A stretch of DNA of 64,000 nt from Mitsuokella multacida DSM 20544 (GTDB taxonomy: Bacteria; Bacillota; Negativicutes; Selenomonadales; Selenomonadaceae): contig NZ_GG697141.2 in assembly GCF_000155955.1 (NCBI RefSeq), forward strand, positions 1,202,588 through 1,266,587. The letters are read 5' to 3'. This document shows, in pieces, positions 1 through 64,000 of the stretch; positions within the stretch are counted from its first letter, which is position 1; every line of letters begins with the position of its first letter. The notes under the pieces are model-generated. The model had not been told where the DNA came from. It worked only from the letters and a program-made list of their open reading frames with translations, and did not search any database. Position numbers and translations under genes: made by a program.

Positions 1-16
1 GTACGCGCTTATTCAT
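1..16 (-). CDS. start of an unidentified gene running off the window (partial)
   Basis: On the minus strand an ATG at 16-14 opens a frame (M-N-K-R-V) that leaves the window after five codons. It is preceded by a GGAAGGAG ribosome binding site about 11 nt upstream and a TATACT -10-like box at 70-65, and it lies downstream of the terminator that ends the alanine symporter gene. Too little is visible to name a product. Confidence 0.35.
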
Positions 17-90
17 GTGAGGAATCGCTCCTTCCGGTATTTTTTCGTTCATTACATTGGTTCTAGTATACCATGTGCCGCTATTTTTGC

Positions 91-125
91 GATAAAAAGA
101 GCCTTTCCGGGAGGAAAGGCTCTTT
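91..125 (-). terminator. intrinsic terminator of the alanine symporter gene
   Basis: Perfect 13-bp stem (96-108 with 113-125) around a GGGA loop, followed on the minus strand by a TTTTTAT tract. It lies 10 nt past the symporter stop codon. Confidence 0.85.
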
Positions 126-134
126 CGGGATGGA

Positions 135-1499
135 TCAATTCCTGTTGATGCGCTTTGCATCTTTATGGCGGTTCATATACTTGTTCGTCTCGGCGACGAT
201 GACGCCCGAGAGCGCAATCAGCGCGATGAGGTTCGGGATGGCCATGAGTCCGTTGACGATATCGGCGAGAATCCAGATGGCTTCGAGTTTGAGGAAGGCA
301 CCGGAGGCGATCAGCGCGATGAAGATCAGGCGATAGGGAAGCACACCCTTGTTGCCGAAGAGGTAGATGCAGGCGCGCTCGCCGTAGTAGTTCCAGCCGA
401 GGATCGTCGTGAAGGCGAAGAGCACGAGCGCGATCGTCAGCAGCTGGCTGCCGAAGAAGCCATAGGCACTGGCGAAGGCAGCGCTCGTCATCGCGGCACC
501 GGCGGTGTCACCCTGCCAGACGCCCGTGAGCACGAGTGCGAGGCCCGTCATGGAGCAGATGATGATCGTGTCGATGAAGGTACCCGTCATCGAGATCAGA
601 CCCTGCTCAGCTGGCCACTTCGTCTTGGCGGCAGCGGCGGCAATCGGCGCGGAGCCAAGGCCGGACTCGTTGGAGAAGACGCCGCGCGCGACGCCGTTCT
701 GCATGGCCATCATGACTGTGGAGCCGGCGAAGCCGCCGGCGGCTGCGGCACCCGTGAAGGCGTCGCTGATGATCATGGCGATGGCGGCCGGGACCTGGTC
801 GAGGTTGAGGATGATCAGACCGAGGCTGATGGCGACGTAGGTCAGAGCCATGAACGGCACGATGCCCGAGGCGACTTTGGCGATGCTCTGCAAGCCGCCG
901 AGCGTGATGGCGGCGATGAAGACGGTCAGGATGACGTCCGTGGCGAGTTTCGGGAAGCCGAAGGCAATCTGCATGCTGTCGACGATGGCGTTGACCTGCG
1001 GGAAGGTGCCGATGCCGAAGTAGGCGACGCCAATGCAGGCGAGCGCGAAGAACGTCGCGAGCGGCTTCCACTTCTCGCCCATGCCGTTGCGGATGTAGAA
1101 CATCGGGCCGCCGGCAATCTCGCCCTTCTCGTCGATGGAGCGGAATTTGACGGCCAGGAGGCCTTCCGAATACTTCGTAGCCATGCCGAAGAAGGCAGCG
1201 ACCCACATCCAGAAGATGGCGCCGGGGCCGCCGACCTTGACGGCCGTGGCGACGCCGACGATGTTGCCCGTGCCGACCGTGGCGGCGAGGGCGACGCAGA
1301 GAGCCTTGAAGCTCGAGACGTCACCGCGGCCGTTGTTCTGAGCCTTGAAGATCAGCTTGAGCGCCTTCGGCAGGCGGAAGACCTGCAGGAGCTTCAGGCG
1401 GATGGTCAGGTAGATACCCGTGCCGACGAGCAGCGTGATGAGCGGCGGGCCCCACATGAAGGAGTCGATGGCATTGAGTATAGGGATGAATGATTCCAT
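135..1499 (-). CDS. AGCS-family alanine/glycine:sodium symporter
   Basis: Polytopic inner-membrane symporter of 454 residues that imports alanine or glycine with sodium, full length for the AGCS (AlsT/DagA) family. Family hallmarks are visible: ATVGTGNIVGVATA near residue 75, the segment around MATKYSEGLLAVKFR, then GGPMFYIRNGMG, and about eleven hydrophobic stretches. The ATG at 1499 follows an AGGAGG site 5 nt upstream. It is a single-gene unit with its own terminator. AlsT-type proteins may also carry glutamine; alanine is the best guess from family knowledge, not from a residue signature. Confidence 0.88.
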   Translation of the reverse strand: MESFIPILNAIDSFMWGPPLITLLVGTGIYLTIRLKLLQVFRLPKALKLIFKAQNNGRGDVSSFKALCVALAATVGTGNIVGVATAVKVGGPGAIFWMWVAAFFGMATKYSEGLLAVKFRSIDEKGEIAGGPMFYIRNGMGEKWKPLATFFALACIGVAYFGIGTFPQVNAIVDSMQIAFGFPKLATDVILTVFIAAITLGGLQSIAKVASGIVPFMALTYVAISLGLIILNLDQVPAAIAMIISDAFTGAAAAGGFAGSTVMMAMQNGVARGVFSNESGLGSAPIAAAAAKTKWPAEQGLISMTGTFIDTIIICSMTGLALVLTGVWQGDTAGAAMTSAAFASAYGFFGSQLLTIALVLFAFTTILGWNYYGERACIYLFGNKGVLPYRLIFIALIASGAFLKLEAIWILADIVNGLMAIPNLIALIALSGVIVAETNKYMNRHKDAKRINRN

Positions 1500-3138
<1,639 letters not shown>

Positions 3139-3174
3139 GGTGTAGTATTACTCGCACGAAGGGGCGGGGTGGAC

Positions 3175-3207
3175 AAAAGACGTCACATTGATTTGTGGCG
3201 TCTTTTT
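3175..3207 (+). terminator. intrinsic terminator of eno
   Basis: Stem AAAAGACGTCAC / GTGGCGTCTTTT (one G-T pair) with an 8-nt loop, running into a T tract, 37 nt after the eno stop. Confidence 0.85.
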
Positions 3208-3240
3208 GGTGCCAGCATGTTGAGGACTTCTCCGTTGCGA

Positions 3241-3281
3241 GCGCGGAGGTATGTATTTTGGCTTCGGCGCTCCGCTAAATG
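3241..3281 (-). repeat. fragment of the ~180-nt intergenic repeat (3-prime end only)
   Basis: The reverse complement matches the right end of the family: CATTTAGCGGAGCG, then CGAAGCC, then AAATACATACCTCCGC. The match stops at 3281, exactly where the separate palindrome at 3287-3518 begins. This suggests a decayed copy or one interrupted by the palindrome. Confidence 0.65.
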
Positions 3282-3286
3282 GATTT

Positions 3287-3518
3287 GGATTCTCACGCCC
3301 GCAGGCTGGAGGGGCAGGGCGGGCAACACTGCGCGACGGCGGGCTGCTAAATCGATTTTTTCCCTTTCAATGCATCCTGACAAAAGAGCGAAACGCGCTT
3401 CGCTTGGACGATGCTCTTTTGTCAGGGTCTTGGTGGGGAAAAAATCGATTCTTCACGCAGACCGCCGAACGCTCCGTTTATGCCCACCCTGCCCCTCCAT
3501 GCGGAAGTGACGGTATCC
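3287..3518. repeat. long nested palindrome (cruciform or hairpin element)
   Basis: Three perfect inverted-repeat blocks are nested around one centre. TGGAGGGGCAGGG (3307-3319) pairs with 3487-3499. A 15-bp block at 3350-3364 pairs with 3436-3450. CCTGACAAAAGAGC (3376-3389) pairs with 3413-3426. The apical loop is about 23 nt. Weaker pairing extends outward to GGAT (3287) and ATCC (3518). No open frame in it looks coding. It differs in sequence from the ~180-nt repeat family next to it. It may be a MITE-like element or a structured RNA. Confidence 0.8.
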
Positions 3519-3592
3519 GATTCTCGCGATAGTAAGTTACTGGTATGGCGGTTGCGCAGGCAGTATCGTCTTGCGGCGCTGCTCTGGCGTTC

Positions 3593-3777
3593 GAGCGGAG
3601 GGAGGTATTTCGCCTGCAAGAGCGGAGCGATTTGCCCGAAGGGCTGTGCCCTGACGCGGAGCAGCTTAGCATGCGATGTCGGAACGCCGTGGCAGGCGGC
3701 GAGGTGGCCTCTATGGAAGGCTTGTCATAGGGCACATTCAGCGGAGCGATGAAGCCGAAATATCTCCCTGCGCGCTC
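3593..3777 (+). repeat. ~180-nt intergenic repeat, copy A
   Basis: The element is bounded by imperfect inverted ends (GAGCGGAGGGAGGTATTTCG at left; CGAAATATCTCCC and GCGCTC at right). Core blocks shared with the other copies are CGCCTGCAAGAGCG, AGGGCTGTGCCC, CGCCGTGGCAGGCGGCG and GGGCACATTCAGCGGAGCG. TGTGCCC and GGGCACA inside it are complementary. No frame in it looks coding. This is the most diverged full copy in the window. Confidence 0.8.
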
Positions 3778-3855
3778 AATTTCACGAAAAAGCGGTAAGC
3801 CGCAAGTCATAGAAACTTGCAGTTTACCGCTTTTGTGATGCGATTCTCATGTGTT

Positions 3856-5622
3856 TCAGGAGAGTATGCCGGCCATCTTGAGCAGGTAGCGTGCGTTGGT
3901 GGTGTGGCAGCGGCCGGGGCGGATCTTGAAGTCGAAGTGGATCTTATCATCGGGGTAGGATTCTTCGAAGTGGAAGTTCTTGATCGGCAGGTCGTTTGGC
4001 GACTGGAGGTCGCAGAGCTCGAAGTCGTGGGTGGTGACGAGGGTGATGCAGGAGGGGCGCGTGAGGCGCTTGATGGCTTCGGCGGCGCCGGTGATGCGGT
4101 CGGCGGAGTTCGTGCCCTTGAAGATCTCGTCGATGCAGAGCAAGAGCGGCCGCTCCTCTTGGCTTGCCTCGACCATCTGGCGGATGCGCAGGATCTCGGC
4201 GTAGAAGGTCGAGATACCGCGCGAGAGGTCGTCGCTGACGTGAATCGAAGTGTAGACGGCCATCGGCGTCAGTGCGAAGTGCTCGGCGCAGACGGGGGCA
4301 CCGGCGTAGGCGAGGATGGCGGAGGTCGCGAGTGTGCGCATGTACGTCGTCTTGCCGCTCATGTTCGAGCCGGTGATGATGCAGGTGCCAGCTGTGAAGG
4401 AGGCGTCATTCGGCACGGCTTTCGCTTCTTCGATGAGCAATGGCGTCACGGCCTTGCCGGTGAGCTCCGGCCCGCCCGTGCAGAGCTCTGGCCAGCAGAC
4501 GGCTTGGCGCGTGAGCGCCGGCGTGGCGAGGGAGAGCAGGGCCTCGACTTCGGCCCAGGCCGTGAGGTGGCGGCGCAGGCTGCGGCCGTTTGCTTCCTTC
4601 CAGGCGAAGAGGCGCGCTGTGCAGTGGAGGTCCCAGAGGCAGGCGGTGTTGGCGACGAGGAAGAAGAAGACATTGCGCCGCATGGCGGCGAGGTCGGCGA
4701 GCTTTGCGAGGCCGCGCAGCCCCTCTGAGGAGCGTTGCTCGCGCAGGTCCTTCTGGATGGCGAGCAAGAGCGGGCTCCTGTAGTCGGCCTCCTCGAGTCT
4801 GGCGAGCAGCTGCTCGTAGACGCTGAGCTCCTGCGGTAGGGCCATGAGTGGGGCGAGCAGGGCCTGGCTGCGCCGCAGCAGCAGGAAGGAGAGCAGGAGC
4901 TGCAAGGAGAGGAGCAGCCCCGGTATGGTGACATCGAGCCGTCCGGCGATGGCCAGTGCGAGCGTGGCGAGGGAGAGCACTGGCAGCAGGAAGGAGAGCA
5001 GGCGCAGTGCTTTGCTCTTCTTGATGCTCGCCTGCTCGAGCATCGTGCAGAAATCCGAGAGGTCGGTGCCGAGCGGCAGCAGGTGACTCATGGCCTCGAG
5101 GTCTAGGAGCTCCTGCGGCTTCCCGCTGAGCTCGCGGACGGCCTGCTGGCGCAGGCGGATGGCGTCGGCTGCATCGGGGAAGGGGGAGAGCAGGGCGGCG
5201 AGCCGCTCGCGGCCGGCCTTGGTGCGCGCAGCCGAGAGGTACTGGTAGAGCGAAGCCCTGCCGAAGATCGGCAGATCGGCTTCCTGCGGCCGGTCTTCGC
5301 GCATGAGATCATGGCCGTGATCGGAGAAGTCGCGCCACTTGCCCGACTTTCGGTCGAGGAAAGCCTGCACGCAGCCGAGATGGCTTTCCGTCAGCAGCTT
5401 CGCGAAGCTGGCCTTCTGGTGGCGCCGGACGAGCAGCAGGAAGGCGGCGAGCAGCAGGACGCCGCAGATGGTGCCGAGCACATGGCCGTCAAAGCCCGCG
5501 GCAAAGGTGAAGACCATGGCGAGGAAGGAGACGGTGCGAAGCAGTACGAGGCGCTGCAGGCGCTGTTTTTGCCGCCTGATGGCCTGCAGGTCGCGTTGCT
5601 GCCATTCGTGGAAATCAATCAT
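3856..5622 (-). CDS. MutS-like ATPase with N-terminal membrane segments
   Basis: 588-residue protein whose C-terminal third is a MutS domain-V-type ABC ATPase: Walker A GSNMSGKTTYMR, Walker B LLLCIDEIFKGTNSADR and an H-loop VTTHDFEL. The N-terminal half lacks the MutS mismatch-recognition and connector domains. It has hydrophobic stretches near residues 27-70 and 205-255, suggesting membrane anchoring. It belongs to the MutS-related ATPase family seen in Firmicutes and Bacteroidetes; its role is unknown and classical mismatch repair is unlikely. The start is supported by GAGGTGA 4 nt before the ATG. It is transcribed alone. Confidence 0.8.
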   Translation of the reverse strand: MIDFHEWQQRDLQAIRRQKQRLQRLVLLRTVSFLAMVFTFAAGFDGHVLGTICGVLLLAAFLLLVRRHQKASFAKLLTESHLGCVQAFLDRKSGKWRDFSDHGHDLMREDRPQEADLPIFGRASLYQYLSAARTKAGRERLAALLSPFPDAADAIRLRQQAVRELSGKPQELLDLEAMSHLLPLGTDLSDFCTMLEQASIKKSKALRLLSFLLPVLSLATLALAIAGRLDVTIPGLLLSLQLLLSFLLLRRSQALLAPLMALPQELSVYEQLLARLEEADYRSPLLLAIQKDLREQRSSEGLRGLAKLADLAAMRRNVFFFLVANTACLWDLHCTARLFAWKEANGRSLRRHLTAWAEVEALLSLATPALTRQAVCWPELCTGGPELTGKAVTPLLIEEAKAVPNDASFTAGTCIITGSNMSGKTTYMRTLATSAILAYAGAPVCAEHFALTPMAVYTSIHVSDDLSRGISTFYAEILRIRQMVEASQEERPLLLCIDEIFKGTNSADRITGAAEAIKRLTRPSCITLVTTHDFELCDLQSPNDLPIKNFHFEESYPDDKIHFDFKIRPGRCHTTNARYLLKMAGILS

Positions 5623-5700
5623 CGTATCACCTCAAGTGTGTCGTAATCTGACTATCAGTATACCACGGCTGGCTGGGGAAAAGCTGATGGTGCTGCTCGA

Positions 5701-5729
5701 TTGTCGGCGCCTTCGTTTTCCTGTATAAT
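5701..5729 (+). promoter_or_regulatory. promoter of the 58-residue coiled-coil gene
   Basis: TTGTCG (5701-5706), a 17-nt spacer and a perfect TATAAT (5724-5729), 36 nt upstream of the ATG. Confidence 0.6.
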
Positions 5730-5765
5730 AAAGAATAAGAGCAAATCACGAAAGGAAGTCATACT

Positions 5766-5942
5766 ATGGCAGAGAATGAAGCCATCCGGCGCCTGCAGGC
5801 GAGCATCGACATGCTCAAGGAACGCATGCGCATCGACTCGAACGACCTCGAGTACGAGTCGCACCTGCGCCAGAAGCGCCAGCTGCAGCGCATCCTGGAC
5901 CGCCTGCTGGCCAAGGAAGCGGACGAGAAGAAGCCGCTCTGA
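5766..5942 (+). CDS. small charged coiled-coil protein
   Basis: A 58-residue frame that begins MAENEAIRRLQ and ends EADEKKPL, with a GAAAGGAAG ribosome binding site about 8 nt before the ATG and a consensus -10 box upstream. It is strongly charged, with leucine heptad spacing (RRLQASIDMLKERM; QLQRILDRLLAK) that predicts an amphipathic helical hairpin or coiled coil. No membrane segment or cysteine. I do not recognise a family. It may be a DNA- or protein-binding accessory peptide, but nothing in the context shows this. Confidence 0.65.
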   Translation: MAENEAIRRLQASIDMLKERMRIDSNDLEYESHLRQKRQLQRILDRLLAKEADEKKPL

Positions 5943-6032
5943 AATCCTTAGGATCTTTTCATTTTTTCAGGAAGTATTCAGCCAAGCTCGATACAATACA
6001 AACATCAAAAAGTCAAAGAGAGGATGACCAAT

Positions 6033-6311
6033 ATGTCAAAGCGCATGACGATGGATGAAGTGCTCAAGGAGTACGGTGTCCCGCAGATCAAGCTCGATAT
6101 ACATGCGACGCGCAGTGAACTCCTGAAGCTCCGCGAGAAGCTCATGGCAATCCGTGACCTGTCTGCAGGCAAGGAGCAGGGCTATCTCGATATCGACTGC
6201 AAGCTCTACATCGATGTCGATGACATCGACCGCTATCTGTCGGGCGAGCTCGACACGATCGGTGAGATCTACGCGTTCCCGGAGGATATCAAGTCGTATC
6301 GGGAAGAGTGA
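6033..6311 (+). CDS. small acidic protein of unknown function
   Basis: 92-residue cytoplasmic protein starting MSKRMTMDEVLKEYG. A basic, helical N-terminal half (KLDIHATRSELLKLREKL) is followed by an acidic half rich in Asp and Tyr (YLDIDCKLYIDVDDIDRYL). The start at 6033 is preferred over 6024 because AGAGAGG (6017-6023) would abut the earlier ATG but lies 9 nt before this one. No family recognised. It is followed closely by the exported protein at 6353. Confidence 0.65.
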   Translation: MSKRMTMDEVLKEYGVPQIKLDIHATRSELLKLREKLMAIRDLSAGKEQGYLDIDCKLYIDVDDIDRYLSGELDTIGEIYAFPEDIKSYREE

Positions 6312-6352
6312 CGTTAAAACATTTTGTTTCTATAGATAAAGGAGAATCATTG

Positions 6353-7027
6353 ATGAATATCAAGAAGACACTGTCAGCCCTCATGGTCGGTGCCATGGTT
6401 CTTTCCGCAGCACCGGTACTACCCGCCTCTGCCTCCTTTGTGAGCACGGCCTATGCGGCCAAGGGCGGTGCGAAGATGAGCATCCCGAAGTCGGCTCCGG
6501 CGCCGAAGGCACCGGCTGCCGGCGCGACGAGCAACGCGAATACGAGCAAGTCCGTCTCGGGCAATGGCTCTTCGTATGCGCCGTCTAAGGATGCCAAGAG
6601 CCTCGAGAAGAACGCGCCGGCTGCGAATGCGAAGTCGAATACGGCTGCTGCAAATGCGAACACGCAGAGTTCGAGCCGCCTCGGCAGCATCATGCGCGGC
6701 ATCGGCATCTTTGCGGGCGGCATGCTGCTCGGCTCGATGCTCTCGCATCTCTTCGGCATGGGCAGCGGCATGTTCGCCGACATCATGGGCCTCTTGATAA
6801 ACGGCCTGCTGATCGTCGTCGCCATCATGGCCGTGCGCTGGCTCTGGAATAAGTTCCGCGGCAATAAGCCAAATGCCAGCCGTCCGAGTGACTACCGCCA
6901 GGACCTCGAGATGCGCCAGCAGCCGATGGACAGTCAGCCGCAGATGCGCACGCCAATCCACGATATCAAGCCGCGCGGTAACGACTATGAGCCGAAGTCC
7001 ACGGCGGACCGCTACCGCAACCGCTGA
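6353..7027 (+). CDS. exported/membrane protein resembling the N-terminal part of bacterial Tim44-like proteins
   Basis: 224 residues. Residues 1-32 are a signal peptide (basic start, hydrophobic core, cleavage near VSTAYAA). A 90-residue low-complexity Ala/Ser/Asn/Lys linker follows. Next are a glycine-rich segment (GIFAGGMLLGSMLSHLFGMG) and a membrane span (INGLLIVVAIMAVRWLW), then a basic, polar tail. This arrangement matches the front of bacterial Tim44-domain proteins, but the folded Tim44 domain that normally follows is missing. The start at 6353 is chosen because GGAG lies 9 nt before it. Function unknown. Confidence 0.6.
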   Translation: MNIKKTLSALMVGAMVLSAAPVLPASASFVSTAYAAKGGAKMSIPKSAPAPKAPAAGATSNANTSKSVSGNGSSYAPSKDAKSLEKNAPAANAKSNTAAANANTQSSSRLGSIMRGIGIFAGGMLLGSMLSHLFGMGSGMFADIMGLLINGLLIVVAIMAVRWLWNKFRGNKPNASRPSDYRQDLEMRQQPMDSQPQMRTPIHDIKPRGNDYEPKSTADRYRNR

Positions 7028-7093
7028 TGATTTCCTCAATCACGATGCTGAGCCTGTAGGCCGGTATCCCACATTCAGAAAGAAGTGTACCCA

Positions 7094-7750
7094 ATGGCAA
7101 AAACATCTACGCTCGCGAAGGTCGACGACCTCATCGCGCGTTACCCCGTCCTCTCCGTCTGCCGCGATGACCTCATCGCGGCGGTCAAGGCTATCTGCGA
7201 GAGCTATGCAGGCGGCCACAAGCTCATCGCCTGCGGCAATGGCGGCAGTGCCTCGGATGCCGAGCACATCGTCGGCGAGCTCATGAAGGGCTTCCTGCTG
7301 CCGCGCAAGCTCGGTGCGGATATGGAGAAGAAGATGCGCGCCGTCTGCCCGGAGGAGGCCGACTACTTCATGGAGAATCTGCAGGGCGCCCTGCCGGCGC
7401 TCTCGATGGTCAATCAGGTCGCACTCAACACGGCCTTCGCCAACGACCAGGCACCGGACCTCTCGTTTGCCCAGCAGCTCCTCGGCATGGGCGACGAGGG
7501 CGATGTCCTGCTCGCCATCTCGACTTCGGGCAACTCGACGAACGTCATCTACGCCCTACAGATGGCAAAGGTCAAGGGCGTCCGCACGATCGCGCTGACG
7601 GGCAAGTCGGGCGGCAAGATCAAGAGCCGCAATCTTGCGGACATCACGATCTGCGTGCCGGACGATGAGACGTTCCGCATCCAGGAACTCCACCTGCCGG
7701 TCTACCACATGCTCTGCATCGCCGCAGAGAACGAATTCTTCGGCGATTGA
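7094..7750 (+). CDS. gmhA: SIS-domain phosphoheptose isomerase (GmhA-like)
   Basis: 218-residue cytoplasmic sugar-phosphate isomerase predicted to convert sedoheptulose 7-phosphate to D-glycero-D-manno-heptose 7-phosphate, the first step of LPS inner-core heptose synthesis. GmhA motifs are present: CGNGGSASDAEHIVGELMKGF without its last residue spans the substrate loop, SMVNQVALNTAFAND follows, then the SIS phosphate loop ISTSGNSTNVI and a conserved QELHLPVYHMLC. ATG 7094 follows AGAAAGAAG. No other heptose gene is adjacent, so an alternative SIS isomerase role is possible, though the motif match is good. Confidence 0.8.
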   Translation: MAKTSTLAKVDDLIARYPVLSVCRDDLIAAVKAICESYAGGHKLIACGNGGSASDAEHIVGELMKGFLLPRKLGADMEKKMRAVCPEEADYFMENLQGALPALSMVNQVALNTAFANDQAPDLSFAQQLLGMGDEGDVLLAISTSGNSTNVIYALQMAKVKGVRTIALTGKSGGKIKSRNLADITICVPDDETFRIQELHLPVYHMLCIAAENEFFGD

Positions 7751-7765
7751 ACTCAGATATTTTCG

Positions 7766-7794
7766 GGGCCTGCTCCAAAGGAGCAGGCCCTTTT
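7766..7794 (+). terminator. intrinsic terminator after gmhA
   Basis: Perfect 11-bp stem GGGCCTGCTCC / GGAGCAGGCCC with an AAA loop and a TTTT tail. Confidence 0.9.
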
Positions 7795-7874
7795 GCTATT
7801 CCGTAGGTGTGATGCTATGATAGAGACAGTTCATTCTGTCGTGTCGTTATCGCGTCTTTTCAGGGGGAATATCT

Positions 7875-8624
7875 ATGCTGACCGCGTATCTGGCAGGCGT
7901 AGAGGGCCATCTGGCGCCGGCTCTCGTCATTTTTTTCTCGGCAATCCTGCAGTCCATCACGGGATTCGGCCTCGTCATTGTCGCCGCGCCGCTCTTGATG
8001 ATCTTCTACGACCCGAAGCTCACGGTGCCGGTCATGCTGCTCTTGGCCTGCTGTGCCAACTTCTTCCAGGGTCTCTTCGCGCTGCGCACGGCGAACCTCA
8101 AGCTGGTCTTCTGGCTCTACCTCGGCGTGCTCTGCGGTCAGCCAATCGGTTTCTGGGCCTTCGACCATGCGTCGAGCGCAATGCTCAAGGTCTTCATCAG
8201 CGCCATCGTGCTGTTCTCGCTCGGCACGATGCAGGCCCTGCATCTGCGCATCCGCGAATGCCCGCGCAATTCCTACATCACGGGTATCTTCTCGGGCTTC
8301 ACGTCCATCACGGCCGGCATGGGCGGCCCGCCGTTCCTCATCTACCTCGCCCACAGCAGGATGACGGTTGAGGTCATGCGCGCGACGTGCTTCGTCTTCT
8401 TCTTCCTCTGCAACATCACGTCGCTGACGAGCTATGAGCTCGGCGGCCTGCCAATCGCGCCGGCACTCGGCGAGTTCGTTTACCTGCTGCCGGCCCTCGT
8501 GCTGGGCATCCTCATCGGCCACGCCGCCTTCGCCTACGTGCCCAAGGCCCTCATCCGCCGCCTGATCTTCGTCCTGCTCTATGTCACCTGCATCTACACG
8601 ATTGTTTCGGTGCTGCTGCACTGA
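7875..8624 (+). CDS. TauE/SafE-family membrane permease
   Basis: 249-residue integral membrane protein with about eight hydrophobic segments and the repeated glycine-rich signature of the family: QSITGFGLVIVAAPLL near residue 29 and its second-half echo GFTSITAGMGGPPFLIYL near residue 138. Members export sulfite, sulfoacetate or other organosulfur anions; the substrate cannot be told from sequence. GGGGGAATATCT precedes the ATG. It is monocistronic between a terminator and the OPT promoter. Confidence 0.82.
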   Translation: MLTAYLAGVEGHLAPALVIFFSAILQSITGFGLVIVAAPLLMIFYDPKLTVPVMLLLACCANFFQGLFALRTANLKLVFWLYLGVLCGQPIGFWAFDHASSAMLKVFISAIVLFSLGTMQALHLRIRECPRNSYITGIFSGFTSITAGMGGPPFLIYLAHSRMTVEVMRATCFVFFFLCNITSLTSYELGGLPIAPALGEFVYLLPALVLGILIGHAAFAYVPKALIRRLIFVLLYVTCIYTIVSVLLH

Positions 8625-8653
8625 GTGGATTTGCTTCTTATTAGAAAAAGTGA

Positions 8654-8714
8654 TTTACATTGTCAAATATTATGATATAATAGACTCTGTGTTTGTGCAC
8701 CTATAGTGCACAAA
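8654..8714 (+). promoter_or_regulatory. OPT gene promoter with a palindromic operator at the start site
   Basis: TTTACA (8654-8659), a 16-nt spacer and TATAAT (8676-8681) form a strong promoter. Directly downstream, TTTGTGCAC (8692-8700) and GTGCACAAA (8706-8714) form a perfect 9-bp inverted repeat with a 5-nt centre, at about +4 to +26. This is where a repressor would block transcription. The sequence could instead fold as a 5-prime mRNA hairpin. Confidence 0.7.
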
Positions 8715-8742
8715 GATAATTTCTGGATAAGGAGTAATCATC

Positions 8743-10767
8743 ATGAAACAGGAAGAGAATGAGTTCATGCGGCACGAGTTGCGGCTGCCTGAGCTCACGG
8801 TCCGCGGTATGATCCTGGGTGCCATCCTGACGGTTATCTTTACGGCATCGAACGTATACCTCGGACTCAAGGTCGGACTGACCTTCTCGTCGGCCATCCC
8901 GGCGGCTGTCATCTCGATGGCCATCCTCAAGATGGCCAAGGATTCGAACATCCTCGAGAACAACATGGTCCAGACGCAGGCATCGGCCGCGGGCACGCTG
9001 TCTGCCATCATCTTCATCATCCCGGGCATGCTGATGATCGGTTACTGGCAGGGCTTCGAGTTCTGGCAGACGCTGCTCGTCTCGGCCTGCGGCGGCTGCC
9101 TCGGTGTCCTCTTCACCATCCCGCTGCGCCGCGCGATGGTCGTGCACAGCGACCTCGCCTACCCGGAGGGCGTTGCGGCTGCTGAGATCCTCAAGGTCGG
9201 CAGTCACGATAAGTCGGATGAGAAGGGCGGCTCGGGCGTCAAGGAGATCGGCGCAGGCGGCATCTTTGCAGGCGTCGTCGCGTTCTGCACGAACGCGCTG
9301 CAGGTGCTCGGCTCTGAGCTTTCCTGCTGGATCCCGGTCGGCCGCGGTATGACGCAGCTGCCGCTCGGCTACTCGACGGCGCTCGTCGGCGCCGGCTACC
9401 TCATCGGCATCGCGGCGGGCCTCTCGATGCTCGTCGGCATCCTGATCGCCTGGGCTGGCTTCGTGCCGTACTACACGATCACGAGCCCGCTGCCGGACGG
9501 CATGACGCTGCAGAAGTTCGCCGGCTCGGTCTACCAGGAGCGCGTCCGCCTGATCGGCGCTGGCGCCATGGGCGTCGCAGCCGTCTGGACGCTGATCATG
9601 CTCGCAAAACCGGTCGTCGACGGCGTCAAGGAATCGCTGGCTGCGCTCCACACGCCGGACTCGGAGAAGGGCAAGCATCGCATGGATATCGACATGAGCA
9701 TCCAGAGCATTGCCATGGTCTTCAGTCTGACGGTCGTCGGCCTCTTGGGCATCTTCTACGCCTTTGTCAGCCCGGAGGGCCTGCCGGTCTCGGAGAACCT
9801 GACGTTCACCTTTGTCGGCGTCGGCGTCGCTGTCCTCATGGGCTTCTTCGTCGCCGCGGCCTGCGCCTACATGGCCGGCCTCGTCGGCACGAGCTCGAGC
9901 CCAATCTCGGGCATCGGCATCCTCGCCATCATCGTGGCTTCACTCGTCATGTACGCGCTCTGCTCGTCCTTCGGCATCTTCTCCATGCCAGGCGGTGAGA
10001 AGTTCGCGACAGCGACGGCCATCTTCACTACGTCCATCATCATGGCGATTGCCTGCATCTCGAACGATAACATGCAGGACCTCAAGACGGGCTATCTCGT
10101 CGGCGCTACGCCGTGGCGCCAGCAGGTCGCCCTGCTGCTCGGCTGCGTCGTCGGCGCGCTCGTCATCGCACCGGTCCTGAACCTGCTCTACGAGGCGTAC
10201 GGCTTCCCGGGTGCTCTGCCGCGTCCGGACATGGACCCGTCGCAGGCGCTCGCCGCACCGCAGGCAGCCCTGATGACGACGATTGCACAGGGCATCTTCT
10301 CGAGCACGCTGGCTTGGGACTACATCTACATCGGCCTCGGTCTCGGCGTCGTGCTCGTCGTCGTCGACCAGCTGCTCAAGCGAAATACGCGCAATCTCTG
10401 CCTGCCGCCGCTCGCCGTCGGCATGGGCATCTACCTGCCGCCTTCCGTGCAGACGCCGCTCGTCGTCGGCGCCGTGCTCGGCTACTTCCTGCGCAAGCAC
10501 ATGAAGGCCAAGTACGGTGAGGAAGAGGCCAAAGCTGGCTTCCGCCGCGGCACGCTGTTCGCTTCTGGCCTGATTGTCGGCGAGTCCATCGTCGGCGTCG
10601 TGCTCGCCGGTGTCATCGTCGCCTCCGTCACGAACGGCGGCTCTGAGGCCCCGCTGGCCATCGTCGGCAAGGATTTCGCCGGCACGGCCGAGTACCTCGG
10701 CCTCGCCGTCTTCGTGCTCGCCCTGCTCGTCTTCAGCAAGATCGTCCTCGGCAGCAAGAAGGCCTGA
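8743..10767 (+). CDS. OPT-family oligopeptide transporter
   Basis: 674-residue inner-membrane protein with about 16 hydrophobic segments, full length for the prokaryotic OPT branch. Visible features are ASNVYLGLKVGLTFSSAIPA near residue 35, YPEGVAAAEILK near residue 142 and the conserved GLVGTSSSPISGIGILA near residue 381. Members import small peptides or metal chelates using the proton gradient. AAGGAG precedes the ATG by 8 nt. It has its own promoter with an inverted-repeat operator and its own terminator, so it appears individually controlled. Peptide uptake is the default family inference; the substrate is unknown. Confidence 0.88.
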   Translation: MKQEENEFMRHELRLPELTVRGMILGAILTVIFTASNVYLGLKVGLTFSSAIPAAVISMAILKMAKDSNILENNMVQTQASAAGTLSAIIFIIPGMLMIGYWQGFEFWQTLLVSACGGCLGVLFTIPLRRAMVVHSDLAYPEGVAAAEILKVGSHDKSDEKGGSGVKEIGAGGIFAGVVAFCTNALQVLGSELSCWIPVGRGMTQLPLGYSTALVGAGYLIGIAAGLSMLVGILIAWAGFVPYYTITSPLPDGMTLQKFAGSVYQERVRLIGAGAMGVAAVWTLIMLAKPVVDGVKESLAALHTPDSEKGKHRMDIDMSIQSIAMVFSLTVVGLLGIFYAFVSPEGLPVSENLTFTFVGVGVAVLMGFFVAAACAYMAGLVGTSSSPISGIGILAIIVASLVMYALCSSFGIFSMPGGEKFATATAIFTTSIIMAIACISNDNMQDLKTGYLVGATPWRQQVALLLGCVVGALVIAPVLNLLYEAYGFPGALPRPDMDPSQALAAPQAALMTTIAQGIFSSTLAWDYIYIGLGLGVVLVVVDQLLKRNTRNLCLPPLAVGMGIYLPPSVQTPLVVGAVLGYFLRKHMKAKYGEEEAKAGFRRGTLFASGLIVGESIVGVVLAGVIVASVTNGGSEAPLAIVGKDFAGTAEYLGLAVFVLALLVFSKIVLGSKKA

Positions 10768-10801
10768 TTGACGGATTGCGGCTTCCATCAAGACACATTC
10801 A

Positions 10802-10831
10802 AGAGACATTGCTCCGGCAATGTCTCTTTTT
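10802..10831 (+). terminator. intrinsic terminator after the OPT gene
   Basis: Perfect 11-bp stem AGAGACATTGC / GCAATGTCTCT with a TCCG loop and a T5 tail. Confidence 0.9.
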
Positions 10832-10931
10832 GTTGTGCACTACAGGCAGGATTTTGTGGTGCAGTTATGGAATAGAAGAAGTAGCAATATCATGAAAACA
10901 GCAAGAATGAGTCTTGCAGGGGGGTAATCAT

Positions 10932-12440
10932 ATGCCGATATCGGAAAAGAATCTGCTCAAACTCGCCAATGGCAGTGATGTGCGCGGCGTCTCGATTGAG
11001 GGCGTGGCGGACGAGCCGGTGACGCTCAATGCCGAGGCGGCCAACCGCATCACGAGCGGTTTCCTCGACTTCCTTTCGCAGAAGACGGGCAAGAAGGTCA
11101 AGGACCTGCGCATCGCGGTCGGCCACGACTCGCGCCTCTCGGCGCCGATGCTCAAGGAAGCAGTGCTCGAAGCGCTGACGTATGCCGGCGCTGTGACGGT
11201 CGACTGCGGCCTTGCGTCCACGCCGTCGATGTTCATGTCCATCGTCCTCCCCGAGACGAAGATGGACGGCTCTATCATGATCACGGCCAGCCATCTGCCG
11301 TTCAACCGCAACGGCCTCAAGTTCTTCACGAAGGACGGCGGCGTCGAGCATGAGGACATCATCGCCATCCTCGAGGCAGCAGCCCGCAGCCCGGAGGTCA
11401 AGGGCGACCTCGCGAAGGTCCAGAAGTACAACCTCATCGACCGCTACTGCCATCATCTGCGCAAGAAGATCCGCGCAGCGCTCAACATGGGCGACACGCC
11501 GCTCCGCGGCATGCACGTCGTCGTCGACGCCGGCAATGGTGCGGGCGGCTTCTTTGCGACGCAGGTGCTCGGCCGCCTCGGTGCCGACACGTCGGGCAGC
11601 ATCTTCCTCGAGCCGGACGGCCACTTCCCGAACCACATCCCGAACCCGGAGAACAAGCAGGCCATGGCCGCCATCCGCAAGGCCGTGCTCGACAGCCATG
11701 CCGACCTCGGCCTGATCTTCGACACGGATGTCGACCGCATGAGCGCCGTCCTCAAGAACGGCAAGGAGATCAGCCGCAATGCCCTGATTGCCATGATGGC
11801 CGCCATCCTCGCGCCGGATTATCCGGGCAGCACGATCGTCACGGACTCGGTCACGAGCGACGAGCTCACCGAATTCCTGCAGGGCGAGCTCGGCCTGCGC
11901 CACCTGCGCTTCAAGCGCGGCTACAAGAACGTCATCGATGAGTGCATCCGCCTCAACAAAGAAGGCACCGTCTCGCCGCTGGCCATCGAGACGAGCGGCC
12001 ACGGCGCCCTCTCGGAGAACTACTACCTCGATGACGGCGCTTATCTGGCCGTCAAGCTGCTGATTGCCGCCGCCAAGGCAAAGGCACAGGGCCGTCACCT
12101 CGCAGACCTCGTCAAGAAGCTCGGCGAACCAGTCGAGAGCCGCGAATACCGCATGAAGATCATGGGCGAGGACGACTTCCGCAGCTACGGTGCGAACGTC
12201 CTCAAAGTCTTCGAAGAGCGCGCTGCCGAGGCCGGCATCCGCGCGGCCAAGCCGTCGTACGAGGGCGTTCGCCTCGTCTTCCCCGATGGCTGGGCATTGC
12301 TGCGCATGAGCCTGCACGACCCGCAGATGCCGCTCAACATCGAGAGCCGCAAGAAGGGCGGCGTCGCCGAGATCGCCGCGAAAGTCCAGGAATTCCTCAA
12401 GGGCTTCACGAGCCTCGACATGAGCGTCTTCAAGGACTGA
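10932..12440 (+). CDS. phosphomannomutase/phosphoglucomutase family protein
   Basis: 502-residue alpha-D-phosphohexomutase, four-domain fold. The phosphoserine loop reads ITASHLPFNRNGLKFF, where most family members have TASHNP. The metal site reads FDTDVDRMSAV instead of the usual DGDaDR, still with three Asp. Substrate-loop Glu-Ser-type residues appear as IETSGHGALSEN. The ATG at 10932 follows GGGGGG by 7 nt. A TASHLP subfamily also exists in plants and other Firmicutes as I recall. Likely interconverts hexose 1- and 6-phosphates for cell-envelope sugars, but the substrate is uncertain. The upstream spacer repeats part of the OPT operator (TTGTGCACTACA at 10834). Confidence 0.82.
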   Translation: MPISEKNLLKLANGSDVRGVSIEGVADEPVTLNAEAANRITSGFLDFLSQKTGKKVKDLRIAVGHDSRLSAPMLKEAVLEALTYAGAVTVDCGLASTPSMFMSIVLPETKMDGSIMITASHLPFNRNGLKFFTKDGGVEHEDIIAILEAAARSPEVKGDLAKVQKYNLIDRYCHHLRKKIRAALNMGDTPLRGMHVVVDAGNGAGGFFATQVLGRLGADTSGSIFLEPDGHFPNHIPNPENKQAMAAIRKAVLDSHADLGLIFDTDVDRMSAVLKNGKEISRNALIAMMAAILAPDYPGSTIVTDSVTSDELTEFLQGELGLRHLRFKRGYKNVIDECIRLNKEGTVSPLAIETSGHGALSENYYLDDGAYLAVKLLIAAAKAKAQGRHLADLVKKLGEPVESREYRMKIMGEDDFRSYGANVLKVFEERAAEAGIRAAKPSYEGVRLVFPDGWALLRMSLHDPQMPLNIESRKKGGVAEIAAKVQEFLKGFTSLDMSVFKD

Positions 12441-12457
12441 CAACGTCATATCAGCAT

Positions 12458-12495
12458 AAAAAAGCTGCTGCATCCGATGGTGCAGCAGCTTTTTT
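12458..12495 (+). terminator. intrinsic terminator after the phosphohexomutase gene
   Basis: 15-bp A/T-flanked stem AAAAAAGCTGCTGCA / TGCAGCAGCTTTTTT with an 8-nt loop. Confidence 0.92.
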
Positions 12496-12588
12496 CGTAT
12501 GAAGTTCGGGACAGTGTAGGAACGGTAGGCAAAGGGGCGGGGGCCAAGAGGCGGTCTCTCGTGCGGCTCATCTCCGAAGCGTACCTGA

Positions 12589-12772
12589 GAGCGGGGGCAT
12601 GTATTTCGCCTGCAGGAGCGAAGTGACCGCCCGCAGGGCTGCGTCCCACTCCGCTAGTTCCTTGATGTATCGATGTCAAAGCGCCGCGGCAGGCGGCGAA
12701 GCATCTTGAAAGCACAGATGATCTGGGGCTGCATTCAACGGAGCGACGAAGCCGAAATACATGCCCCCGCTC
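12589..12772 (+). repeat. ~180-nt intergenic repeat, copy B
   Basis: Copy with 20-bp perfect terminal inverted repeats: GAGCGGGGGCATGTATTTCG at 12589-12608 and its exact complement at 12753-12772. Interior blocks shared with other copies are CGCCTGCAGGAGCG, GCAGGGCTG, GCGCCGCGGCAGGCGGCGAA and CAACGGAGCGACGAAGC. CTGAG occurs on both outer flanks, starting at 12585 and at 12776, but is offset from the ends, so a target-site duplication is unproven. It fills most of the spacer between the convergent phosphohexomutase and 116-residue genes. Confidence 0.85.
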
Positions 12773-12819
12773 CTTCTGAGATGTAAACACACTTGCCCTC
12801 GTTGCACGTTTCCCTTAAC

Positions 12820-13170
12820 TCATCCCAGTAGCAGATCCCGATGGTCGAGCACGAATTTGCCGTTGGTGCAGGCCGGGCAGAAGCAGGTGTCGCCGCCGGC
12901 GGCTTTGACCTCCTGGCCCTTCTTGAGCATGGCGGCTGCCTGCTCCTCGCCGAAGAGCTCCTTGGCCTTGTCGGAGGCGAAGAACGGCAGGACATCGTCG
13001 ATGCTCTCGACGCACTCGTTCAGTGCGGCGATGAGCTTCTCGGCCTTGGCATTCTCATCCGCCTTGCCGACAGAAGCGAGGTAATCCTTGGCGACGTCCT
13101 TGAGGCCAGCATAGGCGCTCGGCGCGTCGATGACACCCTGTACGTGCTGCAATACTTCTTCTTTCGTCAT
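12820..13170 (-). CDS. small protein with a C-terminal CxCxxC motif, unknown function
   Basis: 116-residue soluble protein. The first 85 residues are helical and charged. Near the C-terminus TCFCPACTNGKFVLDH carries three cysteines in a CxCPxC arrangement that could bind zinc or an Fe-S cluster. The ATG at 13170 is preferred over 13179 because AAAGGA abuts the earlier codon. Similar proteins in Negativicutes have sometimes been labelled Hsp90-like, a label I find unsupported since no Hsp90 motif is visible. Transcribed alone. Confidence 0.6.
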   Translation of the reverse strand: MTKEEVLQHVQGVIDAPSAYAGLKDVAKDYLASVGKADENAKAEKLIAALNECVESIDDVLPFFASDKAKELFGEEQAAAMLKKGQEVKAAGGDTCFCPACTNGKFVLDHRDLLLG

Positions 13171-13280
13171 GATGACCATCCTTTCTGATATTGCCTGATT
13201 TCGTGGAAATCTTACATGTCAAGGATAGCACGCCATTATTGTAAAGTCAATAGTTACAAAAGAAATCTTAAAATGGACAT

Positions 13281-13303
13281 AAAAAAAGCAGGCCATGCCT
13301 GCT
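13281..13303 (-). terminator. terminator of the tRNA-Ala transcript
   Basis: On the minus strand AGCAGGC-ATG-GCCTGCT is followed by seven T residues, just downstream of the tRNA 3-prime end. Confidence 0.85.
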
Positions 13304-13315
13304 CGATATTCTGCT

Positions 13316-13391
13316 TGGTGGAGACGAAGGGGATTGAACCCTCGACCTCTCGGATGCGAACCGAACGCTCTCCCAGCTGAGCTACGTCCCC
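13316..13391 (-). tRNA. tRNA-Ala(CGC)
   Basis: 76-nt cloverleaf with an encoded CCA end. The acceptor stem is GGGGACG / CGTCTCC and includes the G3-U70 pair that identifies alanine tRNAs. The anticodon loop TTCGCAT sits on stem TTCGG / CCGAG and gives anticodon CGC, which reads GCG. The T stem is GAGGG / CCCTT around TTCAATC. It is a single-gene unit with its own promoter and terminator. GCG is a frequent alanine codon in this high-GC region. Confidence 0.95.
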
Positions 13392-13403
13392 AAGACAAGT
13401 TAC

Positions 13404-13432
13404 AGTATAGCGCGTTTTGTCCTGCATTTCAA
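13404..13432 (-). promoter_or_regulatory. promoter of the tRNA-Ala gene
   Basis: Minus strand TTGAAA (13432-13427), a 17-nt spacer and TATACT (13409-13404), 12 nt before the first tRNA base. Confidence 0.8.
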
Positions 13433-13798
13433 GTCTTTTTAAAACGATTCAAAATACATATTGATATAATGCAAAAAAGGAATGAAAGAATAGCACGGAG
13501 CCGGTCTGTTGAGCAGGAAAACACTGCCCGTCTGACGAACAAGAACGTAGTCGCCCCAGCGAGTTTCTATTGGATAATCCCTGTTTATCTATTGATTCAT
13601 CTGGACTATTCTAGATAACCATCAACGGAATTTATAATGAATCGATGGGGGAATAGATATAGATATTTTACGCCATTCAGCGTATAATAAAATGAGAAGC
13701 CACAATAACGCGTCTGCCTTCTGCCTGCAATGGAAACGAGCCGCCGTTGCCAGGGGAGTCGCACAGGATCCGCAAGGATTACATGAGGAGGTAACAAA
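13433..13798 (+). other. leader region of the hydrogenase cluster
   Basis: 366 bp without a credible gene. A TATAAT box at 13683-13688 is the best -10 candidate for the hydrogenase operon, 116 nt before its start; no good -35 accompanies it, which could mean activator dependence. I see no clear FNR or Rex site. Confidence 0.45.
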
Positions 13799-14896
13799 GT
13801 GGACAAACGGGAGAGTATGTGGGATGTATATCTCAGAAAAGGCATGAGCCGCCGCAGCTTTGTCAAGGGCTGCGTTGCACTGACGTCTCTGATGGGACTG
13901 AGCACGGATAAGCTCAGCAAAGTCGTCGAGGCTGCCGAGAAGAAGCCGCTTCCAGTCGTCATCTGGATTCACGGACACGAATGCACGGGCTGCGATGAGT
14001 CCTTCATCCGTTCCGGTTCTCCGTACGCTTCGGACGTCATCCTGAGCCAGGTTGCGCTCGAATACGATCATCTGCTTTCCGCTGCCAGCGGCGAGCCGTT
14101 CGAGGCACATCTCGAGGAGACAATCCAGAAGTACAAGGGCCAGTACATCCTGGCCGTCGAAGGCGCTGCCTGCACGAAGGACAACGGCGTCTACTGCATG
14201 AGCGGCGGTCATCCGTTCACGCATACGCTGCAGCGCGCTGCAGAGAATGCTGCTGCTGTCATCGCTTACGGCACTTGCGCCGTCTCGGGCGGCATCCAGG
14301 CTGCCAACCCGAACCCGACGGGGTCCTCGGGCATCACGAACTTCACGGGCAAGACGCCGGTCGTCAACGTTCCGGGTTGCCCGCCGATTCCAGAGGTCAT
14401 GACGGGCGTCATCATGCACGTCGCTCTCTTTGGCACAGTGCCGCCGCTCGATGGCCAGGGCCGTCCGAAGCAGTTCTACGGCAACCGCATCCACGATACG
14501 TGCTATCGCCGTCCGTTCTTCGATGCCGGCATGTTCGCCGAGAGCTACGATGATGAGGGTTCGAAGGCTGGCTGGTGCCTCTACAAGCTCGGCTGCCGCG
14601 GACCGGAGACCTACAACTCCTGCGGCAACCTGCGCTGGTTCCAGGGCATGAGCTACCCGATTCAGTCTGGTGCACCGTGCATCGGCTGCTCGAATGCGCA
14701 TTTCTGGGATGAGGGCAAGATGAGCGAGCGCCTGCCGAAGTTCGGCCAGCCGATCGGCGACGTCGATAAGATCGGCGCAGCCATCGCCGGTGTCACGGCT
14801 GTCGGTGTCGCCGCACATGGCGTTGCCAGTGTCGTACAGAAGAAGAAACGCGATGCCGCTAAGGAAGAAGAGAACGGGGAGCAGGTGAATAAATGA
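13799..14896 (+). CDS. hyaA: [NiFe] hydrogenase small subunit, TAT-exported
   Basis: 365-residue electron-transfer subunit of a periplasm-facing, membrane-bound uptake hydrogenase (group 1). A twin-arginine signal SRRSFVKG lies at residues 17-24, followed by a hydrophobic stretch. Cluster-ligand cysteines are visible in HECTGCDESF, EGAACTKDNGVYC, YGTCAVSGG, NVPGCPP, HDTCYRRPFFD, GWCLYKLGCRGPETYNSC and GAPCIGC. The C-terminus has a hydrophobic anchor (about 320-340) and a basic tail. GTG start at 13799 with AGGAGGT 6 nt upstream; ATG 13817 is the alternative but lacks a site. Its stop overlaps the large-subunit start (ATGA). Confidence 0.93.
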   Translation: MDKRESMWDVYLRKGMSRRSFVKGCVALTSLMGLSTDKLSKVVEAAEKKPLPVVIWIHGHECTGCDESFIRSGSPYASDVILSQVALEYDHLLSAASGEPFEAHLEETIQKYKGQYILAVEGAACTKDNGVYCMSGGHPFTHTLQRAAENAAAVIAYGTCAVSGGIQAANPNPTGSSGITNFTGKTPVVNVPGCPPIPEVMTGVIMHVALFGTVPPLDGQGRPKQFYGNRIHDTCYRRPFFDAGMFAESYDDEGSKAGWCLYKLGCRGPETYNSCGNLRWFQGMSYPIQSGAPCIGCSNAHFWDEGKMSERLPKFGQPIGDVDKIGAAIAGVTAVGVAAHGVASVVQKKKRDAAKEEENGEQVNK

Positions 14897-16806
14897 AACA
14901 CGTAGTAGTAGATCCAATCACAAGAATTGAAGGCCATCTGCGCGTTGAGGTGCAGGTCGATGAAGGTTCGGGCAAGGTCACGGACGCCATCTCGTCCGGT
15001 ACGGCATGGCGCGGCCTCGAGCTCGTCATGAAGGACCGCGACCCGCGCGACGCCTGGGCTTACATCCAGCGCATCTGCGGCGTCTGCACGAGCGCACACG
15101 CTCTGGGTTCCCTTCGCGCTGTCGAGGATGCCCTCGGCATCAAGATCCCGAAGAACGCCAACTACATCCGCAACATCATGGCAGCGACGCTGACGGTCCA
15201 GGACCACATCGTCCACTTCTACCACCTGCATGCACTCGACTGGGTCAGCCCGGTCGAGGCACTCGCCGCTGACCCTGTCGCGACGGCCAACCTGCAGGTC
15301 GCTGCACTCAACGCCTACAAGCTGCCGTTCAGCGCACCGGGCACGTCGGTGACGGAAGCGTACGACCACGCATTCCCGGCTGCTACGCCGCAGTACTTCG
15401 CAGAGATCAAGGGCAAGGTCCAGGCCATCGTCGAGAGCGGCCAGCTCGGCATCTTCTCGGCCAACTGGTGGGATCATCCGGATTACAAGCTGCTGCCGCC
15501 TGAGGTCCATCTCATGGCCATCGCACATTACCTCGAGATGCTCGACAAGCACCGCGATCTCGTCACGCCGCAGGTCATCTTCGGCGGCAAGAACCCGCAT
15601 CCGCATTACTGCGTCGGCGGCATGCCGTGCTCCATCTCGCTGGAGGATGGCAATGCGCCGGTCAACACGGCCCGCCTCGGCATCGTTGACCGCGCGATCA
15701 ACCTCGGCCGCACGCTCGTCAACAACTTCTACATCCCCGATGTCCTCGCAATCGGCGCCGCCTACGTCAAGGCTGGCCGCGTCGACGGCGGCGGTCTCGC
15801 CAAGGAGCGCGTGCTCGGCTACGGCTCCTATCCGATTGAGCCGTTCTCCGGCACGTCGAACGGCGACTTCTTCAAGAACCTGCTGATCCGCACGAACGGC
15901 GTTGTCGAGGACTTCGGCAAGGGCATCGATGCGGCAAAGGTCTACGAGATCGATGCAGAAGATATCACACAGCCGGAAGTCTTCACGGAAGGCGTCGAGC
16001 ACTCGTGGTATGAGTACCCCGCAAACAGCGATCACGACCTCAATCCGTGGGACGGCGTGACGGCACCGAAGTTCACGGCACCGAAGGAAGGCACGCCGAC
16101 GGACTGGAAGGCGCTCAACGAGCAGGGCAAGTACTCCTGGCTCAAGACGCCGAAATGGCGCGGCAAGCTCTGCGAGGTCGGTCCTCTCGCACGCTACATC
16201 ATCATCTACACGAAGGCCAAGAAGGGCATGCTCGGCGAGCCGACCTGGGCTGAGAAGATGATGCTCGACCAGATCGACGCGGTATCGAAGGTCCTCAATC
16301 TTGCACCGGAAGTCTGGCTGCCGACGATGGTCGGCCGCACGGCTGCCCGCGGCCTCGACTGCCAGCTCAACGCAGAGATCAACAAGTTCTTCTTTGACAA
16401 GCTCATCGCCAACATCAAGTCGGGCGACACGAAGACGGCCAACATGGAGAAATGGGATCCGTCGACGTGGCCGAAGACGGCCAAGGGCGTCGGCCTCTAC
16501 GAGGCTCCACGCGGCGCGCTCTCGCACTACATCGTCATCAAGGACGGCAAGACGGACAACTATCAGGCTGTCGTCCCGACGACCTGGAATGCATGCCCGC
16601 GCGACGACGAAGCCGGCCATGGCGCTTACGAGAAGGCCATGATGGACACGCAGGTCAAGATCGCAGACAAGCCGCTCGAGATCGTCAAGGTCGTCCGCTC
16701 CTTCGACCCGTGCATGGCCTGCGCTACGCACATGTTCAATGCGAAGGGCGAGAAGATCAATGTCATCACGACGGACCCGTACTCTGGCACGCACGTTGAG
16801 AAGTGA
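14893..16806 (+). CDS. hyaB: [NiFe] hydrogenase large (catalytic) subunit
   Basis: 637-residue catalytic subunit that oxidises H2 at a Ni-Fe(CN)2CO centre. Both cysteine pairs are present: RICGVCTSAH near residue 60 and DPCMACATHMF near the C-terminus. The residues after the conserved His (about 15, ending GTHVEK) form the peptide that a HyaD/HybD-type protease removes; the matching protease gene lies at 18911. Overlaps the small-subunit gene by 4 nt (ATGA), implying coupled translation. Co-exported with the TAT-signal-bearing small subunit by the usual hitchhiker mechanism. Confidence 0.95.
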   Translation: MKHVVVDPITRIEGHLRVEVQVDEGSGKVTDAISSGTAWRGLELVMKDRDPRDAWAYIQRICGVCTSAHALGSLRAVEDALGIKIPKNANYIRNIMAATLTVQDHIVHFYHLHALDWVSPVEALAADPVATANLQVAALNAYKLPFSAPGTSVTEAYDHAFPAATPQYFAEIKGKVQAIVESGQLGIFSANWWDHPDYKLLPPEVHLMAIAHYLEMLDKHRDLVTPQVIFGGKNPHPHYCVGGMPCSISLEDGNAPVNTARLGIVDRAINLGRTLVNNFYIPDVLAIGAAYVKAGRVDGGGLAKERVLGYGSYPIEPFSGTSNGDFFKNLLIRTNGVVEDFGKGIDAAKVYEIDAEDITQPEVFTEGVEHSWYEYPANSDHDLNPWDGVTAPKFTAPKEGTPTDWKALNEQGKYSWLKTPKWRGKLCEVGPLARYIIIYTKAKKGMLGEPTWAEKMMLDQIDAVSKVLNLAPEVWLPTMVGRTAARGLDCQLNAEINKFFFDKLIANIKSGDTKTANMEKWDPSTWPKTAKGVGLYEAPRGALSHYIVIKDGKTDNYQAVVPTTWNACPRDDEAGHGAYEKAMMDTQVKIADKPLEIVKVVRSFDPCMACATHMFNAKGEKINVITTDPYSGTHVEK

Positions 16807-16841
16807 GCCAGGGTTCTGGTGGAAAGGAAAGGAATAGTAGA

Positions 16842-17555
16842 ATGAAAGAAGAAAAACGGAAAGTCTACTACCTGTTCAGTCCGTTTCTGCGGATCTTCCA
16901 TTGGATCATGGTGCTGTCGATCGTCACGCTGTTCATCACCGGCCTCCTGATCACGAAGCCGGTGACTGTGATGGGCATTGAGCCGACGTACACTTCCATG
17001 TCCATGGACTGGGTAAGGAATATCCACTTCATCGCGGCCTTCACGTTCTGCGCAGCCTTCATCCTGCGCATCTACGGCTACATCCGCTATCCGGGTGACC
17101 GACTCTTCCCGCGCGTCTGGAAGGGCCACTTCTACCGCGATACGATTGACGTCGCCCTGCACTACATGCTGCTGAAGCCGGGCCACGACCCGTACCTGCG
17201 CAATCCGCTGGCACGCACGTCGTACGTCGGCCTCTACGTGATGGTCCTCATCGAGATCCTCACGGGCTTTGCGATGTACTACATGACGGAGCCGAACAAC
17301 ATCGGCGGCATGCTCTTTGGCTGGGTCAATGTCGTGCTCGGCGGTGAGATGGTCACGCATTGGGTGCACCACATCGTCGCTTGGCTCATCATCGTCTTCG
17401 CCATCGGCCATGTCTACATGGTCCTGCGCGCAGACCTCATGGAAGCCGAGGGCGAGGCATCCTCGATGTTCTCCGGCGTGAAGTTCCTCGAGCATGTACC
17501 GCTCGATGCTCCGGAGATCAATGAAGAGGGCCCGAAGCCCAAGAAGAAGGATTGA
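16842..17555 (+). CDS. hyaC: hydrogenase cytochrome b membrane subunit (HyaC-like)
   Basis: 237-residue di-haem cytochrome b that anchors the hydrogenase and passes electrons to the quinone pool. Four hydrophobic helices carry candidate haem-ligand histidines: FRIFHWIMVLS (first helix), NIHFIAAFTF (second), and HWVHHIVAWLIIVFAIGHVYMV (with GEMVT before it, third and fourth). Start at 16842 follows GGAAAGGAATAG; an upstream in-frame start at 16803 would overlap the large-subunit stop and has no ribosome binding site. The last 40 residues are acidic and cytoplasmic. Third gene of the hydrogenase operon. Confidence 0.9.
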   Translation: MKEEKRKVYYLFSPFLRIFHWIMVLSIVTLFITGLLITKPVTVMGIEPTYTSMSMDWVRNIHFIAAFTFCAAFILRIYGYIRYPGDRLFPRVWKGHFYRDTIDVALHYMLLKPGHDPYLRNPLARTSYVGLYVMVLIEILTGFAMYYMTEPNNIGGMLFGWVNVVLGGEMVTHWVHHIVAWLIIVFAIGHVYMVLRADLMEAEGEASSMFSGVKFLEHVPLDAPEINEEGPKPKKKD

Positions 17556-17573
17556 CAAAGGAGACTTAGACTC

Positions 17574-17816
17574 ATGTGTAAAGAATGTGGCTGCGGCGAG
17601 ACGAACGGCAATACGCGTCTCCAGTTCACAGTCAAAGGCTATACAGAAGAGAGTGCGAAGGAAGTAGAGAAGGCGCTGCTCGGCCTGCCGGGCGTGCTCT
17701 TCGTCCACATCCACGCGCACGACGGTGAGACGACGGTGGATTACAGCCCTGCCAAGACGAAACTCATGGACATCCTCGGTGTCCTGCAGGCTCGTAACCT
17801 CGAAGCCGCACTGTGA
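17574..17816 (+). CDS. small CxxCGCG-containing HMA-like protein of the hydrogenase operon
   Basis: 80-residue protein beginning MCKECGCGETNGN, then a ferredoxin-fold heavy-metal-associated-like region (LQFTVKGYTEESAKEVEKAL to MDILGVLQARNLEAAL) that lacks the usual internal CxxC. The N-terminal CxxCGCG is the motif that begins many HypB proteins, where it is the high-affinity nickel site; HypB of this cluster (18240) lacks it. A stand-alone nickel-delivery partner for hydrogenase maturation is a reasonable inference. GGAGACT precedes the ATG; it lies 18 nt after hyaC and just before a terminator-like hairpin. Confidence 0.7.
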   Translation: MCKECGCGETNGNTRLQFTVKGYTEESAKEVEKALLGLPGVLFVHIHAHDGETTVDYSPAKTKLMDILGVLQARNLEAAL

Positions 17817-17837
17817 TTGAACCGGTAATTTGATGGA

Positions 17838-17882
17838 ACGCCTTCCCGGCTGTCAGGTAAGATGGCGGGGAAGGCGTTTTTC
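17838..17882 (+). terminator. hairpin with T tract between structural and maturation genes
   Basis: Stem ACGCCTTCCC / GGGAAGGCGT with a T5 tail, ending 16 nt before the hypA start codon. Likely an attenuating terminator that lowers hyp gene expression relative to the structural genes. Confidence 0.75.
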
Positions 17883-17897
17883 TGTGGAGGGAATCCC

Positions 17898-18239
17898 ATG
17901 CATGAAATGGCGATTGCCGAGGGCGTGCTCGACATTGCCCTCGACTACGCAAAGAAGAACGATGCGACGTGCATCCGCGAGATCGGGCTGCTGATCGGCG
18001 AGATGTCGGGCGTCGTCGTCGACTCCCTGACGTTCTCATTCGACATGATTGCCAAGGGGACGATCGCGGAAGGCGCGAAGATCAAGGTCAAGCACGTGCC
18101 GCTCGTCGGCCGCTGCACGAAGTGCGGGAAGGAATTCCACATCGAGCACTACGATTTCTGGTGCCCGGAGTGCAAGGACGGCGTCCTCAAGACGATATCG
18201 GGACGCGAGATGCAAGTTGAATATCTGGAGGTGGATTAA
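17898..18239 (+). CDS. hypA: hydrogenase maturation nickel metallochaperone HypA
   Basis: 113-residue HypA that delivers nickel to the large subunit together with HypB. The invariant start MHEMAIAEG supplies the nickel-binding His2. The zinc site is GRCTKCGKEF and FWCPECKDG (two CxxC pairs). ATG 17898 follows GGAGGG by 7 nt; upstream start codons lack this and would break the conserved N-terminus. The stop TAA directly abuts the ATG of hypB. Confidence 0.95.
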   Translation: MHEMAIAEGVLDIALDYAKKNDATCIREIGLLIGEMSGVVVDSLTFSFDMIAKGTIAEGAKIKVKHVPLVGRCTKCGKEFHIEHYDFWCPECKDGVLKTISGREMQVEYLEVD

Positions 18240-18908
18240 ATGGCTGAGATACAGGTCATGAAGAATATCCTGGGAGAGAATGACCGCGTGGCGGCTGAGA
18301 ATCAGGCGCTGTTCGCGGAGAAGAATGTCTACGTCATCAATCTCATGGGCTCGCCGGGAGCCGGCAAGACGTCGGTGCTCGAAAAGACGATGGAGAAGCT
18401 CAAGGACAAGCTCAAGATGGCTGTCATCGAGGGTGACCTCTTCACGAGCAAGGATGCAGACCGCATCGAGAAGCACGGCGTGCCGGTCATCCAGATCAAC
18501 ACGGCCGGCGGCTGCCATCTCGATGCGCCGATGGTCCAGAAGGTCGCGCAGAAGCTCGACCTCGATGGTCTCGACCTGCTCGTCGTCGAGAATGTCGGCA
18601 ACCTCGTCTGCCCGGCGGAGTTCGCCGTCGGTGAGGACGACAAGGGCGTCGTGCTCTCCATCACGGAGGGCGACGACAAGCCGATGAAGTACCCGCTGAT
18701 CTTCAAGGAGTCGGCCATTGCGCTCTTGAACAAGGCGGACCTGCTGCCGTACTGCAACTTCGACATGGCGGCGGCCAAAGAAGACATCACGACGCTGCAT
18801 CCGGGCATGGATGTCATCGAGGTCTCGTGCACGAAGGACCAGGGCCTCGACGAGTGGTGTGAGTGGCTGCTCAGCCGCGTCGCGGCAAAACAGAAGAAAG
18901 GGGAATGA
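18240..18908 (+). CDS. hypB: hydrogenase maturation GTPase HypB, lacking the N-terminal metal motif
   Basis: 222-residue GTPase that energises nickel insertion. P-loop NLMGSPGAGKTSVLEKT, switch and metal region VIEGDLFTSKDADRI with VIQINTAGGCHLDAPMV (GTPase-domain Cys-His pair), and NKADLL guanine-specificity motif. The protein starts MAEIQVMKNILGEND, so it has neither the CxxCGCx nickel motif nor the His-rich stretch that precede the GTPase domain in many HypB proteins. The neighbouring 80-residue protein carries that motif. Directly abuts hypA (TAA then ATG) and overlaps toward the protease gene. Confidence 0.95.
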   Translation: MAEIQVMKNILGENDRVAAENQALFAEKNVYVINLMGSPGAGKTSVLEKTMEKLKDKLKMAVIEGDLFTSKDADRIEKHGVPVIQINTAGGCHLDAPMVQKVAQKLDLDGLDLLVVENVGNLVCPAEFAVGEDDKGVVLSITEGDDKPMKYPLIFKESAIALLNKADLLPYCNFDMAAAKEDITTLHPGMDVIEVSCTKDQGLDEWCEWLLSRVAAKQKKGE

Positions 18909-18910
18909 GC

Positions 18911-19513
18911 ATGGCAGACGTATTCGGCAATGACAGCGCGGTAGACCCTCGCATGGACGATGTGCTCCATCCGGCAGACGTGACGATTCTCGGCGTCGGC
19001 AACGTCATCCTGCGCGACGAGGGCTTCGGCGTGCGCGCCGCGGAATACCTCGATGCGCATTACGATTTCCCCGAGTCGGTGCAGGTCGTCGATGGCGGCA
19101 CGCTCGGCATCGAGCTCACGCAATACGTGACGGGCACGAAGAAACTGCTCGTCATCGACTCCATCAACGGCGGGCAGGAGCCGGGCACGCGCTTCCACTT
19201 CCACAATGACGATATCATGACGCATTTCCAGGATAAGCTCAGCGCGCACGAGGTCGGCATCCAGGATGTCCTCGCGCTCTTGACGGTCACGGGCCGCAAG
19301 ATCCCGGAAGTCGTCGTGCTCGGCGCGCAGCCGTACGACCTCGAGGCCGGCGTGGAGCTCAGCCCCGAGATGAAAGCGCTCCTGCCACTCGTCGCGCAGG
19401 AGGCCATCGATGTCCTCAAGGAATGGGGCATTGAAGTCAAGGAAAAAGCAGAGGAACGTTCGCTCGACTACGGCGTCGTCGCCGAGGAATGTGTCCGCGA
19501 AGAGATGAAATAA
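18911..19513 (+). CDS. hydrogenase maturation endopeptidase (HyaD/HybD family)
   Basis: 200-residue nickel-dependent protease that trims the C-terminal peptide from the hydrogenase large subunit after metal insertion. The family start ILGVGNVILRDEGFGVR (after a 20-residue extension) has the metal-binding Glu in RDEGFG, then Asp in VVDGGTLG and His in SAHEVGIQDVL, the three expected nickel ligands. The ATG at 18911 lies 7 nt after GAAAGGGG, while ATG 18905 lies too close. The C-terminal ~30 residues are a variable tail. Confidence 0.92.
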   Translation: MADVFGNDSAVDPRMDDVLHPADVTILGVGNVILRDEGFGVRAAEYLDAHYDFPESVQVVDGGTLGIELTQYVTGTKKLLVIDSINGGQEPGTRFHFHNDDIMTHFQDKLSAHEVGIQDVLALLTVTGRKIPEVVVLGAQPYDLEAGVELSPEMKALLPLVAQEAIDVLKEWGIEVKEKAEERSLDYGVVAEECVREEMK

Positions 19514-19548
19514 AACTAGATGAGATGGAATGACACGGAGGTATAGCT

Positions 19549-19812
19549 ATGTGTTTGGCAGTTCCTGCTAAGGTAAAGGAAATCCATGATGCAGTGGGCA
19601 AGGTCGATATCTCGGGCGTGACGCGCGATATCAGCCTGATGCTGCTGCCGGAGACGCAGGTCGGCGACTACGTGCTCGTGCATGCCGGCTTTGCCATCCA
19701 GAAGGTCACGGAAGAGGAAGTCGCCGAGACGAATGCGCTGCTCGCCGAGATGAACGGCGCGCCGCGCACGGTCACGGACATCCCGGAAGAAGCGGGTGGT
19801 ATGCAGGTATGA
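19549..19812 (+). CDS. hypC: hydrogenase maturation chaperone HypC
   Basis: 87-residue HypC that carries the Fe(CN)2CO moiety with HypD and binds the large-subunit precursor. It has the invariant MCLAVPAKV start, whose Cys2 is essential, and the conserved GDYVLVHAGFAIQKV core. GGAGG precedes the ATG by about 7 nt. Its stop overlaps the hypD start (ATGA). The tail past residue 70 is longer than in minimal HypC proteins. Confidence 0.95.
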   Translation: MCLAVPAKVKEIHDAVGKVDISGVTRDISLMLLPETQVGDYVLVHAGFAIQKVTEEEVAETNALLAEMNGAPRTVTDIPEEAGGMQV

Positions 19813-20919
19813 CGGATATGACAGGTATGACGAAACAGGAAGAGCGCGAGCTCGCCAAGCGCCTCGTGGCGGAGATCGGCCGCATGGCCGAGACGGCCGG
19901 CCGCAAGCTGCGCTTCATGGAGGTCTGCGGCACCCATACGGTGGCCATCTTCCGCGCGGGCCTGCGCCAGATGCTGCCGGAGAACGTCGAGCTCGTCTCG
20001 GGGCCGGGCTGCCCCGTCTGTGTGACGCCGGACGACTACATGGATAAGGCCATCACCTACGCCCTGCGCGAGGATACCATCATCACGACGTTCGGCGACA
20101 TGCTCAAGGTGCCGGGCTCGAAGTCGAGCCTCATGGAGGCGAAGGCAGAGGGGGCGGATATCCGCATCGTCTACTCGCCGCTCGACAGCATCCAGGTGGC
20201 AAAGGATAACCCCGACAAGAAGGTCATCTTCCTCGCGGTCGGCTTTGAGACGACGGCTCCGACGGCTGCTGCGACGGTCCTCGCGGCCAAGCAGCAGGGC
20301 ATCGAGAACCTCTACATGCTGTCGGCCCAGAAGCTCGTGCCGCCCGCTCTGCGGGCACTGCTCAATGACCCGGAAGTGCGCGTCGACGGCTTCATCCTGC
20401 CGGGACACGTCTCCGTCATCACGGGCACGGATGTCTTCTCATTCCTCACGGAAGAGTATCACATGCCGGGCGTCGTCACGGGCTTTGAGCCGCTGCAGAT
20501 CCTGCGCTCGCTCTACCGCCTGATGCAGCAGGTGACGAAGGGCGAGGCGCGCATCGAGAACGAGTACGGCAGCGTCGTGCACGAGGGCGGCAGCCCTGCC
20601 GCCCAGCGCGCGACGGACCTCGTCTACGAGCCGGCCGATGCGGCCTGGCGTGGCATCGGCATCATCCCGATGTCGGGCCTGCGCATGCGCGACTCGTTCG
20701 CGGCTTATGACATCGAGCGGCTGCTGCCGCTCGACGTGCCGATGGGCAAGAACAAGCCGGGCTGCCGTTGCGGCGAGGTGCTGCGCGGCATCGTGACGCC
20801 GAAGGAGTGCCCGCTCTTCGGCAAGGCCTGCGTGCCGACGCACGCCGTCGGCCCCTGCATGGTCTCGGTCGAAGGCGTCTGCGCGGCTTGGTATAAATAC
20901 GGTCAGGGGAGATTTTCAT

Positions 20920-20930
<11 letters not shown>
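19809..20930 (+). CDS. hypD: hydrogenase maturation Fe-S protein HypD
   Basis: 373-residue scaffold on which the Fe(CN)2CO group is built. Conserved motifs are visible: FMEVCGTHTVAIFRAGLR (redox/iron Cys), SGPGCPVCVTPDDYMDKAI, VGFETTAPT and GVVTGFEPLQIL. The C-terminal cluster region has GCRCGEVLRG, then CPLFGKAC and a terminal Cys pair for the [4Fe-4S] cluster. Start could be ATG 19809, 19818 or 19827; the first overlaps the hypC stop. Overlaps hypE by 11 nt. Confidence 0.95.
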
Positions 20931-21927
<997 letters not shown>

Positions 21928-22030
21928 CAGCGCTTGACGTTGCAAAGGGATTTTTCTATAATAGTAGAGATAGTGAATCCTGTTTGCAAGGAGCTTACAG
22001 GAATGGGAACGAGGAAAGGACGATGACGGG

Positions 22031-22444
22031 ATGGGAATCCGGAAGATCGGCTGCCTGCTGGCAGTCTGCCTGATGGTGTTCATGAGCCGCGCTTATGCCG
22101 AGAACATGCAGTTTGTCGATGCGAATGGCTCGACTGGATATTATGTGGATACGGATTCGATCTCGTCGGACCAGGTCGTGGAGAACGACGTGCAGAAGAC
22201 GCTCTGGACGGCGCGCGTCGCCGTCATACGGGCTGATCTCAACCGCCGCTACATCTACCTGATGCAGTTCGACCCGGACAAGCGGATGTACCAGATCTTT
22301 GCCTCGGAAGTGCAGCGCTACGACACGAAGGACGTGCTGCAGTCGAGTGACCAGGCGGAACCGCCGAGGCCATACCTCGTGACTTCCCCGATGAATGAGA
22401 TCGTCCAGTTCATCATGACGGCAAAGTCTTCGAGCACCGAATGA
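22031..22444 (+). CDS. small secreted protein, unknown function
   Basis: 137 residues with a clear signal peptide (KIGCLLAVCLMVFMSRAYA, cleavage before ENMQ). The mature part reads FVDANGSTGYYVDTDSIS and later RYIYLMQFDPDKRMYQIF, a beta-rich pattern seen in small periplasmic proteins of Selenomonadaceae. No catalytic motif. AGGAAAGG upstream is shared by an out-of-frame ATG at 22023, but the signal peptide fixes the frame. A terminator follows. Confidence 0.6.
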   Translation: MGIRKIGCLLAVCLMVFMSRAYAENMQFVDANGSTGYYVDTDSISSDQVVENDVQKTLWTARVAVIRADLNRRYIYLMQFDPDKRMYQIFASEVQRYDTKDVLQSSDQAEPPRPYLVTSPMNEIVQFIMTAKSSSTE

Positions 22445-22477
22445 CCGAGGATGACCGGGAATGACAATGAAATGACA

Positions 22478-22507
22478 AGAGCCTGCCCCCATGGGGCAGG
22501 CTCTTTC
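22478..22507 (+). terminator. intrinsic terminator
   Basis: Stem AGAGCCTGCCCC / GGGGCAGGCTCT with an ATG-type loop, then TTCT. Confidence 0.85.
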
Positions 22508-22733
22508 TGCAAGTTGGAGGTCCTGCAAAGGATTCTTGTTTGCGCCATAGCGCAGGGGCAGGGAAAAGAGACAAAAAAAGAGGACGCAGCTGCGTCCAAA
22601 AAGCAAGATCCAATATGAAATATAAGTGCTTTTGAGTATGTCGATCTCTCGACAAACTCATTATAGCGAGGCAGGACGGCTTTGTCCAGCCTTTTCGCCG
22701 CAAATCCTTGAACATTTTTTAGGGGGCATTCCT

Positions 22734-23669
22734 ATGTCAAAAAACGCTGCGCTGAAGCAGCGGACAGCATATTTGTCCATTATCTCGAATACGACGCTCG
22801 TCGTCCTCAAGCTCATCGTCGGCATCTACGTCGGCGCGGTCAGCCTGATCTCGGAGGCGCTCCACTCGGGCGTCGACCTCATCGCTGCACTCATCGCCTT
22901 CTGGGCCGTGCGCAAGTCGGTGACGCCGCCTGACATGGAGCACGACTACGGCCACGGCAAGTACGAGAACCTCTCGGCGGCTGTCGAAGCCGTCTTGATC
23001 GTGGCGGCTGCGCTCGGCATCGTCTACGAGGCCGTGGACAAGTTCCACGAATCGGCCGTGCCGGAGACGCTGAGCTACGGCATCGCGATCATGGTCTTCT
23101 CCATCATCATCAACTTCTTCGTCTCGCACCGCCTGATCGTCGTGGCGAAGAAGACGGGCTCGCAGGCACTCGAGGCCGACGGCCTCCACCTGCGCGCCGA
23201 CATCTGGACGTCGGTCGGTGTCCTCACCGGCCTCGTGCTCATGCAGGTCACGGGCTGGGCTTGGCTCGACCCGGTCATCGCCATCTTCGTCGCCGGCATC
23301 ATCTTCCGCGCCGGCTGGCGCATGATCGTCGAGTCGACGATGCAGCTGACGGACGCGAGCCTGCCAGAGGAAGAGGAGATGCGCATCCGCAAGATCATCG
23401 AGAGCGTGCCGGAGGTCAAGGGCTGCCACTGCCTGAGAACGCGCCGCTCGGGCTCGTACAAGCTCTTGGATGTGCACGTGCTGTTCGACGGCACGATGCA
23501 CCTCTCGCAGGTCCACGCGATCTGCGACGAGCTCGAGCAGCTCATCCGCAAGGAGTTTGGCACGTTCGACATCATGATCCATCCAGAGCCGGCCGGCTAC
23601 CACGATGTCGAGACGAAGGTCAGCCTCTATGAGGAATCGCAGGCGGACGGTGGCCCGCAAAAAGCCTGA
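22734..23669 (+). CDS. cation diffusion facilitator (CDF) family efflux protein
   Basis: 311-residue inner-membrane metal/proton antiporter. It has six hydrophobic helices followed by an ~85-residue cytoplasmic ferredoxin-like domain. Metal-site residues are visible in ISEALHSGVDLIAALIAF (HxxxD, helix 2), HDYGHGKYENLSA (helix 2-3 loop) and ALEADGLHLRADIWTS (HxxxD, helix 5). Substrate may be Zn, Fe, Mn or Cd; the sites do not decide. ATG 22734 follows AGGGGG; an upstream in-frame codon at 22626 lacks a ribosome binding site and would add a poorly conserved extension. Confidence 0.9.
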   Translation: MSKNAALKQRTAYLSIISNTTLVVLKLIVGIYVGAVSLISEALHSGVDLIAALIAFWAVRKSVTPPDMEHDYGHGKYENLSAAVEAVLIVAAALGIVYEAVDKFHESAVPETLSYGIAIMVFSIIINFFVSHRLIVVAKKTGSQALEADGLHLRADIWTSVGVLTGLVLMQVTGWAWLDPVIAIFVAGIIFRAGWRMIVESTMQLTDASLPEEEEMRIRKIIESVPEVKGCHCLRTRRSGSYKLLDVHVLFDGTMHLSQVHAICDELEQLIRKEFGTFDIMIHPEPAGYHDVETKVSLYEESQADGGPQKA

Positions 23670-23770
23670 AGGCTTTCTTGCTATTTCCAAGAAACTATGC
23701 CAGAATAGACACAGATAGTATGAGCAGGCAGGTCGTAACCTGCAATACAGGCTTAAAGGGGAGAATGAAC

Positions 23771-24697
23771 ATGAAATTCCGCAAGCTCATCAGCGCCGTC
23801 ATGAGCGCTGTCTTCCTCGTCTCGTCCATGGGCATCACGGCGGCCGCAACGCCGGAGACGGTCCAGGACAAGCTCGGGGCCATCGAGAAGGACACGTACG
23901 GCACGGTCCAGACGGGCGCGCTCGTCGACCGCATCAACAAGCTCGAGAAGGATTACGACGGCACGCACCGCAGTGGCAGCATGATGGCGCGCGTTAACGC
24001 CATCTACGATGAGGTCTACACGAACAGCACGAAGCCGTCGCTGCTCGCGGACCTCAACGCCGTCGAGTGGAACATCGGCCATGAGGTCAGCATGGAGCCG
24101 GTCGACTCCCGCATGGCGGACCTCGAGATGAGCATGACGGGCAAGACGGGCACGGGCACCTACAAGCAGCGCCTCGCCTCGCTCTCGAAGGCTTCGTTCG
24201 GCACGGCCGTCCTGCCGCTCGAACAGGTGCGCGTCCCGGCTGAGACGCTCATTAAGGTCGCGCTCGTCACGCCGGTCGACTCGGACAACCTCAAGGTCGG
24301 CGATACCATCCGCTACAAGATCGCGGATGACGTCATCGTCAACGGTAAGCTCGTCTTTGCCAAGGGCCTGCCGGGCGAGGGTACGGTGACGAAGGTCAAG
24401 CAGGCGCGCAACTTCGGCCGCAATGCGGAGGTCAACATCGACTTCAATAAGACGAAGTCCATCGATGGCACCTACGTCGACACCTACGTCGGCGAGGAGG
24501 CCAAGAAGGAGATGAAGAACCTCGCGATGGCCGCTGGTGCAAGCCTCGCAGGCATTGCCGTCCTCGGCCCGATTGGTATCGTCGCCGGCGCGTTCGTGCA
24601 CGGCAAGGATGTTCGCCTGCCGGCAGGCACGGAGCTCTACATCCAGACGAAGGCCGACACGACGCTCTACGGTGTCGTGACGACGCAGGCACAGTGA
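23771..24697 (+). CDS. secreted protein with N-terminal helical repeats, unknown function
   Basis: 308 residues with a signal peptide (cleavage near GITAAA). Residues 25-140 contain three or four related repeats of about 35 residues with the pattern YGT-x4-G-x2-xxRxxxLE (for example KDTYGTVQTGALVDRINKLE). The rest is a beta-rich domain (KVGDTIRYKIADDVIVNGKL) and a glycine/alanine hydrophobic segment (MAAGASLAGIAVLGPIGIVA) that could insert in a membrane. I do not recognise a named family. ATG 23771 is preferred, 7 nt after AAAGGGGAGA. A strong terminator follows. Confidence 0.6.
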   Translation: MKFRKLISAVMSAVFLVSSMGITAAATPETVQDKLGAIEKDTYGTVQTGALVDRINKLEKDYDGTHRSGSMMARVNAIYDEVYTNSTKPSLLADLNAVEWNIGHEVSMEPVDSRMADLEMSMTGKTGTGTYKQRLASLSKASFGTAVLPLEQVRVPAETLIKVALVTPVDSDNLKVGDTIRYKIADDVIVNGKLVFAKGLPGEGTVTKVKQARNFGRNAEVNIDFNKTKSIDGTYVDTYVGEEAKKEMKNLAMAAGASLAGIAVLGPIGIVAGAFVHGKDVRLPAGTELYIQTKADTTLYGVVTTQAQ

Positions 24698-24713
24698 TAG
24701 AGGATGACGATGG

Positions 24714-24750
24714 GAGAAGGTCCCGCGCATGGCGCGGGGCCTTCTTTTTC
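24714..24750 (+). terminator. intrinsic terminator
   Basis: 14-bp GC-rich stem AGAAGGTCCCGCGC / GCGCGGGGCCTTCT (one G-T pair) with an ATG loop, then a T5 tract. Confidence 0.9.
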
Positions 24751-24846
24751 CCTGTCAGGGCCAGCTGCTTTAGTACCAGCTGGCAAGACAGGGAACGGTT
24801 CTTCTGATATAATGAAGGATAGTCTTAGTTTGGAAAGGATGAAGAC

Positions 24847-25806
24847 ATGACTTCACATAGAATCACGCCACTCACGGAGAGCGGTCTCTTGTCGGCGCTG
24901 ACGGTCATCCTGGCCCTGGCAGCGGTCTATCTGCCAGTTGTCGGCGTCGTGGCATCGCTGGTCTGGGCCATTCCGATCATCGTGCTCGTCGTGCGCCACG
25001 GCCTGCGCTGGGGCGTCATGGCTGTGCTCGTCTCGGGCGTCATCATGGCGCTGCTCATCGAGCCGACGATCTCATTGCGCATGGTCCTGTCCTTCGGCCC
25101 GACCGGCCTCATGCTCGGCTATGCCTTCCGGCACGGCTGGTCCGGCGCGCAGGCCTTCGGCACGACGCTCGTCGCGTCGGTCGCCGGCAAGCTGCTGACG
25201 TTCGGCCTGCTGTTCCTCTTGACTTCTGTCAATCCGCTCAACATGCAGATGGATGTCATGCAGCAGAGCTTTGACCAGACGTTTGCCGTCTACGAGCAGA
25301 TGGGCCTCGACAAGGCCGCCATCGATGCGAGCCGCGCGCAGGTCCAGGAGGCGCTGACCTACCTGAACCTGCTCTTGCCGTTCATCGTCGGTGTCATGGG
25401 CCTGCTCGACGCAGCCGTCGCCTACATCATCGGCAGCCGCGTCCTGCGTCGCCTCGGCGAGTCCGTGCCGCAGCTGCCGCCCTTCGCGGAGTGGCGCCTG
25501 CCGCAGTTCTTCCTGTACCTGCTCGGCTTTGCACTCGTCGGCATCTACTGGGGCGGCTCGCGTGAGATACAGCCGCTCTATCAGGCGGCCTTCAACCTCA
25601 ACATGGTGGCGATGGGCGCCGGTGTCATCCAGGGCCTCTCGCTCATGAGCTATGCCATGGACCGCTTCCGCGTGGGCAAGGTCATGCGCGTCTGCCTCTA
25701 CGCCTTTGTGCTGCTCGGCGGCGTTCTCGTGCAGATCCTGGCCTTCACAGGCCTTTTCGATATGTTGTTCGATTATCGACGCCGCTTCGGCAAGAAGACG
25801 TCCTGA
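24847..25806 (+). CDS. yybS: YybS-like DUF2232 membrane protein
   Basis: 319-residue polytopic membrane protein with about eight hydrophobic segments, preceded by GGAAAGGATG. It begins a conserved Firmicutes gene string (yybS-gdpP-rplI-dnaB), and its DUF2232 assignment rests on both sequence character and this order. The family may form the membrane part of an ECF-type transporter, but no function is proven. The 71-nt gap to gdpP has no terminator, so co-transcription is likely. Confidence 0.75.
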   Translation: MTSHRITPLTESGLLSALTVILALAAVYLPVVGVVASLVWAIPIIVLVVRHGLRWGVMAVLVSGVIMALLIEPTISLRMVLSFGPTGLMLGYAFRHGWSGAQAFGTTLVASVAGKLLTFGLLFLLTSVNPLNMQMDVMQQSFDQTFAVYEQMGLDKAAIDASRAQVQEALTYLNLLLPFIVGVMGLLDAAVAYIIGSRVLRRLGESVPQLPPFAEWRLPQFFLYLLGFALVGIYWGGSREIQPLYQAAFNLNMVAMGAGVIQGLSLMSYAMDRFRVGKVMRVCLYAFVLLGGVLVQILAFTGLFDMLFDYRRRFGKKTS

Positions 25807-25877
25807 ACGTACGGAACATCCTGAACGGGTGCGGCGACCGCCAAGGTCGTCGCACATAATAGGAATGAGGTGAAACA

Positions 25878-27887
25878 ATGCCGCGGAATCTCTCGGCATG
25901 GATCGATCTTTCGATACATCTGTTCGTCATACTGATGCTCATCGGCATCCTGTCGTGCTACAATCATTTCATCGCCGCGATCTCCTTCGTCGTCTGGCTC
26001 TGCCTCGCCTTCTTCGCAAAGGAGCGCTGCCACGACCGCTCTCGGCGCTTTGAGCGCTACTGCCGCAATGTCGTGCGCAACCTCAATGAGATGATGAATT
26101 ACGCCATCGAGGACCTGCCGCAGGGCATCCTGATCGTCAATCAGGAGGGACGCATCCAGTGGTGCAATGAGCGCATGGCGGAGTACGCCGGCACGAAGCC
26201 GGAGCAGGATACGGATGTCAAGGATATCTGGCCCGCCATCATCATCGGGCCGGTCTGGGGCACAGTCGGCGAGTACGTCTTCGCCAATGAGGACCACTAC
26301 TATCAGGTGCGCTACCGGCCTGTCCCCGTGCCGCCGCATCAGACGCCGCTGATGGCGCTCTACGTGCAGGACATCACGGGCTTCGAGACCTTGCGCAATT
26401 CGTACAAGCTTAGCCGTACGGTCCTCGCCTACATCCAGATTGACAATTACGATGAGGTCATCCAGGGCCTCGACGAGGCGGCGCGCACAGCGCTCTTGCT
26501 CTCGGTCAACCAGCAGCTCGACAACTGGATGAAGAGCCTCGGCGGCTTCATGCGGCGCGTGTCGGATGACCTCTACGTCGTCATCCTCGAGCGCAAGGCA
26601 CTCGACAAGGCCATCGCGGCCCGTTTCGACATCCTCGACAAGGTCCGCCAGCTGCATAGCGCGAACCGCCTGCCCGTCACGCTGTCGATGGGCGTGGCGG
26701 TGGCCGACTGCCAGAGCATGGCCGACCTCGGCACGCAGGCCCAGGCAGGGCTCGACCTCGCGCTCGGCCGCGGCGGCGACCAGGTCGCCGTGCAGATCGG
26801 CGGCAAGACGCAGTTCTTCGGCGGCCGCGCGAAGGCCGTGGAGAAGCACACGCGCGTCAAGGCGCGCGTCGTCGCCCACGCCATCCGCGAGATCATGGAC
26901 GGCGCGGACGCCGTCTTCGTCATGGGCCACCACAACGAGGACTTCGACTGCTTCGGCGCCTCGATGGGCGTGGCCAAGATGGCGCGCCAGCTCGGCAAGC
27001 CCGTCAAGATTGTGCTGTCCGACATGAACGAGGGCATCGGCAAGTTCTCCGATATCCTCAAGGACAACGAGGAATACCAGGACATCATCGTGCGGGCAAG
27101 TGACCTCGTCAACATGACGGCGCTCAACCCTGTGCTCGTCGTCGTCGACACGCACATCCCGCACCTCGTCGCGGCGCCGGCGCTACTCGAGCGCATCCAC
27201 CGCGTCATCGTCATCGACCACCACCGCCGCAGCGAGCACTTCATCAAGAACCCGCTGCTCGTCTACATCGAGCCGGCCTCGAGCTCGTCGAGTGAGCTCG
27301 TCACGGAGCTCTTGATGTACTTCAGCGATAACCTCGTGCTCTCGCGCGTCGAGGCCACGGCGCTCTACTCGGGCCTCGTCGTCGACACGAAGAACTTCGC
27401 CGTGCAGACGGGCGTGCGCACCTTCGATGCCGCGGCCTACCTGCGGCGCAGCGGCGCTGACCCCGTCATGGTCCGCCATCTCTTCCGCACGGACTACGAG
27501 ACGACAGTCGCGCTCGCGAAGGCAGAGGCGCGCTCGGAGTTCTACGAGGGCGGCCTCATCGTCTCGACCTGTCCCGAGCTCATCTCGAACGGCCAGGTCA
27601 TCGCGGCGCAGGTCGCAGACTCGCTGCTGCGCATCGAGAACGTGCGCATGAGCATCGTCGTCTTCCAGCTCACGGAGGACACGGTGGGCATCAGCGCGCG
27701 CTCGACGGGCGAGCTCAATGTCCAGGTCATCATGGAGGCGTTTGGCGGCGGCGGCCACCAGAACGTCGCCGGCGCCCAGATCAAGGGCGGCAATGTCGAA
27801 GATATCAAGCAAAAGGCAATCGAGATTGCCAAGAAGTACATAGAGGAGTTTGATCAAGATGAAAGTAATCTTACAGCAGGACGTTAA
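25878..27887 (+). CDS. gdpP: membrane-bound cyclic di-AMP phosphodiesterase GdpP
   Basis: 669 residues. Two N-terminal membrane helices (about 10-55) precede a PAS-like sensor (DLPQGILIVNQEGRIQWCN), a degenerate GGDEF domain (to about 300), and DHH/DHHA1 phosphodiesterase domains. Catalytic metal-site motifs are GHHNEDFDCFGAS, VVDTHIPH, VIDHHRRSEH and the DHHA1 motif GGGGHQNVAGAQ. It hydrolyses c-di-AMP to pApA and so tunes potassium, osmotic and wall homeostasis; two potassium-uptake genes lie 10 kb away. Its final 29 nt overlap the rplI start. Confidence 0.93.
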   Translation: MPRNLSAWIDLSIHLFVILMLIGILSCYNHFIAAISFVVWLCLAFFAKERCHDRSRRFERYCRNVVRNLNEMMNYAIEDLPQGILIVNQEGRIQWCNERMAEYAGTKPEQDTDVKDIWPAIIIGPVWGTVGEYVFANEDHYYQVRYRPVPVPPHQTPLMALYVQDITGFETLRNSYKLSRTVLAYIQIDNYDEVIQGLDEAARTALLLSVNQQLDNWMKSLGGFMRRVSDDLYVVILERKALDKAIAARFDILDKVRQLHSANRLPVTLSMGVAVADCQSMADLGTQAQAGLDLALGRGGDQVAVQIGGKTQFFGGRAKAVEKHTRVKARVVAHAIREIMDGADAVFVMGHHNEDFDCFGASMGVAKMARQLGKPVKIVLSDMNEGIGKFSDILKDNEEYQDIIVRASDLVNMTALNPVLVVVDTHIPHLVAAPALLERIHRVIVIDHHRRSEHFIKNPLLVYIEPASSSSSELVTELLMYFSDNLVLSRVEATALYSGLVVDTKNFAVQTGVRTFDAAAYLRRSGADPVMVRHLFRTDYETTVALAKAEARSEFYEGGLIVSTCPELISNGQVIAAQVADSLLRIENVRMSIVVFQLTEDTVGISARSTGELNVQVIMEAFGGGGHQNVAGAQIKGGNVEDIKQKAIEIAKKYIEEFDQDESNLTAGR

Positions 27888-28302
27888 GAAACTCGGTAAA
27901 AAAGGCGATATCGTCGAGGTATCGGAGGGCTACGGCCGCAATTTCCTGCTGCCGCGCAAGGCAGCAGTGCTGGCCACCGCACAGAACCTCAACGTGGCGA
28001 ACGCAAAGGCCGGCTCCAAGGCCCGCAAGGAGGCCATGGCCGCAGATGAGGCCAAGCTCATGGCAAAGCAGCTCGAGAAGGTCGAGGTCAAGATCCCGGT
28101 CCGCATCGGCGAGGGCGGCAAGCTCTTCGGCAGCGTGACGGGCAAGGACGTGTCGGAGGCACTCAAGAAGCAGCACATCGACATCGACAAGCGCAAGATC
28201 ACCATCCAGGGTGAAGTGACGGGCACTGGCGTCTACGAGGCGGTCATCAAGGTTCATCCGACTGTCACGAGCAAGATCAAGGTCAGCGTCGTCGCAGAGT
28301 GA
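27859..28302 (+). CDS. rplI: 50S ribosomal protein L9
   Basis: 147-residue L9: the N-terminal rRNA-binding domain KVILQQDVKKLGKKGDIVEV and GYGRNFLLPRKAAV signature, a connecting helix rich in Ala/Lys, and a C-terminal domain with FGSVTGKDVSEAL. The ATG at 27859 lies inside the end of gdpP (29-nt overlap), 8 nt after GAGGAG, so translation is probably coupled. A terminator follows. Confidence 0.97.
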   Translation: MKVILQQDVKKLGKKGDIVEVSEGYGRNFLLPRKAAVLATAQNLNVANAKAGSKARKEAMAADEAKLMAKQLEKVEVKIPVRIGEGGKLFGSVTGKDVSEALKKQHIDIDKRKITIQGEVTGTGVYEAVIKVHPTVTSKIKVSVVAE

Positions 28303-28314
28303 TTGACTAAGAAG

Positions 28315-28341
28315 AAGCCTCCTCGCAAGAGGGGGCTTTTT
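28315..28341 (+). terminator. terminator after rplI
   Basis: Stem AAGCCTCCTC / GAGGGGGCTT with a GCAA tetraloop, then TTT. It separates rplI from lonC by partial or full termination. Confidence 0.8.
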
Positions 28342-28373
28342 GGTTCACAGTATCATCGAGTAAAGGAGGGACT

Positions 28374-30329
28374 ATGTCCTTTTTCAATCGTTTTTTCCAT
28401 CAGGATAAGCAGGACAAGCAGGACGGGCAGAAGGAACGTCCAGAGCAGGAAGAGGGTGTACAGCGGCCTGAAGTCCTGCCAATCGACCGCGAGATCGACG
28501 CGCTCTATCAGGCGCTCATCGACCTCATCGGCGCGGATTCGCTCGTCATCCAGGCCGGACGCATGAACGCGATGGACCTTCTGCGCTCCACGGGGCGCTG
28601 TGAGCGCGTGCTGGCCCTGCAGCGCATCCTCGACGAGGACCCGCTCTTGCATCCGGCTCCTCGCGAAGCGGAGCTGCCGGCCGTGCTCCAGCAGCTGACG
28701 GAGCGCATCGCCGAGAAGCGCGCGCGCAAGGACGTGGAAGACCGCATCGAGAAGAAGGTCAACGAGAAGCTTGAGCAGGAGCACCAGGACTACGTTGACG
28801 ACATCCGCAAGCAGGTCATAAAGGAGGAGAAGCCGGACGCGGAGACGCCGCAGGATGCCGAGAAGCGCGCAAAGCTCGAAAAGCTCGACAGCATCCACCT
28901 GACGCAGTCCGTCATGGAGCTCTTGCGCCCGCGCGATTTCAGCGAGATCGTCGGCCAGGAGCGCGCCGTCAAATCCCTGCTCGCCAAGCTCTCCTCGCCG
29001 TACCCGCAGCACCTGCTGCTCTACGGCCCGCCGGGCGTCGGCAAGACGACGGCCGCGCGCCTCGTGCTCGAAGCGGCGCGCAAGAAGCCGGCCTCGCCGT
29101 TCCGCGAGGACGCGCCTTTTGTTGAGACGGACGGCACGACGCTGCGCTGGGACCCGCGCGACATCACGAATCCGCTCTTGGGCTCGGTGCACGATCCGAT
29201 TTATCAGGGCGCGCAGAAGACGCTCGCGGACAGCGGCATCCCTGAGCCGAAGCCGGGCCTCGTCACGGAGGCACACGGCGGCATCCTCTTCATCGACGAG
29301 ATCGGCGAGATGGACGAGATGTTGCAGAACAAGCTCCTGAAGGTCCTCGAGGACAAGCGCGCCTACTTCGAGTCGGCCTACTACGATCCGACGGACCCGA
29401 AGGTCCCGCCCTACATCCGCAAGCTCTTCGAGGAGGGCGCGCCGGCGGACTTCGTGCTGATCGGCGCGACGACGCGCGACGCCGGCCACATCAATCCGGC
29501 GCTGCGCTCGCGCTGTGCCGAGATCTACTTCGAGCCGCTGACGCCGAAGCACATCGAGGCCATCGTGCAGAACGCGGCTGCGAAGCTCAAGGTCGCGCTC
29601 GAGCCCGGCGTCGCAGCGTTGATTTCCGAGTACACGGTCGAGGGGCGCAAGGCCATCAACATCCTCGCCGATGCCTACAGCCTCGCGCTCGAGAAGGCCG
29701 ATGGCAGGATGGAGGGCCTGACGATCGGCCGCGCGGCCGTCTACGAGGTCGCGCAGGTCTCGCGCCTCTACCAGTTCGTCACGAAGAAGGCGCGCCACAC
29801 CGCCGTGCAGGGCCACATCTTCGGCCTCGGCGTCGCGGGCTTCCTCGGCTCCGTCATCGAGATCGAGGCCGTCGCCTTCTCTGCGCGTGAGAAGGGCAAG
29901 GGCACGGTGCGCTTCAACGAGACGGCCGGCAGCATGGCGAAGGACTCCGTCTTCAACGCCGCTTCGGTCATGCGCCAGTTGACCGGCAAGGACATCCACG
30001 ACTACGATGTGCACATCAACGTCATCGGCGGCGGCAACATCGACGGGCCGAGTGCTGGCACGGCCATCCTCGCCTGCATCGTCAGCGCTGTGACGGGCCG
30101 CAGGATACGCCAGGACGTGGCCGTGACGGGCGAGATCTCGCTCGCGGGGCGCGTGCGCCCCGTGGGCGGCGTCTTCGAGAAGGCATACGGTGCACGCCAG
30201 GCCGGCATCAAGACGCTCGTGATCCCGAAGGAGAACGAGCGCGACATCCCAGAAGACCTCCTGGGCCTCGACATCCATGCGGTGGAGACGGCTGAGGAGG
30301 CATTCCAGCTGATTTTCGAGGAGGAATAA
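28374..30329 (+). CDS. lonC: LonC-type ATP-dependent protease
   Basis: 651-residue AAA+ protease. Residues 1-180 are a charged helical N-domain rather than a true Lon substrate domain. The AAA+ module has Walker A LLYGPPGVGKTTAARL, Walker B GILFIDEIGEMDEM and sensor/arginine region INPALRSRCAEIYF. The C-terminal protease has the Ser-Lys dyad: GPSAGTAILACI (Ser) and FEKAYGARQAGIKTL (Lys). It groups with LonC/LonB-like proteins, not classical LonA, by length and the missing LonN domain. Sits between rplI and dnaB, interrupting the usual Firmicutes order. Confidence 0.88.
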   Translation: MSFFNRFFHQDKQDKQDGQKERPEQEEGVQRPEVLPIDREIDALYQALIDLIGADSLVIQAGRMNAMDLLRSTGRCERVLALQRILDEDPLLHPAPREAELPAVLQQLTERIAEKRARKDVEDRIEKKVNEKLEQEHQDYVDDIRKQVIKEEKPDAETPQDAEKRAKLEKLDSIHLTQSVMELLRPRDFSEIVGQERAVKSLLAKLSSPYPQHLLLYGPPGVGKTTAARLVLEAARKKPASPFREDAPFVETDGTTLRWDPRDITNPLLGSVHDPIYQGAQKTLADSGIPEPKPGLVTEAHGGILFIDEIGEMDEMLQNKLLKVLEDKRAYFESAYYDPTDPKVPPYIRKLFEEGAPADFVLIGATTRDAGHINPALRSRCAEIYFEPLTPKHIEAIVQNAAAKLKVALEPGVAALISEYTVEGRKAINILADAYSLALEKADGRMEGLTIGRAAVYEVAQVSRLYQFVTKKARHTAVQGHIFGLGVAGFLGSVIEIEAVAFSAREKGKGTVRFNETAGSMAKDSVFNAASVMRQLTGKDIHDYDVHINVIGGGNIDGPSAGTAILACIVSAVTGRRIRQDVAVTGEISLAGRVRPVGGVFEKAYGARQAGIKTLVIPKENERDIPEDLLGLDIHAVETAEEAFQLIFEEE

Positions 30330-30331
30330 AG

Positions 30332-31660
30332 ATGGCATTACCAGAGCGTGTGCCGCCTCAGAACATCGAGGCAGAACAGGCGGTCCTCGGTGCGATGATG
30401 ATCAAGAAAGAGGCGATCGTCGAGGCGCAGGAGATCCTGCAGCCGGAAGATTTCTACCGCGAGGCGCACCGCCGCGTCTACGATGCGATGCTGAAGCTCG
30501 CCGAGAACGACGAGGCGGTCGACCTCGTCACGCTGACCGAGCAGCTGCGCAAGGACGGCGAGCTCGAGAAGGTCGGTGGCATCCCGTTCATCACGACGAT
30601 CGCCAACATCGTGCCGACGGCGGCCAATGTTGCGTACCACGCGAAGATTGTCAAGGAGAAGGCCGAGCTGCGCCGCCTCATCGACGCGGCGACGGAGATT
30701 GCCAGCGCTGCCTATGAGGACACGCAGCCGGTCGAGAACATCATGGATGCGGCCGAGCAGAAGATCCTCGCCGTGGCGGGCGCACAGGCGTCAAATGGCT
30801 TCGAGTCGCTCAAGAGCATCATCATGCGGACGTTCGAGCATATCAACGTGCTCTACGAGTCGAAGGGTGGCATCACGGGCCTGCCGACGGGCTTCAAGGA
30901 CCTCGACCGCCTGACGAGCGGCCTGCAGGCCTCCGACCTCATCCTCGTCGCCGCGCGCCCGTCGATGGGCAAGACGGCCTTCACGCTGAACATCGCCTCG
31001 TACGTCGGCCTGCACGGCGGCAAGGTCGCCTTCTTCTCGCTCGAGATGAGCAAGGAGCAGCTCATGCAGCGCATGCTCTGCTCCGAGGGTGACATCGATT
31101 CCCAGATGCTGCGCACGGGCCAGCTCGATGACGAGGACTGGTCGCATCTCGTCACCGTCGCCGACAAGCTCAACCGCGCGCCGATCTACATCGACGACAC
31201 GGCGGGCATCACCGTCATGGACCTGCGCTCGAAGGCGCGCCGCCTCAAGGCGGAGCATGGCCTCGACCTCATCGTCATCGACTACCTGCAGCTCATGCAG
31301 GGCAGGCCGAGCAAGAACGGCGACAACCGCCAGCAGGAGATCTCCGAGATATCGCGCTCTCTCAAGGCGCTCGCGCGCGAGCTCAACGTGCCGGTCATCG
31401 CACTCTCGCAGCTCTCGCGCTCCGTCGAGGCGCGCCAGGTCAAGCGCCCGATGCTCTCCGACCTGCGCGAGTCCGGCTCCCTCGAGCAGGACGCCGACAT
31501 CGTCATGTTCCTCTACCGCGAGGACTACTACGACAAGGATACGGACAAGAAGAACCAGACAGAAGTCATCATCGCCAAGCACCGCAATGGCCCTGTTGAC
31601 ACGGTCCGTCTCTACTTCCAGAAGGAGTACACGAAGTTCCGCGATATGATTCAGGAATGA
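30332..31660 (+). CDS. dnaB: replicative DNA helicase DnaB
   Basis: 442-residue hexameric helicase that unwinds DNA at the fork. The N-terminal helical domain begins RVPPQNIEAEQAVLGAM. The RecA-like domain has Walker A ARPSMGKTAFTLNIA, Walker B LDLIVIDYLQLMQG, the arginine-finger segment SDLRESGSLEQDADIVMFL and the C-terminal GPVDTVRLYF. It begins 2 nt after the lonC stop with its ribosome binding site inside that gene, so the two are translationally linked. Known as dnaC in Bacillus. No intein or insert. Confidence 0.97.
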   Translation: MALPERVPPQNIEAEQAVLGAMMIKKEAIVEAQEILQPEDFYREAHRRVYDAMLKLAENDEAVDLVTLTEQLRKDGELEKVGGIPFITTIANIVPTAANVAYHAKIVKEKAELRRLIDAATEIASAAYEDTQPVENIMDAAEQKILAVAGAQASNGFESLKSIIMRTFEHINVLYESKGGITGLPTGFKDLDRLTSGLQASDLILVAARPSMGKTAFTLNIASYVGLHGGKVAFFSLEMSKEQLMQRMLCSEGDIDSQMLRTGQLDDEDWSHLVTVADKLNRAPIYIDDTAGITVMDLRSKARRLKAEHGLDLIVIDYLQLMQGRPSKNGDNRQQEISEISRSLKALARELNVPVIALSQLSRSVEARQVKRPMLSDLRESGSLEQDADIVMFLYREDYYDKDTDKKNQTEVIIAKHRNGPVDTVRLYFQKEYTKFRDMIQE

Positions 31661-31672
31661 CGCTCTTTTTTC

Positions 31673-31725
31673 TTGACAAAACGCTCGCTTCGTTATACAC
31701 TTGGATTATGAAAACGGTCTCATAA
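31673..31725 (+). promoter_or_regulatory. promoter and LacI-type operator of the sucrose operon
   Basis: TTGACA (31673-31678) is followed by TATACA at 15 nt or TACACT at 17 nt spacing. Immediately downstream, TTATGAAAACGGTCTCATAA (31706-31725) is an inverted repeat with a central CG and TGAAA/TCTCA-like halves, the form bound by LacI/ScrR-family repressors. The repressor gene itself is not in the window. Confidence 0.7.
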
Positions 31726-31772
31726 CGAAGAATCAGAGTCAAACGAGAGGAATAAAGAAAGGGGAAATCTTC

Positions 31773-33659
31773 ATGAAAGAGATTCGCTTGGACAGTCCGC
31801 TGAACGGACAGCTCATCGAATTGAAAGATGTCAAGGACCCGGCCTTCGCGAGCGGCGCGATGGGCAAGGGTGCTGCCGTCAAGGACCCGGACGGCAAGGT
31901 CTACTCGCCGGTCGACGGCACGGTCACGGTGCTCTTCGGCACGAAGCACGCCATCGGCATCCATGCTGAGGACGGTGCGGACATCCTGATCCACGTCGGC
32001 ATCGACACGGTCAACCTCGGCGGCAAGTACTTCGACGCCAAGATTGCACAGGGCGATACGGTCAAGAAGGGCCAGCTGCTCTTGGAGTTCGACCCGGAGG
32101 GCATCAAGTCGGCCGCCTACGACACGACGACGCCGGTCCTCGTGACGAACGCCTTCGACTACGACAAGATCACGGTCGCGCTCGGCGATAAGGAGATCAC
32201 GACGGTTACGGCAGAGCCGGCAGAAGAAGCCGCCCCGGAGGCGGATGCAGCCGCTGCGTCGGCGGAGCCGGAGGAAGACTACAGCGACCTGCCGAAGGAA
32301 GAACGCGTCGCGAAGCTCATCTGGAAGTACGTCGGCGGCCACGACAATGTCCGCAGCGCCGAGCACTGCGCGACGCGCCTGCGCCTGATCATCAACGACA
32401 AGTCGAAGCTCGACGCGAAGGCCATCGAGAACATCGACGGCGTCAAGGGCCAGTTCTTTGCAGCGGCTCAGTACCAGATCATCCTCGGCACGGGCTTTGT
32501 CGACAAGGTGTACGACGCCTTCGTCGCCGGCACGGGCCTCGCTGGTGCCAGCAACAACAAGGCTGAGGCATATGCACAGATGTCGATGGCCCAGAAGATC
32601 TCTCGCACGCTCGGCGACGTCTTCGTGCCGATTATCCCAGTCCTCGTCGCGACCGGTCTTTTCATGGGCCTGCGCGGCGCCTGCCTGAGCCTCGGCGTCC
32701 AGTTCAGTGACAACGTCCTGCGCATGAGCCAGATTCTCACGGATACGGCCTTCGCCTTCCTGCCAGCCCTCGTCTGCTGGTCCACGACGAAGCGCTTCGG
32801 CGGCACGCCGGTCATCGGCATCGTCCTCGGCCTCATGCTCGTCGCACCGCAGCTGCCGAACGCCTATGCGATTGCCGCCGGTGAAGCACAGCCGATCATG
32901 ATGGACATCTTCGGCCTCAGCGTACCGGTCGTCGGCTATCAGGGCTCCGTCCTGCCGGCCCTCGTCCTCGGCATCTTTGCCGCGAAGCTTCAGAAATGGC
33001 TCAAGACCTTCATTCCGGACGTCATTGACCTCATCGTCACGCCGTTCCTGACGCTCTTCATCTCCATGATCCTCGGCCTCCTGATCGTCGGCCCAATCAT
33101 GCACTGGATCGAGCTCGCCGTCTTCGGCGCCATCCAGACGTTCCTCGCCCTTCCGTACGGCGTCGGCGGCTTCATCGTTGGCGGCATCCATCAGGTCATC
33201 GTCGTCTTCGGTGTCCACCACGTCTTCAATGCCCTTGAGGTCCAGCTGCTCGCCACGACGGGCGTCGATCCGTTCAACGCCATCATCACGGGCGCTATCA
33301 TCGCACAGGGCGGTGCCGCTGCCGCTGTTGCAGCGCGCACGAAGAATAAGAAGAAGCGCGCTCTCTACGTTTCCTCGATCGTACCGGCCTTCCTCGGCAT
33401 CACGGAGCCGGTCATCTTCGGTATCAACCTGCGCCTCATGAAGCCGTTCCTCTATGCACTCGTCGGCGGCGCCTGCGCAGGCGGCATTGCCGGTTTCCTG
33501 CACCTCGCTGGCACGGGCATGGGCATCACGGTCCTGCCGGGTACACTCCTGTACCTCGATCACCTGCCGCAGTACATCCTCGTCAATGTCGTTGGTTTCG
33601 CCGTAGCGTTTGCTCTGACGTTCACGCTGTTTAACCCGGAAAAAGAGGACGAAGCGTAA
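31773..33659 (+). CDS. sucrose-type PTS transporter, domains IIA-IIB-IIC
   Basis: 628-residue permease that imports and phosphorylates sucrose (or a related beta-glucoside). Domain order is unusual, with IIA first: residues 1-145 carry the glucose-type IIA active His in ADILIHVGIDTVNLGG. An acidic Ala/Glu/Pro linker follows. IIB (about 175-255) has the phosphorylated Cys in EHCATRLRLI. IIC (about 275-625) has ten hydrophobic segments and the substrate-site motif ITEPVIFGINLRLM. Sucrose is inferred from the adjacent sucrose-6-phosphate hydrolase. ATG 31773 follows AAAGGGG. Confidence 0.88.
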   Translation: MKEIRLDSPLNGQLIELKDVKDPAFASGAMGKGAAVKDPDGKVYSPVDGTVTVLFGTKHAIGIHAEDGADILIHVGIDTVNLGGKYFDAKIAQGDTVKKGQLLLEFDPEGIKSAAYDTTTPVLVTNAFDYDKITVALGDKEITTVTAEPAEEAAPEADAAAASAEPEEDYSDLPKEERVAKLIWKYVGGHDNVRSAEHCATRLRLIINDKSKLDAKAIENIDGVKGQFFAAAQYQIILGTGFVDKVYDAFVAGTGLAGASNNKAEAYAQMSMAQKISRTLGDVFVPIIPVLVATGLFMGLRGACLSLGVQFSDNVLRMSQILTDTAFAFLPALVCWSTTKRFGGTPVIGIVLGLMLVAPQLPNAYAIAAGEAQPIMMDIFGLSVPVVGYQGSVLPALVLGIFAAKLQKWLKTFIPDVIDLIVTPFLTLFISMILGLLIVGPIMHWIELAVFGAIQTFLALPYGVGGFIVGGIHQVIVVFGVHHVFNALEVQLLATTGVDPFNAIITGAIIAQGGAAAAVAARTKNKKKRALYVSSIVPAFLGITEPVIFGINLRLMKPFLYALVGGACAGGIAGFLHLAGTGMGITVLPGTLLYLDHLPQYILVNVVGFAVAFALTFTLFNPEKEDEA

Positions 33660-33722
33660 GAACTACTGATGGGGCTGCCTGTTACGGCAGCCCTTTTCTT
33701 GTTATAGAAGGAGGATTCTCTA

Positions 33723-35174
33723 ATGGAAAAGTTTGATAAGAAGGCCATCGACGCTAAGGTGGCGGCTGGCTTCCCACTGACGGACCGCTGGCACAACCGC
33801 TTCCATCTCGAGATGCCGTTCGGCCTCATCAACGACCCGAATGGCCTGACGTTCGCGGATGGCGAATACCATATCTTCTACCAGTGGAATCCGCTTGGCT
33901 GCGAGCACAAGAACAAGTGCTGGGCGCATGTCCGGACGCGCGACTTCGTCCACTACTCGATGCCGGAGCTCTCGCTCTGGCCGAGCGACGAGCACGACAA
34001 GGACGGCTGCTACTCGGGCTGCGGCTTCACGGAGAAGGGCAAGGTCCACGTCTTCTACACCTGCAACGCCAAGAATGACGGCGTGCGCACGCCGGCGCAG
34101 CGCTTCGGTACGCTGCAGGAGGACGGCCATGTCGAGAAGGGCGCGATCGTCGTGCCGGACAGCCCCGAGGGCATCACGGGCCACTTCCGCGATCCGTATC
34201 TCTTCCATCGCCATGGCAAGCGCTACTTCGTCATCGGCGCACAGGCTGACGAGGAGAAGCCGCGCGGCACGGTCCTCATCTACAAGGAGACGAAAGAGGG
34301 CTGGCAGAATCTCGGCGAGCTCAAGACGCGCCTTAAGGACTTCGGCTACATGTGGGAGTGCCCGAACATGCTGCACTTCGGCAGCTACGATGCGCTGATC
34401 TTCTGCCCGCAGGGACTCGAGGCGCGCGAGTTCGACCGCCAGAACATCTACCAGGCCGGCTACATCGCAGGCCACTTGTCGCTCGACAGCATGGACATGA
34501 TGCAGCACACGAAATTCCAGGAGCTTGACCACGGCTTCGACTTCTACGCACCGCAGGTCGTCCAGCATGAAGGCCGCCACATCCTGCTCGGCTGGATGGG
34601 CATGCCCGACAAGGATGCCGAGTACCCGACGAGTGAGAAGGGCTGGATGTACAGCCTGACGCTGCCGCGCGTGCTGACCCTGCGCCAGGGGCACATCTTC
34701 TCGCGCCCGGCCGCAGAGCTCAAGGCCCTGCGCATCGAGAGCTCGGCCATCGACATCGATGCCGACATGGAGAGCAAGGTCCTCACGCGCCTGTTTGATG
34801 GCTCGGAGGTCCTTATGGACATCACGCTGGGCGAAGCGCAGAAGGTCACGATGACGCTGGCCTATGGCCTCGAGAAGACGGTCTTCGCGTACGACCGCAC
34901 GACGCAGGTCATGACGATTGACCGCACGGGCATGAAGAACGGCGGCCGCGGCGTGCGCCGCTTCAAGATGTTCGTCGACAACGTGCTCTCGCTGCAGCTC
35001 TTCGTCGACCGCGTGGCCGTTGAGGCGTTCTTCCAGCACGGCGAAGAAGCGGCGAGCCTGCTCGTCTTCCCGGAGAAGAACATCCGCCCCGAGCTGCGCA
35101 TCGAGGCAGACGCCCCGCTCGAGACCGTCACGGGCCGCGTCTGGGAGCTCGACGCCTTCCACTTCAATCCCTGA
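33723..35174 (+). CDS. scrB: sucrose-6-phosphate hydrolase (GH32)
   Basis: 483-residue cytoplasmic invertase that splits the sucrose 6-phosphate made by the upstream PTS into glucose 6-phosphate and fructose. GH32 catalytic motifs are present: nucleophile in GLINDPNGLTF (residue ~37), transition-state Asp in HFRDPYLF and acid/base Glu in YMWECPNM. A five-bladed propeller precedes a C-terminal beta-sandwich. GGAGG lies 9 nt before the ATG. The 63-nt gap after the PTS gene contains a weak GC hairpin (GGGCTGCC...GGCAGCCC at 33671) but both are probably one operon. Confidence 0.93.
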   Translation: MEKFDKKAIDAKVAAGFPLTDRWHNRFHLEMPFGLINDPNGLTFADGEYHIFYQWNPLGCEHKNKCWAHVRTRDFVHYSMPELSLWPSDEHDKDGCYSGCGFTEKGKVHVFYTCNAKNDGVRTPAQRFGTLQEDGHVEKGAIVVPDSPEGITGHFRDPYLFHRHGKRYFVIGAQADEEKPRGTVLIYKETKEGWQNLGELKTRLKDFGYMWECPNMLHFGSYDALIFCPQGLEAREFDRQNIYQAGYIAGHLSLDSMDMMQHTKFQELDHGFDFYAPQVVQHEGRHILLGWMGMPDKDAEYPTSEKGWMYSLTLPRVLTLRQGHIFSRPAAELKALRIESSAIDIDADMESKVLTRLFDGSEVLMDITLGEAQKVTMTLAYGLEKTVFAYDRTTQVMTIDRTGMKNGGRGVRRFKMFVDNVLSLQLFVDRVAVEAFFQHGEEAASLLVFPEKNIRPELRIEADAPLETVTGRVWELDAFHFNP

Positions 35175-35194
35175 TTCCCTGATACAGCGTACAG

Positions 35195-35226
35195 AAAAGC
35201 CCCGAAGCAACTGCTTCGGGGCTTTC
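35195..35226. terminator. bidirectional terminator between scrB and the small minus-strand gene
   Basis: Stem AAAAGCCCCGAAGCA / TGCTTCGGGGCTTT; T tracts on both strands allow it to serve both converging genes. Confidence 0.88.
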
Positions 35227-35247
35227 TTGCAAACAGAACTGATGGGA

Positions 35248-35481
35248 TCAGTTATTTACAGCACGTTTTTCTGGTGGGGCCGCCAACGCAACTCGGCGGA
35301 TACGCTCAAATGGAATCTCTGCAAATGCATAGCGGATATCCAGATAAGTATCGGAACGTGTGAATGTAACTTTCTTCAATGTGAATTTCGTGGTAGCTTT
35401 GATACGTTCGATATAATACTGCGCGTCTTCCGCGGAGAAGGGACCCTGTTCGATGATAACGCGGATATTGTCGATCATCAT
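35248..35481 (-). CDS. small protein of unknown function with a structured leader
   Basis: 77 residues beginning MMIDNIRVIIEQGPFSAEDA, with mixed helix/strand character and a basic middle (KFTLKKVTFTRSD). The ATG at 35481 follows GGAGGTG by 6 nt, so the longer frame from 35511 is rejected. No family recognised. A promoter lies at 35647-35619, leaving a leader of about 130 nt with a 9-bp inverted repeat, which hints at mRNA-level control. Confidence 0.65.
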   Translation of the reverse strand: MMIDNIRVIIEQGPFSAEDAQYYIERIKATTKFTLKKVTFTRSDTYLDIRYAFAEIPFERIRRVALAAPPEKRAVNN

Positions 35482-35839
35482 GGGAAACACCTCCAACATA
35501 ACCGACGGCATGACAGCAGGACTCGGACGGACCGGCTCCTTCTGTCATGCACAGAAAACTTGCGGACTGTTGTAAGCGATGATAGGGATAGGGGCGTATT
35601 CCTTCACAACTTACGGCTATTATACTACAGATTGAATCTGATGTTAACCTGTATTTTACGGCTATAGCTGGAAAACTGGTCCATTTTATGGAATTAATCT
35701 CATCCAGATAACGTTTTCTATATGAATTGTTGCATAATGGGCATAATTTCGCGTAAAAGATGCGGCAGAACTCTGAAATAGTCAAAGTCTTGCCGTATTT
35801 TGCATATATTGTTCACCGTTGGCCCGTGGTCAGGGCACG
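35482..35839 (-). other. spacer holding the promoter and leader of the 77-residue gene
   Basis: Minus-strand promoter TTAACA (35647-35642), 17-nt spacer, TATAAT (35624-35619). Its transcript has a stem GCATGACAG / CTGTCATGC (within 35508-35553, ~26-nt loop) ahead of the ribosome binding site. Near 35760-35797 a long imperfect hairpin followed by CATCTTTT probably terminates the Rrf2 transcript. Confidence 0.6.
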
Positions 35840-36286
35840 TCAGATGAAGTACATGAGGCTCTCAGCCGACTTCTCCTGGTCGATGGCCGTGAGGATGTCG
35901 TCGAGCGAGATGGCAGAGAGCGCCTTCTGGATGGCCTCGTCGAGCGGCGTGAAGACGCAGGAGGCGAGGGCGCGGTCGAGTTCGGGCATCTTCTCCTGGG
36001 CGGCGGGAGCCGTCTTTTCCATCAGGGAGAGCTCGATGGAGGAGAGGATGTCGTACGGCGTGATCTCGCGCGGTGGACGGGCCAGCTGGTAGCCGCCCTG
36101 GCTGCCCTTGATGGAGTTGACGAGGCGGGCGCGCTTCAGCAGGGAAAAGACCTGCTCGAGGTAGATCTTGGAGATGCCGAGCTTCTCCGAGATGCTGACA
36201 ATCGTGATCGGCGTGCCAGCGGCGTAATTGCGCGCGAGATACGTCATGGCAGCGAGGCCATAGCGGCCTTTAGCAGAAATCTTCAT
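35840..36286 (-). CDS. Rrf2-family transcriptional regulator (CymR/IscR-like)
   Basis: 148-residue winged-helix regulator. The start MKISAKGRYGLAAMTYLARN and the recognition-helix region ISEKLGISKIYLEQVFSLL are typical, followed by VNSIKGSQGGYQLARPP (wing). Only one cysteine (ASCVFTP) remains, so the three-Cys Fe-S site of IscR is absent, as in CymR of Bacillus and Staphylococcus. It is divergent from cysK, the protein partner of CymR in those species, which supports a cysteine-metabolism repressor role. A copy of the shared AAwCATA-N9-TATG motif lies in its own promoter, suggesting autoregulation. Confidence 0.88.
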   Translation of the reverse strand: MKISAKGRYGLAAMTYLARNYAAGTPITIVSISEKLGISKIYLEQVFSLLKRARLVNSIKGSQGGYQLARPPREITPYDILSSIELSLMEKTAPAAQEKMPELDRALASCVFTPLDEAIQKALSAISLDDILTAIDQEKSAESLMYFI

Positions 36287-36309
36287 CTATATTCCCTCGT
36301 TTCTCAGAT

Positions 36310-36375
36310 AATCATATTGAAAATATATGTCATGCTTGTGTACTATATCATATTAAAAATGCAGGAAAAAGTCAA
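36310..36375 (-). promoter_or_regulatory. Rrf2 gene promoter with a candidate autoregulatory operator
   Basis: Minus strand TTGACT (36375-36370), 17-nt spacer, TATGAT (36352-36347). Downstream of it, AATCATA-N9-TATGTCA (36310-36332, plus-strand reading) matches the motif at the cysK and metN promoters. Confidence 0.65.
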
Positions 36376-36381
36376 TCCCTA

Positions 36382-36435
36382 TTGACAAGCGGCAGGGGCT
36401 GTGCTACTATATAAACATATTAATCATATATGTTT
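36382..36435 (+). promoter_or_regulatory. cysK promoter with a palindromic operator
   Basis: TTGACA (36382-36387), 17-nt spacer, TACTAT (36405-36410). Starting 3 nt later, AAACATA-N9-TATGTTT (36413-36435) is a perfect 7-bp inverted repeat over the predicted start site, well placed for repression by the divergent Rrf2 protein. Confidence 0.75.
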
Positions 36436-36478
36436 TTACTTAGCATTGAACATAATCAGATAAATGGAGGTATTCACC

Positions 36479-37411
36479 ATGGGTAAAATCTACAACAGCG
36501 TCACGGAACTGATTGGCGGCACGCCGCTCTTAAAGGCCAACAACTTCATCAAGGCCAATGGCCTCAAGGCTAACGTCTTCGTGAAGCTCGAGTACTTCAA
36601 TCCGGCTGGCTCCGTCAAGGACCGCATCGCCAAGGCCATGATCGAGCAGGCTGAGAAGGATGGTAAGCTCAAGCCGGGCGCAACGATCATCGAGCCGACT
36701 TCCGGCAACACGGGTATCGGCCTCGCCAGCGTCGCAGCAGCCCGCGGTTATAAGGCCATCCTGACGATGCCGGAGACGATGAGTGTCGAGCGCCGCAACC
36801 TGCTCAAGGCATACGGTGCGAAGATTGTCCTGACGGACGGCTCGAAGGGCATGAAGGGCGCGATTGCCAAGGCAGAAGAACTCGCCAAGGAAACGCCGAA
36901 CTCCTTCATTCCGGAGCAGTTCGCCAATCCGGCCAACCCGGCTGCCCATGAGGCGACGACGGGCCCGGAGATCTACAACGACCTCGACGGCAAAGTCGAT
37001 GCCTTCATCGCTGGTGTCGGCACGGGCGGCACGCTCTCCGGTGTCGGCCACTACCTCAAGAAGCAGGACAAGGACATCCGCGTCGTCGCAGTCGAGCCGG
37101 AGACGAGCCCGGTTCTCTCGAAGGGTCAGGCTGGCCCGCACAAGATCCAGGGCATCGGCGCTGGCTTCGTGCCGGAGACGCTCGACACGAAGGTCTACGA
37201 TGAGGTCATCGCTATCTCGAATGACGATGCCTTCAAGTATGGCCGCCAGTTCTCCCATGTCGAGGGCGTGCTCATCGGCATCTCCTCGGGCGCAGCTCTC
37301 GCAGCAGCCATCGAGCTCGCCAAGCGTCCGGAATTCGAGGGCAAGAACATCGTCGCCCTGCTGCCGGACACGGGCGACCGCTACCTCTCGACGGAACTTT
37401 TCGCTGAGTAA
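36479..37411 (+). CDS. cysK: cysteine synthase A (O-acetylserine sulfhydrylase)
   Basis: 310-residue PLP enzyme that makes cysteine from O-acetylserine and sulfide. The PLP lysine is in [12 protein letters not shown] (motif PAGSVKDR), the substrate loop in [12 protein letters not shown], the PLP phosphate loop in [12 protein letters not shown], and the C-terminal [14 protein letters not shown] 36479 follows GGAGG by 7 nt. It is divergent from the Rrf2 regulator with which CysK physically partners in other Firmicutes. Confidence 0.95.
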
Positions 37412-37565
37412 GAAGAATACCTCAAAGATCCACATATCTCACTCCAGAGACAGGGGCCAAGGGCCCCTGTCTTTTTTGTCTGGCATCAAAATTTTGTTGG
37501 ATATGGGCAGAGATGGTATAATGAGGGAGTCTGAGTGTATGTATCGTGTATAGGAGGTCGCCGTC

Positions 37566-38918
37566 TTGCGTATTGTCGTGGTCGGGGCGGGCAAGCTGGG
37601 CTACAGCATTGCCGCGCTCCTCTCAAAAGAACAGTTCGATGTGATCGTCATCGATCACGATGAAAGCCAGCTGGAGGCGGTCAAGAACACGCTCGACGTG
37701 CTGACCATCTTCGCTAACGGCGCGAGCCCCATCACGATGAACGACCCCGACATCCGCGGGGCCGACATCCTCATCGCCGTGACGGCCAGCGATGAGGTCA
37801 ACATGGTCGCCTGCATCCTCGCGAAGAAGCACGGCATCCGCCACACGATCGCCCGCATCCGCGACATGCAGTTCATGAGCGAGGCGAAGGACTACCTCAA
37901 GGAGAACTTCGACATCGACCTCATGCTCAACCCGGAGCTCATCACGGCGAACGAGATCAACCGCATCCTCATGACGCCGGCCGCCCTCGACGTCGAGGAC
38001 TTCGCGCACGGCAAGATCCGGCTGTTCGAGACGAAGGTGCGTCGCTCGTCGCCGCTGGCGAACATCCCGCTCAAGGATATTGAATTCCCGAAGGGCGTGC
38101 TGGCCGGCATGATCTTCCGCGACCACCGCATGATTATCCCGCACGGCGACGACTGCCTGCTGCCGCACGACAATGCCTACTTCATCGGCATCCCGGAGGA
38201 GATCGAGAAGTTCAGCCAGACCTTCGTGCAGCGCAACGCCCGCAAGCTGCATCGCGTCGTCATCATCGGCGCGGGCCGCGCGGGCCGCGCGCTCGCGCCG
38301 ATGCTCGAGAAGCAGGGCGTGCGCGTCAAGGTCATCGACAAGGACCCGGACCGCTGCCGCCTCATGGCGGACAAACTCGTCGACGGCATCGCCATCTGCG
38401 GTGACGGCACGGACATCGACCTCCTGACCGAGGAGGGCGTGGCCGAGGCGGACGTCGTCGTCTGCCTGACGGAGGACGACAAGCTCAACCTCATGCTGGC
38501 ACTGCTCGCGCGCCACATGTCGCACAACAAGACGAAGACGGTCGTGCGCGTCGCGCGCAACGAGTACGTGGAGCTCATGGAGAAGGTCGGCGTCGACATC
38601 GTTCTCTCGGCCCGCCTGCTCTCAGCGAGCGAGGTCTTGGCCTTCGCGCGCCGCGGCGGCGTCGTCTCGGTCTCTCTGCTCGAGGGTGCCAAGGCCGAGG
38701 CCGTCGAGGTCATCGTGCAGGAGGGCGCACCCGTCGCGGGCAAGCCGCTGATGGAGGCCAAGCTGCCGCGCGCCTGCCTCGTCTGCGCCTACGTGCGCGA
38801 CGGGGAGGCCGTGATCCCGAACGGTGCGACCGTCCTGCAGCCGGGCGACCGGACCATCCTCTTCATCCAGACGCAGTTCTCGAAGAAAGTCATGCAGTAT
38901 TTCAAGGGCAGGGAATGA
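37566..38918 (+). CDS. trkA: Trk potassium-uptake regulatory subunit TrkA
   Basis: 450-residue peripheral NAD-binding protein that gates TrkH channels. It is a tandem duplication: RCK-N domain with VVGAGKLGYSIAALL, a TrkA-C domain, a second RCK-N with IIGAGRAGRALAPML, and a second TrkA-C domain (to the end). The start is TTG at 37566, with AGGAGG 9 nt upstream; no ATG fits the conserved N-terminus RIVVVGAGK. Two trkH genes follow in the same direction. Confidence 0.94.
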   Translation: MRIVVVGAGKLGYSIAALLSKEQFDVIVIDHDESQLEAVKNTLDVLTIFANGASPITMNDPDIRGADILIAVTASDEVNMVACILAKKHGIRHTIARIRDMQFMSEAKDYLKENFDIDLMLNPELITANEINRILMTPAALDVEDFAHGKIRLFETKVRRSSPLANIPLKDIEFPKGVLAGMIFRDHRMIIPHGDDCLLPHDNAYFIGIPEEIEKFSQTFVQRNARKLHRVVIIGAGRAGRALAPMLEKQGVRVKVIDKDPDRCRLMADKLVDGIAICGDGTDIDLLTEEGVAEADVVVCLTEDDKLNLMLALLARHMSHNKTKTVVRVARNEYVELMEKVGVDIVLSARLLSASEVLAFARRGGVVSVSLLEGAKAEAVEVIVQEGAPVAGKPLMEAKLPRACLVCAYVRDGEAVIPNGATVLQPGDRTILFIQTQFSKKVMQYFKGRE

Positions 38919-38919
38919 G

Positions 38920-40395
38920 ATGATCAAGTTCCAACGGAGAAAACGCCAGCTGGACATCTTCTGGCTGCTCATGGGCAGCGTCGCGGAGATCATGGGACTC
39001 GCTCTCTTCGTGCCGTTTGCCGACAGCCTGCTCTGGCACGAAGAGGGCTGGATCTTCCTTGTGCCCGCCGTGCTCGCCATCGCGCTAGGCCTCTCCTTCA
39101 GCTGGCTCGGCCGCGACCACAAGCGCCAGATCAATGTCTGGGAGGGTGCGCTCTTCATGGTGCTCGTCTGGCCGCTGCTCTCCATCCTCGGCATGATGCC
39201 CTACGTGCTCTCCGGCATCCTAGTGAATCCTGTCGATGCCTTCTTCGAGAGCGTGGCGGCCGTCACGACGACGGGCGTCTCGTGCCTCAACTACGCGCGC
39301 GGCGACATGATGCGGGGCCTCGTCCTCTGGCACAGCATCCTCAACTGGCTCGGCGGCCTCAATTTCATCATCATCCTCTCGACGGTCCTGCCGCAGGTCA
39401 GCGGTTGCTTTGGCCTGACGCTCTCCGCGCGCCAGAGCATCTTCTTCAGCCCCGTCTGGAACAAGATGGCTGAGTCGGCGCGCCAGGGCTTTGGCGTTTA
39501 CGCCAGCCTCACGGCGCTCTCCTGCCTGCTCTACCTCGCCGCCGGGCTCGACCCGTTCTCGGCGCTGACGCAGGCGATGGTGACGCTCTCGTCAAGCGGC
39601 TCGGCCGAACCGGGCTACTTCCTCGCGCGCGACAGCATCCCCTTGGAGCTTGCGGCCGGCGTCTCGATGCTCCTCTCGGGGCTCAACCCGCTGCTCTGCT
39701 GGAAGGTCTGGGACAGGCTGAGCTTCCGCCTGATGCTGCGCGACACGGAGCTGCAGGCGTACGCGGGGCTCTTCCTCGCGAGCGGCGCGCTCGTCGCCTG
39801 GAATCTCTGCCGCACGGGCACCTACGATGCGGCGGAGAGCCTGCGCTACGGGCTGTTCCAGGTCGCGGCCTTCCTGTCGACGGGCGGCTTCGTCTCCGCG
39901 CCGTGCTGGGACTGGCCGGACTTCTCGCGCCTCATGCTCTTCGTGCTCGTCTTCGTCGGCGGCTGCATCGGCTCGGCCGGCGGCGGGCTCAAGGTCATGC
40001 GCCTGCTCGTGCTCATGCGCATGAGCATGACGGAGATCCGCCATACGATGCACCCGCACATGGTCGTGAGCATCAAGGTCGACGGGCTGCCCGTGCCGAT
40101 GAAGATCGTCGGCCGCATCCTGTCGTTCTTCTTCCTGTTCCTGAGCATCTTCATCATCTCGACGCTCGTCATCTCGCTTTCGGGCATCAGCCTCATGCAG
40201 GCGATGGGCGTCGCGGCGGGCTGCCTGACGAGCGCGGGCTCGACGGCCGACCTCTTCGGGATCTGGAGCTTCGCGGAGGCGCCCGGCTGGGTGAAGCTCT
40301 TCTGCACCTTCATCATGATCATCGGCCGCATCGAGCTCTTCTCGTTCTTCGTGCTGCTCGATGGCGGCATCCGCTCCGTCGGGCGCCATTGGTGA
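38920..40395 (+). CDS. trkH: TrkH-family potassium transporter subunit, divergent paralogue
   Basis: 491-residue membrane channel subunit, with its ATG 1 nt after the trkA stop. The four pore-loop glycines are kept but their surroundings are unusual: VTTTGVSCL, LSSSGSAEPGYF, LSTGGFVSAP and LTSAGSTADLF, instead of the more canonical loops in the neighbouring paralogue (for example TTLGNVGP). About ten hydrophobic segments. It may form a channel with changed ion selectivity (K+ versus Na+) or pair with the second TrkH. Confidence 0.87.
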   Translation: MIKFQRRKRQLDIFWLLMGSVAEIMGLALFVPFADSLLWHEEGWIFLVPAVLAIALGLSFSWLGRDHKRQINVWEGALFMVLVWPLLSILGMMPYVLSGILVNPVDAFFESVAAVTTTGVSCLNYARGDMMRGLVLWHSILNWLGGLNFIIILSTVLPQVSGCFGLTLSARQSIFFSPVWNKMAESARQGFGVYASLTALSCLLYLAAGLDPFSALTQAMVTLSSSGSAEPGYFLARDSIPLELAAGVSMLLSGLNPLLCWKVWDRLSFRLMLRDTELQAYAGLFLASGALVAWNLCRTGTYDAAESLRYGLFQVAAFLSTGGFVSAPCWDWPDFSRLMLFVLVFVGGCIGSAGGGLKVMRLLVLMRMSMTEIRHTMHPHMVVSIKVDGLPVPMKIVGRILSFFFLFLSIFIISTLVISLSGISLMQAMGVAAGCLTSAGSTADLFGIWSFAEAPGWVKLFCTFIMIIGRIELFSFFVLLDGGIRSVGRHW

Positions 40396-40437
40396 TGCGA
40401 TTCTATCGGTAAAAATGAAAGGGAAAGGACTGACGGC

Positions 40438-41889
40438 ATGAACCAGAACATCATATGTTACGTACTCGGCCGCCTCGTCCTCGCGGAGGCCGTTATCCTC
40501 GGCATCCCCTTCCTCATGGCGCTCTACAGCTGGGAGAGGAGTGCGCCGGCCTTTGCCGTCTCCATCTGCATCTGCGTGCTCATGGGGCTCGCGCTGCGCG
40601 TGCACGGCCGTTCCGGCAACGAGCAGCTGACGATGCGCGAGGGCGCGGCCATCACGGGGCTCGGCTGGCTGCTCGCGACCTTCCTCGGCATGCTGCCGTA
40701 CCTCCTGAGCGGCTCGCTCGGCTTCCTCGACGGCCTGTTCGAGAGCATCTCGGGTTTCACGGGCACAGGCGCGACCGTCATGACGAGCATCGAGTCACAG
40801 CCGTTCAGTATCCTGTTCTGGCGCATGATGACGCACTGGTTCGGCGGCCTCGGCATCATCGTCATCTTCATCGCGCTCTTGCCGCAGGCCGGCCAGAGCA
40901 CGATCTACATGTACAACGCCGAGACGACGGGCCCGACGCGCGACCGCGTGCTGCCGCGCCTGCGCGAGATGACGCGCTCGCTCTTCCTCATGTACATGGT
41001 CTTCACGATGACGGCCTGCGTCATCTACCTCTGCTGCGGCCTCACCTTCCTCGACGCCATCGCGCACGCGATGAGCACGCTCGGCACGGGAGGCTTCTCG
41101 CTCTACGACGACAACGCCATGCACTTCGACAACCCCGCGCTCGAGGGCTGGATGACCTTCTTCATGATTCTCGCGGGCGGCAACTTCGGCCTCTACTACC
41201 GCGTCTGGAAAAAGGGACCGCGCGTGTTGAAGAACAACACGGAGTTCCGGGCCTACCTCGTGATCCTCGTGGCGGCCATGCTGCTGATCACCGTGAACCT
41301 CGTCGATGCGATGGGCATGCAGCCCGTCGAGGCCTTCCGCTATGCGAGCTTCCAGGTCGGCTCGCTCTCGACGACCGGCTTCGTCTCCGCCGACTTCGAC
41401 CAGTGGCCGGCCTTCGCAAAGGGCGTCCTGATGCTGCTCATGATCAGCGGCGGCTGCGCCGGGTCGACGGCCAGCGGCGTCAAGATCTCCCGCGTCGTCC
41501 TGCTCGCCAAGAACGCCTGGGCCGTCGTGCACCAGAAACTCAGCCCGCGCCGCGTCATCCGCGCGCACATGAACGGCATCGAGGTCGGCAGCGACACTTT
41601 GCTGCGCGTCGGGCAGTTTTTCTTCCTCTACATCTTTTGCATTGTCTTTTGGGCGCTGCTTCTGACCTTCGACGGCATCGGCGCCTTCGACGCCCTCGGC
41701 ATTAGCGTCACCACACTCGGCAACGTCGGCCCCGCCTTCGGCATCGCCGGCGCCACCTGCACCTTCGCCGGCCTCTCCGACTTCTCCAAGAGCATCCTCT
41801 GCATCGAGATGCTCATGGGCCGCCTTGAGCTCTTCACCTTGCTCGTCATGCTGAGCCCCGAATTCTGGAAGATCAGAAACCGCTGGTAA
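40438..41889 (+). CDS. trkH: TrkH-family potassium transporter subunit, canonical paralogue
   Basis: 483-residue membrane subunit with the four canonical selectivity-filter loops: GFTGTGATVM, STLGTGGFSLYDDN, LSTTGFVSADFD and TTLGNVGPAFG. GGAAAGG lies about 9 nt before the ATG, 42 nt after the first TrkH. It forms with TrkA a complete potassium uptake system. After the stop there is no gene for 760 nt, only repeat elements. Confidence 0.93.
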   Translation: MNQNIICYVLGRLVLAEAVILGIPFLMALYSWERSAPAFAVSICICVLMGLALRVHGRSGNEQLTMREGAAITGLGWLLATFLGMLPYLLSGSLGFLDGLFESISGFTGTGATVMTSIESQPFSILFWRMMTHWFGGLGIIVIFIALLPQAGQSTIYMYNAETTGPTRDRVLPRLREMTRSLFLMYMVFTMTACVIYLCCGLTFLDAIAHAMSTLGTGGFSLYDDNAMHFDNPALEGWMTFFMILAGGNFGLYYRVWKKGPRVLKNNTEFRAYLVILVAAMLLITVNLVDAMGMQPVEAFRYASFQVGSLSTTGFVSADFDQWPAFAKGVLMLLMISGGCAGSTASGVKISRVVLLAKNAWAVVHQKLSPRRVIRAHMNGIEVGSDTLLRVGQFFFLYIFCIVFWALLLTFDGIGAFDALGISVTTLGNVGPAFGIAGATCTFAGLSDFSKSILCIEMLMGRLELFTLLVMLSPEFWKIRNRW

Positions 41890-41936
41890 GGGAAGGAAAA
41901 GGTGCTGCGAAACGTTGTCGAGTGACATTCTCGTCT

Positions 41937-42116
41937 GGCGGGGGTACCTGTTTCGGCTTCGGCGTTCCGTTAATGTGTCCCATGGTACGCCTGCCTTTGA
42001 GGCTGTTTCGCCGCCTGCCGCATCGTTCTGACATCGGCGCGCTAGGGAAGACATCCTTGGGACACAGCCCTGCGGGCAGTCACTGCACGCCTGCAGGCGA
42101 AACAGGTACCCCCGCC
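41937..42116 (-). repeat. ~180-nt intergenic repeat, copy C (inverted)
   Basis: Bounded by perfect 19-bp terminal inverted repeats GGCGGGGGTACCTGTTTCG and complement (42098-42116). Read on the minus strand it shares CGCCTGCAGGCGTGCAG, GCCCGCAGGGCTGTGTCCCA, GCGGCAGGCGGCGAA and TGGGACACATTAACGG with the other copies. The terminal-repeat sequence differs from copies B and D at several positions yet stays fully complementary. Confidence 0.85.
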
Positions 42117-42270
42117 TGTTAGGCATATCAGCAGTGCTTGGCCGGGGCTCGTGTTGGCTGTCTAGATGGAACGCAGCCACTTTTGGCGAAGGGGGAATCG
42201 CACAGTCCCGTCGCTCCGTTTGGGCGAGAACATAGAATTACTCTAGATGTGGATAGCCTGACTTCAGGGG

Positions 42271-42449
42271 CGGGGGGATGTATTCTGCCTGCAGGAGCGC
42301 AGCGATTGCCCAACGGGCTGTGCCCCCAGAAGGACTGGACTTCAGAGATACTATGTTGGAACGCCGCGGCAGGCGGCGAATCGTCATCGAGGTAAGAATG
42401 GTCATGGGGCACATTTAGCGGAGCGACGAAGCCAGAATACATCCCCCCG
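42271..42449 (+). repeat. ~180-nt intergenic repeat, copy D
   Basis: Perfect 17-bp ends CGGGGGGATGTATTCTG (42271-42287) and complement (42433-42449). Interior blocks are GCCTGCAGGAGCGCAGCG, GGGCTGTGCCCC, CGCCGCGGCAGGCGGCG and GGGGCACATTTAGCGGAGCG. It lies head-to-head with copy C, 154 nt away. Confidence 0.85.
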
Positions 42450-42491
42450 ACCGCCACGCAGTATGCCAGAATGCGTTGAAGAAACCCCAGT

Positions 42492-42518
42492 CCGAAGCCG
42501 GAACAGGTCCACCCCGCC
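42492..42518 (+). repeat. fragment of the ~180-nt repeat (right end only)
   Basis: CCGAAGCCGGAACAGGTCC followed by ACCCCGCC resembles the right end of the family, closest to copy C. The rest of the element is not found next to it. The remaining sequence from 42519 to 42591 shows nothing else I can name. Confidence 0.5.
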
Positions 42519-42591
42519 ACGCGAGAAAAATCTAGAACGCGCTGTAGAGAATTCATAAAAATCAAGTCATGTCAATGATAAATCCCACATC

Positions 42592-42617
42592 GCCGCTTTC
42601 AAGAGCGGCTTTTTTTG
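42592..42617 (+). terminator. terminator with no gene directly upstream
   Basis: GCCGCT-N6-AGCGGC followed by eight T residues, about 700 nt after the second trkH stop. It would end read-through from trkH or a transcript made from the repeat-rich spacer. Confidence 0.7.
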
Positions 42618-42653
42618 TGCTATACTGAACACATCATGAAAGGTGGAATCATT

Positions 42654-43595
42654 ATGGTCAGTAACCTGATTGTCGCAATCTGCGCAGTCATCCCGTTGTT
42701 TTTCTTGATGCTCGTCGGCTTTGCCGTCAAGAAGATGCGCCTGCTCACGGAGCTCGAGCTCGCCCATGTCAACCGCATGGTCTTCAAGATCTTCTTCTTC
42801 TTCATGATGTTCTATAACATCTACACGACCGACCTCGCCGAGACGTTCCGGCCGCATCTCATGCTGTTTGGCGCTGTCGGCGTGCTCGCCTCGGCGCTGA
42901 TCGGCGGCATCATCATCTGCCTCATCGAGAAGTCGAACAAGCGGCGCGGGGCGATGATCCAGGCCATCTTCCGCAGCAACTTCGTCATCATGGGCATCCC
43001 GATCATCAGCAACATTTTCGGCGACGACCAGCTAGCCATCCCGACGATGATGATTGCCATCATCGTGCCGATCTACAACATCGTCTCCGTCTTCATCCTC
43101 GAGACCTTCCGCGGCGGTCACTTCTACCTGCCCACCATCCTCTTGGGCGTGCTCAAGAACCCGATGATCCTCGGTGCCATCTTTGGCACGCTCTTCCTCG
43201 TCCTCGGCATCCCGCTGCCGAAGGTCATCCTCAAGCCAATCAGCCAGCTCGCCGCGGCGACGACGCCGATGGCCCTGATCGTCCTCGGCGCTTCTTTCAA
43301 GGCCGGCAGCTACCACGAGCATTTGCCGCAGCTCATCGGCTGCATTCTCGGCAGGCTCATCATCGTGCCGACCATCATGCTGAGCCTGGCCATCTTCCTC
43401 GGCTTCCGCGGCATCGAGCTCGTCACGCTCATGGCCATCTTCGCGACGCCGTGCGCTGTCGCCGGCTACGCCATGGCGCAGCAGATGGGCAGCGATGCCG
43501 ACCTCGCCGGCAACTGCGTCGTCTACACGACGGGCCTCTCGTGCTTCACCATCTTCGGCTGGGTCTTCGTGCTCAAGACGCTCGGCATGTTCTGA
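42654..43595 (+). CDS. AEC (auxin efflux carrier) family permease
   Basis: 313-residue membrane protein with about ten hydrophobic segments in two halves, typical of bacterial AEC transporters such as malate permeases. The second half has the motif TPMALIVLGASFKAG and a final VAGYAMAQQMGSDADLAG. ATG 42654 is chosen because AAAGGTGG ends 8 nt before it; the earlier in-frame ATG 42636 has none. TATACT at 42621-42626 is a likely -10. Substrate, probably an organic acid, unknown. Confidence 0.82.
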   Translation: MVSNLIVAICAVIPLFFLMLVGFAVKKMRLLTELELAHVNRMVFKIFFFFMMFYNIYTTDLAETFRPHLMLFGAVGVLASALIGGIIICLIEKSNKRRGAMIQAIFRSNFVIMGIPIISNIFGDDQLAIPTMMIAIIVPIYNIVSVFILETFRGGHFYLPTILLGVLKNPMILGAIFGTLFLVLGIPLPKVILKPISQLAAATTPMALIVLGASFKAGSYHEHLPQLIGCILGRLIIVPTIMLSLAIFLGFRGIELVTLMAIFATPCAVAGYAMAQQMGSDADLAGNCVVYTTGLSCFTIFGWVFVLKTLGMF

Positions 43596-43685
43596 TGCTT
43601 TTTGGGAACACCTTGTCGTATCCTCGCAGGGATGGTATCATCTAATGAAGGAAGTAAGAAATGCATTCGTTAAGGGGGAACGGAC

Positions 43686-44480
43686 ATGCGTCTCGATGAA
43701 ATCATCAATACCCACCGCCAGTCGCTCAACGACACCGACATGGTCATCTGGAAATACATCCTGCAGCACAGGGAAGTGGCGCGCCACATCTCCATCCACG
43801 AGCTTGCGAAGGCCTGCTGCGTCTCGAGCACGACCATCGTGCGCTTTGCGCAGAAGCTCGGCCTAGACGGCTTCGGCGAGCTCAAGGCCATCCTCAAGAT
43901 GGAGGAGCAGGAGACACCGCGCTACAGCTCGAATGTGCTCGAGGACCTCAGTGACTTCTACCTCAAGACGGGGGAGAAGATCTTCAAGCGCAACTTCGAC
44001 AGCGCGAGCCGCCTCGTGCACGAGGCCAACCGCGTCTTCACCTATGCTTCAGGCTACGTGCAGGCCAACGTCCTGCAGGAGCTCAAGCGCCTGTTCTTCT
44101 ACGACAACGTCTTCCTCTACGACATCCCGGCCCGCGAGGAGTTCTACTCCGTACTCGAGACCCTGACGAAGGATGACCTCTTCATCATCGTCTCGCTGTC
44201 GGGCGAGACGCCGGCCGTCGTCGAGTTTGCCCGCGAGCTGCAGCTGCGCGACATCCCGCTGATCTCCATCACGAAGCTCCACGACAACACGCTCGCGAGC
44301 CTCTCGACCGTCAACCTCTACATCTCGCCGGCCGAGTTCCAGCTCTACGATGCCGAGGACGGCAAGCACATCTCCTTCAAGTCGATGATGCCGTACTTCA
44401 TGCTCATTGAGGTCTGGTACGTCAAGTACCGCATGTACGTGCATCGCTTGAAAGAGAGAAACATTCAGTCAACAATATAA
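43686..44480 (+). CDS. MurR/RpiR-family transcriptional regulator
   Basis: 264-residue sugar-responsive regulator. N-terminal HTH_6 domain (LAKACCVSSTTIVRFAQKLG-type helix-turn-helix, about residues 35-70) and C-terminal SIS domain that senses a sugar phosphate (IIVSLSGETPAVVEFARELQ, near residue 175). GGGGGA precedes the ATG. It lies directly upstream of the alpha-glucoside PTS and alpha-glucosidase genes and is the obvious candidate to control them. Confidence 0.9.
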   Translation: MRLDEIINTHRQSLNDTDMVIWKYILQHREVARHISIHELAKACCVSSTTIVRFAQKLGLDGFGELKAILKMEEQETPRYSSNVLEDLSDFYLKTGEKIFKRNFDSASRLVHEANRVFTYASGYVQANVLQELKRLFFYDNVFLYDIPAREEFYSVLETLTKDDLFIIVSLSGETPAVVEFARELQLRDIPLISITKLHDNTLASLSTVNLYISPAEFQLYDAEDGKHISFKSMMPYFMLIEVWYVKYRMYVHRLKERNIQSTI

Positions 44481-44545
44481 AGGAAGAAGGAAGGGCAATG
44501 CCCGCAAACCCTTGCAGCGCCTCGCTTGTATCGATGTACGCTAAA

Positions 44546-44559
44546 TGTACCATGGTACA
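44546..44559. promoter_or_regulatory. 14-bp perfect palindrome upstream of the PTS gene
   Basis: TGTACCATGGTACA is a perfect palindrome 66 nt after the RpiR gene stop, ahead of the terminator. It is a possible operator for the RpiR regulator. Confidence 0.45.
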
Positions 44560-44580
44560 CGAAAGGGGCACTGTGCCTGA

Positions 44581-44617
44581 AGCCCGCGAAACTATTGCGT
44601 TCGCGGGCTTTTTTTTG
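44581..44617 (+). terminator. terminator of the RpiR regulator gene
   Basis: Perfect 10-bp stem AGCCCGCGAA / TTCGCGGGCT with a 9-nt loop and T8 tail. Confidence 0.9.
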
Positions 44618-44637
44618 TATCCTTTAGGTACAGGATA

Positions 44638-44678
44638 ACCGAGAGGGTGATCGGGGGATTGCAATCACCTGACTCGGT
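44638..44678 (+). promoter_or_regulatory. stem-loop in the leader of the alpha-glucoside PTS gene
   Basis: Nested stems ACCGAG / CTCGGT and GGTGAT / ATCACC fold a 41-nt hairpin between the upstream terminator and the PTS ribosome binding site. It may be an RNA- or DNA-level control site; no known riboswitch class is recognised. Confidence 0.5.
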
Positions 44679-44752
44679 AAGCAAGCCAAATCGATAACAA
44701 TCGAGGCGGTAGGAACTCATAAGGGGTATGTAAAGAAATAGGGGGTATGAAC

Positions 44753-46873
44753 ATGTCGATCAAGAAAGATCGCGTCATGCAAGAATTGCAGCGGTTTGGC
44801 GGCGCAATGTACACGCCGGTCATCCTGTTCGCATTCTTCGGTCTCACGGTTGCCATCTCGATTGTCTGCAAGAACACGATGCTTCTTGGCAGTATCGCAG
44901 ATAAGGGCACAGTCTGGTACGATTTCTGGTTCGTCGTCGAACAGGGCGCCTGGACGGTATTCGCCCAGATGCCAATCCTCTTCGCCATCGCCGTTCCGAT
45001 CGGCTTTGCGAAAAAGGAACCTGCGCGCTGCGCAATGGAGTCCTTCGTCATCTACATGTGCTTCAACTACTTCATCTCCGCGTTCCTGACGCTGCACGGC
45101 AGCTTCTTCGGAGTGGATTACAGCCAGGCAGCTGGCGCAGGCACGGGCCTCGCGATGATCGCGAACATCAAGACACTCGACATGGGCATGCTCGGCGCCA
45201 TCTTCATCGCCTGCTGCTCCTCGTGGATTCACAACCACTTCTATGATACCGAGATCCCGGACTGGCTCGGCATCTTCAAGGGCCCTGCCTTTGTCGTAGC
45301 CGTCGGCTTCGCCGTCATGATCCCGATGGCTCTGCTCTTCTGCTTCGTATGGCCGGCTGTCCAGCACGCTATTGAGCAGTTCCAGTTCTTCCTCAAGACG
45401 AGCGGCATCATCGGTGTATGGTGCTACACCTTCTCCGAACGTATCCTCCTGCCGGCAGGCCTGCATCACTTCATCTACCTGCCGTTCATCTTTGGCCCGG
45501 CCGTCTGCGATGGCGGTATCCAGGCTTACTGGCTCCAGCATCTCAATGATTTTGCTACGAGCGCACATTCCCTCAAAGAAATGTTCCCGGAAGGCGGCTT
45601 CGCCCTCCACGGTATGTCCAAGGTCTTCGGCCTGCCGGGCGCTGCCCTCGCTATGTACGTCTGCGCTAAGCCGGAGAAACGCAAGAAGGTCGCAACGCTC
45701 CTGATTCCAGCTACAATCACGGCTGTCCTCTGCGGCATCACCGAGCCGCTCGAGTTCACCTTCCTCTTCGTCGCACCGCTCCTCTACGCAGTGCATGCAG
45801 TCCTCGCTGCAACGCTTTCCGCAACGCTTTACTTCTTCGGCCTTTCCGGTAACTTCGGCGGCGGCCTCATCGACTGCTTCGTCCAGAACTGGATCCCACT
45901 CTTCAAGTATCATGCAGGCACCTACATCATGCAGATCATCGTAGGCCTCTGCTTCACCGGAATCTATTTCTTCGTATTCCGTTACCTCATCCTCAAGAAC
46001 GACTACAAGACGCCGGGCCGCACGGACGACGATGAAGAGGATAAGCTCTTCTCGAAAGCCGAGTACAAGGCCAAGAAAGAGATGGAGAAGAAGGGGCTTG
46101 CCAACAACCCTGAAGCTCTGAAGGCTCAGGTCTTCCTCGACAACCTCGGCGGTCCGTCCAACATCAAGGAAGTCACGAACTGTGCAACGCGCCTGCGCGT
46201 CACGGTCGCTGATCCGGATAAAGTCGCATCCGCAAGCAAGTTCACGAAAGCTGGCGCATTCGGCCTCGTCAAGAACGGCCATGCCATCCAGGTCATCGTC
46301 GGCCTCTCCGTACCGAATGTCCGCAGCTACTTCGATGCCCTCCTCAAGGGCGATATCGCTGACGTAGCCGTTGAGGCGAAGGCAGCAGCCAACCCGAGCG
46401 AGCCCGTCAAGACGGACCTCTCGATGAAACTCAAGGCATTTGCATCCGGCAAACTCATCGACATGACGGAAGTCCCGGATGACGTATTCTCCCAGAAGAT
46501 GATGGGCGACGGCGTTGCCATCGAGCCGACGACGGAAATGGTCGTAGCTCCAGCTGACGGCGAAGTCACCATGATCATGGAAGGTTCCTATCACGCGATT
46601 GGCCTGCGCCTCGACAACGGCGCTGAGATCCTCATCCACATCGGCCTCGATACGGTCAAGATGGGTGGCAAGGGCTTCCGCTGCCTGACGAAGCAGGGTG
46701 CCAAGGTCAAGGCCGGCGACGAGCTCATCGGCTTCAACCGCGAGGCCATCAAGGCTGCGGGCTACAAGGATACGATTATCCTCGCTGTCACGAACAGTGC
46801 CGACTATCCGCAGATGAAGAAAGCTGCTGACGGCGACGTCAAAGTAAACGAAACACCAATCATCTCCTTCTGA
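44753..46873 (+). CDS. alpha-glucoside-type PTS transporter, domains IIC-IIB-IIA
   Basis: 706-residue permease of the glucose superfamily. IIC (about 1-430) ends with the motif GITEPLEFTFLFVAPLL. IIB (about 455-540) has the phosphorylated Cys in VTNCATRLRVTV. IIA (about 560-700) has the active His in AEILIHIGLDTVKMGG. The GITEPLEF form and the adjacent GH13 alpha-glucosidase suggest maltose or another alpha-glucoside as substrate. ATG 44753 is 7 nt after AGGGGG; ATG 44747 is too close. Domain order is the reverse of the sucrose PTS in this window. Confidence 0.88.
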   Translation: MSIKKDRVMQELQRFGGAMYTPVILFAFFGLTVAISIVCKNTMLLGSIADKGTVWYDFWFVVEQGAWTVFAQMPILFAIAVPIGFAKKEPARCAMESFVIYMCFNYFISAFLTLHGSFFGVDYSQAAGAGTGLAMIANIKTLDMGMLGAIFIACCSSWIHNHFYDTEIPDWLGIFKGPAFVVAVGFAVMIPMALLFCFVWPAVQHAIEQFQFFLKTSGIIGVWCYTFSERILLPAGLHHFIYLPFIFGPAVCDGGIQAYWLQHLNDFATSAHSLKEMFPEGGFALHGMSKVFGLPGAALAMYVCAKPEKRKKVATLLIPATITAVLCGITEPLEFTFLFVAPLLYAVHAVLAATLSATLYFFGLSGNFGGGLIDCFVQNWIPLFKYHAGTYIMQIIVGLCFTGIYFFVFRYLILKNDYKTPGRTDDDEEDKLFSKAEYKAKKEMEKKGLANNPEALKAQVFLDNLGGPSNIKEVTNCATRLRVTVADPDKVASASKFTKAGAFGLVKNGHAIQVIVGLSVPNVRSYFDALLKGDIADVAVEAKAAANPSEPVKTDLSMKLKAFASGKLIDMTEVPDDVFSQKMMGDGVAIEPTTEMVVAPADGEVTMIMEGSYHAIGLRLDNGAEILIHIGLDTVKMGGKGFRCLTKQGAKVKAGDELIGFNREAIKAAGYKDTIILAVTNSADYPQMKKAADGDVKVNETPIISF

Positions 46874-46897
46874 TGTCCCATCAATAAGAAATGAGAG

Positions 46898-46930
46898 TGG
46901 AGTGTGGAGAGCTCCACACTCCATTTTCTT
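46898..46930 (+). terminator. terminator between the PTS and alpha-glucosidase genes
   Basis: GGAGTGTGGAG / CTCCACACTCC is a 24-nt perfect palindrome, followed by ATTTTCTTATTT. Probably a partial terminator within the operon. Confidence 0.7.
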
Positions 46931-46966
46931 ATTTCTCGGAGCTTCTCAGAAGAAAGGAGCATATAC

Positions 46967-48631
46967 ATGAGTGAATTGAAATGGTGGCAGAAATCCATCG
47001 TCTATCAGATCTATCCAAAGAGTTTCCAGGATACGACCGGGACAGGCGTGGGTGACCTTCCAGGGGTCACGAGCCATCTCGACTACCTGAAGTCGCTCGG
47101 CACGGGCGCCATCTGGCTCACGCCAGTCTACCCATCGCCGATGGTCGACAATGGCTATGATATTTCCGACTACTGCGGGATTGACCCGTCCTACGGCACG
47201 ATGGAGGATATGGAAGAGCTCATCGCTGAGGCGAAGAAGCGCGACATCCGCATCGTCATGGACCTCGTCTACAACCACACGTCCGATCAGCACCCGTGGT
47301 TCCTCGAGTCGAAGCAGGACCGCACGAACCCGAAGGCCGACTGGTACATCTGGCGCGATGCCAAGCCGGACGGCTCGGCTCCGACGAACTGGAGAGCCAT
47401 CTTCGGCGGCTCAGCCTGGAAGTGGTGCGAGGAGCGCCAGCAGTACTACCTGCACACGTTCGCAGAGGCGCAGCCGGACCTCAACTGGGAGAACCCGGAA
47501 GTGCGCCAGGCCCTCTTCGATGCCGCAAACTTCTGGCTCGACAAGGGCGTCGGCGGCTTCCGCATCGACGCGATCGTCTACATCAAGAAGCCGGAGTTCA
47601 AGGACGGCCCGGTCGACGGTGCCGACGGCCTCTCCGGCATCCATGAGATGACGGCCAACACGCCGGGCATCCTCGACTTCCTGCACGAGTTCCGCCGCAA
47701 CGTCTTCGATGGCCACGATATCTTCACGGTCGGCGAGGCCAACGGCGTCAGCCCGCAGGAGCTGCCGCAGTGGGTCGGCAAGGATGGCGTCTTCTCGATG
47801 CTCTTCGAGTTCAGCCATCTTGAGCTCTCCTATCCGAAGGGCGAGATCTGGTGCAAGCGCTTCCCATGGAAGCTCGGCCAGCTCAAGGACGCCCTGTCCG
47901 CCAGCCAGGCGGCGACAGCCAAAGAGGGTTGGTATCCGATCTTCTTCGAGAACCACGACCAGAACCGTTCGATGCACCGCTACTTCCCCGAGGGCACGGA
48001 CCCGAAGGTGGCAGCCAAGGCGCTCGCGACCGTGCTCTTCACGCTGCGCGGCACGCCGTTTGTCTACGAGGGCGAAGAGATCGGCATGACGAATACGGCC
48101 TTCCCGAAGATCGAGGACTACAATGATATCTCGACGCACGGCCAGTATGAATATGCCATCAAAGAAGGACTCTCGCCAGAGGAAGCGCTCAAGGCCGTGC
48201 AGTTCCAGAGCCGCGACAACGCACGCACGCCGATGCAGTGGACGCGCGAGACGAACGCAGGCTTCACGACCGGCAAGCCGTGGCTGCCCGTACACAAGGA
48301 CTTCACGAACTGCTGTGTCGAGGCAGAGAGCGAGGACGGCACGTCTGTGCTGAGCTACTATCGCCAGATGAACCGTGAGCGCACGGAGGGCAAAGCCTCC
48401 GCCATCCTGCTGCAGGGCTCCTATGAAGAGCTGCTGCACGAGGATGAGCACGTCTACGCATTCAAACGCGTGCTTGGGGAGCATGCGGCGTACACGGTCG
48501 TCAACTTTACGAATGATACTGTTACATACGATAGCAGCGTCCTCGAGGATGCCGACGTCTTGATCGGCAACTACGAGAACGCGCGAAAGGGAACACTTAG
48601 ACCGGCTGAGGCCGTTGTCTACGTCAAATGA
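46967..48631 (+). CDS. GH13 alpha-glucosidase (cytoplasmic)
   Basis: 554-residue enzyme of the oligo-1,6-glucosidase/alpha-glucosidase group that would hydrolyse alpha-glucosides or their 6-phosphates entering through the upstream PTS. Catalytic motifs: MDLVYNHTSDQHPWF, nucleophile in GGFRIDAIVYIKK, acid/base in FTVGEANG and transition-state Asp in FENHDQNRSM. The residue after the nucleophile is Ala; in this group Val there goes with alpha-1,6 and Ala/Thr with alpha-1,4 specificity, so maltose-like substrates are favoured. No signal peptide. ATG 46967 follows AAAGGAG. Confidence 0.9.
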   Translation: MSELKWWQKSIVYQIYPKSFQDTTGTGVGDLPGVTSHLDYLKSLGTGAIWLTPVYPSPMVDNGYDISDYCGIDPSYGTMEDMEELIAEAKKRDIRIVMDLVYNHTSDQHPWFLESKQDRTNPKADWYIWRDAKPDGSAPTNWRAIFGGSAWKWCEERQQYYLHTFAEAQPDLNWENPEVRQALFDAANFWLDKGVGGFRIDAIVYIKKPEFKDGPVDGADGLSGIHEMTANTPGILDFLHEFRRNVFDGHDIFTVGEANGVSPQELPQWVGKDGVFSMLFEFSHLELSYPKGEIWCKRFPWKLGQLKDALSASQAATAKEGWYPIFFENHDQNRSMHRYFPEGTDPKVAAKALATVLFTLRGTPFVYEGEEIGMTNTAFPKIEDYNDISTHGQYEYAIKEGLSPEEALKAVQFQSRDNARTPMQWTRETNAGFTTGKPWLPVHKDFTNCCVEAESEDGTSVLSYYRQMNRERTEGKASAILLQGSYEELLHEDEHVYAFKRVLGEHAAYTVVNFTNDTVTYDSSVLEDADVLIGNYENARKGTLRPAEAVVYVK

Positions 48632-48643
48632 GGAGGAACGACG

Positions 48644-49420
48644 ATGAAAGTAGCCGCTAGTGATTATGATGGAACCCTGTTCCGCGAGGACAGGATCGCC
48701 AAGAGCGATGCCGAGGCAATCAGGAAATGGCGTGAAGCCGGACATAAGTTTGGCGTCGTCTCGGGTCGCGACCACGGCATGCTCGTGCCGCAGCTCCAGC
48801 ATTACGGTGTCGGCTACGATTATCTCGCCTGCAACAACGGCGGCATCATCTGCACGGCCGACGGCAAGGTGCTCTGGGAAGCCAAGATTGCCCCGGAGAT
48901 GCTGGCCGAGCTGACGCAACTGCCGCGCGTGCGCAAGTCCTTCCATTTTGCCCTGTCTGCCGCGGATCGCACCTACCTCTGCCATGCGTCGGAGGGCACC
49001 TGGGTCATCCGCGAGGCGAAGCAGTGGGATTTCCCGATTGTCCACATCGAGGAGAGCGAAGTCGGCCATCTGCCGCAAACCATCCACCAGTTCGCCCTCG
49101 GCTTCACGAATCCCGAGGATGCCTTCGCCGCGAGCGACGAAGTCAATGCGAAGTTCGGCGATGTGGTCCATGCCTATCCGAACCGTTGTGCCGTCGACAT
49201 CACGCCGAAGGAGATCAGCAAGGAACAGGCCATCGACCATACGCTCAAGCTGATGGGCTGGCAGGGTGCCGAGATCTTCGCCATCGGCGATGAGGTCAAC
49301 GACCTGCCGATGATCGAGGCGTTCAACGGCTACACGGTCACGACAGCGCGCGACGCCATCAAGTCCAAGGCCCGCTGCGCCTACGAAAGTGTCGGCGCGA
49401 TGCTGCTCGCCAATATCTGA
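48644..49420 (+). CDS. HAD-superfamily sugar-phosphatase-like hydrolase (Cof type)
   Basis: 258-residue cytoplasmic phosphatase. HAD motif I SDYDGTLFRED (nucleophile Asp near residue 6), motif II VSGRD and motif III/IV FAIGDEVNDLPMIEAF, with a Cof-type cap between. GAGGA precedes the ATG, 13 nt after the alpha-glucosidase stop, so it is in the same operon. A role in removing excess sugar phosphate made by the PTS is plausible but inferred from position only. Confidence 0.85.
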   Translation: MKVAASDYDGTLFREDRIAKSDAEAIRKWREAGHKFGVVSGRDHGMLVPQLQHYGVGYDYLACNNGGIICTADGKVLWEAKIAPEMLAELTQLPRVRKSFHFALSAADRTYLCHASEGTWVIREAKQWDFPIVHIEESEVGHLPQTIHQFALGFTNPEDAFAASDEVNAKFGDVVHAYPNRCAVDITPKEISKEQAIDHTLKLMGWQGAEIFAIGDEVNDLPMIEAFNGYTVTTARDAIKSKARCAYESVGAMLLANI

Positions 49421-49663
49421 TCCCCCCGCGCATCTTGCGCGTTTATATTCCCCCTTGCCTGCAGATATAGATAAACGCAGGTATTTCAAGTGCATAACGG
49501 CCCGTTCCTATCACAATGGACCGTTAGCGCTTGCTCTTTTTAAAAATATCAGAAATATTGTTATATAGTGAGAGCTCTGTATCGGAACAAGGATAGATCG
49601 GAACCTCTCATTGTATATAGAGAATCATCAAAAGTACACTTAGAGGGAAAGGAAGTCTATCAC

Positions 49664-51217
49664 ATGAAAATCAACAAGAAAGCACTTGCTATTCTCGCTG
49701 GCCTGACAGTCGGCATGTCGAGCACGGCCTTTGCTGCTACGGCTGACAGCTTCACGGATGTCCCGAAGGATCACTGGTCCTACCAGGCACTTGATTACCT
49801 CGCCAAAGAGGGCGTCATCGACGGTATGGGTGACAACACCTTCCAGGGCGGCCGCACCATGACGCGTTATGAGATGGCGGCTATCGTAGCCAAGGCAATG
49901 CAGAAGAACGATGTCAACTTTGGTGACAAAGCTGTCCTCGATAAACTCTCTGCAGAGTACGCGAATGAGCTCGGCACGCTGAAGAATCAGGTCAACAAGA
50001 ATACGAGCGACATCAACGACCTCAAGAACAAGACCGATAAATTCAAGGTCTGGGGCATGACGCGTGTACAGGTTGGCGATGACAATGGTCTGGTAAAAGA
50101 TGGTCATAACGGCACCTATAACAACCGCTTCTATATGGATCTCGAAGGTTCCATGAAGGTCAACGATCATGCAACGGCACGCTTCACTGTTGAGAAGAAC
50201 GCGCATTATCGCGACAGTGAATATGCGAACAGCAAGATTCCTAAGATGATCAAGCTGACCCGTAAAGATGGTACGACGGATTACCTTGAGACGACGAATG
50301 CTATTTCTGGTATCGATAAGGATAGCCTTCTCGGCGATGATAACCACAATGGCTCCATCTCGAACATCTGGGTAGAACTCCAGCTCGGTAAGAACCACAA
50401 CTGGTATACGAACATCGGTCGTAAATGGAACGGCATCGGCATGCAGAATCTCATGCTTGGTGGTCAGGTCGACGGTATTGCAACGTACCATCCGATTGAA
50501 GGCGGTCACGGCTGGTGGATGAGCGCGCAGTACTGGAAACCGTCTGCTGACTGGACGACTGTCTCGGGTACGGATCAGATCAAGGAAACGTTTAACGCAG
50601 ATGGTTCGCATAAAGGCTGGGATACTTCTTCGGTCAAGATCAATACGCATCGTGCACCAATTGTCGGCTCACTGGATTTCTGGGGCCCGATCGGTAAATA
50701 CCTCGATGCAAATATCGCGTACTCTCGTGTCGTCGATCATACGTCGGATACGGGCAACTCGGCAGATGGTTATTACACGGGTGCCAAGAACTTCTACGGT
50801 GTTGATTTGAAAGCGAAACTTTTCAAGGATTTCTCGGTTACGGGTTCGTATCTGAAATCGGATGCCCTGTTAGAGGACCTGAACTGGCTGAAGCCGCATG
50901 CAGACCGCACGTGGGCTGTCCGCTTTGACTACCGTGGCACGGACCTCAATAAAGTTGGTTCTTGGGGTGCCTATGCAAAGTGGATGGATATCGGTGCCGT
51001 TTCGGATCTCGGACATGATGATGAGTGGGCTACGCGCGAACCGACCTTCGTCAATGGCGTCAAGGGCTGGTTCTACGGCTTCAAGATGGTTCCATGGCAG
51101 AACTGCGAGTGGGAGACGATGTGGGCTCCGCATCTCACCGAAAATAGTGATGCCAACTGGGCTGGTGGTGCCTATACGCGTCATATCCTGCGCAGCTGGC
51201 TCGACTTCCACTTCTGA
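49664..51217 (+). CDS. SLH-domain outer-membrane porin (OmpM-like)
   Basis: 517-residue outer-membrane protein. Signal peptide 1-24 (TAFA-A), one SLH domain (about 27-85: DSFTDVPKDHWSYQALDYL with TMTRYEMAAIVAKAM) that binds polyamine-modified peptidoglycan in Negativicutes, a coiled coil (about 95-125), and a beta-barrel to the C-terminal Phe (SWLDFHF). This fold is diagnostic of diderm Firmicutes. It tethers the outer membrane to the wall and lets small solutes through. Its spot before a secreted amylase suggests maltodextrin passage. Start fixed by the signal peptide and GGAAAGGAAG. Confidence 0.93.
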   Translation: MKINKKALAILAGLTVGMSSTAFAATADSFTDVPKDHWSYQALDYLAKEGVIDGMGDNTFQGGRTMTRYEMAAIVAKAMQKNDVNFGDKAVLDKLSAEYANELGTLKNQVNKNTSDINDLKNKTDKFKVWGMTRVQVGDDNGLVKDGHNGTYNNRFYMDLEGSMKVNDHATARFTVEKNAHYRDSEYANSKIPKMIKLTRKDGTTDYLETTNAISGIDKDSLLGDDNHNGSISNIWVELQLGKNHNWYTNIGRKWNGIGMQNLMLGGQVDGIATYHPIEGGHGWWMSAQYWKPSADWTTVSGTDQIKETFNADGSHKGWDTSSVKINTHRAPIVGSLDFWGPIGKYLDANIAYSRVVDHTSDTGNSADGYYTGAKNFYGVDLKAKLFKDFSVTGSYLKSDALLEDLNWLKPHADRTWAVRFDYRGTDLNKVGSWGAYAKWMDIGAVSDLGHDDEWATREPTFVNGVKGWFYGFKMVPWQNCEWETMWAPHLTENSDANWAGGAYTRHILRSWLDFHF

Positions 51218-51258
51218 TGAAGTGCTTGCCGCATAATACGCAAATGATTTTCTGAATG

Positions 51259-51357
51259 GAATCGGGATTTCACAGTGGGGGCAACCTCGCACCTGACATG
51301 GGCTTTGGTTACCACTAGGGTGAGCCGTTACCCCCAGAACTGAGGTCCCGATTTTTT
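51259..51357 (+). ncRNA. structured RNA between the porin and the amylase gene
   Basis: A ~100-nt fold: outer stem AATCGGGA (51260-51267) / TCCCGATT (51346-51353), inner stem GGGGG / CCCCC with an ACAGT / ACTG extension, and an apical region with CTC..ACC / GGT-GAG pairing. It ends in a T6 tract. It could be the porin terminator, a leader regulating the amylase gene 30 nt downstream, or an sRNA. I match it to no known riboswitch. Confidence 0.55.
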
Positions 51358-51386
51358 ATTCCTTTTGTTGAGAGGAGTATTTGGCC

Positions 51387-54300
51387 ATGAATCACAAGAA
51401 AGCCTTGAAACGTGCGATTGGCATGTCGCTGGCCTTTGGTCTGCTTGCCAGCCCCTATGCTATGCCGGCGGACATGATGCCGTCTTACATATCTGCCTCG
51501 GTTGCTGAAGCGGCCGCAGCGGTAGGTCCTTCGGATGTCGTCCTCGTCGGCACGGTGCAGTCGAAATTCGGTGCCGGTGCAGATTGGGCGCCGGGTGATG
51601 GCACGACGATTATGAAGGATGTCGGCAACGGCAAGTATCAGTATACGGGCAAGCTGCCGAAGGGCAATTACGAGTACAAGATTGCCGTCGGTGGCAGCTG
51701 GGACGAGAATTACGGCGCGAATGGCGCGGCCAATGGTGCCAACATGAAGCTGAAGCTCACGAAGGATACGGATGTGACCTTCACCTACGATTCCGCTACG
51801 CACAAGACGACGGTGTCGTATGTCGGACAGGGTTCTGCGGAGGAAAAAGCAGCAGCTGCTGCTGAAGCTGCCAGACCAGGCTCCGTACAGCCGACTGATG
51901 TTGTTCTGGTAGGCTCGTTGCAGGATGAGCTCGGCGCGGCCAAGGAGTGGGACCCTGCTGATGCGAAGACGATCATGAAGTCGGACGGCGCTGGCCATCA
52001 TGTCTTCACGGGCCATCTGCCGAAGGGCAACTACGATTTCAAGGTCGCTGTGGGCGGCTCGTGGGATGTCAACTACGGCGCCAATGGCGAGGCGAATGGC
52101 AAAAACATCGCGCTGCGCCTGCTCAAGGACCACGATGTCACGTTCACCTATGACGATGCGACGCATGCCGTGACGTACGATTACGCGGGCAAGGATGCCG
52201 AGGCGAAGGCCTTGGCCGCTGAAGGACGCAGCATCGTGCTGACGGGCACGGTGCAGTCGAAGGCTGGCGCGGCCAAAGATTGGGACCCGTCGGACACGAC
52301 GACGCGCATGAAGGCCATCGGCCATGATTTCTATTCCTACAAGATGAAGCTGCCGGCTGGCACGTATTACTACAAGATCTCCGTCAACGGCAGCTGGGCC
52401 GAGAACTACGGCCTCGGCGGCAACTTCGACGGCGCGAACGTGCAGCTGACGCTGCCGAAGGCGCAGGAAGTCACGTTCTACTACAACGACAAGTCGCATC
52501 ACATCGCGGACAGCACGAGTTACACGTTCCGCGCAGACAGCGAGTTGCCGGTGCTCTCGGGCAGCTTCGGCGCAGTCGCGGACCCGCTGATGCGCGACCA
52601 GATGCTCGACAATCTCTTCCAGAAGACGGTCCCCCTGAAGAAGGGCGACTACACGGTCACGGTCACGATGCCGGGAGCGGACGCGCTGACGCAGACGGTC
52701 AATGTCGCCAAGGACGGCGATGTCACGTTCTACTACGACAGCAAGGCAAGGCACCTGATTGCCGACGATGGCCGCATCCGCGAGGACAAGGTCTACCACG
52801 ACAGCTGGAGCACGAATTACCGCGTGCCGTTTGAAGCCGTCAAGGAAGGCACGCCAGTGAAGCTCTCGCTCGCCACGGGCAAGGGCGATGTCACGAGTGC
52901 GAAGCTCGTCGTCTACAAGGCCAAGATCACGGCCAATGGCGGCGATGAGTACAACCCCGACTACACGGCCGGCACGGTCACCTCGTATCCGATGACGAAG
53001 GTCTCGACTTCTGGCGACCAGGACATCTGGACGGCATCGTTCACGCCGCAGACGTACGGCCTCTACGGCTACAAGTTCGTGCTCAATGACACGAAGGAGT
53101 ACGGCGATGACGCAAAGCCGGGCAGCACGGGCGAGCTCAAGCTGCGCGGTGTCAAGCCCTACCAGCTCACCGTCTACAGCAAGGACTACAAGACGCCGGA
53201 CTGGGCGAAAGATGCCGTCTGCTACCAGATTTTCCCGGACCGCTTCTTCAACGGCGACAAGAGCAACGACAACGCGCGCGCCAATGCGCGCGGCTTCCAG
53301 CCCGTCCAGCACCGCAAGTGGTCTGCGCTGCCAGCCAACCACAGCAAGACACCGGCGGCGGACGGCGATAACTGGGAGTGCAATGACTTCTTCGGCGGCG
53401 ATCTCGCCGGCATCACGAAGAAGCTTGATTACCTCAAAGGCCTTGGCGTGACGGCCATCTACGTCAACCCGATCTACAATGCCTGCTCGAACCACCGCTA
53501 CGATGCCGTCGACTACGGCACGATCGATCCGTTCCTCGGCACGTTCAAGGATCTCGAGACGATGAAGGCAGAGATGCAGAAGCGCGGCATGCACCTGATC
53601 ATGGACGGCGTCTACAACCATGTCGGCGATGATTCCATCTACTTCGACCGCTACGGCAAGTACAAGACGGTCGGCGCCTACGAGTACTGGAGCCGCATCT
53701 ACGACCTCATGAACGACAAGCACATGACGGAGGAGGCGGCCAAGGCTGAGGCCAAGAAAGAGCTCGAGGCCGAAGGTCAGGTCTTCAGCCCGTGGCACTG
53801 GGAGAACTGGTTCGAGATCAAGAACGAGAAGACCCAGGACATGATGGGCAAGAAGTACGCCTACCACGATTGGCAGGGCTATGACAGCCTCGTGCCGTTC
53901 AAGGATGCTGACTATCCGGGCTCGGAGCAGGGCACAGTGAAGTCGGATCTCGGCGACTACCTGCTCTACGGCAACGGCAAGGACAAGGGCGTCATCATGA
54001 AGTGGTTCGACGAGGGCCTCGACGGCTGGCGCCTCGACGTCGCCAAGGAGGTGCCGCCGGGATTCTGGGCCGACGTCCGCAAGGAAGTCAAGTCCATCAA
54101 GACGAAGGATGGCTCTGAGCCGCTGCTGCTCGGTGAGATCTGGCAGGATGGTTCGCAGTTCTTCACGGGTGATGCCTTCGACTCTGTCATGAACTACAAG
54201 CTCTCGTTTGCACTCGGCGATCTCTTCCTCGACAAGGGCGACGCCAAGGCGGCTGACTATGAGCTGACCGTCCTGCGCCAAAACTACCCGAAGGAAGCGC

Positions 54301-54869
54301 TCTACGACCTCATGAACATCGTGGACAGCCACGATACGGTCCGCGCCATCTACAAGTTCGGCGGCGGCTCCGACAGTGTCGCCCAGCCGACGAAGAAGGA
54401 CTTCGACTACAACCTCGGCAAGGCGCGCCTCAAACTCGCAGCGACCTTCCTCATGGGCTATCCGGGCATGCCGACCATCTACTACGGCGATGAAGCCGGC
54501 CAGTACGGCAGCAGTGACCCGGACTGCCGCCGCACCTATCCGTGGGGCAAGGAGGACAAAGACCTCATTGCCTACTACAAGAAAGTCATCGGTGTCCGCA
54601 ACGCGCACAAGGATATCTTCGCGCGCGGCGATGTCAATACACTGAAGGCCGAGGGCGATATCTACGCCTTTAGCCGCAAGGCCGACTCCGGCAAGATGGG
54701 TATCGTCGCCCTGAACCGCGGCAAAGCACAGCAGGTTGTCCTGCCCGTCTCTGCCGCCGACGGCACGGTCTTCACCGATGAGCTGACCGGCACCAAAGCC
54801 ACGGTGAGCGGTGGTCAGCTGACACTTGCCCTTGGTGAGAACCAGGGGATGATGCTCGTCCAGGACTGA
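51387..54869 (+). CDS. exported GH13 amylase/neopullulanase with tandem carbohydrate-binding modules
   Basis: 1160-residue exported glucan hydrolase. Signal peptide 1-42. Three tandem ~100-residue modules (from about 45, 166 and 280; each starts with VVLVG or IVLTG and contains WDP/WAP and GNYEYKIAVGGSW-like blocks) and a fourth degenerate one (about 379) resemble X25/CBM48-like starch-binding modules of pullulanases. A beta-sandwich (about 465-590) precedes the GH13 barrel (about 604-1080): MDGVYNHVG, nucleophile in DGWRLDVAKE, acid/base in LLGEIWQDG, and NIVDSHDTVR. It degrades starch or pullulan outside the cytoplasm. ATG 51387 follows GAGAGGAG. Confidence 0.9.
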   Translation: MNHKKALKRAIGMSLAFGLLASPYAMPADMMPSYISASVAEAAAAVGPSDVVLVGTVQSKFGAGADWAPGDGTTIMKDVGNGKYQYTGKLPKGNYEYKIAVGGSWDENYGANGAANGANMKLKLTKDTDVTFTYDSATHKTTVSYVGQGSAEEKAAAAAEAARPGSVQPTDVVLVGSLQDELGAAKEWDPADAKTIMKSDGAGHHVFTGHLPKGNYDFKVAVGGSWDVNYGANGEANGKNIALRLLKDHDVTFTYDDATHAVTYDYAGKDAEAKALAAEGRSIVLTGTVQSKAGAAKDWDPSDTTTRMKAIGHDFYSYKMKLPAGTYYYKISVNGSWAENYGLGGNFDGANVQLTLPKAQEVTFYYNDKSHHIADSTSYTFRADSELPVLSGSFGAVADPLMRDQMLDNLFQKTVPLKKGDYTVTVTMPGADALTQTVNVAKDGDVTFYYDSKARHLIADDGRIREDKVYHDSWSTNYRVPFEAVKEGTPVKLSLATGKGDVTSAKLVVYKAKITANGGDEYNPDYTAGTVTSYPMTKVSTSGDQDIWTASFTPQTYGLYGYKFVLNDTKEYGDDAKPGSTGELKLRGVKPYQLTVYSKDYKTPDWAKDAVCYQIFPDRFFNGDKSNDNARANARGFQPVQHRKWSALPANHSKTPAADGDNWECNDFFGGDLAGITKKLDYLKGLGVTAIYVNPIYNACSNHRYDAVDYGTIDPFLGTFKDLETMKAEMQKRGMHLIMDGVYNHVGDDSIYFDRYGKYKTVGAYEYWSRIYDLMNDKHMTEEAAKAEAKKELEAEGQVFSPWHWENWFEIKNEKTQDMMGKKYAYHDWQGYDSLVPFKDADYPGSEQGTVKSDLGDYLLYGNGKDKGVIMKWFDEGLDGWRLDVAKEVPPGFWADVRKEVKSIKTKDGSEPLLLGEIWQDGSQFFTGDAFDSVMNYKLSFALGDLFLDKGDAKAADYELTVLRQNYPKEALYDLMNIVDSHDTVRAIYKFGGGSDSVAQPTKKDFDYNLGKARLKLAATFLMGYPGMPTIYYGDEAGQYGSSDPDCRRTYPWGKEDKDLIAYYKKVIGVRNAHKDIFARGDVNTLKAEGDIYAFSRKADSGKMGIVALNRGKAQQVVLPVSAADGTVFTDELTGTKATVSGGQLTLALGENQGMMLVQD

Positions 54870-54931
54870 TCGACTGATACGTCCAGACGGGTATCTACAA
54901 CATCCCTCATTTCTCTAAATTTCCCTTTTTG

Positions 54932-54968
54932 ACCCGCAGCAGTTCCCCACTGCCGCGGGTTCTTTTTT
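54932..54968 (+). terminator. terminator after the exported amylase gene
   Basis: ACCCGC-A-GCAGT / ACTGC-C-GCGGGT stem with a TTCCCC-type loop and a TCTTTTTT tail. Confidence 0.85.
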
Positions 54969-55043
54969 CGGGAGGTGATTGACGTCAGAATTTTCGTTCG
55001 GTAAAATGGATGTATGAGTATTGTTTTGTCGAAGGGAGAATTT

Positions 55044-56636
55044 ATGAGAAAAATACTGGTGATGCTGGCACTCGTCTTTGCCTGTCTCTGGGGCACGGCG
55101 TTTGCGGCGGATTTCTCGCAGCTCGTCATCCTGCACACGAATGACACGCACGGCTACGACCAGCGTGCCGACGGTGTCAACGGCATGGCGACGGTCGCGG
55201 CGCTCAAGGAGGACTACGAGGCTAAGGGCTACAAGGTCCTGCTCGTCGACGCCGGCGATGCCATTCAGGACAACAACCTCGTCAATTTCAGCAAGGGCAA
55301 GACGGCCATCGACTTCATGAATGCCGTGGGCTACGATGCCATGACGCTCGGCAACCACGAGTTCGACTACGGCTCGGATGTCACGCTCGCGCGCATCAAG
55401 CAGGCGAAGTTCCCGATCGTGTCGGCGAACATCATCGTCGACGCGACGGGCAAGCCGTTCACGGGCAAGACGCATGCCATCATCCGCAAGGGTGATCTCA
55501 AGATCGGCGTCTTCGGCCTGACGACGCCGTCGACCATCACGACGTCGAACCCGAAGAGCACGCGCGGCCTGACCTTCCTCTCGAAAGAGGAACTGTACAA
55601 GGCTGCCCAGAAGGAAGTCGATGCGCTCAAGGCGGCGCACTGTGACCTCATCGTCGCCATCGGCCACCTCGGCAGCGAGCCGGATGCCGTCGGCGACCGC
55701 TCGAACGACGTCCTTGCGAATGTCAAGGGCATCGATGTATTCATCGACGGCCACGACCACACGGTCAAGAACCTCTACATCGATGGCAGTTTGTTGACGG
55801 AGACGGGCTCGCACCTCGCGAACATCGGCGTCGTCCACTATGAGGATGGCAAGTGGCAGGAAGATCTCCATGCCTACGGCCAGTTCAACAAGGAAGACGC
55901 GAAGGTCAAGGCCATTGTCGATAAGGCGCAGGCCGCCATCGACAAGAAGCTCGCGACAAAAGTCGGCACGACGCCGTTTGAGCTCAACGGATCCCGCGAC
56001 CCGGGCGTGCGCACGGAGGAGACGAACCTCGGCGACTTCATCGCCGATGCTTACCTCTGGCAGGTCCGCCAGGCCGCAGTGCTCGACCGTGTCACGATTG
56101 ACGGCGCCCTGATGAACGGCGGCAGCATCCGCGCGGGCATCAAGGCCGGCGCAATCACGGAGGCCGACCTGCTGCGCGTCCTGCCGTACCACAACTACCT
56201 GCAGTACGTCACCATGAAGGGCTCGACCCTGCTCGAGATCCTCGAGGCGGCGACGTGCACGACGCCGACGGCGCTCGGTGCCTTCCCGCAGGTGGCCGGC
56301 ATCGTCTACACGGTCGACACGAAGACGCCGTTTGCCAAGGGCGAGCTCTACCCGCATTCCGTCTACTACCGTCCGGCAGCCCCGGGCTCGCGCGTCACGA
56401 TCACGAGCGTCGGCGGCAAGCCGTTCGATCCGGAGGCGACCTACAACATCGCTGTGCCCGACTTCCTGACCTCCGGCGGCGATTCCTATTACTCCATGCA
56501 GGACCCCGCTAAAGTCACCATCCACGACGTCGACTACCTCGATACCGACGCCGTGCGCAACTACCTCAAAGAGCTCGGCGGCACAGTCAGCGCCGATTAC
56601 AAGGCACCGCAGGGCCGCATCACCCTCACAAAATAA
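55044..56636 (+). CDS. periplasmic UDP-sugar hydrolase / 5-prime-nucleotidase
   Basis: 530-residue exported enzyme with a signal peptide (residues 1-22, cleavage AFA-A). The N-terminal metallophosphatase domain has LVILHTNDTHGYDQ, VDAGDAIQDN, LGNHEFDYG and DGHDHTVKN (two-metal site). The C-terminal substrate-binding domain has LNGSRDPGVRTEETNLGDF and NGGSIRAG. It dephosphorylates nucleotides and splits UDP-sugars for salvage. No cell-wall anchor or lipobox, so it is free in the periplasm. ATG 55044 follows AAGGGAG; the upstream ATG 55014 would bury the signal peptide. Confidence 0.9.
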   Translation: MRKILVMLALVFACLWGTAFAADFSQLVILHTNDTHGYDQRADGVNGMATVAALKEDYEAKGYKVLLVDAGDAIQDNNLVNFSKGKTAIDFMNAVGYDAMTLGNHEFDYGSDVTLARIKQAKFPIVSANIIVDATGKPFTGKTHAIIRKGDLKIGVFGLTTPSTITTSNPKSTRGLTFLSKEELYKAAQKEVDALKAAHCDLIVAIGHLGSEPDAVGDRSNDVLANVKGIDVFIDGHDHTVKNLYIDGSLLTETGSHLANIGVVHYEDGKWQEDLHAYGQFNKEDAKVKAIVDKAQAAIDKKLATKVGTTPFELNGSRDPGVRTEETNLGDFIADAYLWQVRQAAVLDRVTIDGALMNGGSIRAGIKAGAITEADLLRVLPYHNYLQYVTMKGSTLLEILEAATCTTPTALGAFPQVAGIVYTVDTKTPFAKGELYPHSVYYRPAAPGSRVTITSVGGKPFDPEATYNIAVPDFLTSGGDSYYSMQDPAKVTIHDVDYLDTDAVRNYLKELGGTVSADYKAPQGRITLTK

Positions 56637-56654
56637 TGATGTATAAAATGACAA

Positions 56655-56690
56655 GAAGCCCCGTCAGCCGTTAGCTGACGGGGCTTCTTT
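56655..56690. terminator. bidirectional terminator between the nucleotidase and metQ
   Basis: Perfect 14-bp stem GAAGCCCCGTCAGC / GCTGACGGGGCTTC with a CGTTA loop between convergent genes. Confidence 0.9.
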
Positions 56691-56707
56691 ACGCTGAGAC
56701 TGGCGAA

Positions 56708-57550
56708 TCAGAATGCCGGTACGACAGCGCCTTTGTACTTGTTGGTGATGAAATCCTTGATTTCCTGGCTGTGCAGGACCTTCATGAGTGCCTGGATCTC
56801 GGGGCGGTTCTCATCGCCCTGGCGTACGGCAACGATGTTGACGTACGGGCTCGTGCTATCCTCGATGAAAAGAGAATCCTTCGTCGGGTCGAGCTGGACC
56901 TGCATCGCGAAGTTGGAGTTGATGATAGCGGCATCGACATCGTCGAGCGTGCGCGGAACCTGTGCGGCTTCGACTTCCTGGAACTTGAAGTTCTTCGGGT
57001 TCTCGGCGATATCCTGCAGCGTGGCTTTCTCGTTGACGCCATCCTTGAGCTTCAGCAGGCCGGCCTTCTGGAGAAGGAGCAGCGCGCGGCCACCGTTGGT
57101 CGGGTCATTCGGGATGGAGATCGTAGCGCCCTCTTTGAGGTCCTTGAGGTCTTTGACCTTCTTGGAGTAGATGCCCATCGGCTCGATGTGGACGCCGCCG
57201 GCGCTGACGAGCTTGACTTCCTTGTGCTCTTCCATGAAGTTCTGGAGATACGGGTCATGCTGGAAGAAGTTGGCATCGAGTTCCTTGTCGTTGAGGGCGA
57301 GGTTCGGCTGGACGTAGTCGTTGAATTCGACGATGTCGAGCTTGATGCCTTCTTTCTCGAGCAGCGGCTTGGCTGCTTCGAGGATCTCGGCGTGTGGCAC
57401 AGCCGTAGCGCCGACCTTGAGCGTCTTCGTGCCGCTCGTCTGAGCTGCGCTCGACGAGGACGAGGAAGAAGAGGACTGGCTGCCGCCGCAGCCGGCGAAA
57501 GCCAGCGTCGCGACGACGAGCGCAGCGATGAGTGCGAGTACTTTTTTCAT
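56708..57550 (-). CDS. metQ: methionine ABC transporter substrate-binding lipoprotein MetQ (NlpA family)
   Basis: 280-residue lipoprotein that captures methionine for MetNI. The lipobox LAFAGC places the lipidated Cys near residue 21. The mature protein begins after a Ser-rich linker with LKVGATAVPHAEIL, typical of NlpA/MetQ, and has NDPTNGGRALLLLQKAG and NSNFAMQV motifs. ATG 57550 follows AAAGGAGG; the longer frame upstream is Ser-rich nonsense overlapping metI. Third gene of metNIQ. Another MetQ-type ligand (cystine) is possible. Confidence 0.93.
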   Translation of the reverse strand: MKKVLALIAALVVATLAFAGCGGSQSSSSSSSSSAAQTSGTKTLKVGATAVPHAEILEAAKPLLEKEGIKLDIVEFNDYVQPNLALNDKELDANFFQHDPYLQNFMEEHKEVKLVSAGGVHIEPMGIYSKKVKDLKDLKEGATISIPNDPTNGGRALLLLQKAGLLKLKDGVNEKATLQDIAENPKNFKFQEVEAAQVPRTLDDVDAAIINSNFAMQVQLDPTKDSLFIEDSTSPYVNIVAVRQGDENRPEIQALMKVLHSQEIKDFITNKYKGAVVPAF

Positions 57551-57566
57551 GTGGATTCCTCCTTTT

Positions 57567-58220
57567 TTATCTCTTGTCCAGGCGCTTGGCAAGCGTGTTG
57601 CCGACGAACTGGACGAGCTGGACGAGTACGATGAGGATGATGACGGTGGCCAGCATGATTTCCGGGCGGAAGCGCTGGTAGCCGTAGCGGATGGCGAGGT
57701 CACCGAGACCGCCGCCGCCGACGGCACCGGCCATGGCCGATTCGCCGACGAGGCTGATGATGACGGTCGTGAGCTGTGCGACAATCGAGGACATCGATTC
57801 CGGCAGCAGGACCTTCCAGATGATCTGTGCCGGCGTCGCGCCCATCGACTGCGCGGCCTCGACGAGGCCGAACGGCACTTCCTTGAGGCTCGTCTCGACC
57901 TGGCGGCCGATGAACGGAATCGCGGCGATGACGAGCGGCACCATGGCGGCCGTCGTGCCGATGGCCGTGCCGACGAGCAGGCGCGTGAACGGGATGATGG
58001 CGACGAGCAGGATGATGAACGGGATGGAGCGCACGGCGTTGACGATGGCGCCGACGACGCGGTTGACGGCCGGCGATTCGAGGATCTGTCCCTTGCTCGT
58101 CGTGTGAAGCAGCACGCCGAGTGGCACGCCGATGATGGTGGCGACGATCATCGAGACGACGACCATGTAGACCGTCTCCCCGAGGGCCTTAGACAGAAGC
58201 GGTATCATGTCTGCGGACAT
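57567..58220 (-). CDS. metI: methionine ABC transporter permease MetI
   Basis: 217-residue permease with five hydrophobic helices and the EAA loop EAAQSMGATPAQIIWKVLLPE that docks MetN. ATG 58220 follows AAGGAGGAGGTG by 7 nt and overlaps the metN end by 32 nt, so the two genes are translationally coupled. Confidence 0.95.
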   Translation of the reverse strand: MSADMIPLLSKALGETVYMVVVSMIVATIIGVPLGVLLHTTSKGQILESPAVNRVVGAIVNAVRSIPFIILLVAIIPFTRLLVGTAIGTTAAMVPLVIAAIPFIGRQVETSLKEVPFGLVEAAQSMGATPAQIIWKVLLPESMSSIVAQLTTVIISLVGESAMAGAVGGGGLGDLAIRYGYQRFRPEIMLATVIILIVLVQLVQFVGNTLAKRLDKR

Positions 58221-59250
58221 AGCCGATCACCTCCTCCTTGAGATCCTGCTGGCGCAGGTACTGGATTGCCTCCTGGATCTTTGCCTCTGGCCCCGTGATG
58301 CCGATGATCATGCGGCCGAACGGCGTCGACTTGATCTGGTCGAGGTTGCCGAAGAGCATCGTGACCTCGATTTCCGGGAACTTGCGGATCATGCCGGCCA
58401 GCACGGGGTCGTCGGCGGATTCGCCGATGAACGTCAGGCGCAGCAGCAGATAGGCGCCGGGTAGCGGCTCCTTCGAGACCTCGCCGCCGCGGAAGGCAGC
58501 AGGCAGCTCATTCGAGAGCAGCACGCTGATGAAGTCCTTCGTGATGGGCTTCTGCGGGTTCGTGAAGACCTCGAGGACTGTGCCCTGCTCGGCGATGACG
58601 CCGTTCTCGATGACGGCGACCTTGTCGCAGATGTCCTTGATGACCTGCATCTCGTGCGTGATGACGACGACCGTCAGCGAGAGCTTGCGGTTGATGTCCT
58701 GGATGAGTTCGAGGATGGAGCGCGTTGTCTGCGGGTCGAGGGCACTTGTCGCCTCGTCGCAGAGCAGGACTTTCGGCTCACTCGCGAGCGCGCGGGCGAT
58801 GCCGACGCGCTGCTTCTGGCCGCCTGAGAGCTGTGACGGGTACTGGTGTGCCTTGTCGGCAAGGCCGACGAGCTCTAAGAGCGGCAGCACCTTCTTCTTG
58901 ATCTCTGCCTCGGGCGTGTGCGAGAGGCGCAGCGGGAAGGCGATGTTGTCGTAGACGGTGGCGGAGCTCAGCAGGTTGAAGTGCTGGAAGATCATGCCGA
59001 TGTTCTTGCGCGCCTTGCGCAGCTCTTTCTCGCTCATGACCGTCATGTCCTGGCCATCGACGATGACCTTGCCGGCGGTCGGACGCTCGAGCATGTTGAT
59101 GCAGCGGATCAGCGTGGACTTGCCCGCGCCGCTGAGGCCGATGATACCGAAGATCTCGCCGCGCTCGATCGTCAGGTCGATGCCCTTGAGCGCTTTGACA
59201 GGACCGGAGGGGCTGTCATACGTTTTCTCAATATGAGACAGCTGTATCAT
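58189..59250 (-). CDS. metN: methionine ABC transporter ATPase MetN
   Basis: 353-residue ATPase powering methionine import. Walker A GLSGAGKSTLIRC, ABC signature LSGGQKQRVGIARAL, Walker B VLLCDEATSALDP and H-loop VVITHEMQV, then the C-terminal NIL domain (about 265-345) that allosterically senses methionine. First gene of the operon. Its promoter carries the same operator-like motif as cysK; no S-box riboswitch is visible upstream. Confidence 0.95.
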   Translation of the reverse strand: MIQLSHIEKTYDSPSGPVKALKGIDLTIERGEIFGIIGLSGAGKSTLIRCINMLERPTAGKVIVDGQDMTVMSEKELRKARKNIGMIFQHFNLLSSATVYDNIAFPLRLSHTPEAEIKKKVLPLLELVGLADKAHQYPSQLSGGQKQRVGIARALASEPKVLLCDEATSALDPQTTRSILELIQDINRKLSLTVVVITHEMQVIKDICDKVAVIENGVIAEQGTVLEVFTNPQKPITKDFISVLLSNELPAAFRGGEVSKEPLPGAYLLLRLTFIGESADDPVLAGMIRKFPEIEVTMLFGNLDQIKSTPFGRMIIGITGPEAKIQEAIQYLRQQDLKEEVIGYVRRHDTASV

Positions 59251-59267
59251 AAAATGCGTTACCCCCT

Positions 59268-59321
59268 AATCATATTATTCTTGTATGTTTTGATAGTAGC
59301 ATAGCGGAGGCGGCTTGTCAA
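59268..59321 (-). promoter_or_regulatory. metNIQ promoter with a shared operator motif
   Basis: Minus strand TTGACA (59321-59316), 17-nt spacer, TACTAT (59298-59293), both identical in form to the cysK promoter. Three nt downstream, AAACATA-N9-TATGATT (59290-59268) matches the cysK operator and has the same spacing to the -10 box. Confidence 0.75.
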
Positions 59322-59398
59322 CAGAATGTCGCAAACTTACAGGCTCACAGATTGCCGCGGATAGCGGCTATGCTAATGTTCATTATGACAGTGAACGT

Positions 59399-59530
59399 AC
59401 TCCCGCCTATAGAGGCGGGAGCTTCCTGTTTCAGCGAGAACAGCACCTTCGACACCGAAGCATCGTGATGACTTACACTCTCTCCACAGGCGTAGATTCC
59501 CGTGCGCCCCACGGTATATGATGTAGTTTG
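59399..59530 (-). ncRNA. probable omega/reRNA at the right end of the IS element
   Basis: The ~130 nt between the tnpB stop and the terminal hairpin is where TnpB guide RNAs originate. The scaffold would end with GAAGCTCCCGCC, a loop and GGCGGGAGTACGTTCA, and the guide would be the flanking sequence downstream of position ~59391. No expression evidence is available from sequence. Confidence 0.55.
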
Positions 59531-60640
59531 TCAGGTAGCTATACGCTTAGCTCCTTCCCTGATATTTATCGCGGCATTTTTATCGCGGTCATGGTGGCTG
59601 CCGCATTTCGGACAAATCCATTCTCGCACAGATAAGTTTTTCGTTTCACTGTTCTGGTAGCCGCAGACATGGCAGAGCTGACTGCTTGGATACCACTTAT
59701 CAATCTTGACAAGCTGCTTTCCCTGCCACGCCAGTTTGTATGACAGCATGTTCGTGAACATACTCCAACCATTGTCTGCTACCGATTTGCTGAAACTGTA
59801 CTTGCCACTTTTCTTACGCTTTGCCATAGCCTTGACGCTGATATCCTCGATTCCTATGACATCATAGCGGTCTGCAAGGAAACGCGCTTTCTTGTGCAGG
59901 AAGTCGCGGCGCTGATTGGCAATCGTTTCATGGAGCACCGCTACGCGTAACCGCTGCTTTTCCCAGTTGCGACTGCCTTTCTGCCGTTTGGATAATTTTC
60001 TCTGTGCCTTGGCCAGTCTCTTTTCGGCTCGTCGCAGGAAGGCAGGATAACCAGCATCGTCCTCATCCGAAGCAACATACAAGCCGTGCATCGCAAAATC
60101 CAAGCCAAGGAAAGACCTCGGTATTACAGGGAGTATTTGGTTTTCATACTCCACCAGAATGCGGATGTAGTACTTTCCTGACGGCGTCTTGCTGATGGTC
60201 ACGGTCTTTATGGTACTGCTTTCTTCTAAGGGACGATGCTGGCACAGTTTTACCCAGCCAACTTTCGGTAGTTTCACCTTATTGCCCTCAATCCTGACCG
60301 ACCCCTTCTGATTGTTCGTGGAATACGAGGCACGACCCACCTTCTTTGACTTGAAGTGCGGCTTGCCGAAGTGCTTCCGGTTGCGCCAAAAGTTGTTGTA
60401 AGCCTTATTCAGGTTCAGTTGCGCATTGGCCAGAGCCAGACTGTCGACTTCTTTCAGCCAGGGGAATTCCTCTTTATACTGTGCAGGAGTGTTGTTCAGC
60501 TTCTTGCCAGTCTTTCGGTAGTAGTCAAGACGGTCGCCGAGCATCTTGTTGTAGATGAATCTGGCACAGCCGAAGGTCTTGGCAAAAAGAATCTCTTGTT
60601 CAGTTGTCGGATAGAGCCTGTATCGGTATGCCTTATTCAC
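59531..60640 (-). CDS. tnpB: IS605 TnpB RNA-guided nuclease
   Basis: 369-residue TnpB. Start GTG at 60640 gives the family N-terminus NKAYRYRLYPTTEQ; an earlier GTG at 60649 overlaps the tnpA stop. The RuvC-like nuclease has the three acidic residues: LGLDFAMHGLYV (Asp), IGIEDISVKAMA (Glu) and DRDKNAAINI (Asp). The zinc ribbon is CHVCGYQNSETKNL followed by CPKCG. All catalytic residues are kept, so an active reRNA-guided nuclease is expected. Confidence 0.92.
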   Translation of the reverse strand: MNKAYRYRLYPTTEQEILFAKTFGCARFIYNKMLGDRLDYYRKTGKKLNNTPAQYKEEFPWLKEVDSLALANAQLNLNKAYNNFWRNRKHFGKPHFKSKKVGRASYSTNNQKGSVRIEGNKVKLPKVGWVKLCQHRPLEESSTIKTVTISKTPSGKYYIRILVEYENQILPVIPRSFLGLDFAMHGLYVASDEDDAGYPAFLRRAEKRLAKAQRKLSKRQKGSRNWEKQRLRVAVLHETIANQRRDFLHKKARFLADRYDVIGIEDISVKAMAKRKKSGKYSFSKSVADNGWSMFTNMLSYKLAWQGKQLVKIDKWYPSSQLCHVCGYQNSETKNLSVREWICPKCGSHHDRDKNAAINIREGAKRIAT

Positions 60641-60645
60641 GGTAG

Positions 60646-61041
60646 TCACCTGCCCTGATTCTCTATGTACTTCCGGATGGTCTCTATAGGAGCACCGCCT
60701 GTTGTCAACAAGCAATAGCTTTTGGACCAGAACATTTCCTTCCACAGCTTGTTCCTGACTTCTGGGAATTCCTTCTTGATCAGTCTTGAGCTGGCACTTT
60801 TGTAGGCGTTGATGAATTTTGACATCTCCGTATTAGGATGAGCACGAAACATGATGTGCACATGATCTTGATCATGGTTCCACTCTTCCAACGTGATGTG
60901 ATACGACGCGCCTATGCGGACGAATATATCCTTTGCGTACTGGCTCATCTGCTCAGAGAATACTTTTCGGCGATACTTCACCACCAGAACCAGATGGTAG
61001 TAGAGCAAGAACACTGAATGATTGTTACTGTCTAAATCCAT
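60646..61041 (-). CDS. tnpA: IS200/IS605 Y1 transposase TnpA
   Basis: 131-residue HUH single-strand transposase. The HUH motif is DHVHIMF, the catalytic Tyr is in IRKYIENQGR near the C-terminus, and LLYYHLVLVVKYRRKVF is the typical N-terminal strand. AAAGGA precedes the ATG. Its stop lies just inside the tnpB start region (GTGA). Intact and normal length. Confidence 0.93.
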   Translation of the reverse strand: MDLDSNNHSVFLLYYHLVLVVKYRRKVFSEQMSQYAKDIFVRIGASYHITLEEWNHDQDHVHIMFRAHPNTEMSKFINAYKSASSRLIKKEFPEVRNKLWKEMFWSKSYCLLTTGGAPIETIRKYIENQGR

Positions 61042-61244
61042 GGCAAAATCAGTCCTTTTTCCTCTACTAATAATTATACTACCGAACGAGTTTCAGAGCA
61101 ATTGCCTGGCTCAATTACTTACGTAAATTTGCCAGACCTGCCTTCATCCCCCACCTTAGAGGTGGAGGACTTCTGGCAGATCAGGTTAAAGGGAGTCCGC
61201 TCATAGGCGGACACGTGCGAAATCGAAAAATTTTGCTGTGTATC

Positions 61245-61299
61245 TTGTAATTGAGAAATGTTTTCGATATAATACAAGCAGAGATGATAATGATTTTCA
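61245..61299 (+). promoter_or_regulatory. promoter with a Fur box for the DUF3793-flavodoxin pair
   Basis: TTGTAA (61245-61250), 17-nt spacer, perfect TATAAT (61268-61273). TGATAAT-G-ATTTTCA (61285-61299) is a 7-1-7 Fur box with one mismatch to TGATAATNATTATCA, over the start-site region. Iron-dependent repression is predicted. Confidence 0.75.
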
Positions 61300-61316
61300 A
61301 CGAGAGGTGATGCATT

Positions 61317-61883
61317 TTGGGGCGAGAAGGATTTGAACAGCTCATGGGCTTTCACGCTGCACCGCTGCTCGTCGGACTGCGACCGGCGAGCCTGCTGTCC
61401 TTCCGCAAGGACCGCTTTGAGGATTTTGAGGCGCTGCTGGCCTCGTACGAGACGTGTTTCTCGTGCAAGGGCATCGAGGTCTTCCGCGTGGTGGAGGGAG
61501 AGGCATACGTCCTGCTGCTCTTCTACCGGGCAGATGGCCTGCGCCGCCACTTCAGTCAGGCTGAGGTGCAGGCACTGCTGCAGCAGTACGGCTATCCGTG
61601 CGCGGAGGGCTTCAGCGCGTGCCTCGAGCATCTGCGCCTGCGCATGCAGGTCCAGAAGTCCTTCCCGCATGAGATCGGCCTGTTCCTCGGCTATCCCGTT
61701 GCCGATGTTGTCGGTTTTATCACGCACAAGGGGCAGGATTTCTGCTATAGTGGTTATTGGAAGGTCTATGCGAATGAAGAAGAGACGCGGGCCCTGTTTG
61801 ACCGCTATGCGCACTGCACCGAGGACTTCTGCTCGCGCCTCGAGCAGGGCTGTTCATTCCCGGACCTCGTCCGGGCCGTTTGA
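61317..61883 (+). CDS. DUF3793 family protein
   Basis: 188-residue cytoplasmic protein with the DUF3793 signature HAAPLLVGLRPASLLSF near the N-terminus and the C-terminal block PHEIGLFLGYPVADVVGFI with GYWKVYANEEETRALF. Its start is TTG (61317), 6 nt after GAGAGGTGA, which gives the normal N-terminus; the other frame is a shadow. In many Firmicutes this family sits next to flavodoxin, as here. Function unknown, likely tied to iron limitation given the Fur box. Confidence 0.82.
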   Translation: MGREGFEQLMGFHAAPLLVGLRPASLLSFRKDRFEDFEALLASYETCFSCKGIEVFRVVEGEAYVLLLFYRADGLRRHFSQAEVQALLQQYGYPCAEGFSACLEHLRLRMQVQKSFPHEIGLFLGYPVADVVGFITHKGQDFCYSGYWKVYANEEETRALFDRYAHCTEDFCSRLEQGCSFPDLVRAV

Positions 61884-61930
61884 TGGAGTATGATGATTCA
61901 TTACTTATATAGAAGGAAGTGGAGGATTTT

Positions 61931-62365
61931 ATGAGCAAGATCGCAATCATTTACTGGACTGGTACGGGCAATACGCTGGAGATGGCCAGAGCCATCGAGA
62001 AGGGCGCGAAGGATGCTGGCGCCACGGTGGAGGTATTTGAAGTCGAGTCGTTCGGCGGCGTCGACCGGTTCAAGGAGTACGACGGCCTGATGTTCGGCTG
62101 TCCGGCCATGGGCGACGAGGTGCTCGAGGAAGGCGCCTTTGAGCCGTTCTTCGCTGAGGCCGAGAGCCATCTGCAGGGCGTGCCCGTCGCGCTCTTCGGC
62201 TCCTACGGCTGGGGCGGCGGCGCCTGGATGGAGTCTTGGGCCGAGCGCACGCGTACAGCAGGGGCCAAGCTCTTCGGTGACGGCCTCGCCATCGAGAACG
62301 CCCCCGATGACGAGGGCACAGCCGCATGCGAGGCGCTCGGCAAGGAATTCGCCGCATCTCTTTGA
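61931..62365 (+). CDS. short-chain flavodoxin
   Basis: 144-residue FMN electron carrier that can replace ferredoxin when iron is scarce. FMN phosphate loop WTGTGNTLEMA at residues 8-18, and the conserved GSYGWGGGAWMESWAERT isoalloxazine region. GGAGG lies 5 nt before ATG 61931; the GTG at 61919 is part of that site. It is 47 nt after the DUF3793 gene, so probably co-transcribed and Fur-controlled. Confidence 0.92.
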   Translation: MSKIAIIYWTGTGNTLEMARAIEKGAKDAGATVEVFEVESFGGVDRFKEYDGLMFGCPAMGDEVLEEGAFEPFFAEAESHLQGVPVALFGSYGWGGGAWMESWAERTRTAGAKLFGDGLAIENAPDDEGTAACEALGKEFAASL

Positions 62366-62381
62366 TTTTCGGCATAAAAAT

Positions 62382-62419
62382 AAAGCCGGCAACATGACAA
62401 AGTCATGTTGCCGGCTTTT
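62382..62419 (+). terminator. terminator after flavodoxin
   Basis: 17-bp stem AAAGCCGGCAACATGAC / complement with an AAA loop and TTTT. Confidence 0.92.
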
Positions 62420-62421
62420 CT

Positions 62422-62461
62422 CATGTACGATATGTACATGAGGTCCGCTTCGTGATACAAT
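62422..62461 (+). promoter_or_regulatory. toxin promoter with overlapping palindrome
   Basis: TGTACA (62433-62438), 17-nt spacer, TACAAT (62456-62461). The perfect inverted repeat CATGTAC-GATAT-GTACATG (62422-62440) covers the -35. Confidence 0.55.
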
Positions 62462-62531
62462 AACAGGAGCCACCCAAACGGTAGGCGGTTCATTTCCTCG
62501 CAGAAAGGTCGAAATACCTCGAAAGCGAGTG

Positions 62532-62600
62532 ATGCTGATGGATCACGAGACGATTCAGCTTCTGCTGATTCTGCTGATCTTGATAGAAATCAAGAAATAA
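62532..62600 (+). CDS. probable type I toxin peptide (holin-like, 22 residues)
   Basis: 22-residue peptide MLMDHETIQLLLILLILIEIKK minus nothing else: a short polar start, a single hydrophobic span (ILLILLILI-like) and a basic end, the form of Firmicutes holin-like/TxpA-Fst type toxins. The stop codon lies inside a hairpin ATAACCG / CGGTTAT (62597-62628). AGCGAGTG overlaps the start; ATG 62538 is an alternative. A divergent, near-consensus antisense promoter faces it. Confidence 0.6.
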   Translation: MLMDHETIQLLLILLILIEIKK

Positions 62601-62687
62601 CCGCCGGAGCGACCAACTCAACGGTTATATCCTTTTGACGAAATAACCAACGAGCGAGGCGTGAGCCGTCTATCGGTGGCTTTTCTT
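62588..62687 (-). ncRNA. candidate antisense antitoxin RNA
   Basis: A ~100-nt minus-strand RNA is predicted from a promoter at 62722-62694, reading into the 3-prime end of the toxin message and ending at the hairpin AACCG...CGGTT followed by TTTCTTGATTTCT (about 62590). It would pair with the toxin transcript's 3-prime part. Confidence 0.55.
62664..62687 (+). terminator. terminator of the toxin message
   Basis: AGCC...GGCT hairpin (inner CCG/CGG pairing) followed by TTTTCTTGTC, overlapping the predicted antisense RNA 5-prime end. Confidence 0.5.
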
Positions 62688-62693
62688 GTCTCT

Positions 62694-62722
62694 ATTATAA
62701 GCGAATTTTTCTTGGACGTCAA
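62694..62722 (-). promoter_or_regulatory. strong minus-strand promoter of the antisense RNA
   Basis: TTGACG (62722-62717), 17-nt spacer, perfect TATAAT (62699-62694); no protein-coding gene follows it on that strand. Confidence 0.8.
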
Positions 62723-62778
62723 TCTGGGGTGGGGTGTACAATAGGAATAGAGCATCAATTCTATCAGGAGGGCATGTC

Positions 62779-63243
62779 ATGTTTTTTTCTTCCATCTATG
62801 CAAAGCAGCAGAGCGTCGCGCTGCCGGCGGCCATTGAGAAAGTGCTGGACTATCTGAAGGCGCATGACTTCACGAAGATGGAGCCGGGACGCTATGAGAT
62901 CCAGGGCGATGATATCTTTGCGCAGGTCTTTGATGCAGCGACGAAGCCGGCTGAGGAGCAGCGCCCCGAAGCTCACGAGAAGTATGCGGACGTCCAGTTC
63001 CTCGCCTCGGGCAGGGAGCGCCTCGGCTTCACGCCGGACACGGGCAGCTATGAGGTCGATGAGCGCTTCGATGACCGCGACCTGATCTTCTACAAGAAGG
63101 TGGAGAACGAGTGCTTCATCGAAGCGCGTCCGGGCTGCTACAGCGTCTTCTTTCCCGAAGACATCCACCGTCCGGCCTGCGCATCGGGTCAGCCCATGAC
63201 CGTGCGCAAGGTCGTCGTCAAGATTAGCGTGAAGCTGCTCTGA
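62779..63243 (+). CDS. YhcH/YjgK/YiaL family protein
   Basis: 154-residue cupin-like protein (DUF386). Family features: GRYEIQGDDIFAQVFD, HEKYADVQFLASGRERLGF and FPEDIHRPACASGQP, with putative metal-binding His/Glu residues. Members act in sialic-acid or other sugar catabolism, possibly as anomerases. ATG 62779 follows GGAGGG by 6 nt; the longer frame from 62734 adds a non-conserved leader. No sugar-catabolism genes adjoin, so the substrate is unknown. Confidence 0.85.
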   Translation: MFFSSIYAKQQSVALPAAIEKVLDYLKAHDFTKMEPGRYEIQGDDIFAQVFDAATKPAEEQRPEAHEKYADVQFLASGRERLGFTPDTGSYEVDERFDDRDLIFYKKVENECFIEARPGCYSVFFPEDIHRPACASGQPMTVRKVVVKISVKLL

Positions 63244-63264
63244 GACACGGAAAGACGATGCATG

Positions 63265-63300
63265 AAAAAAGGTGATTGACCGTCGGTCAATCACCTTTTT
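63265..63300. terminator. bidirectional terminator between yhcH and the MFS gene
   Basis: Perfect stem AAAAAGGTGATTGACC / GGTCAATCACCTTTTT with a GTC loop, between convergent genes. Confidence 0.92.
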
Positions 63301-63329
63301 GATTTTGAAGTTATTGATGCTATTGAAGT

Positions 63330-64000
63330 TTACGCCTCGACTTCTTCGACTTTGACATCAGCTGCGTGGTCGGCGGCGAAGACGTCTTTGCGCTGGCCGT
63401 TGAGCTTGTACTGGATGGTCAGGACGAGCAGGCCGGAGACGAGCATGGCAGCGCCCATGATGTAGTAGCCGGCGGCGAAGGAGCCCGTGTTGACTTTGAC
63501 CCAGGCCATCATGTTCGGGCCAACCCAGCCGCCGAGGTTGCCGCAGGAGTTGATCAGGGCAACGGAACCAGCTGCTGCAGGACCCGTGAGGAAAGTTGTC
63601 GGGATCGTCCACCAGACGCCCATAGCGGCATGGATGCCGATAGCGGAGAGGCAGACGAGTGCGAGGGCGACGGGCAGGCTCTGTGCGAACGGGGAGAGGC
63701 CGAGGCCGATGGCGCCGACGAAGAGCGTGCAGGCGACGTGCCAGACTTTATCACCGGTCTTCGTGGCCGTCTTGCTGATGACGAGCTGGACGAGCAGTGC
63801 GGCCGTCATCGGGATGGCGATAGCGCCGCCGAGCAGCGAGGTCGAGAGGCCGGAGAGTTCTTTGAGCACGGTCGGCATCCAGAAGTAGAAGCCCCAGAAA
63901 CCGACGACCCAGAGGAAGTAGATGAGGCAGAGCTTGAGGACTTTCGGATCATGGAAGGCCTGGAGAACCGTGTATTTCTTGCGGGACTGCATGGCAGCCT
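63330..64000 (-). CDS. MFS transporter, C-terminal half (truncated by the window edge)
   Basis: The last 223 codons of a major facilitator that runs out of the window at 64000 with no stop. It covers the central cytoplasmic loop (SRKKYTVLQAFHDPKVLKLC) and helices 7-12, ending in an acidic tail DVKVEEVEA. The pattern FWMPTVLKELSGLSTSLLG and ALINSCGNLGGWVGPNMM matches the anion:cation symporter (tartrate/hexuronate/phthalate) branch. The Met at 63992 is internal, not a start. Confidence 0.85.
   Translation of the reverse strand, partial: AAMQSRKKYTVLQAFHDPKVLKLCLIYFLWVVGFWGFYFWMPTVLKELSGLSTSLLGGAIAIPMTAALLVQLVISKTATKTGDKVWHVACTLFVGAIGLGLSPFAQSLPVALALVCLSAIGIHAAMGVWWTIPTTFLTGPAAAGSVALINSCGNLGGWVGPNMMAWVKVNTGSFAAGYYIMGAAMLVSGLLVLTIQYKLNGQRKDVFAADHAADVKVEEVEA

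Follow-up and report, generated by a model that had tools for sequence, protein, structure and literature searches.

A dispersed hairpin repeat of about 180 nt in Mitsuokella and related genera, with structure-keeping changes in place

Within the window, by which is meant the whole 64,000-nt stretch of the Mitsuokella multacida DSM 20544 genome that was analysed, four full copies of an intergenic module of about 180 nt, here termed A to D, lie at the positions given for them in the original prediction. They are recovered as four strong matches (128-153 bits) to a covariance model, R2, that was built from 35 rows drawn from six genomes and five genera, and of the other four R2 matches in the window, two fall on the opposite strands of C (28.6 bits) and D (24.5 bits) and two score 9.5 bits. 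The features are listed in order of position.

3265-3520 (limits approximate), minus strand: element II, a second related structured element, head to head with copy A (RNAalifold)
3594-3774, plus strand: copy A of the ~180-nt module (R2, 133.7 bits), with an enolase gene (plus strand) and a MutS-domain-V gene (minus strand) on either side (Pfam)
12589-12608, plus strand: 5' arm of the outer stem P1 of copy B, a perfect 20-bp complement to 12753-12772
12590-12771, plus strand: copy B of the module (R2, 153.3 bits), 3' of a phosphoglucomutase-domain gene on the plus strand (Pfam)
12640-12647, plus strand: 5' arm of the inner covarying stem P3 of copy B (helix 6 of the 35-row covariation test)
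12682-12698, plus strand: central hairpin CGCCG...CGGCG of copy B, in the near-invariant core (own-copy alignment)
12726-12733, plus strand: 3' arm of the inner covarying stem P3 of copy B (helix 6 of the 35-row covariation test)
12753-12772, plus strand: 3' arm of the outer stem P1 of copy B, pairing perfectly over 20 bp with 12589-12608
41937-42116, minus strand: copy C of the module, left half of a head-to-head pair with D (R2, 138.0 bits)
42117-42268, no strand assigned: centre of the C-D pair, 152 nt, with the 5' ends of the two copies facing (R2 match coordinates)
42269-42451, plus strand: copy D of the module, right half of the head-to-head pair with C (R2, 128.5 bits)

As had been claimed, the terminal arms match without interruption in three copies (20 bp in B, 19 in C, 17 in D); those of copy A, for which no perfect repeat had been proposed, are imperfect, with a longest uninterrupted match of 7 bp. 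Stem P3 of copy B includes one G-U pair and one mismatch. The C/D pair has genes for TrkH and for a Mem_trans permease on either side, both on the plus strand (Pfam). Ahead of copy B, a hairpin followed by a T-run was recognised by eye at 12459-12494, and a terminator scan of positions 12300-13000 around this copy reported none. Element II overlaps the weak R2 match at 3260-3344 on the minus strand (9.5 bits), and is also found beside several other module copies in two Mitsuokella genomes, its head-to-head arrangement in the own genome extending to copies other than A; an alignment of 10 of its copies gave 64 pairs in RNAalifold, 27 of them with more than one Watson-Crick type, and a count of 28 GU versus 9 AC in a structure predicted on the same rows. 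The window further contains an IS200-type Y1 transposase gene at 60646-61041 on the minus strand (PF01797, 5e-44).

Further genomic copies, which the original prediction had led one to expect, are numerous. With copy B as the blastn query, 41 matches were obtained in the own genome, mostly at 69-81% identity with a few short ones above this range, and a covariance model built from 27 own-genome copies (R1) yields 39, comprising 38 of full length (~180-190 nt) and a single 62-nt form that consists of the ends only (L037 700-761; G000:C6:1144699-1144760). The latter, the M. jalaludinii ortholog of which is full length, is probably an internal deletion. When R1 was applied to the genomes of 60 relatives (the own genome included), matches were found in 8, one of them (G046, 24 bits) outside the bacterial family and taken as chance. 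With R2, 35 of the 189 genomes searched from the bacterial family are positive, again with the own genome included, in genera g1, g9, g14, g16, g21 and g27; since 13 candidates were scored per genome, the counts from this survey are lower bounds. Deep scoring with R2 gave 75 matches in G179, 48 in G017, 44 in G177, 20 in G022, 7 in G077, 5 in G028, 2 in G063 and 1 in G015, although these counts may include a few cases in which one module is matched again on its opposite strand, as happens in G001 (M. jalaludinii DSM 13811; the own genome is G000 and the MAG SUG1706 is G002). For G022, R1 gives 15 matches as compared with the 20 of R2, and two relatives within the same genus have 28 and 3 R1 matches.

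No module match was found in the plasmid sequences searched, and IMG/VR, in which the exact 21-base core alone was searched, gave no match to it. The same core does occur in unrelated bacteria, in 6 of 11 stretches, of which four score 14-19 bits with the model and two give nothing; these occurrences are chance. A comparison of the window with Rfam returned only tRNA at the gathering score, while the copy A region gave three matches far below the gathering score (best 19.4 bits), and no description of this repeat family was found in the open-access literature searched; within these sources, the family is indeed one without a known name. A common neighbouring gene was rejected as the source of the modules, as eight loci from eight genomes differ in their neighbours, except for two at hemL. 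A guide-like match between the internal loops and the flanking sequence was also considered, and by eye alone it seemed not to hold in G022.

In order, the fold comprises the outer stem P1 (~20 pairs), short helices with purine-rich loops between them, a GCCC-loop-GGGC hairpin, the inner stem P3, with 8 pairs, and, around GATGTCAGAACGCCGCGGCAGGCGGCGAA, a conserved core. In the alignment of 35 rows from five genera, which was fitted to R1 (own copies only) and is consequently biased towards the modelled structure, although the small number of gaps in P1 limits this bias, 95.7% of the cells are paired as compared with 68.5% in shuffles (sd 0.8). The prediction that changes on one arm are matched on the opposite arm is borne out by this alignment, in which 38 of the 43 pairs have changed on both sides (28.0 in shuffles), and 373 cells are double-changed, where shuffling gives 97.8 and the slid controls give 25-74. 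A covariation score of 0.685 is obtained, in comparison with 0.199 for shuffles and 0.07 to 0.13 when the pairs are slid by 1-3 columns; five measures of covariation were computed, and on each of them all 500 shuffles fall short of the real alignment. Changes on both sides are seen across genera in all 20 pairs of P1 (helix 1) and, in agreement with the claim that an inner pair covaries as well, in all 8 pairs of P3 (helix 6). The proposed central CGCCG/CGGCG hairpin (helix 8) is present, but as evidence of covariation it is weak, because it is near-invariant, and the strong evidence is that of P1 and P3. A total of 39 columns are invariant in the 27 diverged own copies, and these lie mostly outside the variable stems.

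Structure-keeping change is also observed between orthologous copies of two species. Copies of the own genome and of M. jalaludinii were matched by comparison of their flanks together with element-level reciprocal best matches. Of the 28 matches in M. jalaludinii, 25 were used; two of the others overlap an opposite-strand match and the third is truncated at the end of a contig. Synteny and reciprocal best match agree for 11 pairs and disagree for six further reciprocal pairs; the other 22 of the 39 own copies were omitted, including the 62-nt form, which matches by its ends alone. Over the 33 stem pairs per element that the test covers, the 11 syntenic pairs have 32 substitutions at 726 stem positions and 8 Watson-Crick double changes, as compared with 0.62 expected and a maximum of 4 in 5000 permutations, and 358 of 363 stem pairs are formed in the second species (null mean 335, maximum 343). 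Contrary to the fold, one single and one double change lead to a mismatch. Identity in these pairs is 0.91-1.00 in the stems and 0.74-0.94 in the rest of the element. The six non-syntenic pairs have 14 double changes (1.88 expected) and 197 stem pairs that form, where the null reaches at most 181, with identities of 0.77-0.98 in the stems versus 0.78-0.87 elsewhere, two of them being without a higher stem identity. Among the window copies, copy A has an ortholog at the equivalent M. jalaludinii site, with an element identity of 95%, and the ortholog of copy B carries a compensatory change. Covariation above the controls and compensatory change in place both support the original suggestion that selection acts on a folded form.

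The pairing intermediates are distributed asymmetrically between the two strands. In the 17 reciprocal-best pairs, 20 single-step intermediates are G·U and one is A·C (p = 2e-5), and in a looser set of 23 comparisons that covers all modelled pairs the single-step counts are 35 and 10. The corresponding totals are 59 G·U versus 18 A·C for 63 Mitsuokella rows and 61 versus 9 for the 35 rows from five genera, while sliding the pairs of the five-genera set by one column gives 117:96 and 128:126. Such an excess of G·U indicates that it is the element strand, in the orientation drawn, that folds. Covariation and an excess of G·U over A·C, the combination sought for a structured RNA, are thus both present, the excess being weaker when distinct column-and-type events are counted (20 versus 14 in the Mitsuokella rows and 20 versus 9 in the five genera). 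This bias favours RNA, as the more likely form, over a single-stranded DNA that is read by a protein.

The same asymmetry bears on the idea that the covariation is a mutational artefact, in which repair of a palindrome, by template switching or mismatch correction, would copy one arm onto the other and so generate matched changes in the complete absence of selection. Long, near-perfect stems are suitable templates for such a process, and three of the four window copies have arms that match perfectly for 17-20 bp. Mere copying of arms in DNA should, however, produce G·T and A·C alike, where ratios of 20:1 and 61:9 are seen, and the 39 invariant columns of the own copies, being mostly outside the variable stems, likewise count against this explanation, which is considered very improbable.

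In genus g21, modules are found in both orientations within operon spacers (the gene names hemC, cobA, hemL, uvrA and uvrC are our own reading of the translations). The hemC-cobA spacer carries a module in four genomes, in sense in G022 and in antisense in G064, G066 and G073, and the hemL spacer carries one in three, in sense in G063 and in antisense in G064 and G022; between uvrA and uvrC, the module lies in sense in both G022 and G062. The opposite orientations are represented by L111 12229-12403 versus L163, L188 and L197, and by L162 versus L164 and L111 18261-18436. The g21 modules at the two operon spacers have either turned in place or been inserted more than once. On the element strand, the five antisense copies of this genus have 10 G·U versus 2 A·C, and the four sense copies 14 versus 0. 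As the module strand stays folded in both orientations, read-through of the operon is disfavoured as the selected form at these sites.

Independence of the orientation of the host operon would be expected of a multicopy small-RNA family, whose modules would each be transcribed on their own as a regulatory RNA, and the tolerance of G·U, the conserved core and the structure-keeping change in place are in keeping with such a family. It is at odds with the promoter analysis, in which no clear signal was found ahead of the modules in Mitsuokella, G017 or G022: sigma-70-like matches lie upstream of 2 of 64 Mitsuokella modules (3% in shuffled sequence), 0 of 28 in G017 (11%) and 4 of 15 in G022 (19%). 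The distribution is also patchy for a regulatory RNA family, with 35 of 189 genomes positive and counts of 28 versus 3 in the two same-genus relatives, and we judge this explanation to be unlikely.

A different role would be that of a 3'-end element, a mobile repeat since domesticated to stabilise mRNA or to serve as an insulator or roadblock where genes converge. Such a role would agree with the convergent genes that flank copy A and with the downstream neighbours of the modules, which are convergent for 25 of 39 copies in the own genome, 19 of 25 in M. jalaludinii and 20 of 29 in G017, as assigned by a rough codon-based gene caller that erred, by comparison with Pfam, on at least one neighbour strand, namely that of copy B. 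According to the same rough caller, however, 8 of the 15 copies in G022 are flanked on both sides by genes that run on the same strand as the element, and inspection by eye found no T-tract 3' of the stems. We regard a 3'-end role as quite improbable.

All 39 pairs of opposite-strand neighbours less than 600 bp apart are arranged head to head, and none tail to tail. They comprise 26 of 26 in G179 (among 62 of its 75 matches listed), 6 of 6 in the own genome, 2 of 2 in M. jalaludinii and 5 of 5 in G017, with none in G022, the counts being derived from R1 matches except for G179. Same-direction tandems number five in the own genome and three in M. jalaludinii; three-module, one-direction arrays were seen at L026 1487-2115 and L007 1497-2049, with periods of ~223 and 186 nt. 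The pairs in G017 sit in a unit that is bounded by AAATTGCAGTTTG and its complement (13-bp inverted ends), units with such ends are present in G177 as well, and of the 26 G179 pairs the AAATTGCAGTTTG end, with at most one mismatch, is found on both sides in 10 and on at least one side in 21. At the ends of the G017 units no consistent target-site duplication was seen by eye, a common 2-bp repeat being present in 4 of 12. These units (e.g. L081, L082, L085) often start, as judged by eye, directly where the T-run of an intrinsic terminator ends, a pattern that suggests preferred target sites.

Comparison of the two Mitsuokella species illustrates that copies are lost, turned and recombined. The own copies at 636022 and 85567 have exchanged best partners with respect to M. 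jalaludinii, and that at 664837 on the plus strand matches the minus-strand member of a pair, so that one pair has apparently been inverted in place; site exchange or in-place inversion was noted at loci L013/L092, L008/L090 and L002/L096. By our own reading, two pairs at L033 survive as mere remnants in M. jalaludinii, the C/D pair is rearranged in the same species, and the corresponding site in G002 has neither pair nor remnant.

Head-to-head doublets in intergenic positions, and either orientation at one operon site, would suit a DNA-level element, that is a REPIN-like mobile DNA which would have to fold as single-stranded DNA in order to be recognised by an HUH/Y1 (RAYT-like) or other transposase, the covariation then reflecting selection for movement. 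REPIN spacers are reported to show compensatory changes (PMC3116915), and Y1_Tnp (PF01797) matches number 5 in the own genome, one of them inside the window, 14 in M. jalaludinii, 3 in G002 and 10 in G017. Such a mechanism is harder to reconcile with the module-bearing draft genomes G022 (15-20 modules), G028 and G015, in which Y1_Tnp gave no match. Nor is the GTAG/CGTC tag at the 5' foot of the module above expectation, GTAG being present in 4 of 64 Mitsuokella modules (3.8 expected) and CGTC in 1 of 64, with 1 and 0 of 29 in G017 and 1 and 0 of 15 in G022. Furthermore, selection for movement leaves the compensatory change in same-site copies of two species unexplained, and this form of mobile DNA is, on balance, a rather unlikely account of the module.

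A mobilising gene for the module was searched for and not found. A RAYT was rejected as the required mover on account of the carriers G022, G028 and G015, which have no Y1_Tnp match. In G177 the inverted ends enclose, in addition, three units of 2,326 bp that encode an intact DDE transposase of 491 aa (DUF772, DDE_Tnp_1_6). This DDE element was rejected as an autonomous partner because its ends are its own, it shows 9-bp duplications and it interrupts module pairs. Five of its six copies lie at the foot of a hairpin stem and the sixth elsewhere (G177 L241-L246), from which the repeat appears as a landing pad for the DDE element; the latter is present in 1 of 10 genomes tested. Among the paired ends listed for G017, G177 and G179 no other carrier of the 13-bp inverted ends was noticed, and no autonomous transposon with the same terminal inverted repeats, as would befit a classical DDE-transposon MITE.

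The ERIC/RU-1 elements of enterobacteria are intergenic repeats of 100-170 bp that occur in many copies; compared by description, they resemble the module in being multicopy and intergenic and differ from it in taxon. With the REPIN/REP-BIME and RAYT systems (PMC3116915, PMC3733652), the module has in common an intergenic, multicopy distribution, inverted doublets, compensatory hairpin changes and a position 3' of genes, but it is unlike them in its length (~180 nt versus 20-40 bp for REP), in its freely variable outer stem and in having some carriers with no Y1 match. It fails two tested REP features, namely a tagged 20-40-bp palindrome and a Y1 gene in the genome, and the shared inverted doublets and compensatory changes are a resemblance in form that does not prove kinship. 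The BOX, RUP and SPRITE elements of pneumococcus are, according to PMC3049150, long structured repeats of low mobility, some of them expressed, with no known similar IS ends for SPRITE. By description, the module is like them in being long, structured and interspersed, and is set apart by its head-to-head pairs, its freely varying, covarying stem and its occurrence in six genera. Intergenic repeat RNAs of Borrelia (PMC2674063) also show compensatory base-pair changes between orthologs; compared by description, they differ from the module in being plasmid-borne. The insertion of the DDE element into G177 modules recalls ISPpu9, an insertion sequence that lies within REPs, although ISPpu9 belongs to Pseudomonas and its targets are REP repeats (PMC8450116).

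The explanation that we prefer, tentatively and at somewhat short of even chances, is that the module is a new REPIN/BOX-like interspersed hairpin repeat in which one folded strand is selected in place, RNA being a likelier form of that strand than single-stranded DNA. According to this proposal, a dispersed, non-coding module of ~180 nt would fold on one strand into a closed rod, in which the sequence of P1 would be free to vary provided that pairing holds, and which would enclose a core of internal loops, the short hairpin, P3 and the central hairpin. The module would spread in genomes singly, in tandem or head to head, in one genus often inside a ~600-bp unit, and an enzyme acting in trans may move the copies. 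Once inserted, a copy would stay selected for the fold of that strand, the folded form presumably being RNA, and the fold may limit the harm done to the surrounding transcripts or stabilise them. The G·U excess speaks for RNA rather than for single-stranded DNA, and the antisense copies inside operons do not help the RNA reading.

A stronger proposal goes beyond the preferred one, in that the module would constitute a dispersed class of structured RNA extending over several genera, with copies that are separately evolving functional RNA domains, a P1 that drifts but compensates in place, and a partner that reads the conserved core. This proposal is possible but doubtful; if true, it would describe a mobile repeat that delivers functional RNA to dozens of loci.

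In comparison with the known hairpin repeats, this family has a larger module and displays structure-keeping change in place on one strand. The family supplies covariance models for a repeat that was found undescribed in the open-access literature searched. Dispersed hairpin repeats of bacteria are usually judged to be selfish, and whether single copies have a function in place is an old open question. With 11 same-site copies in which compensatory change is accompanied by a strand bias, selection in place becomes testable copy by copy.
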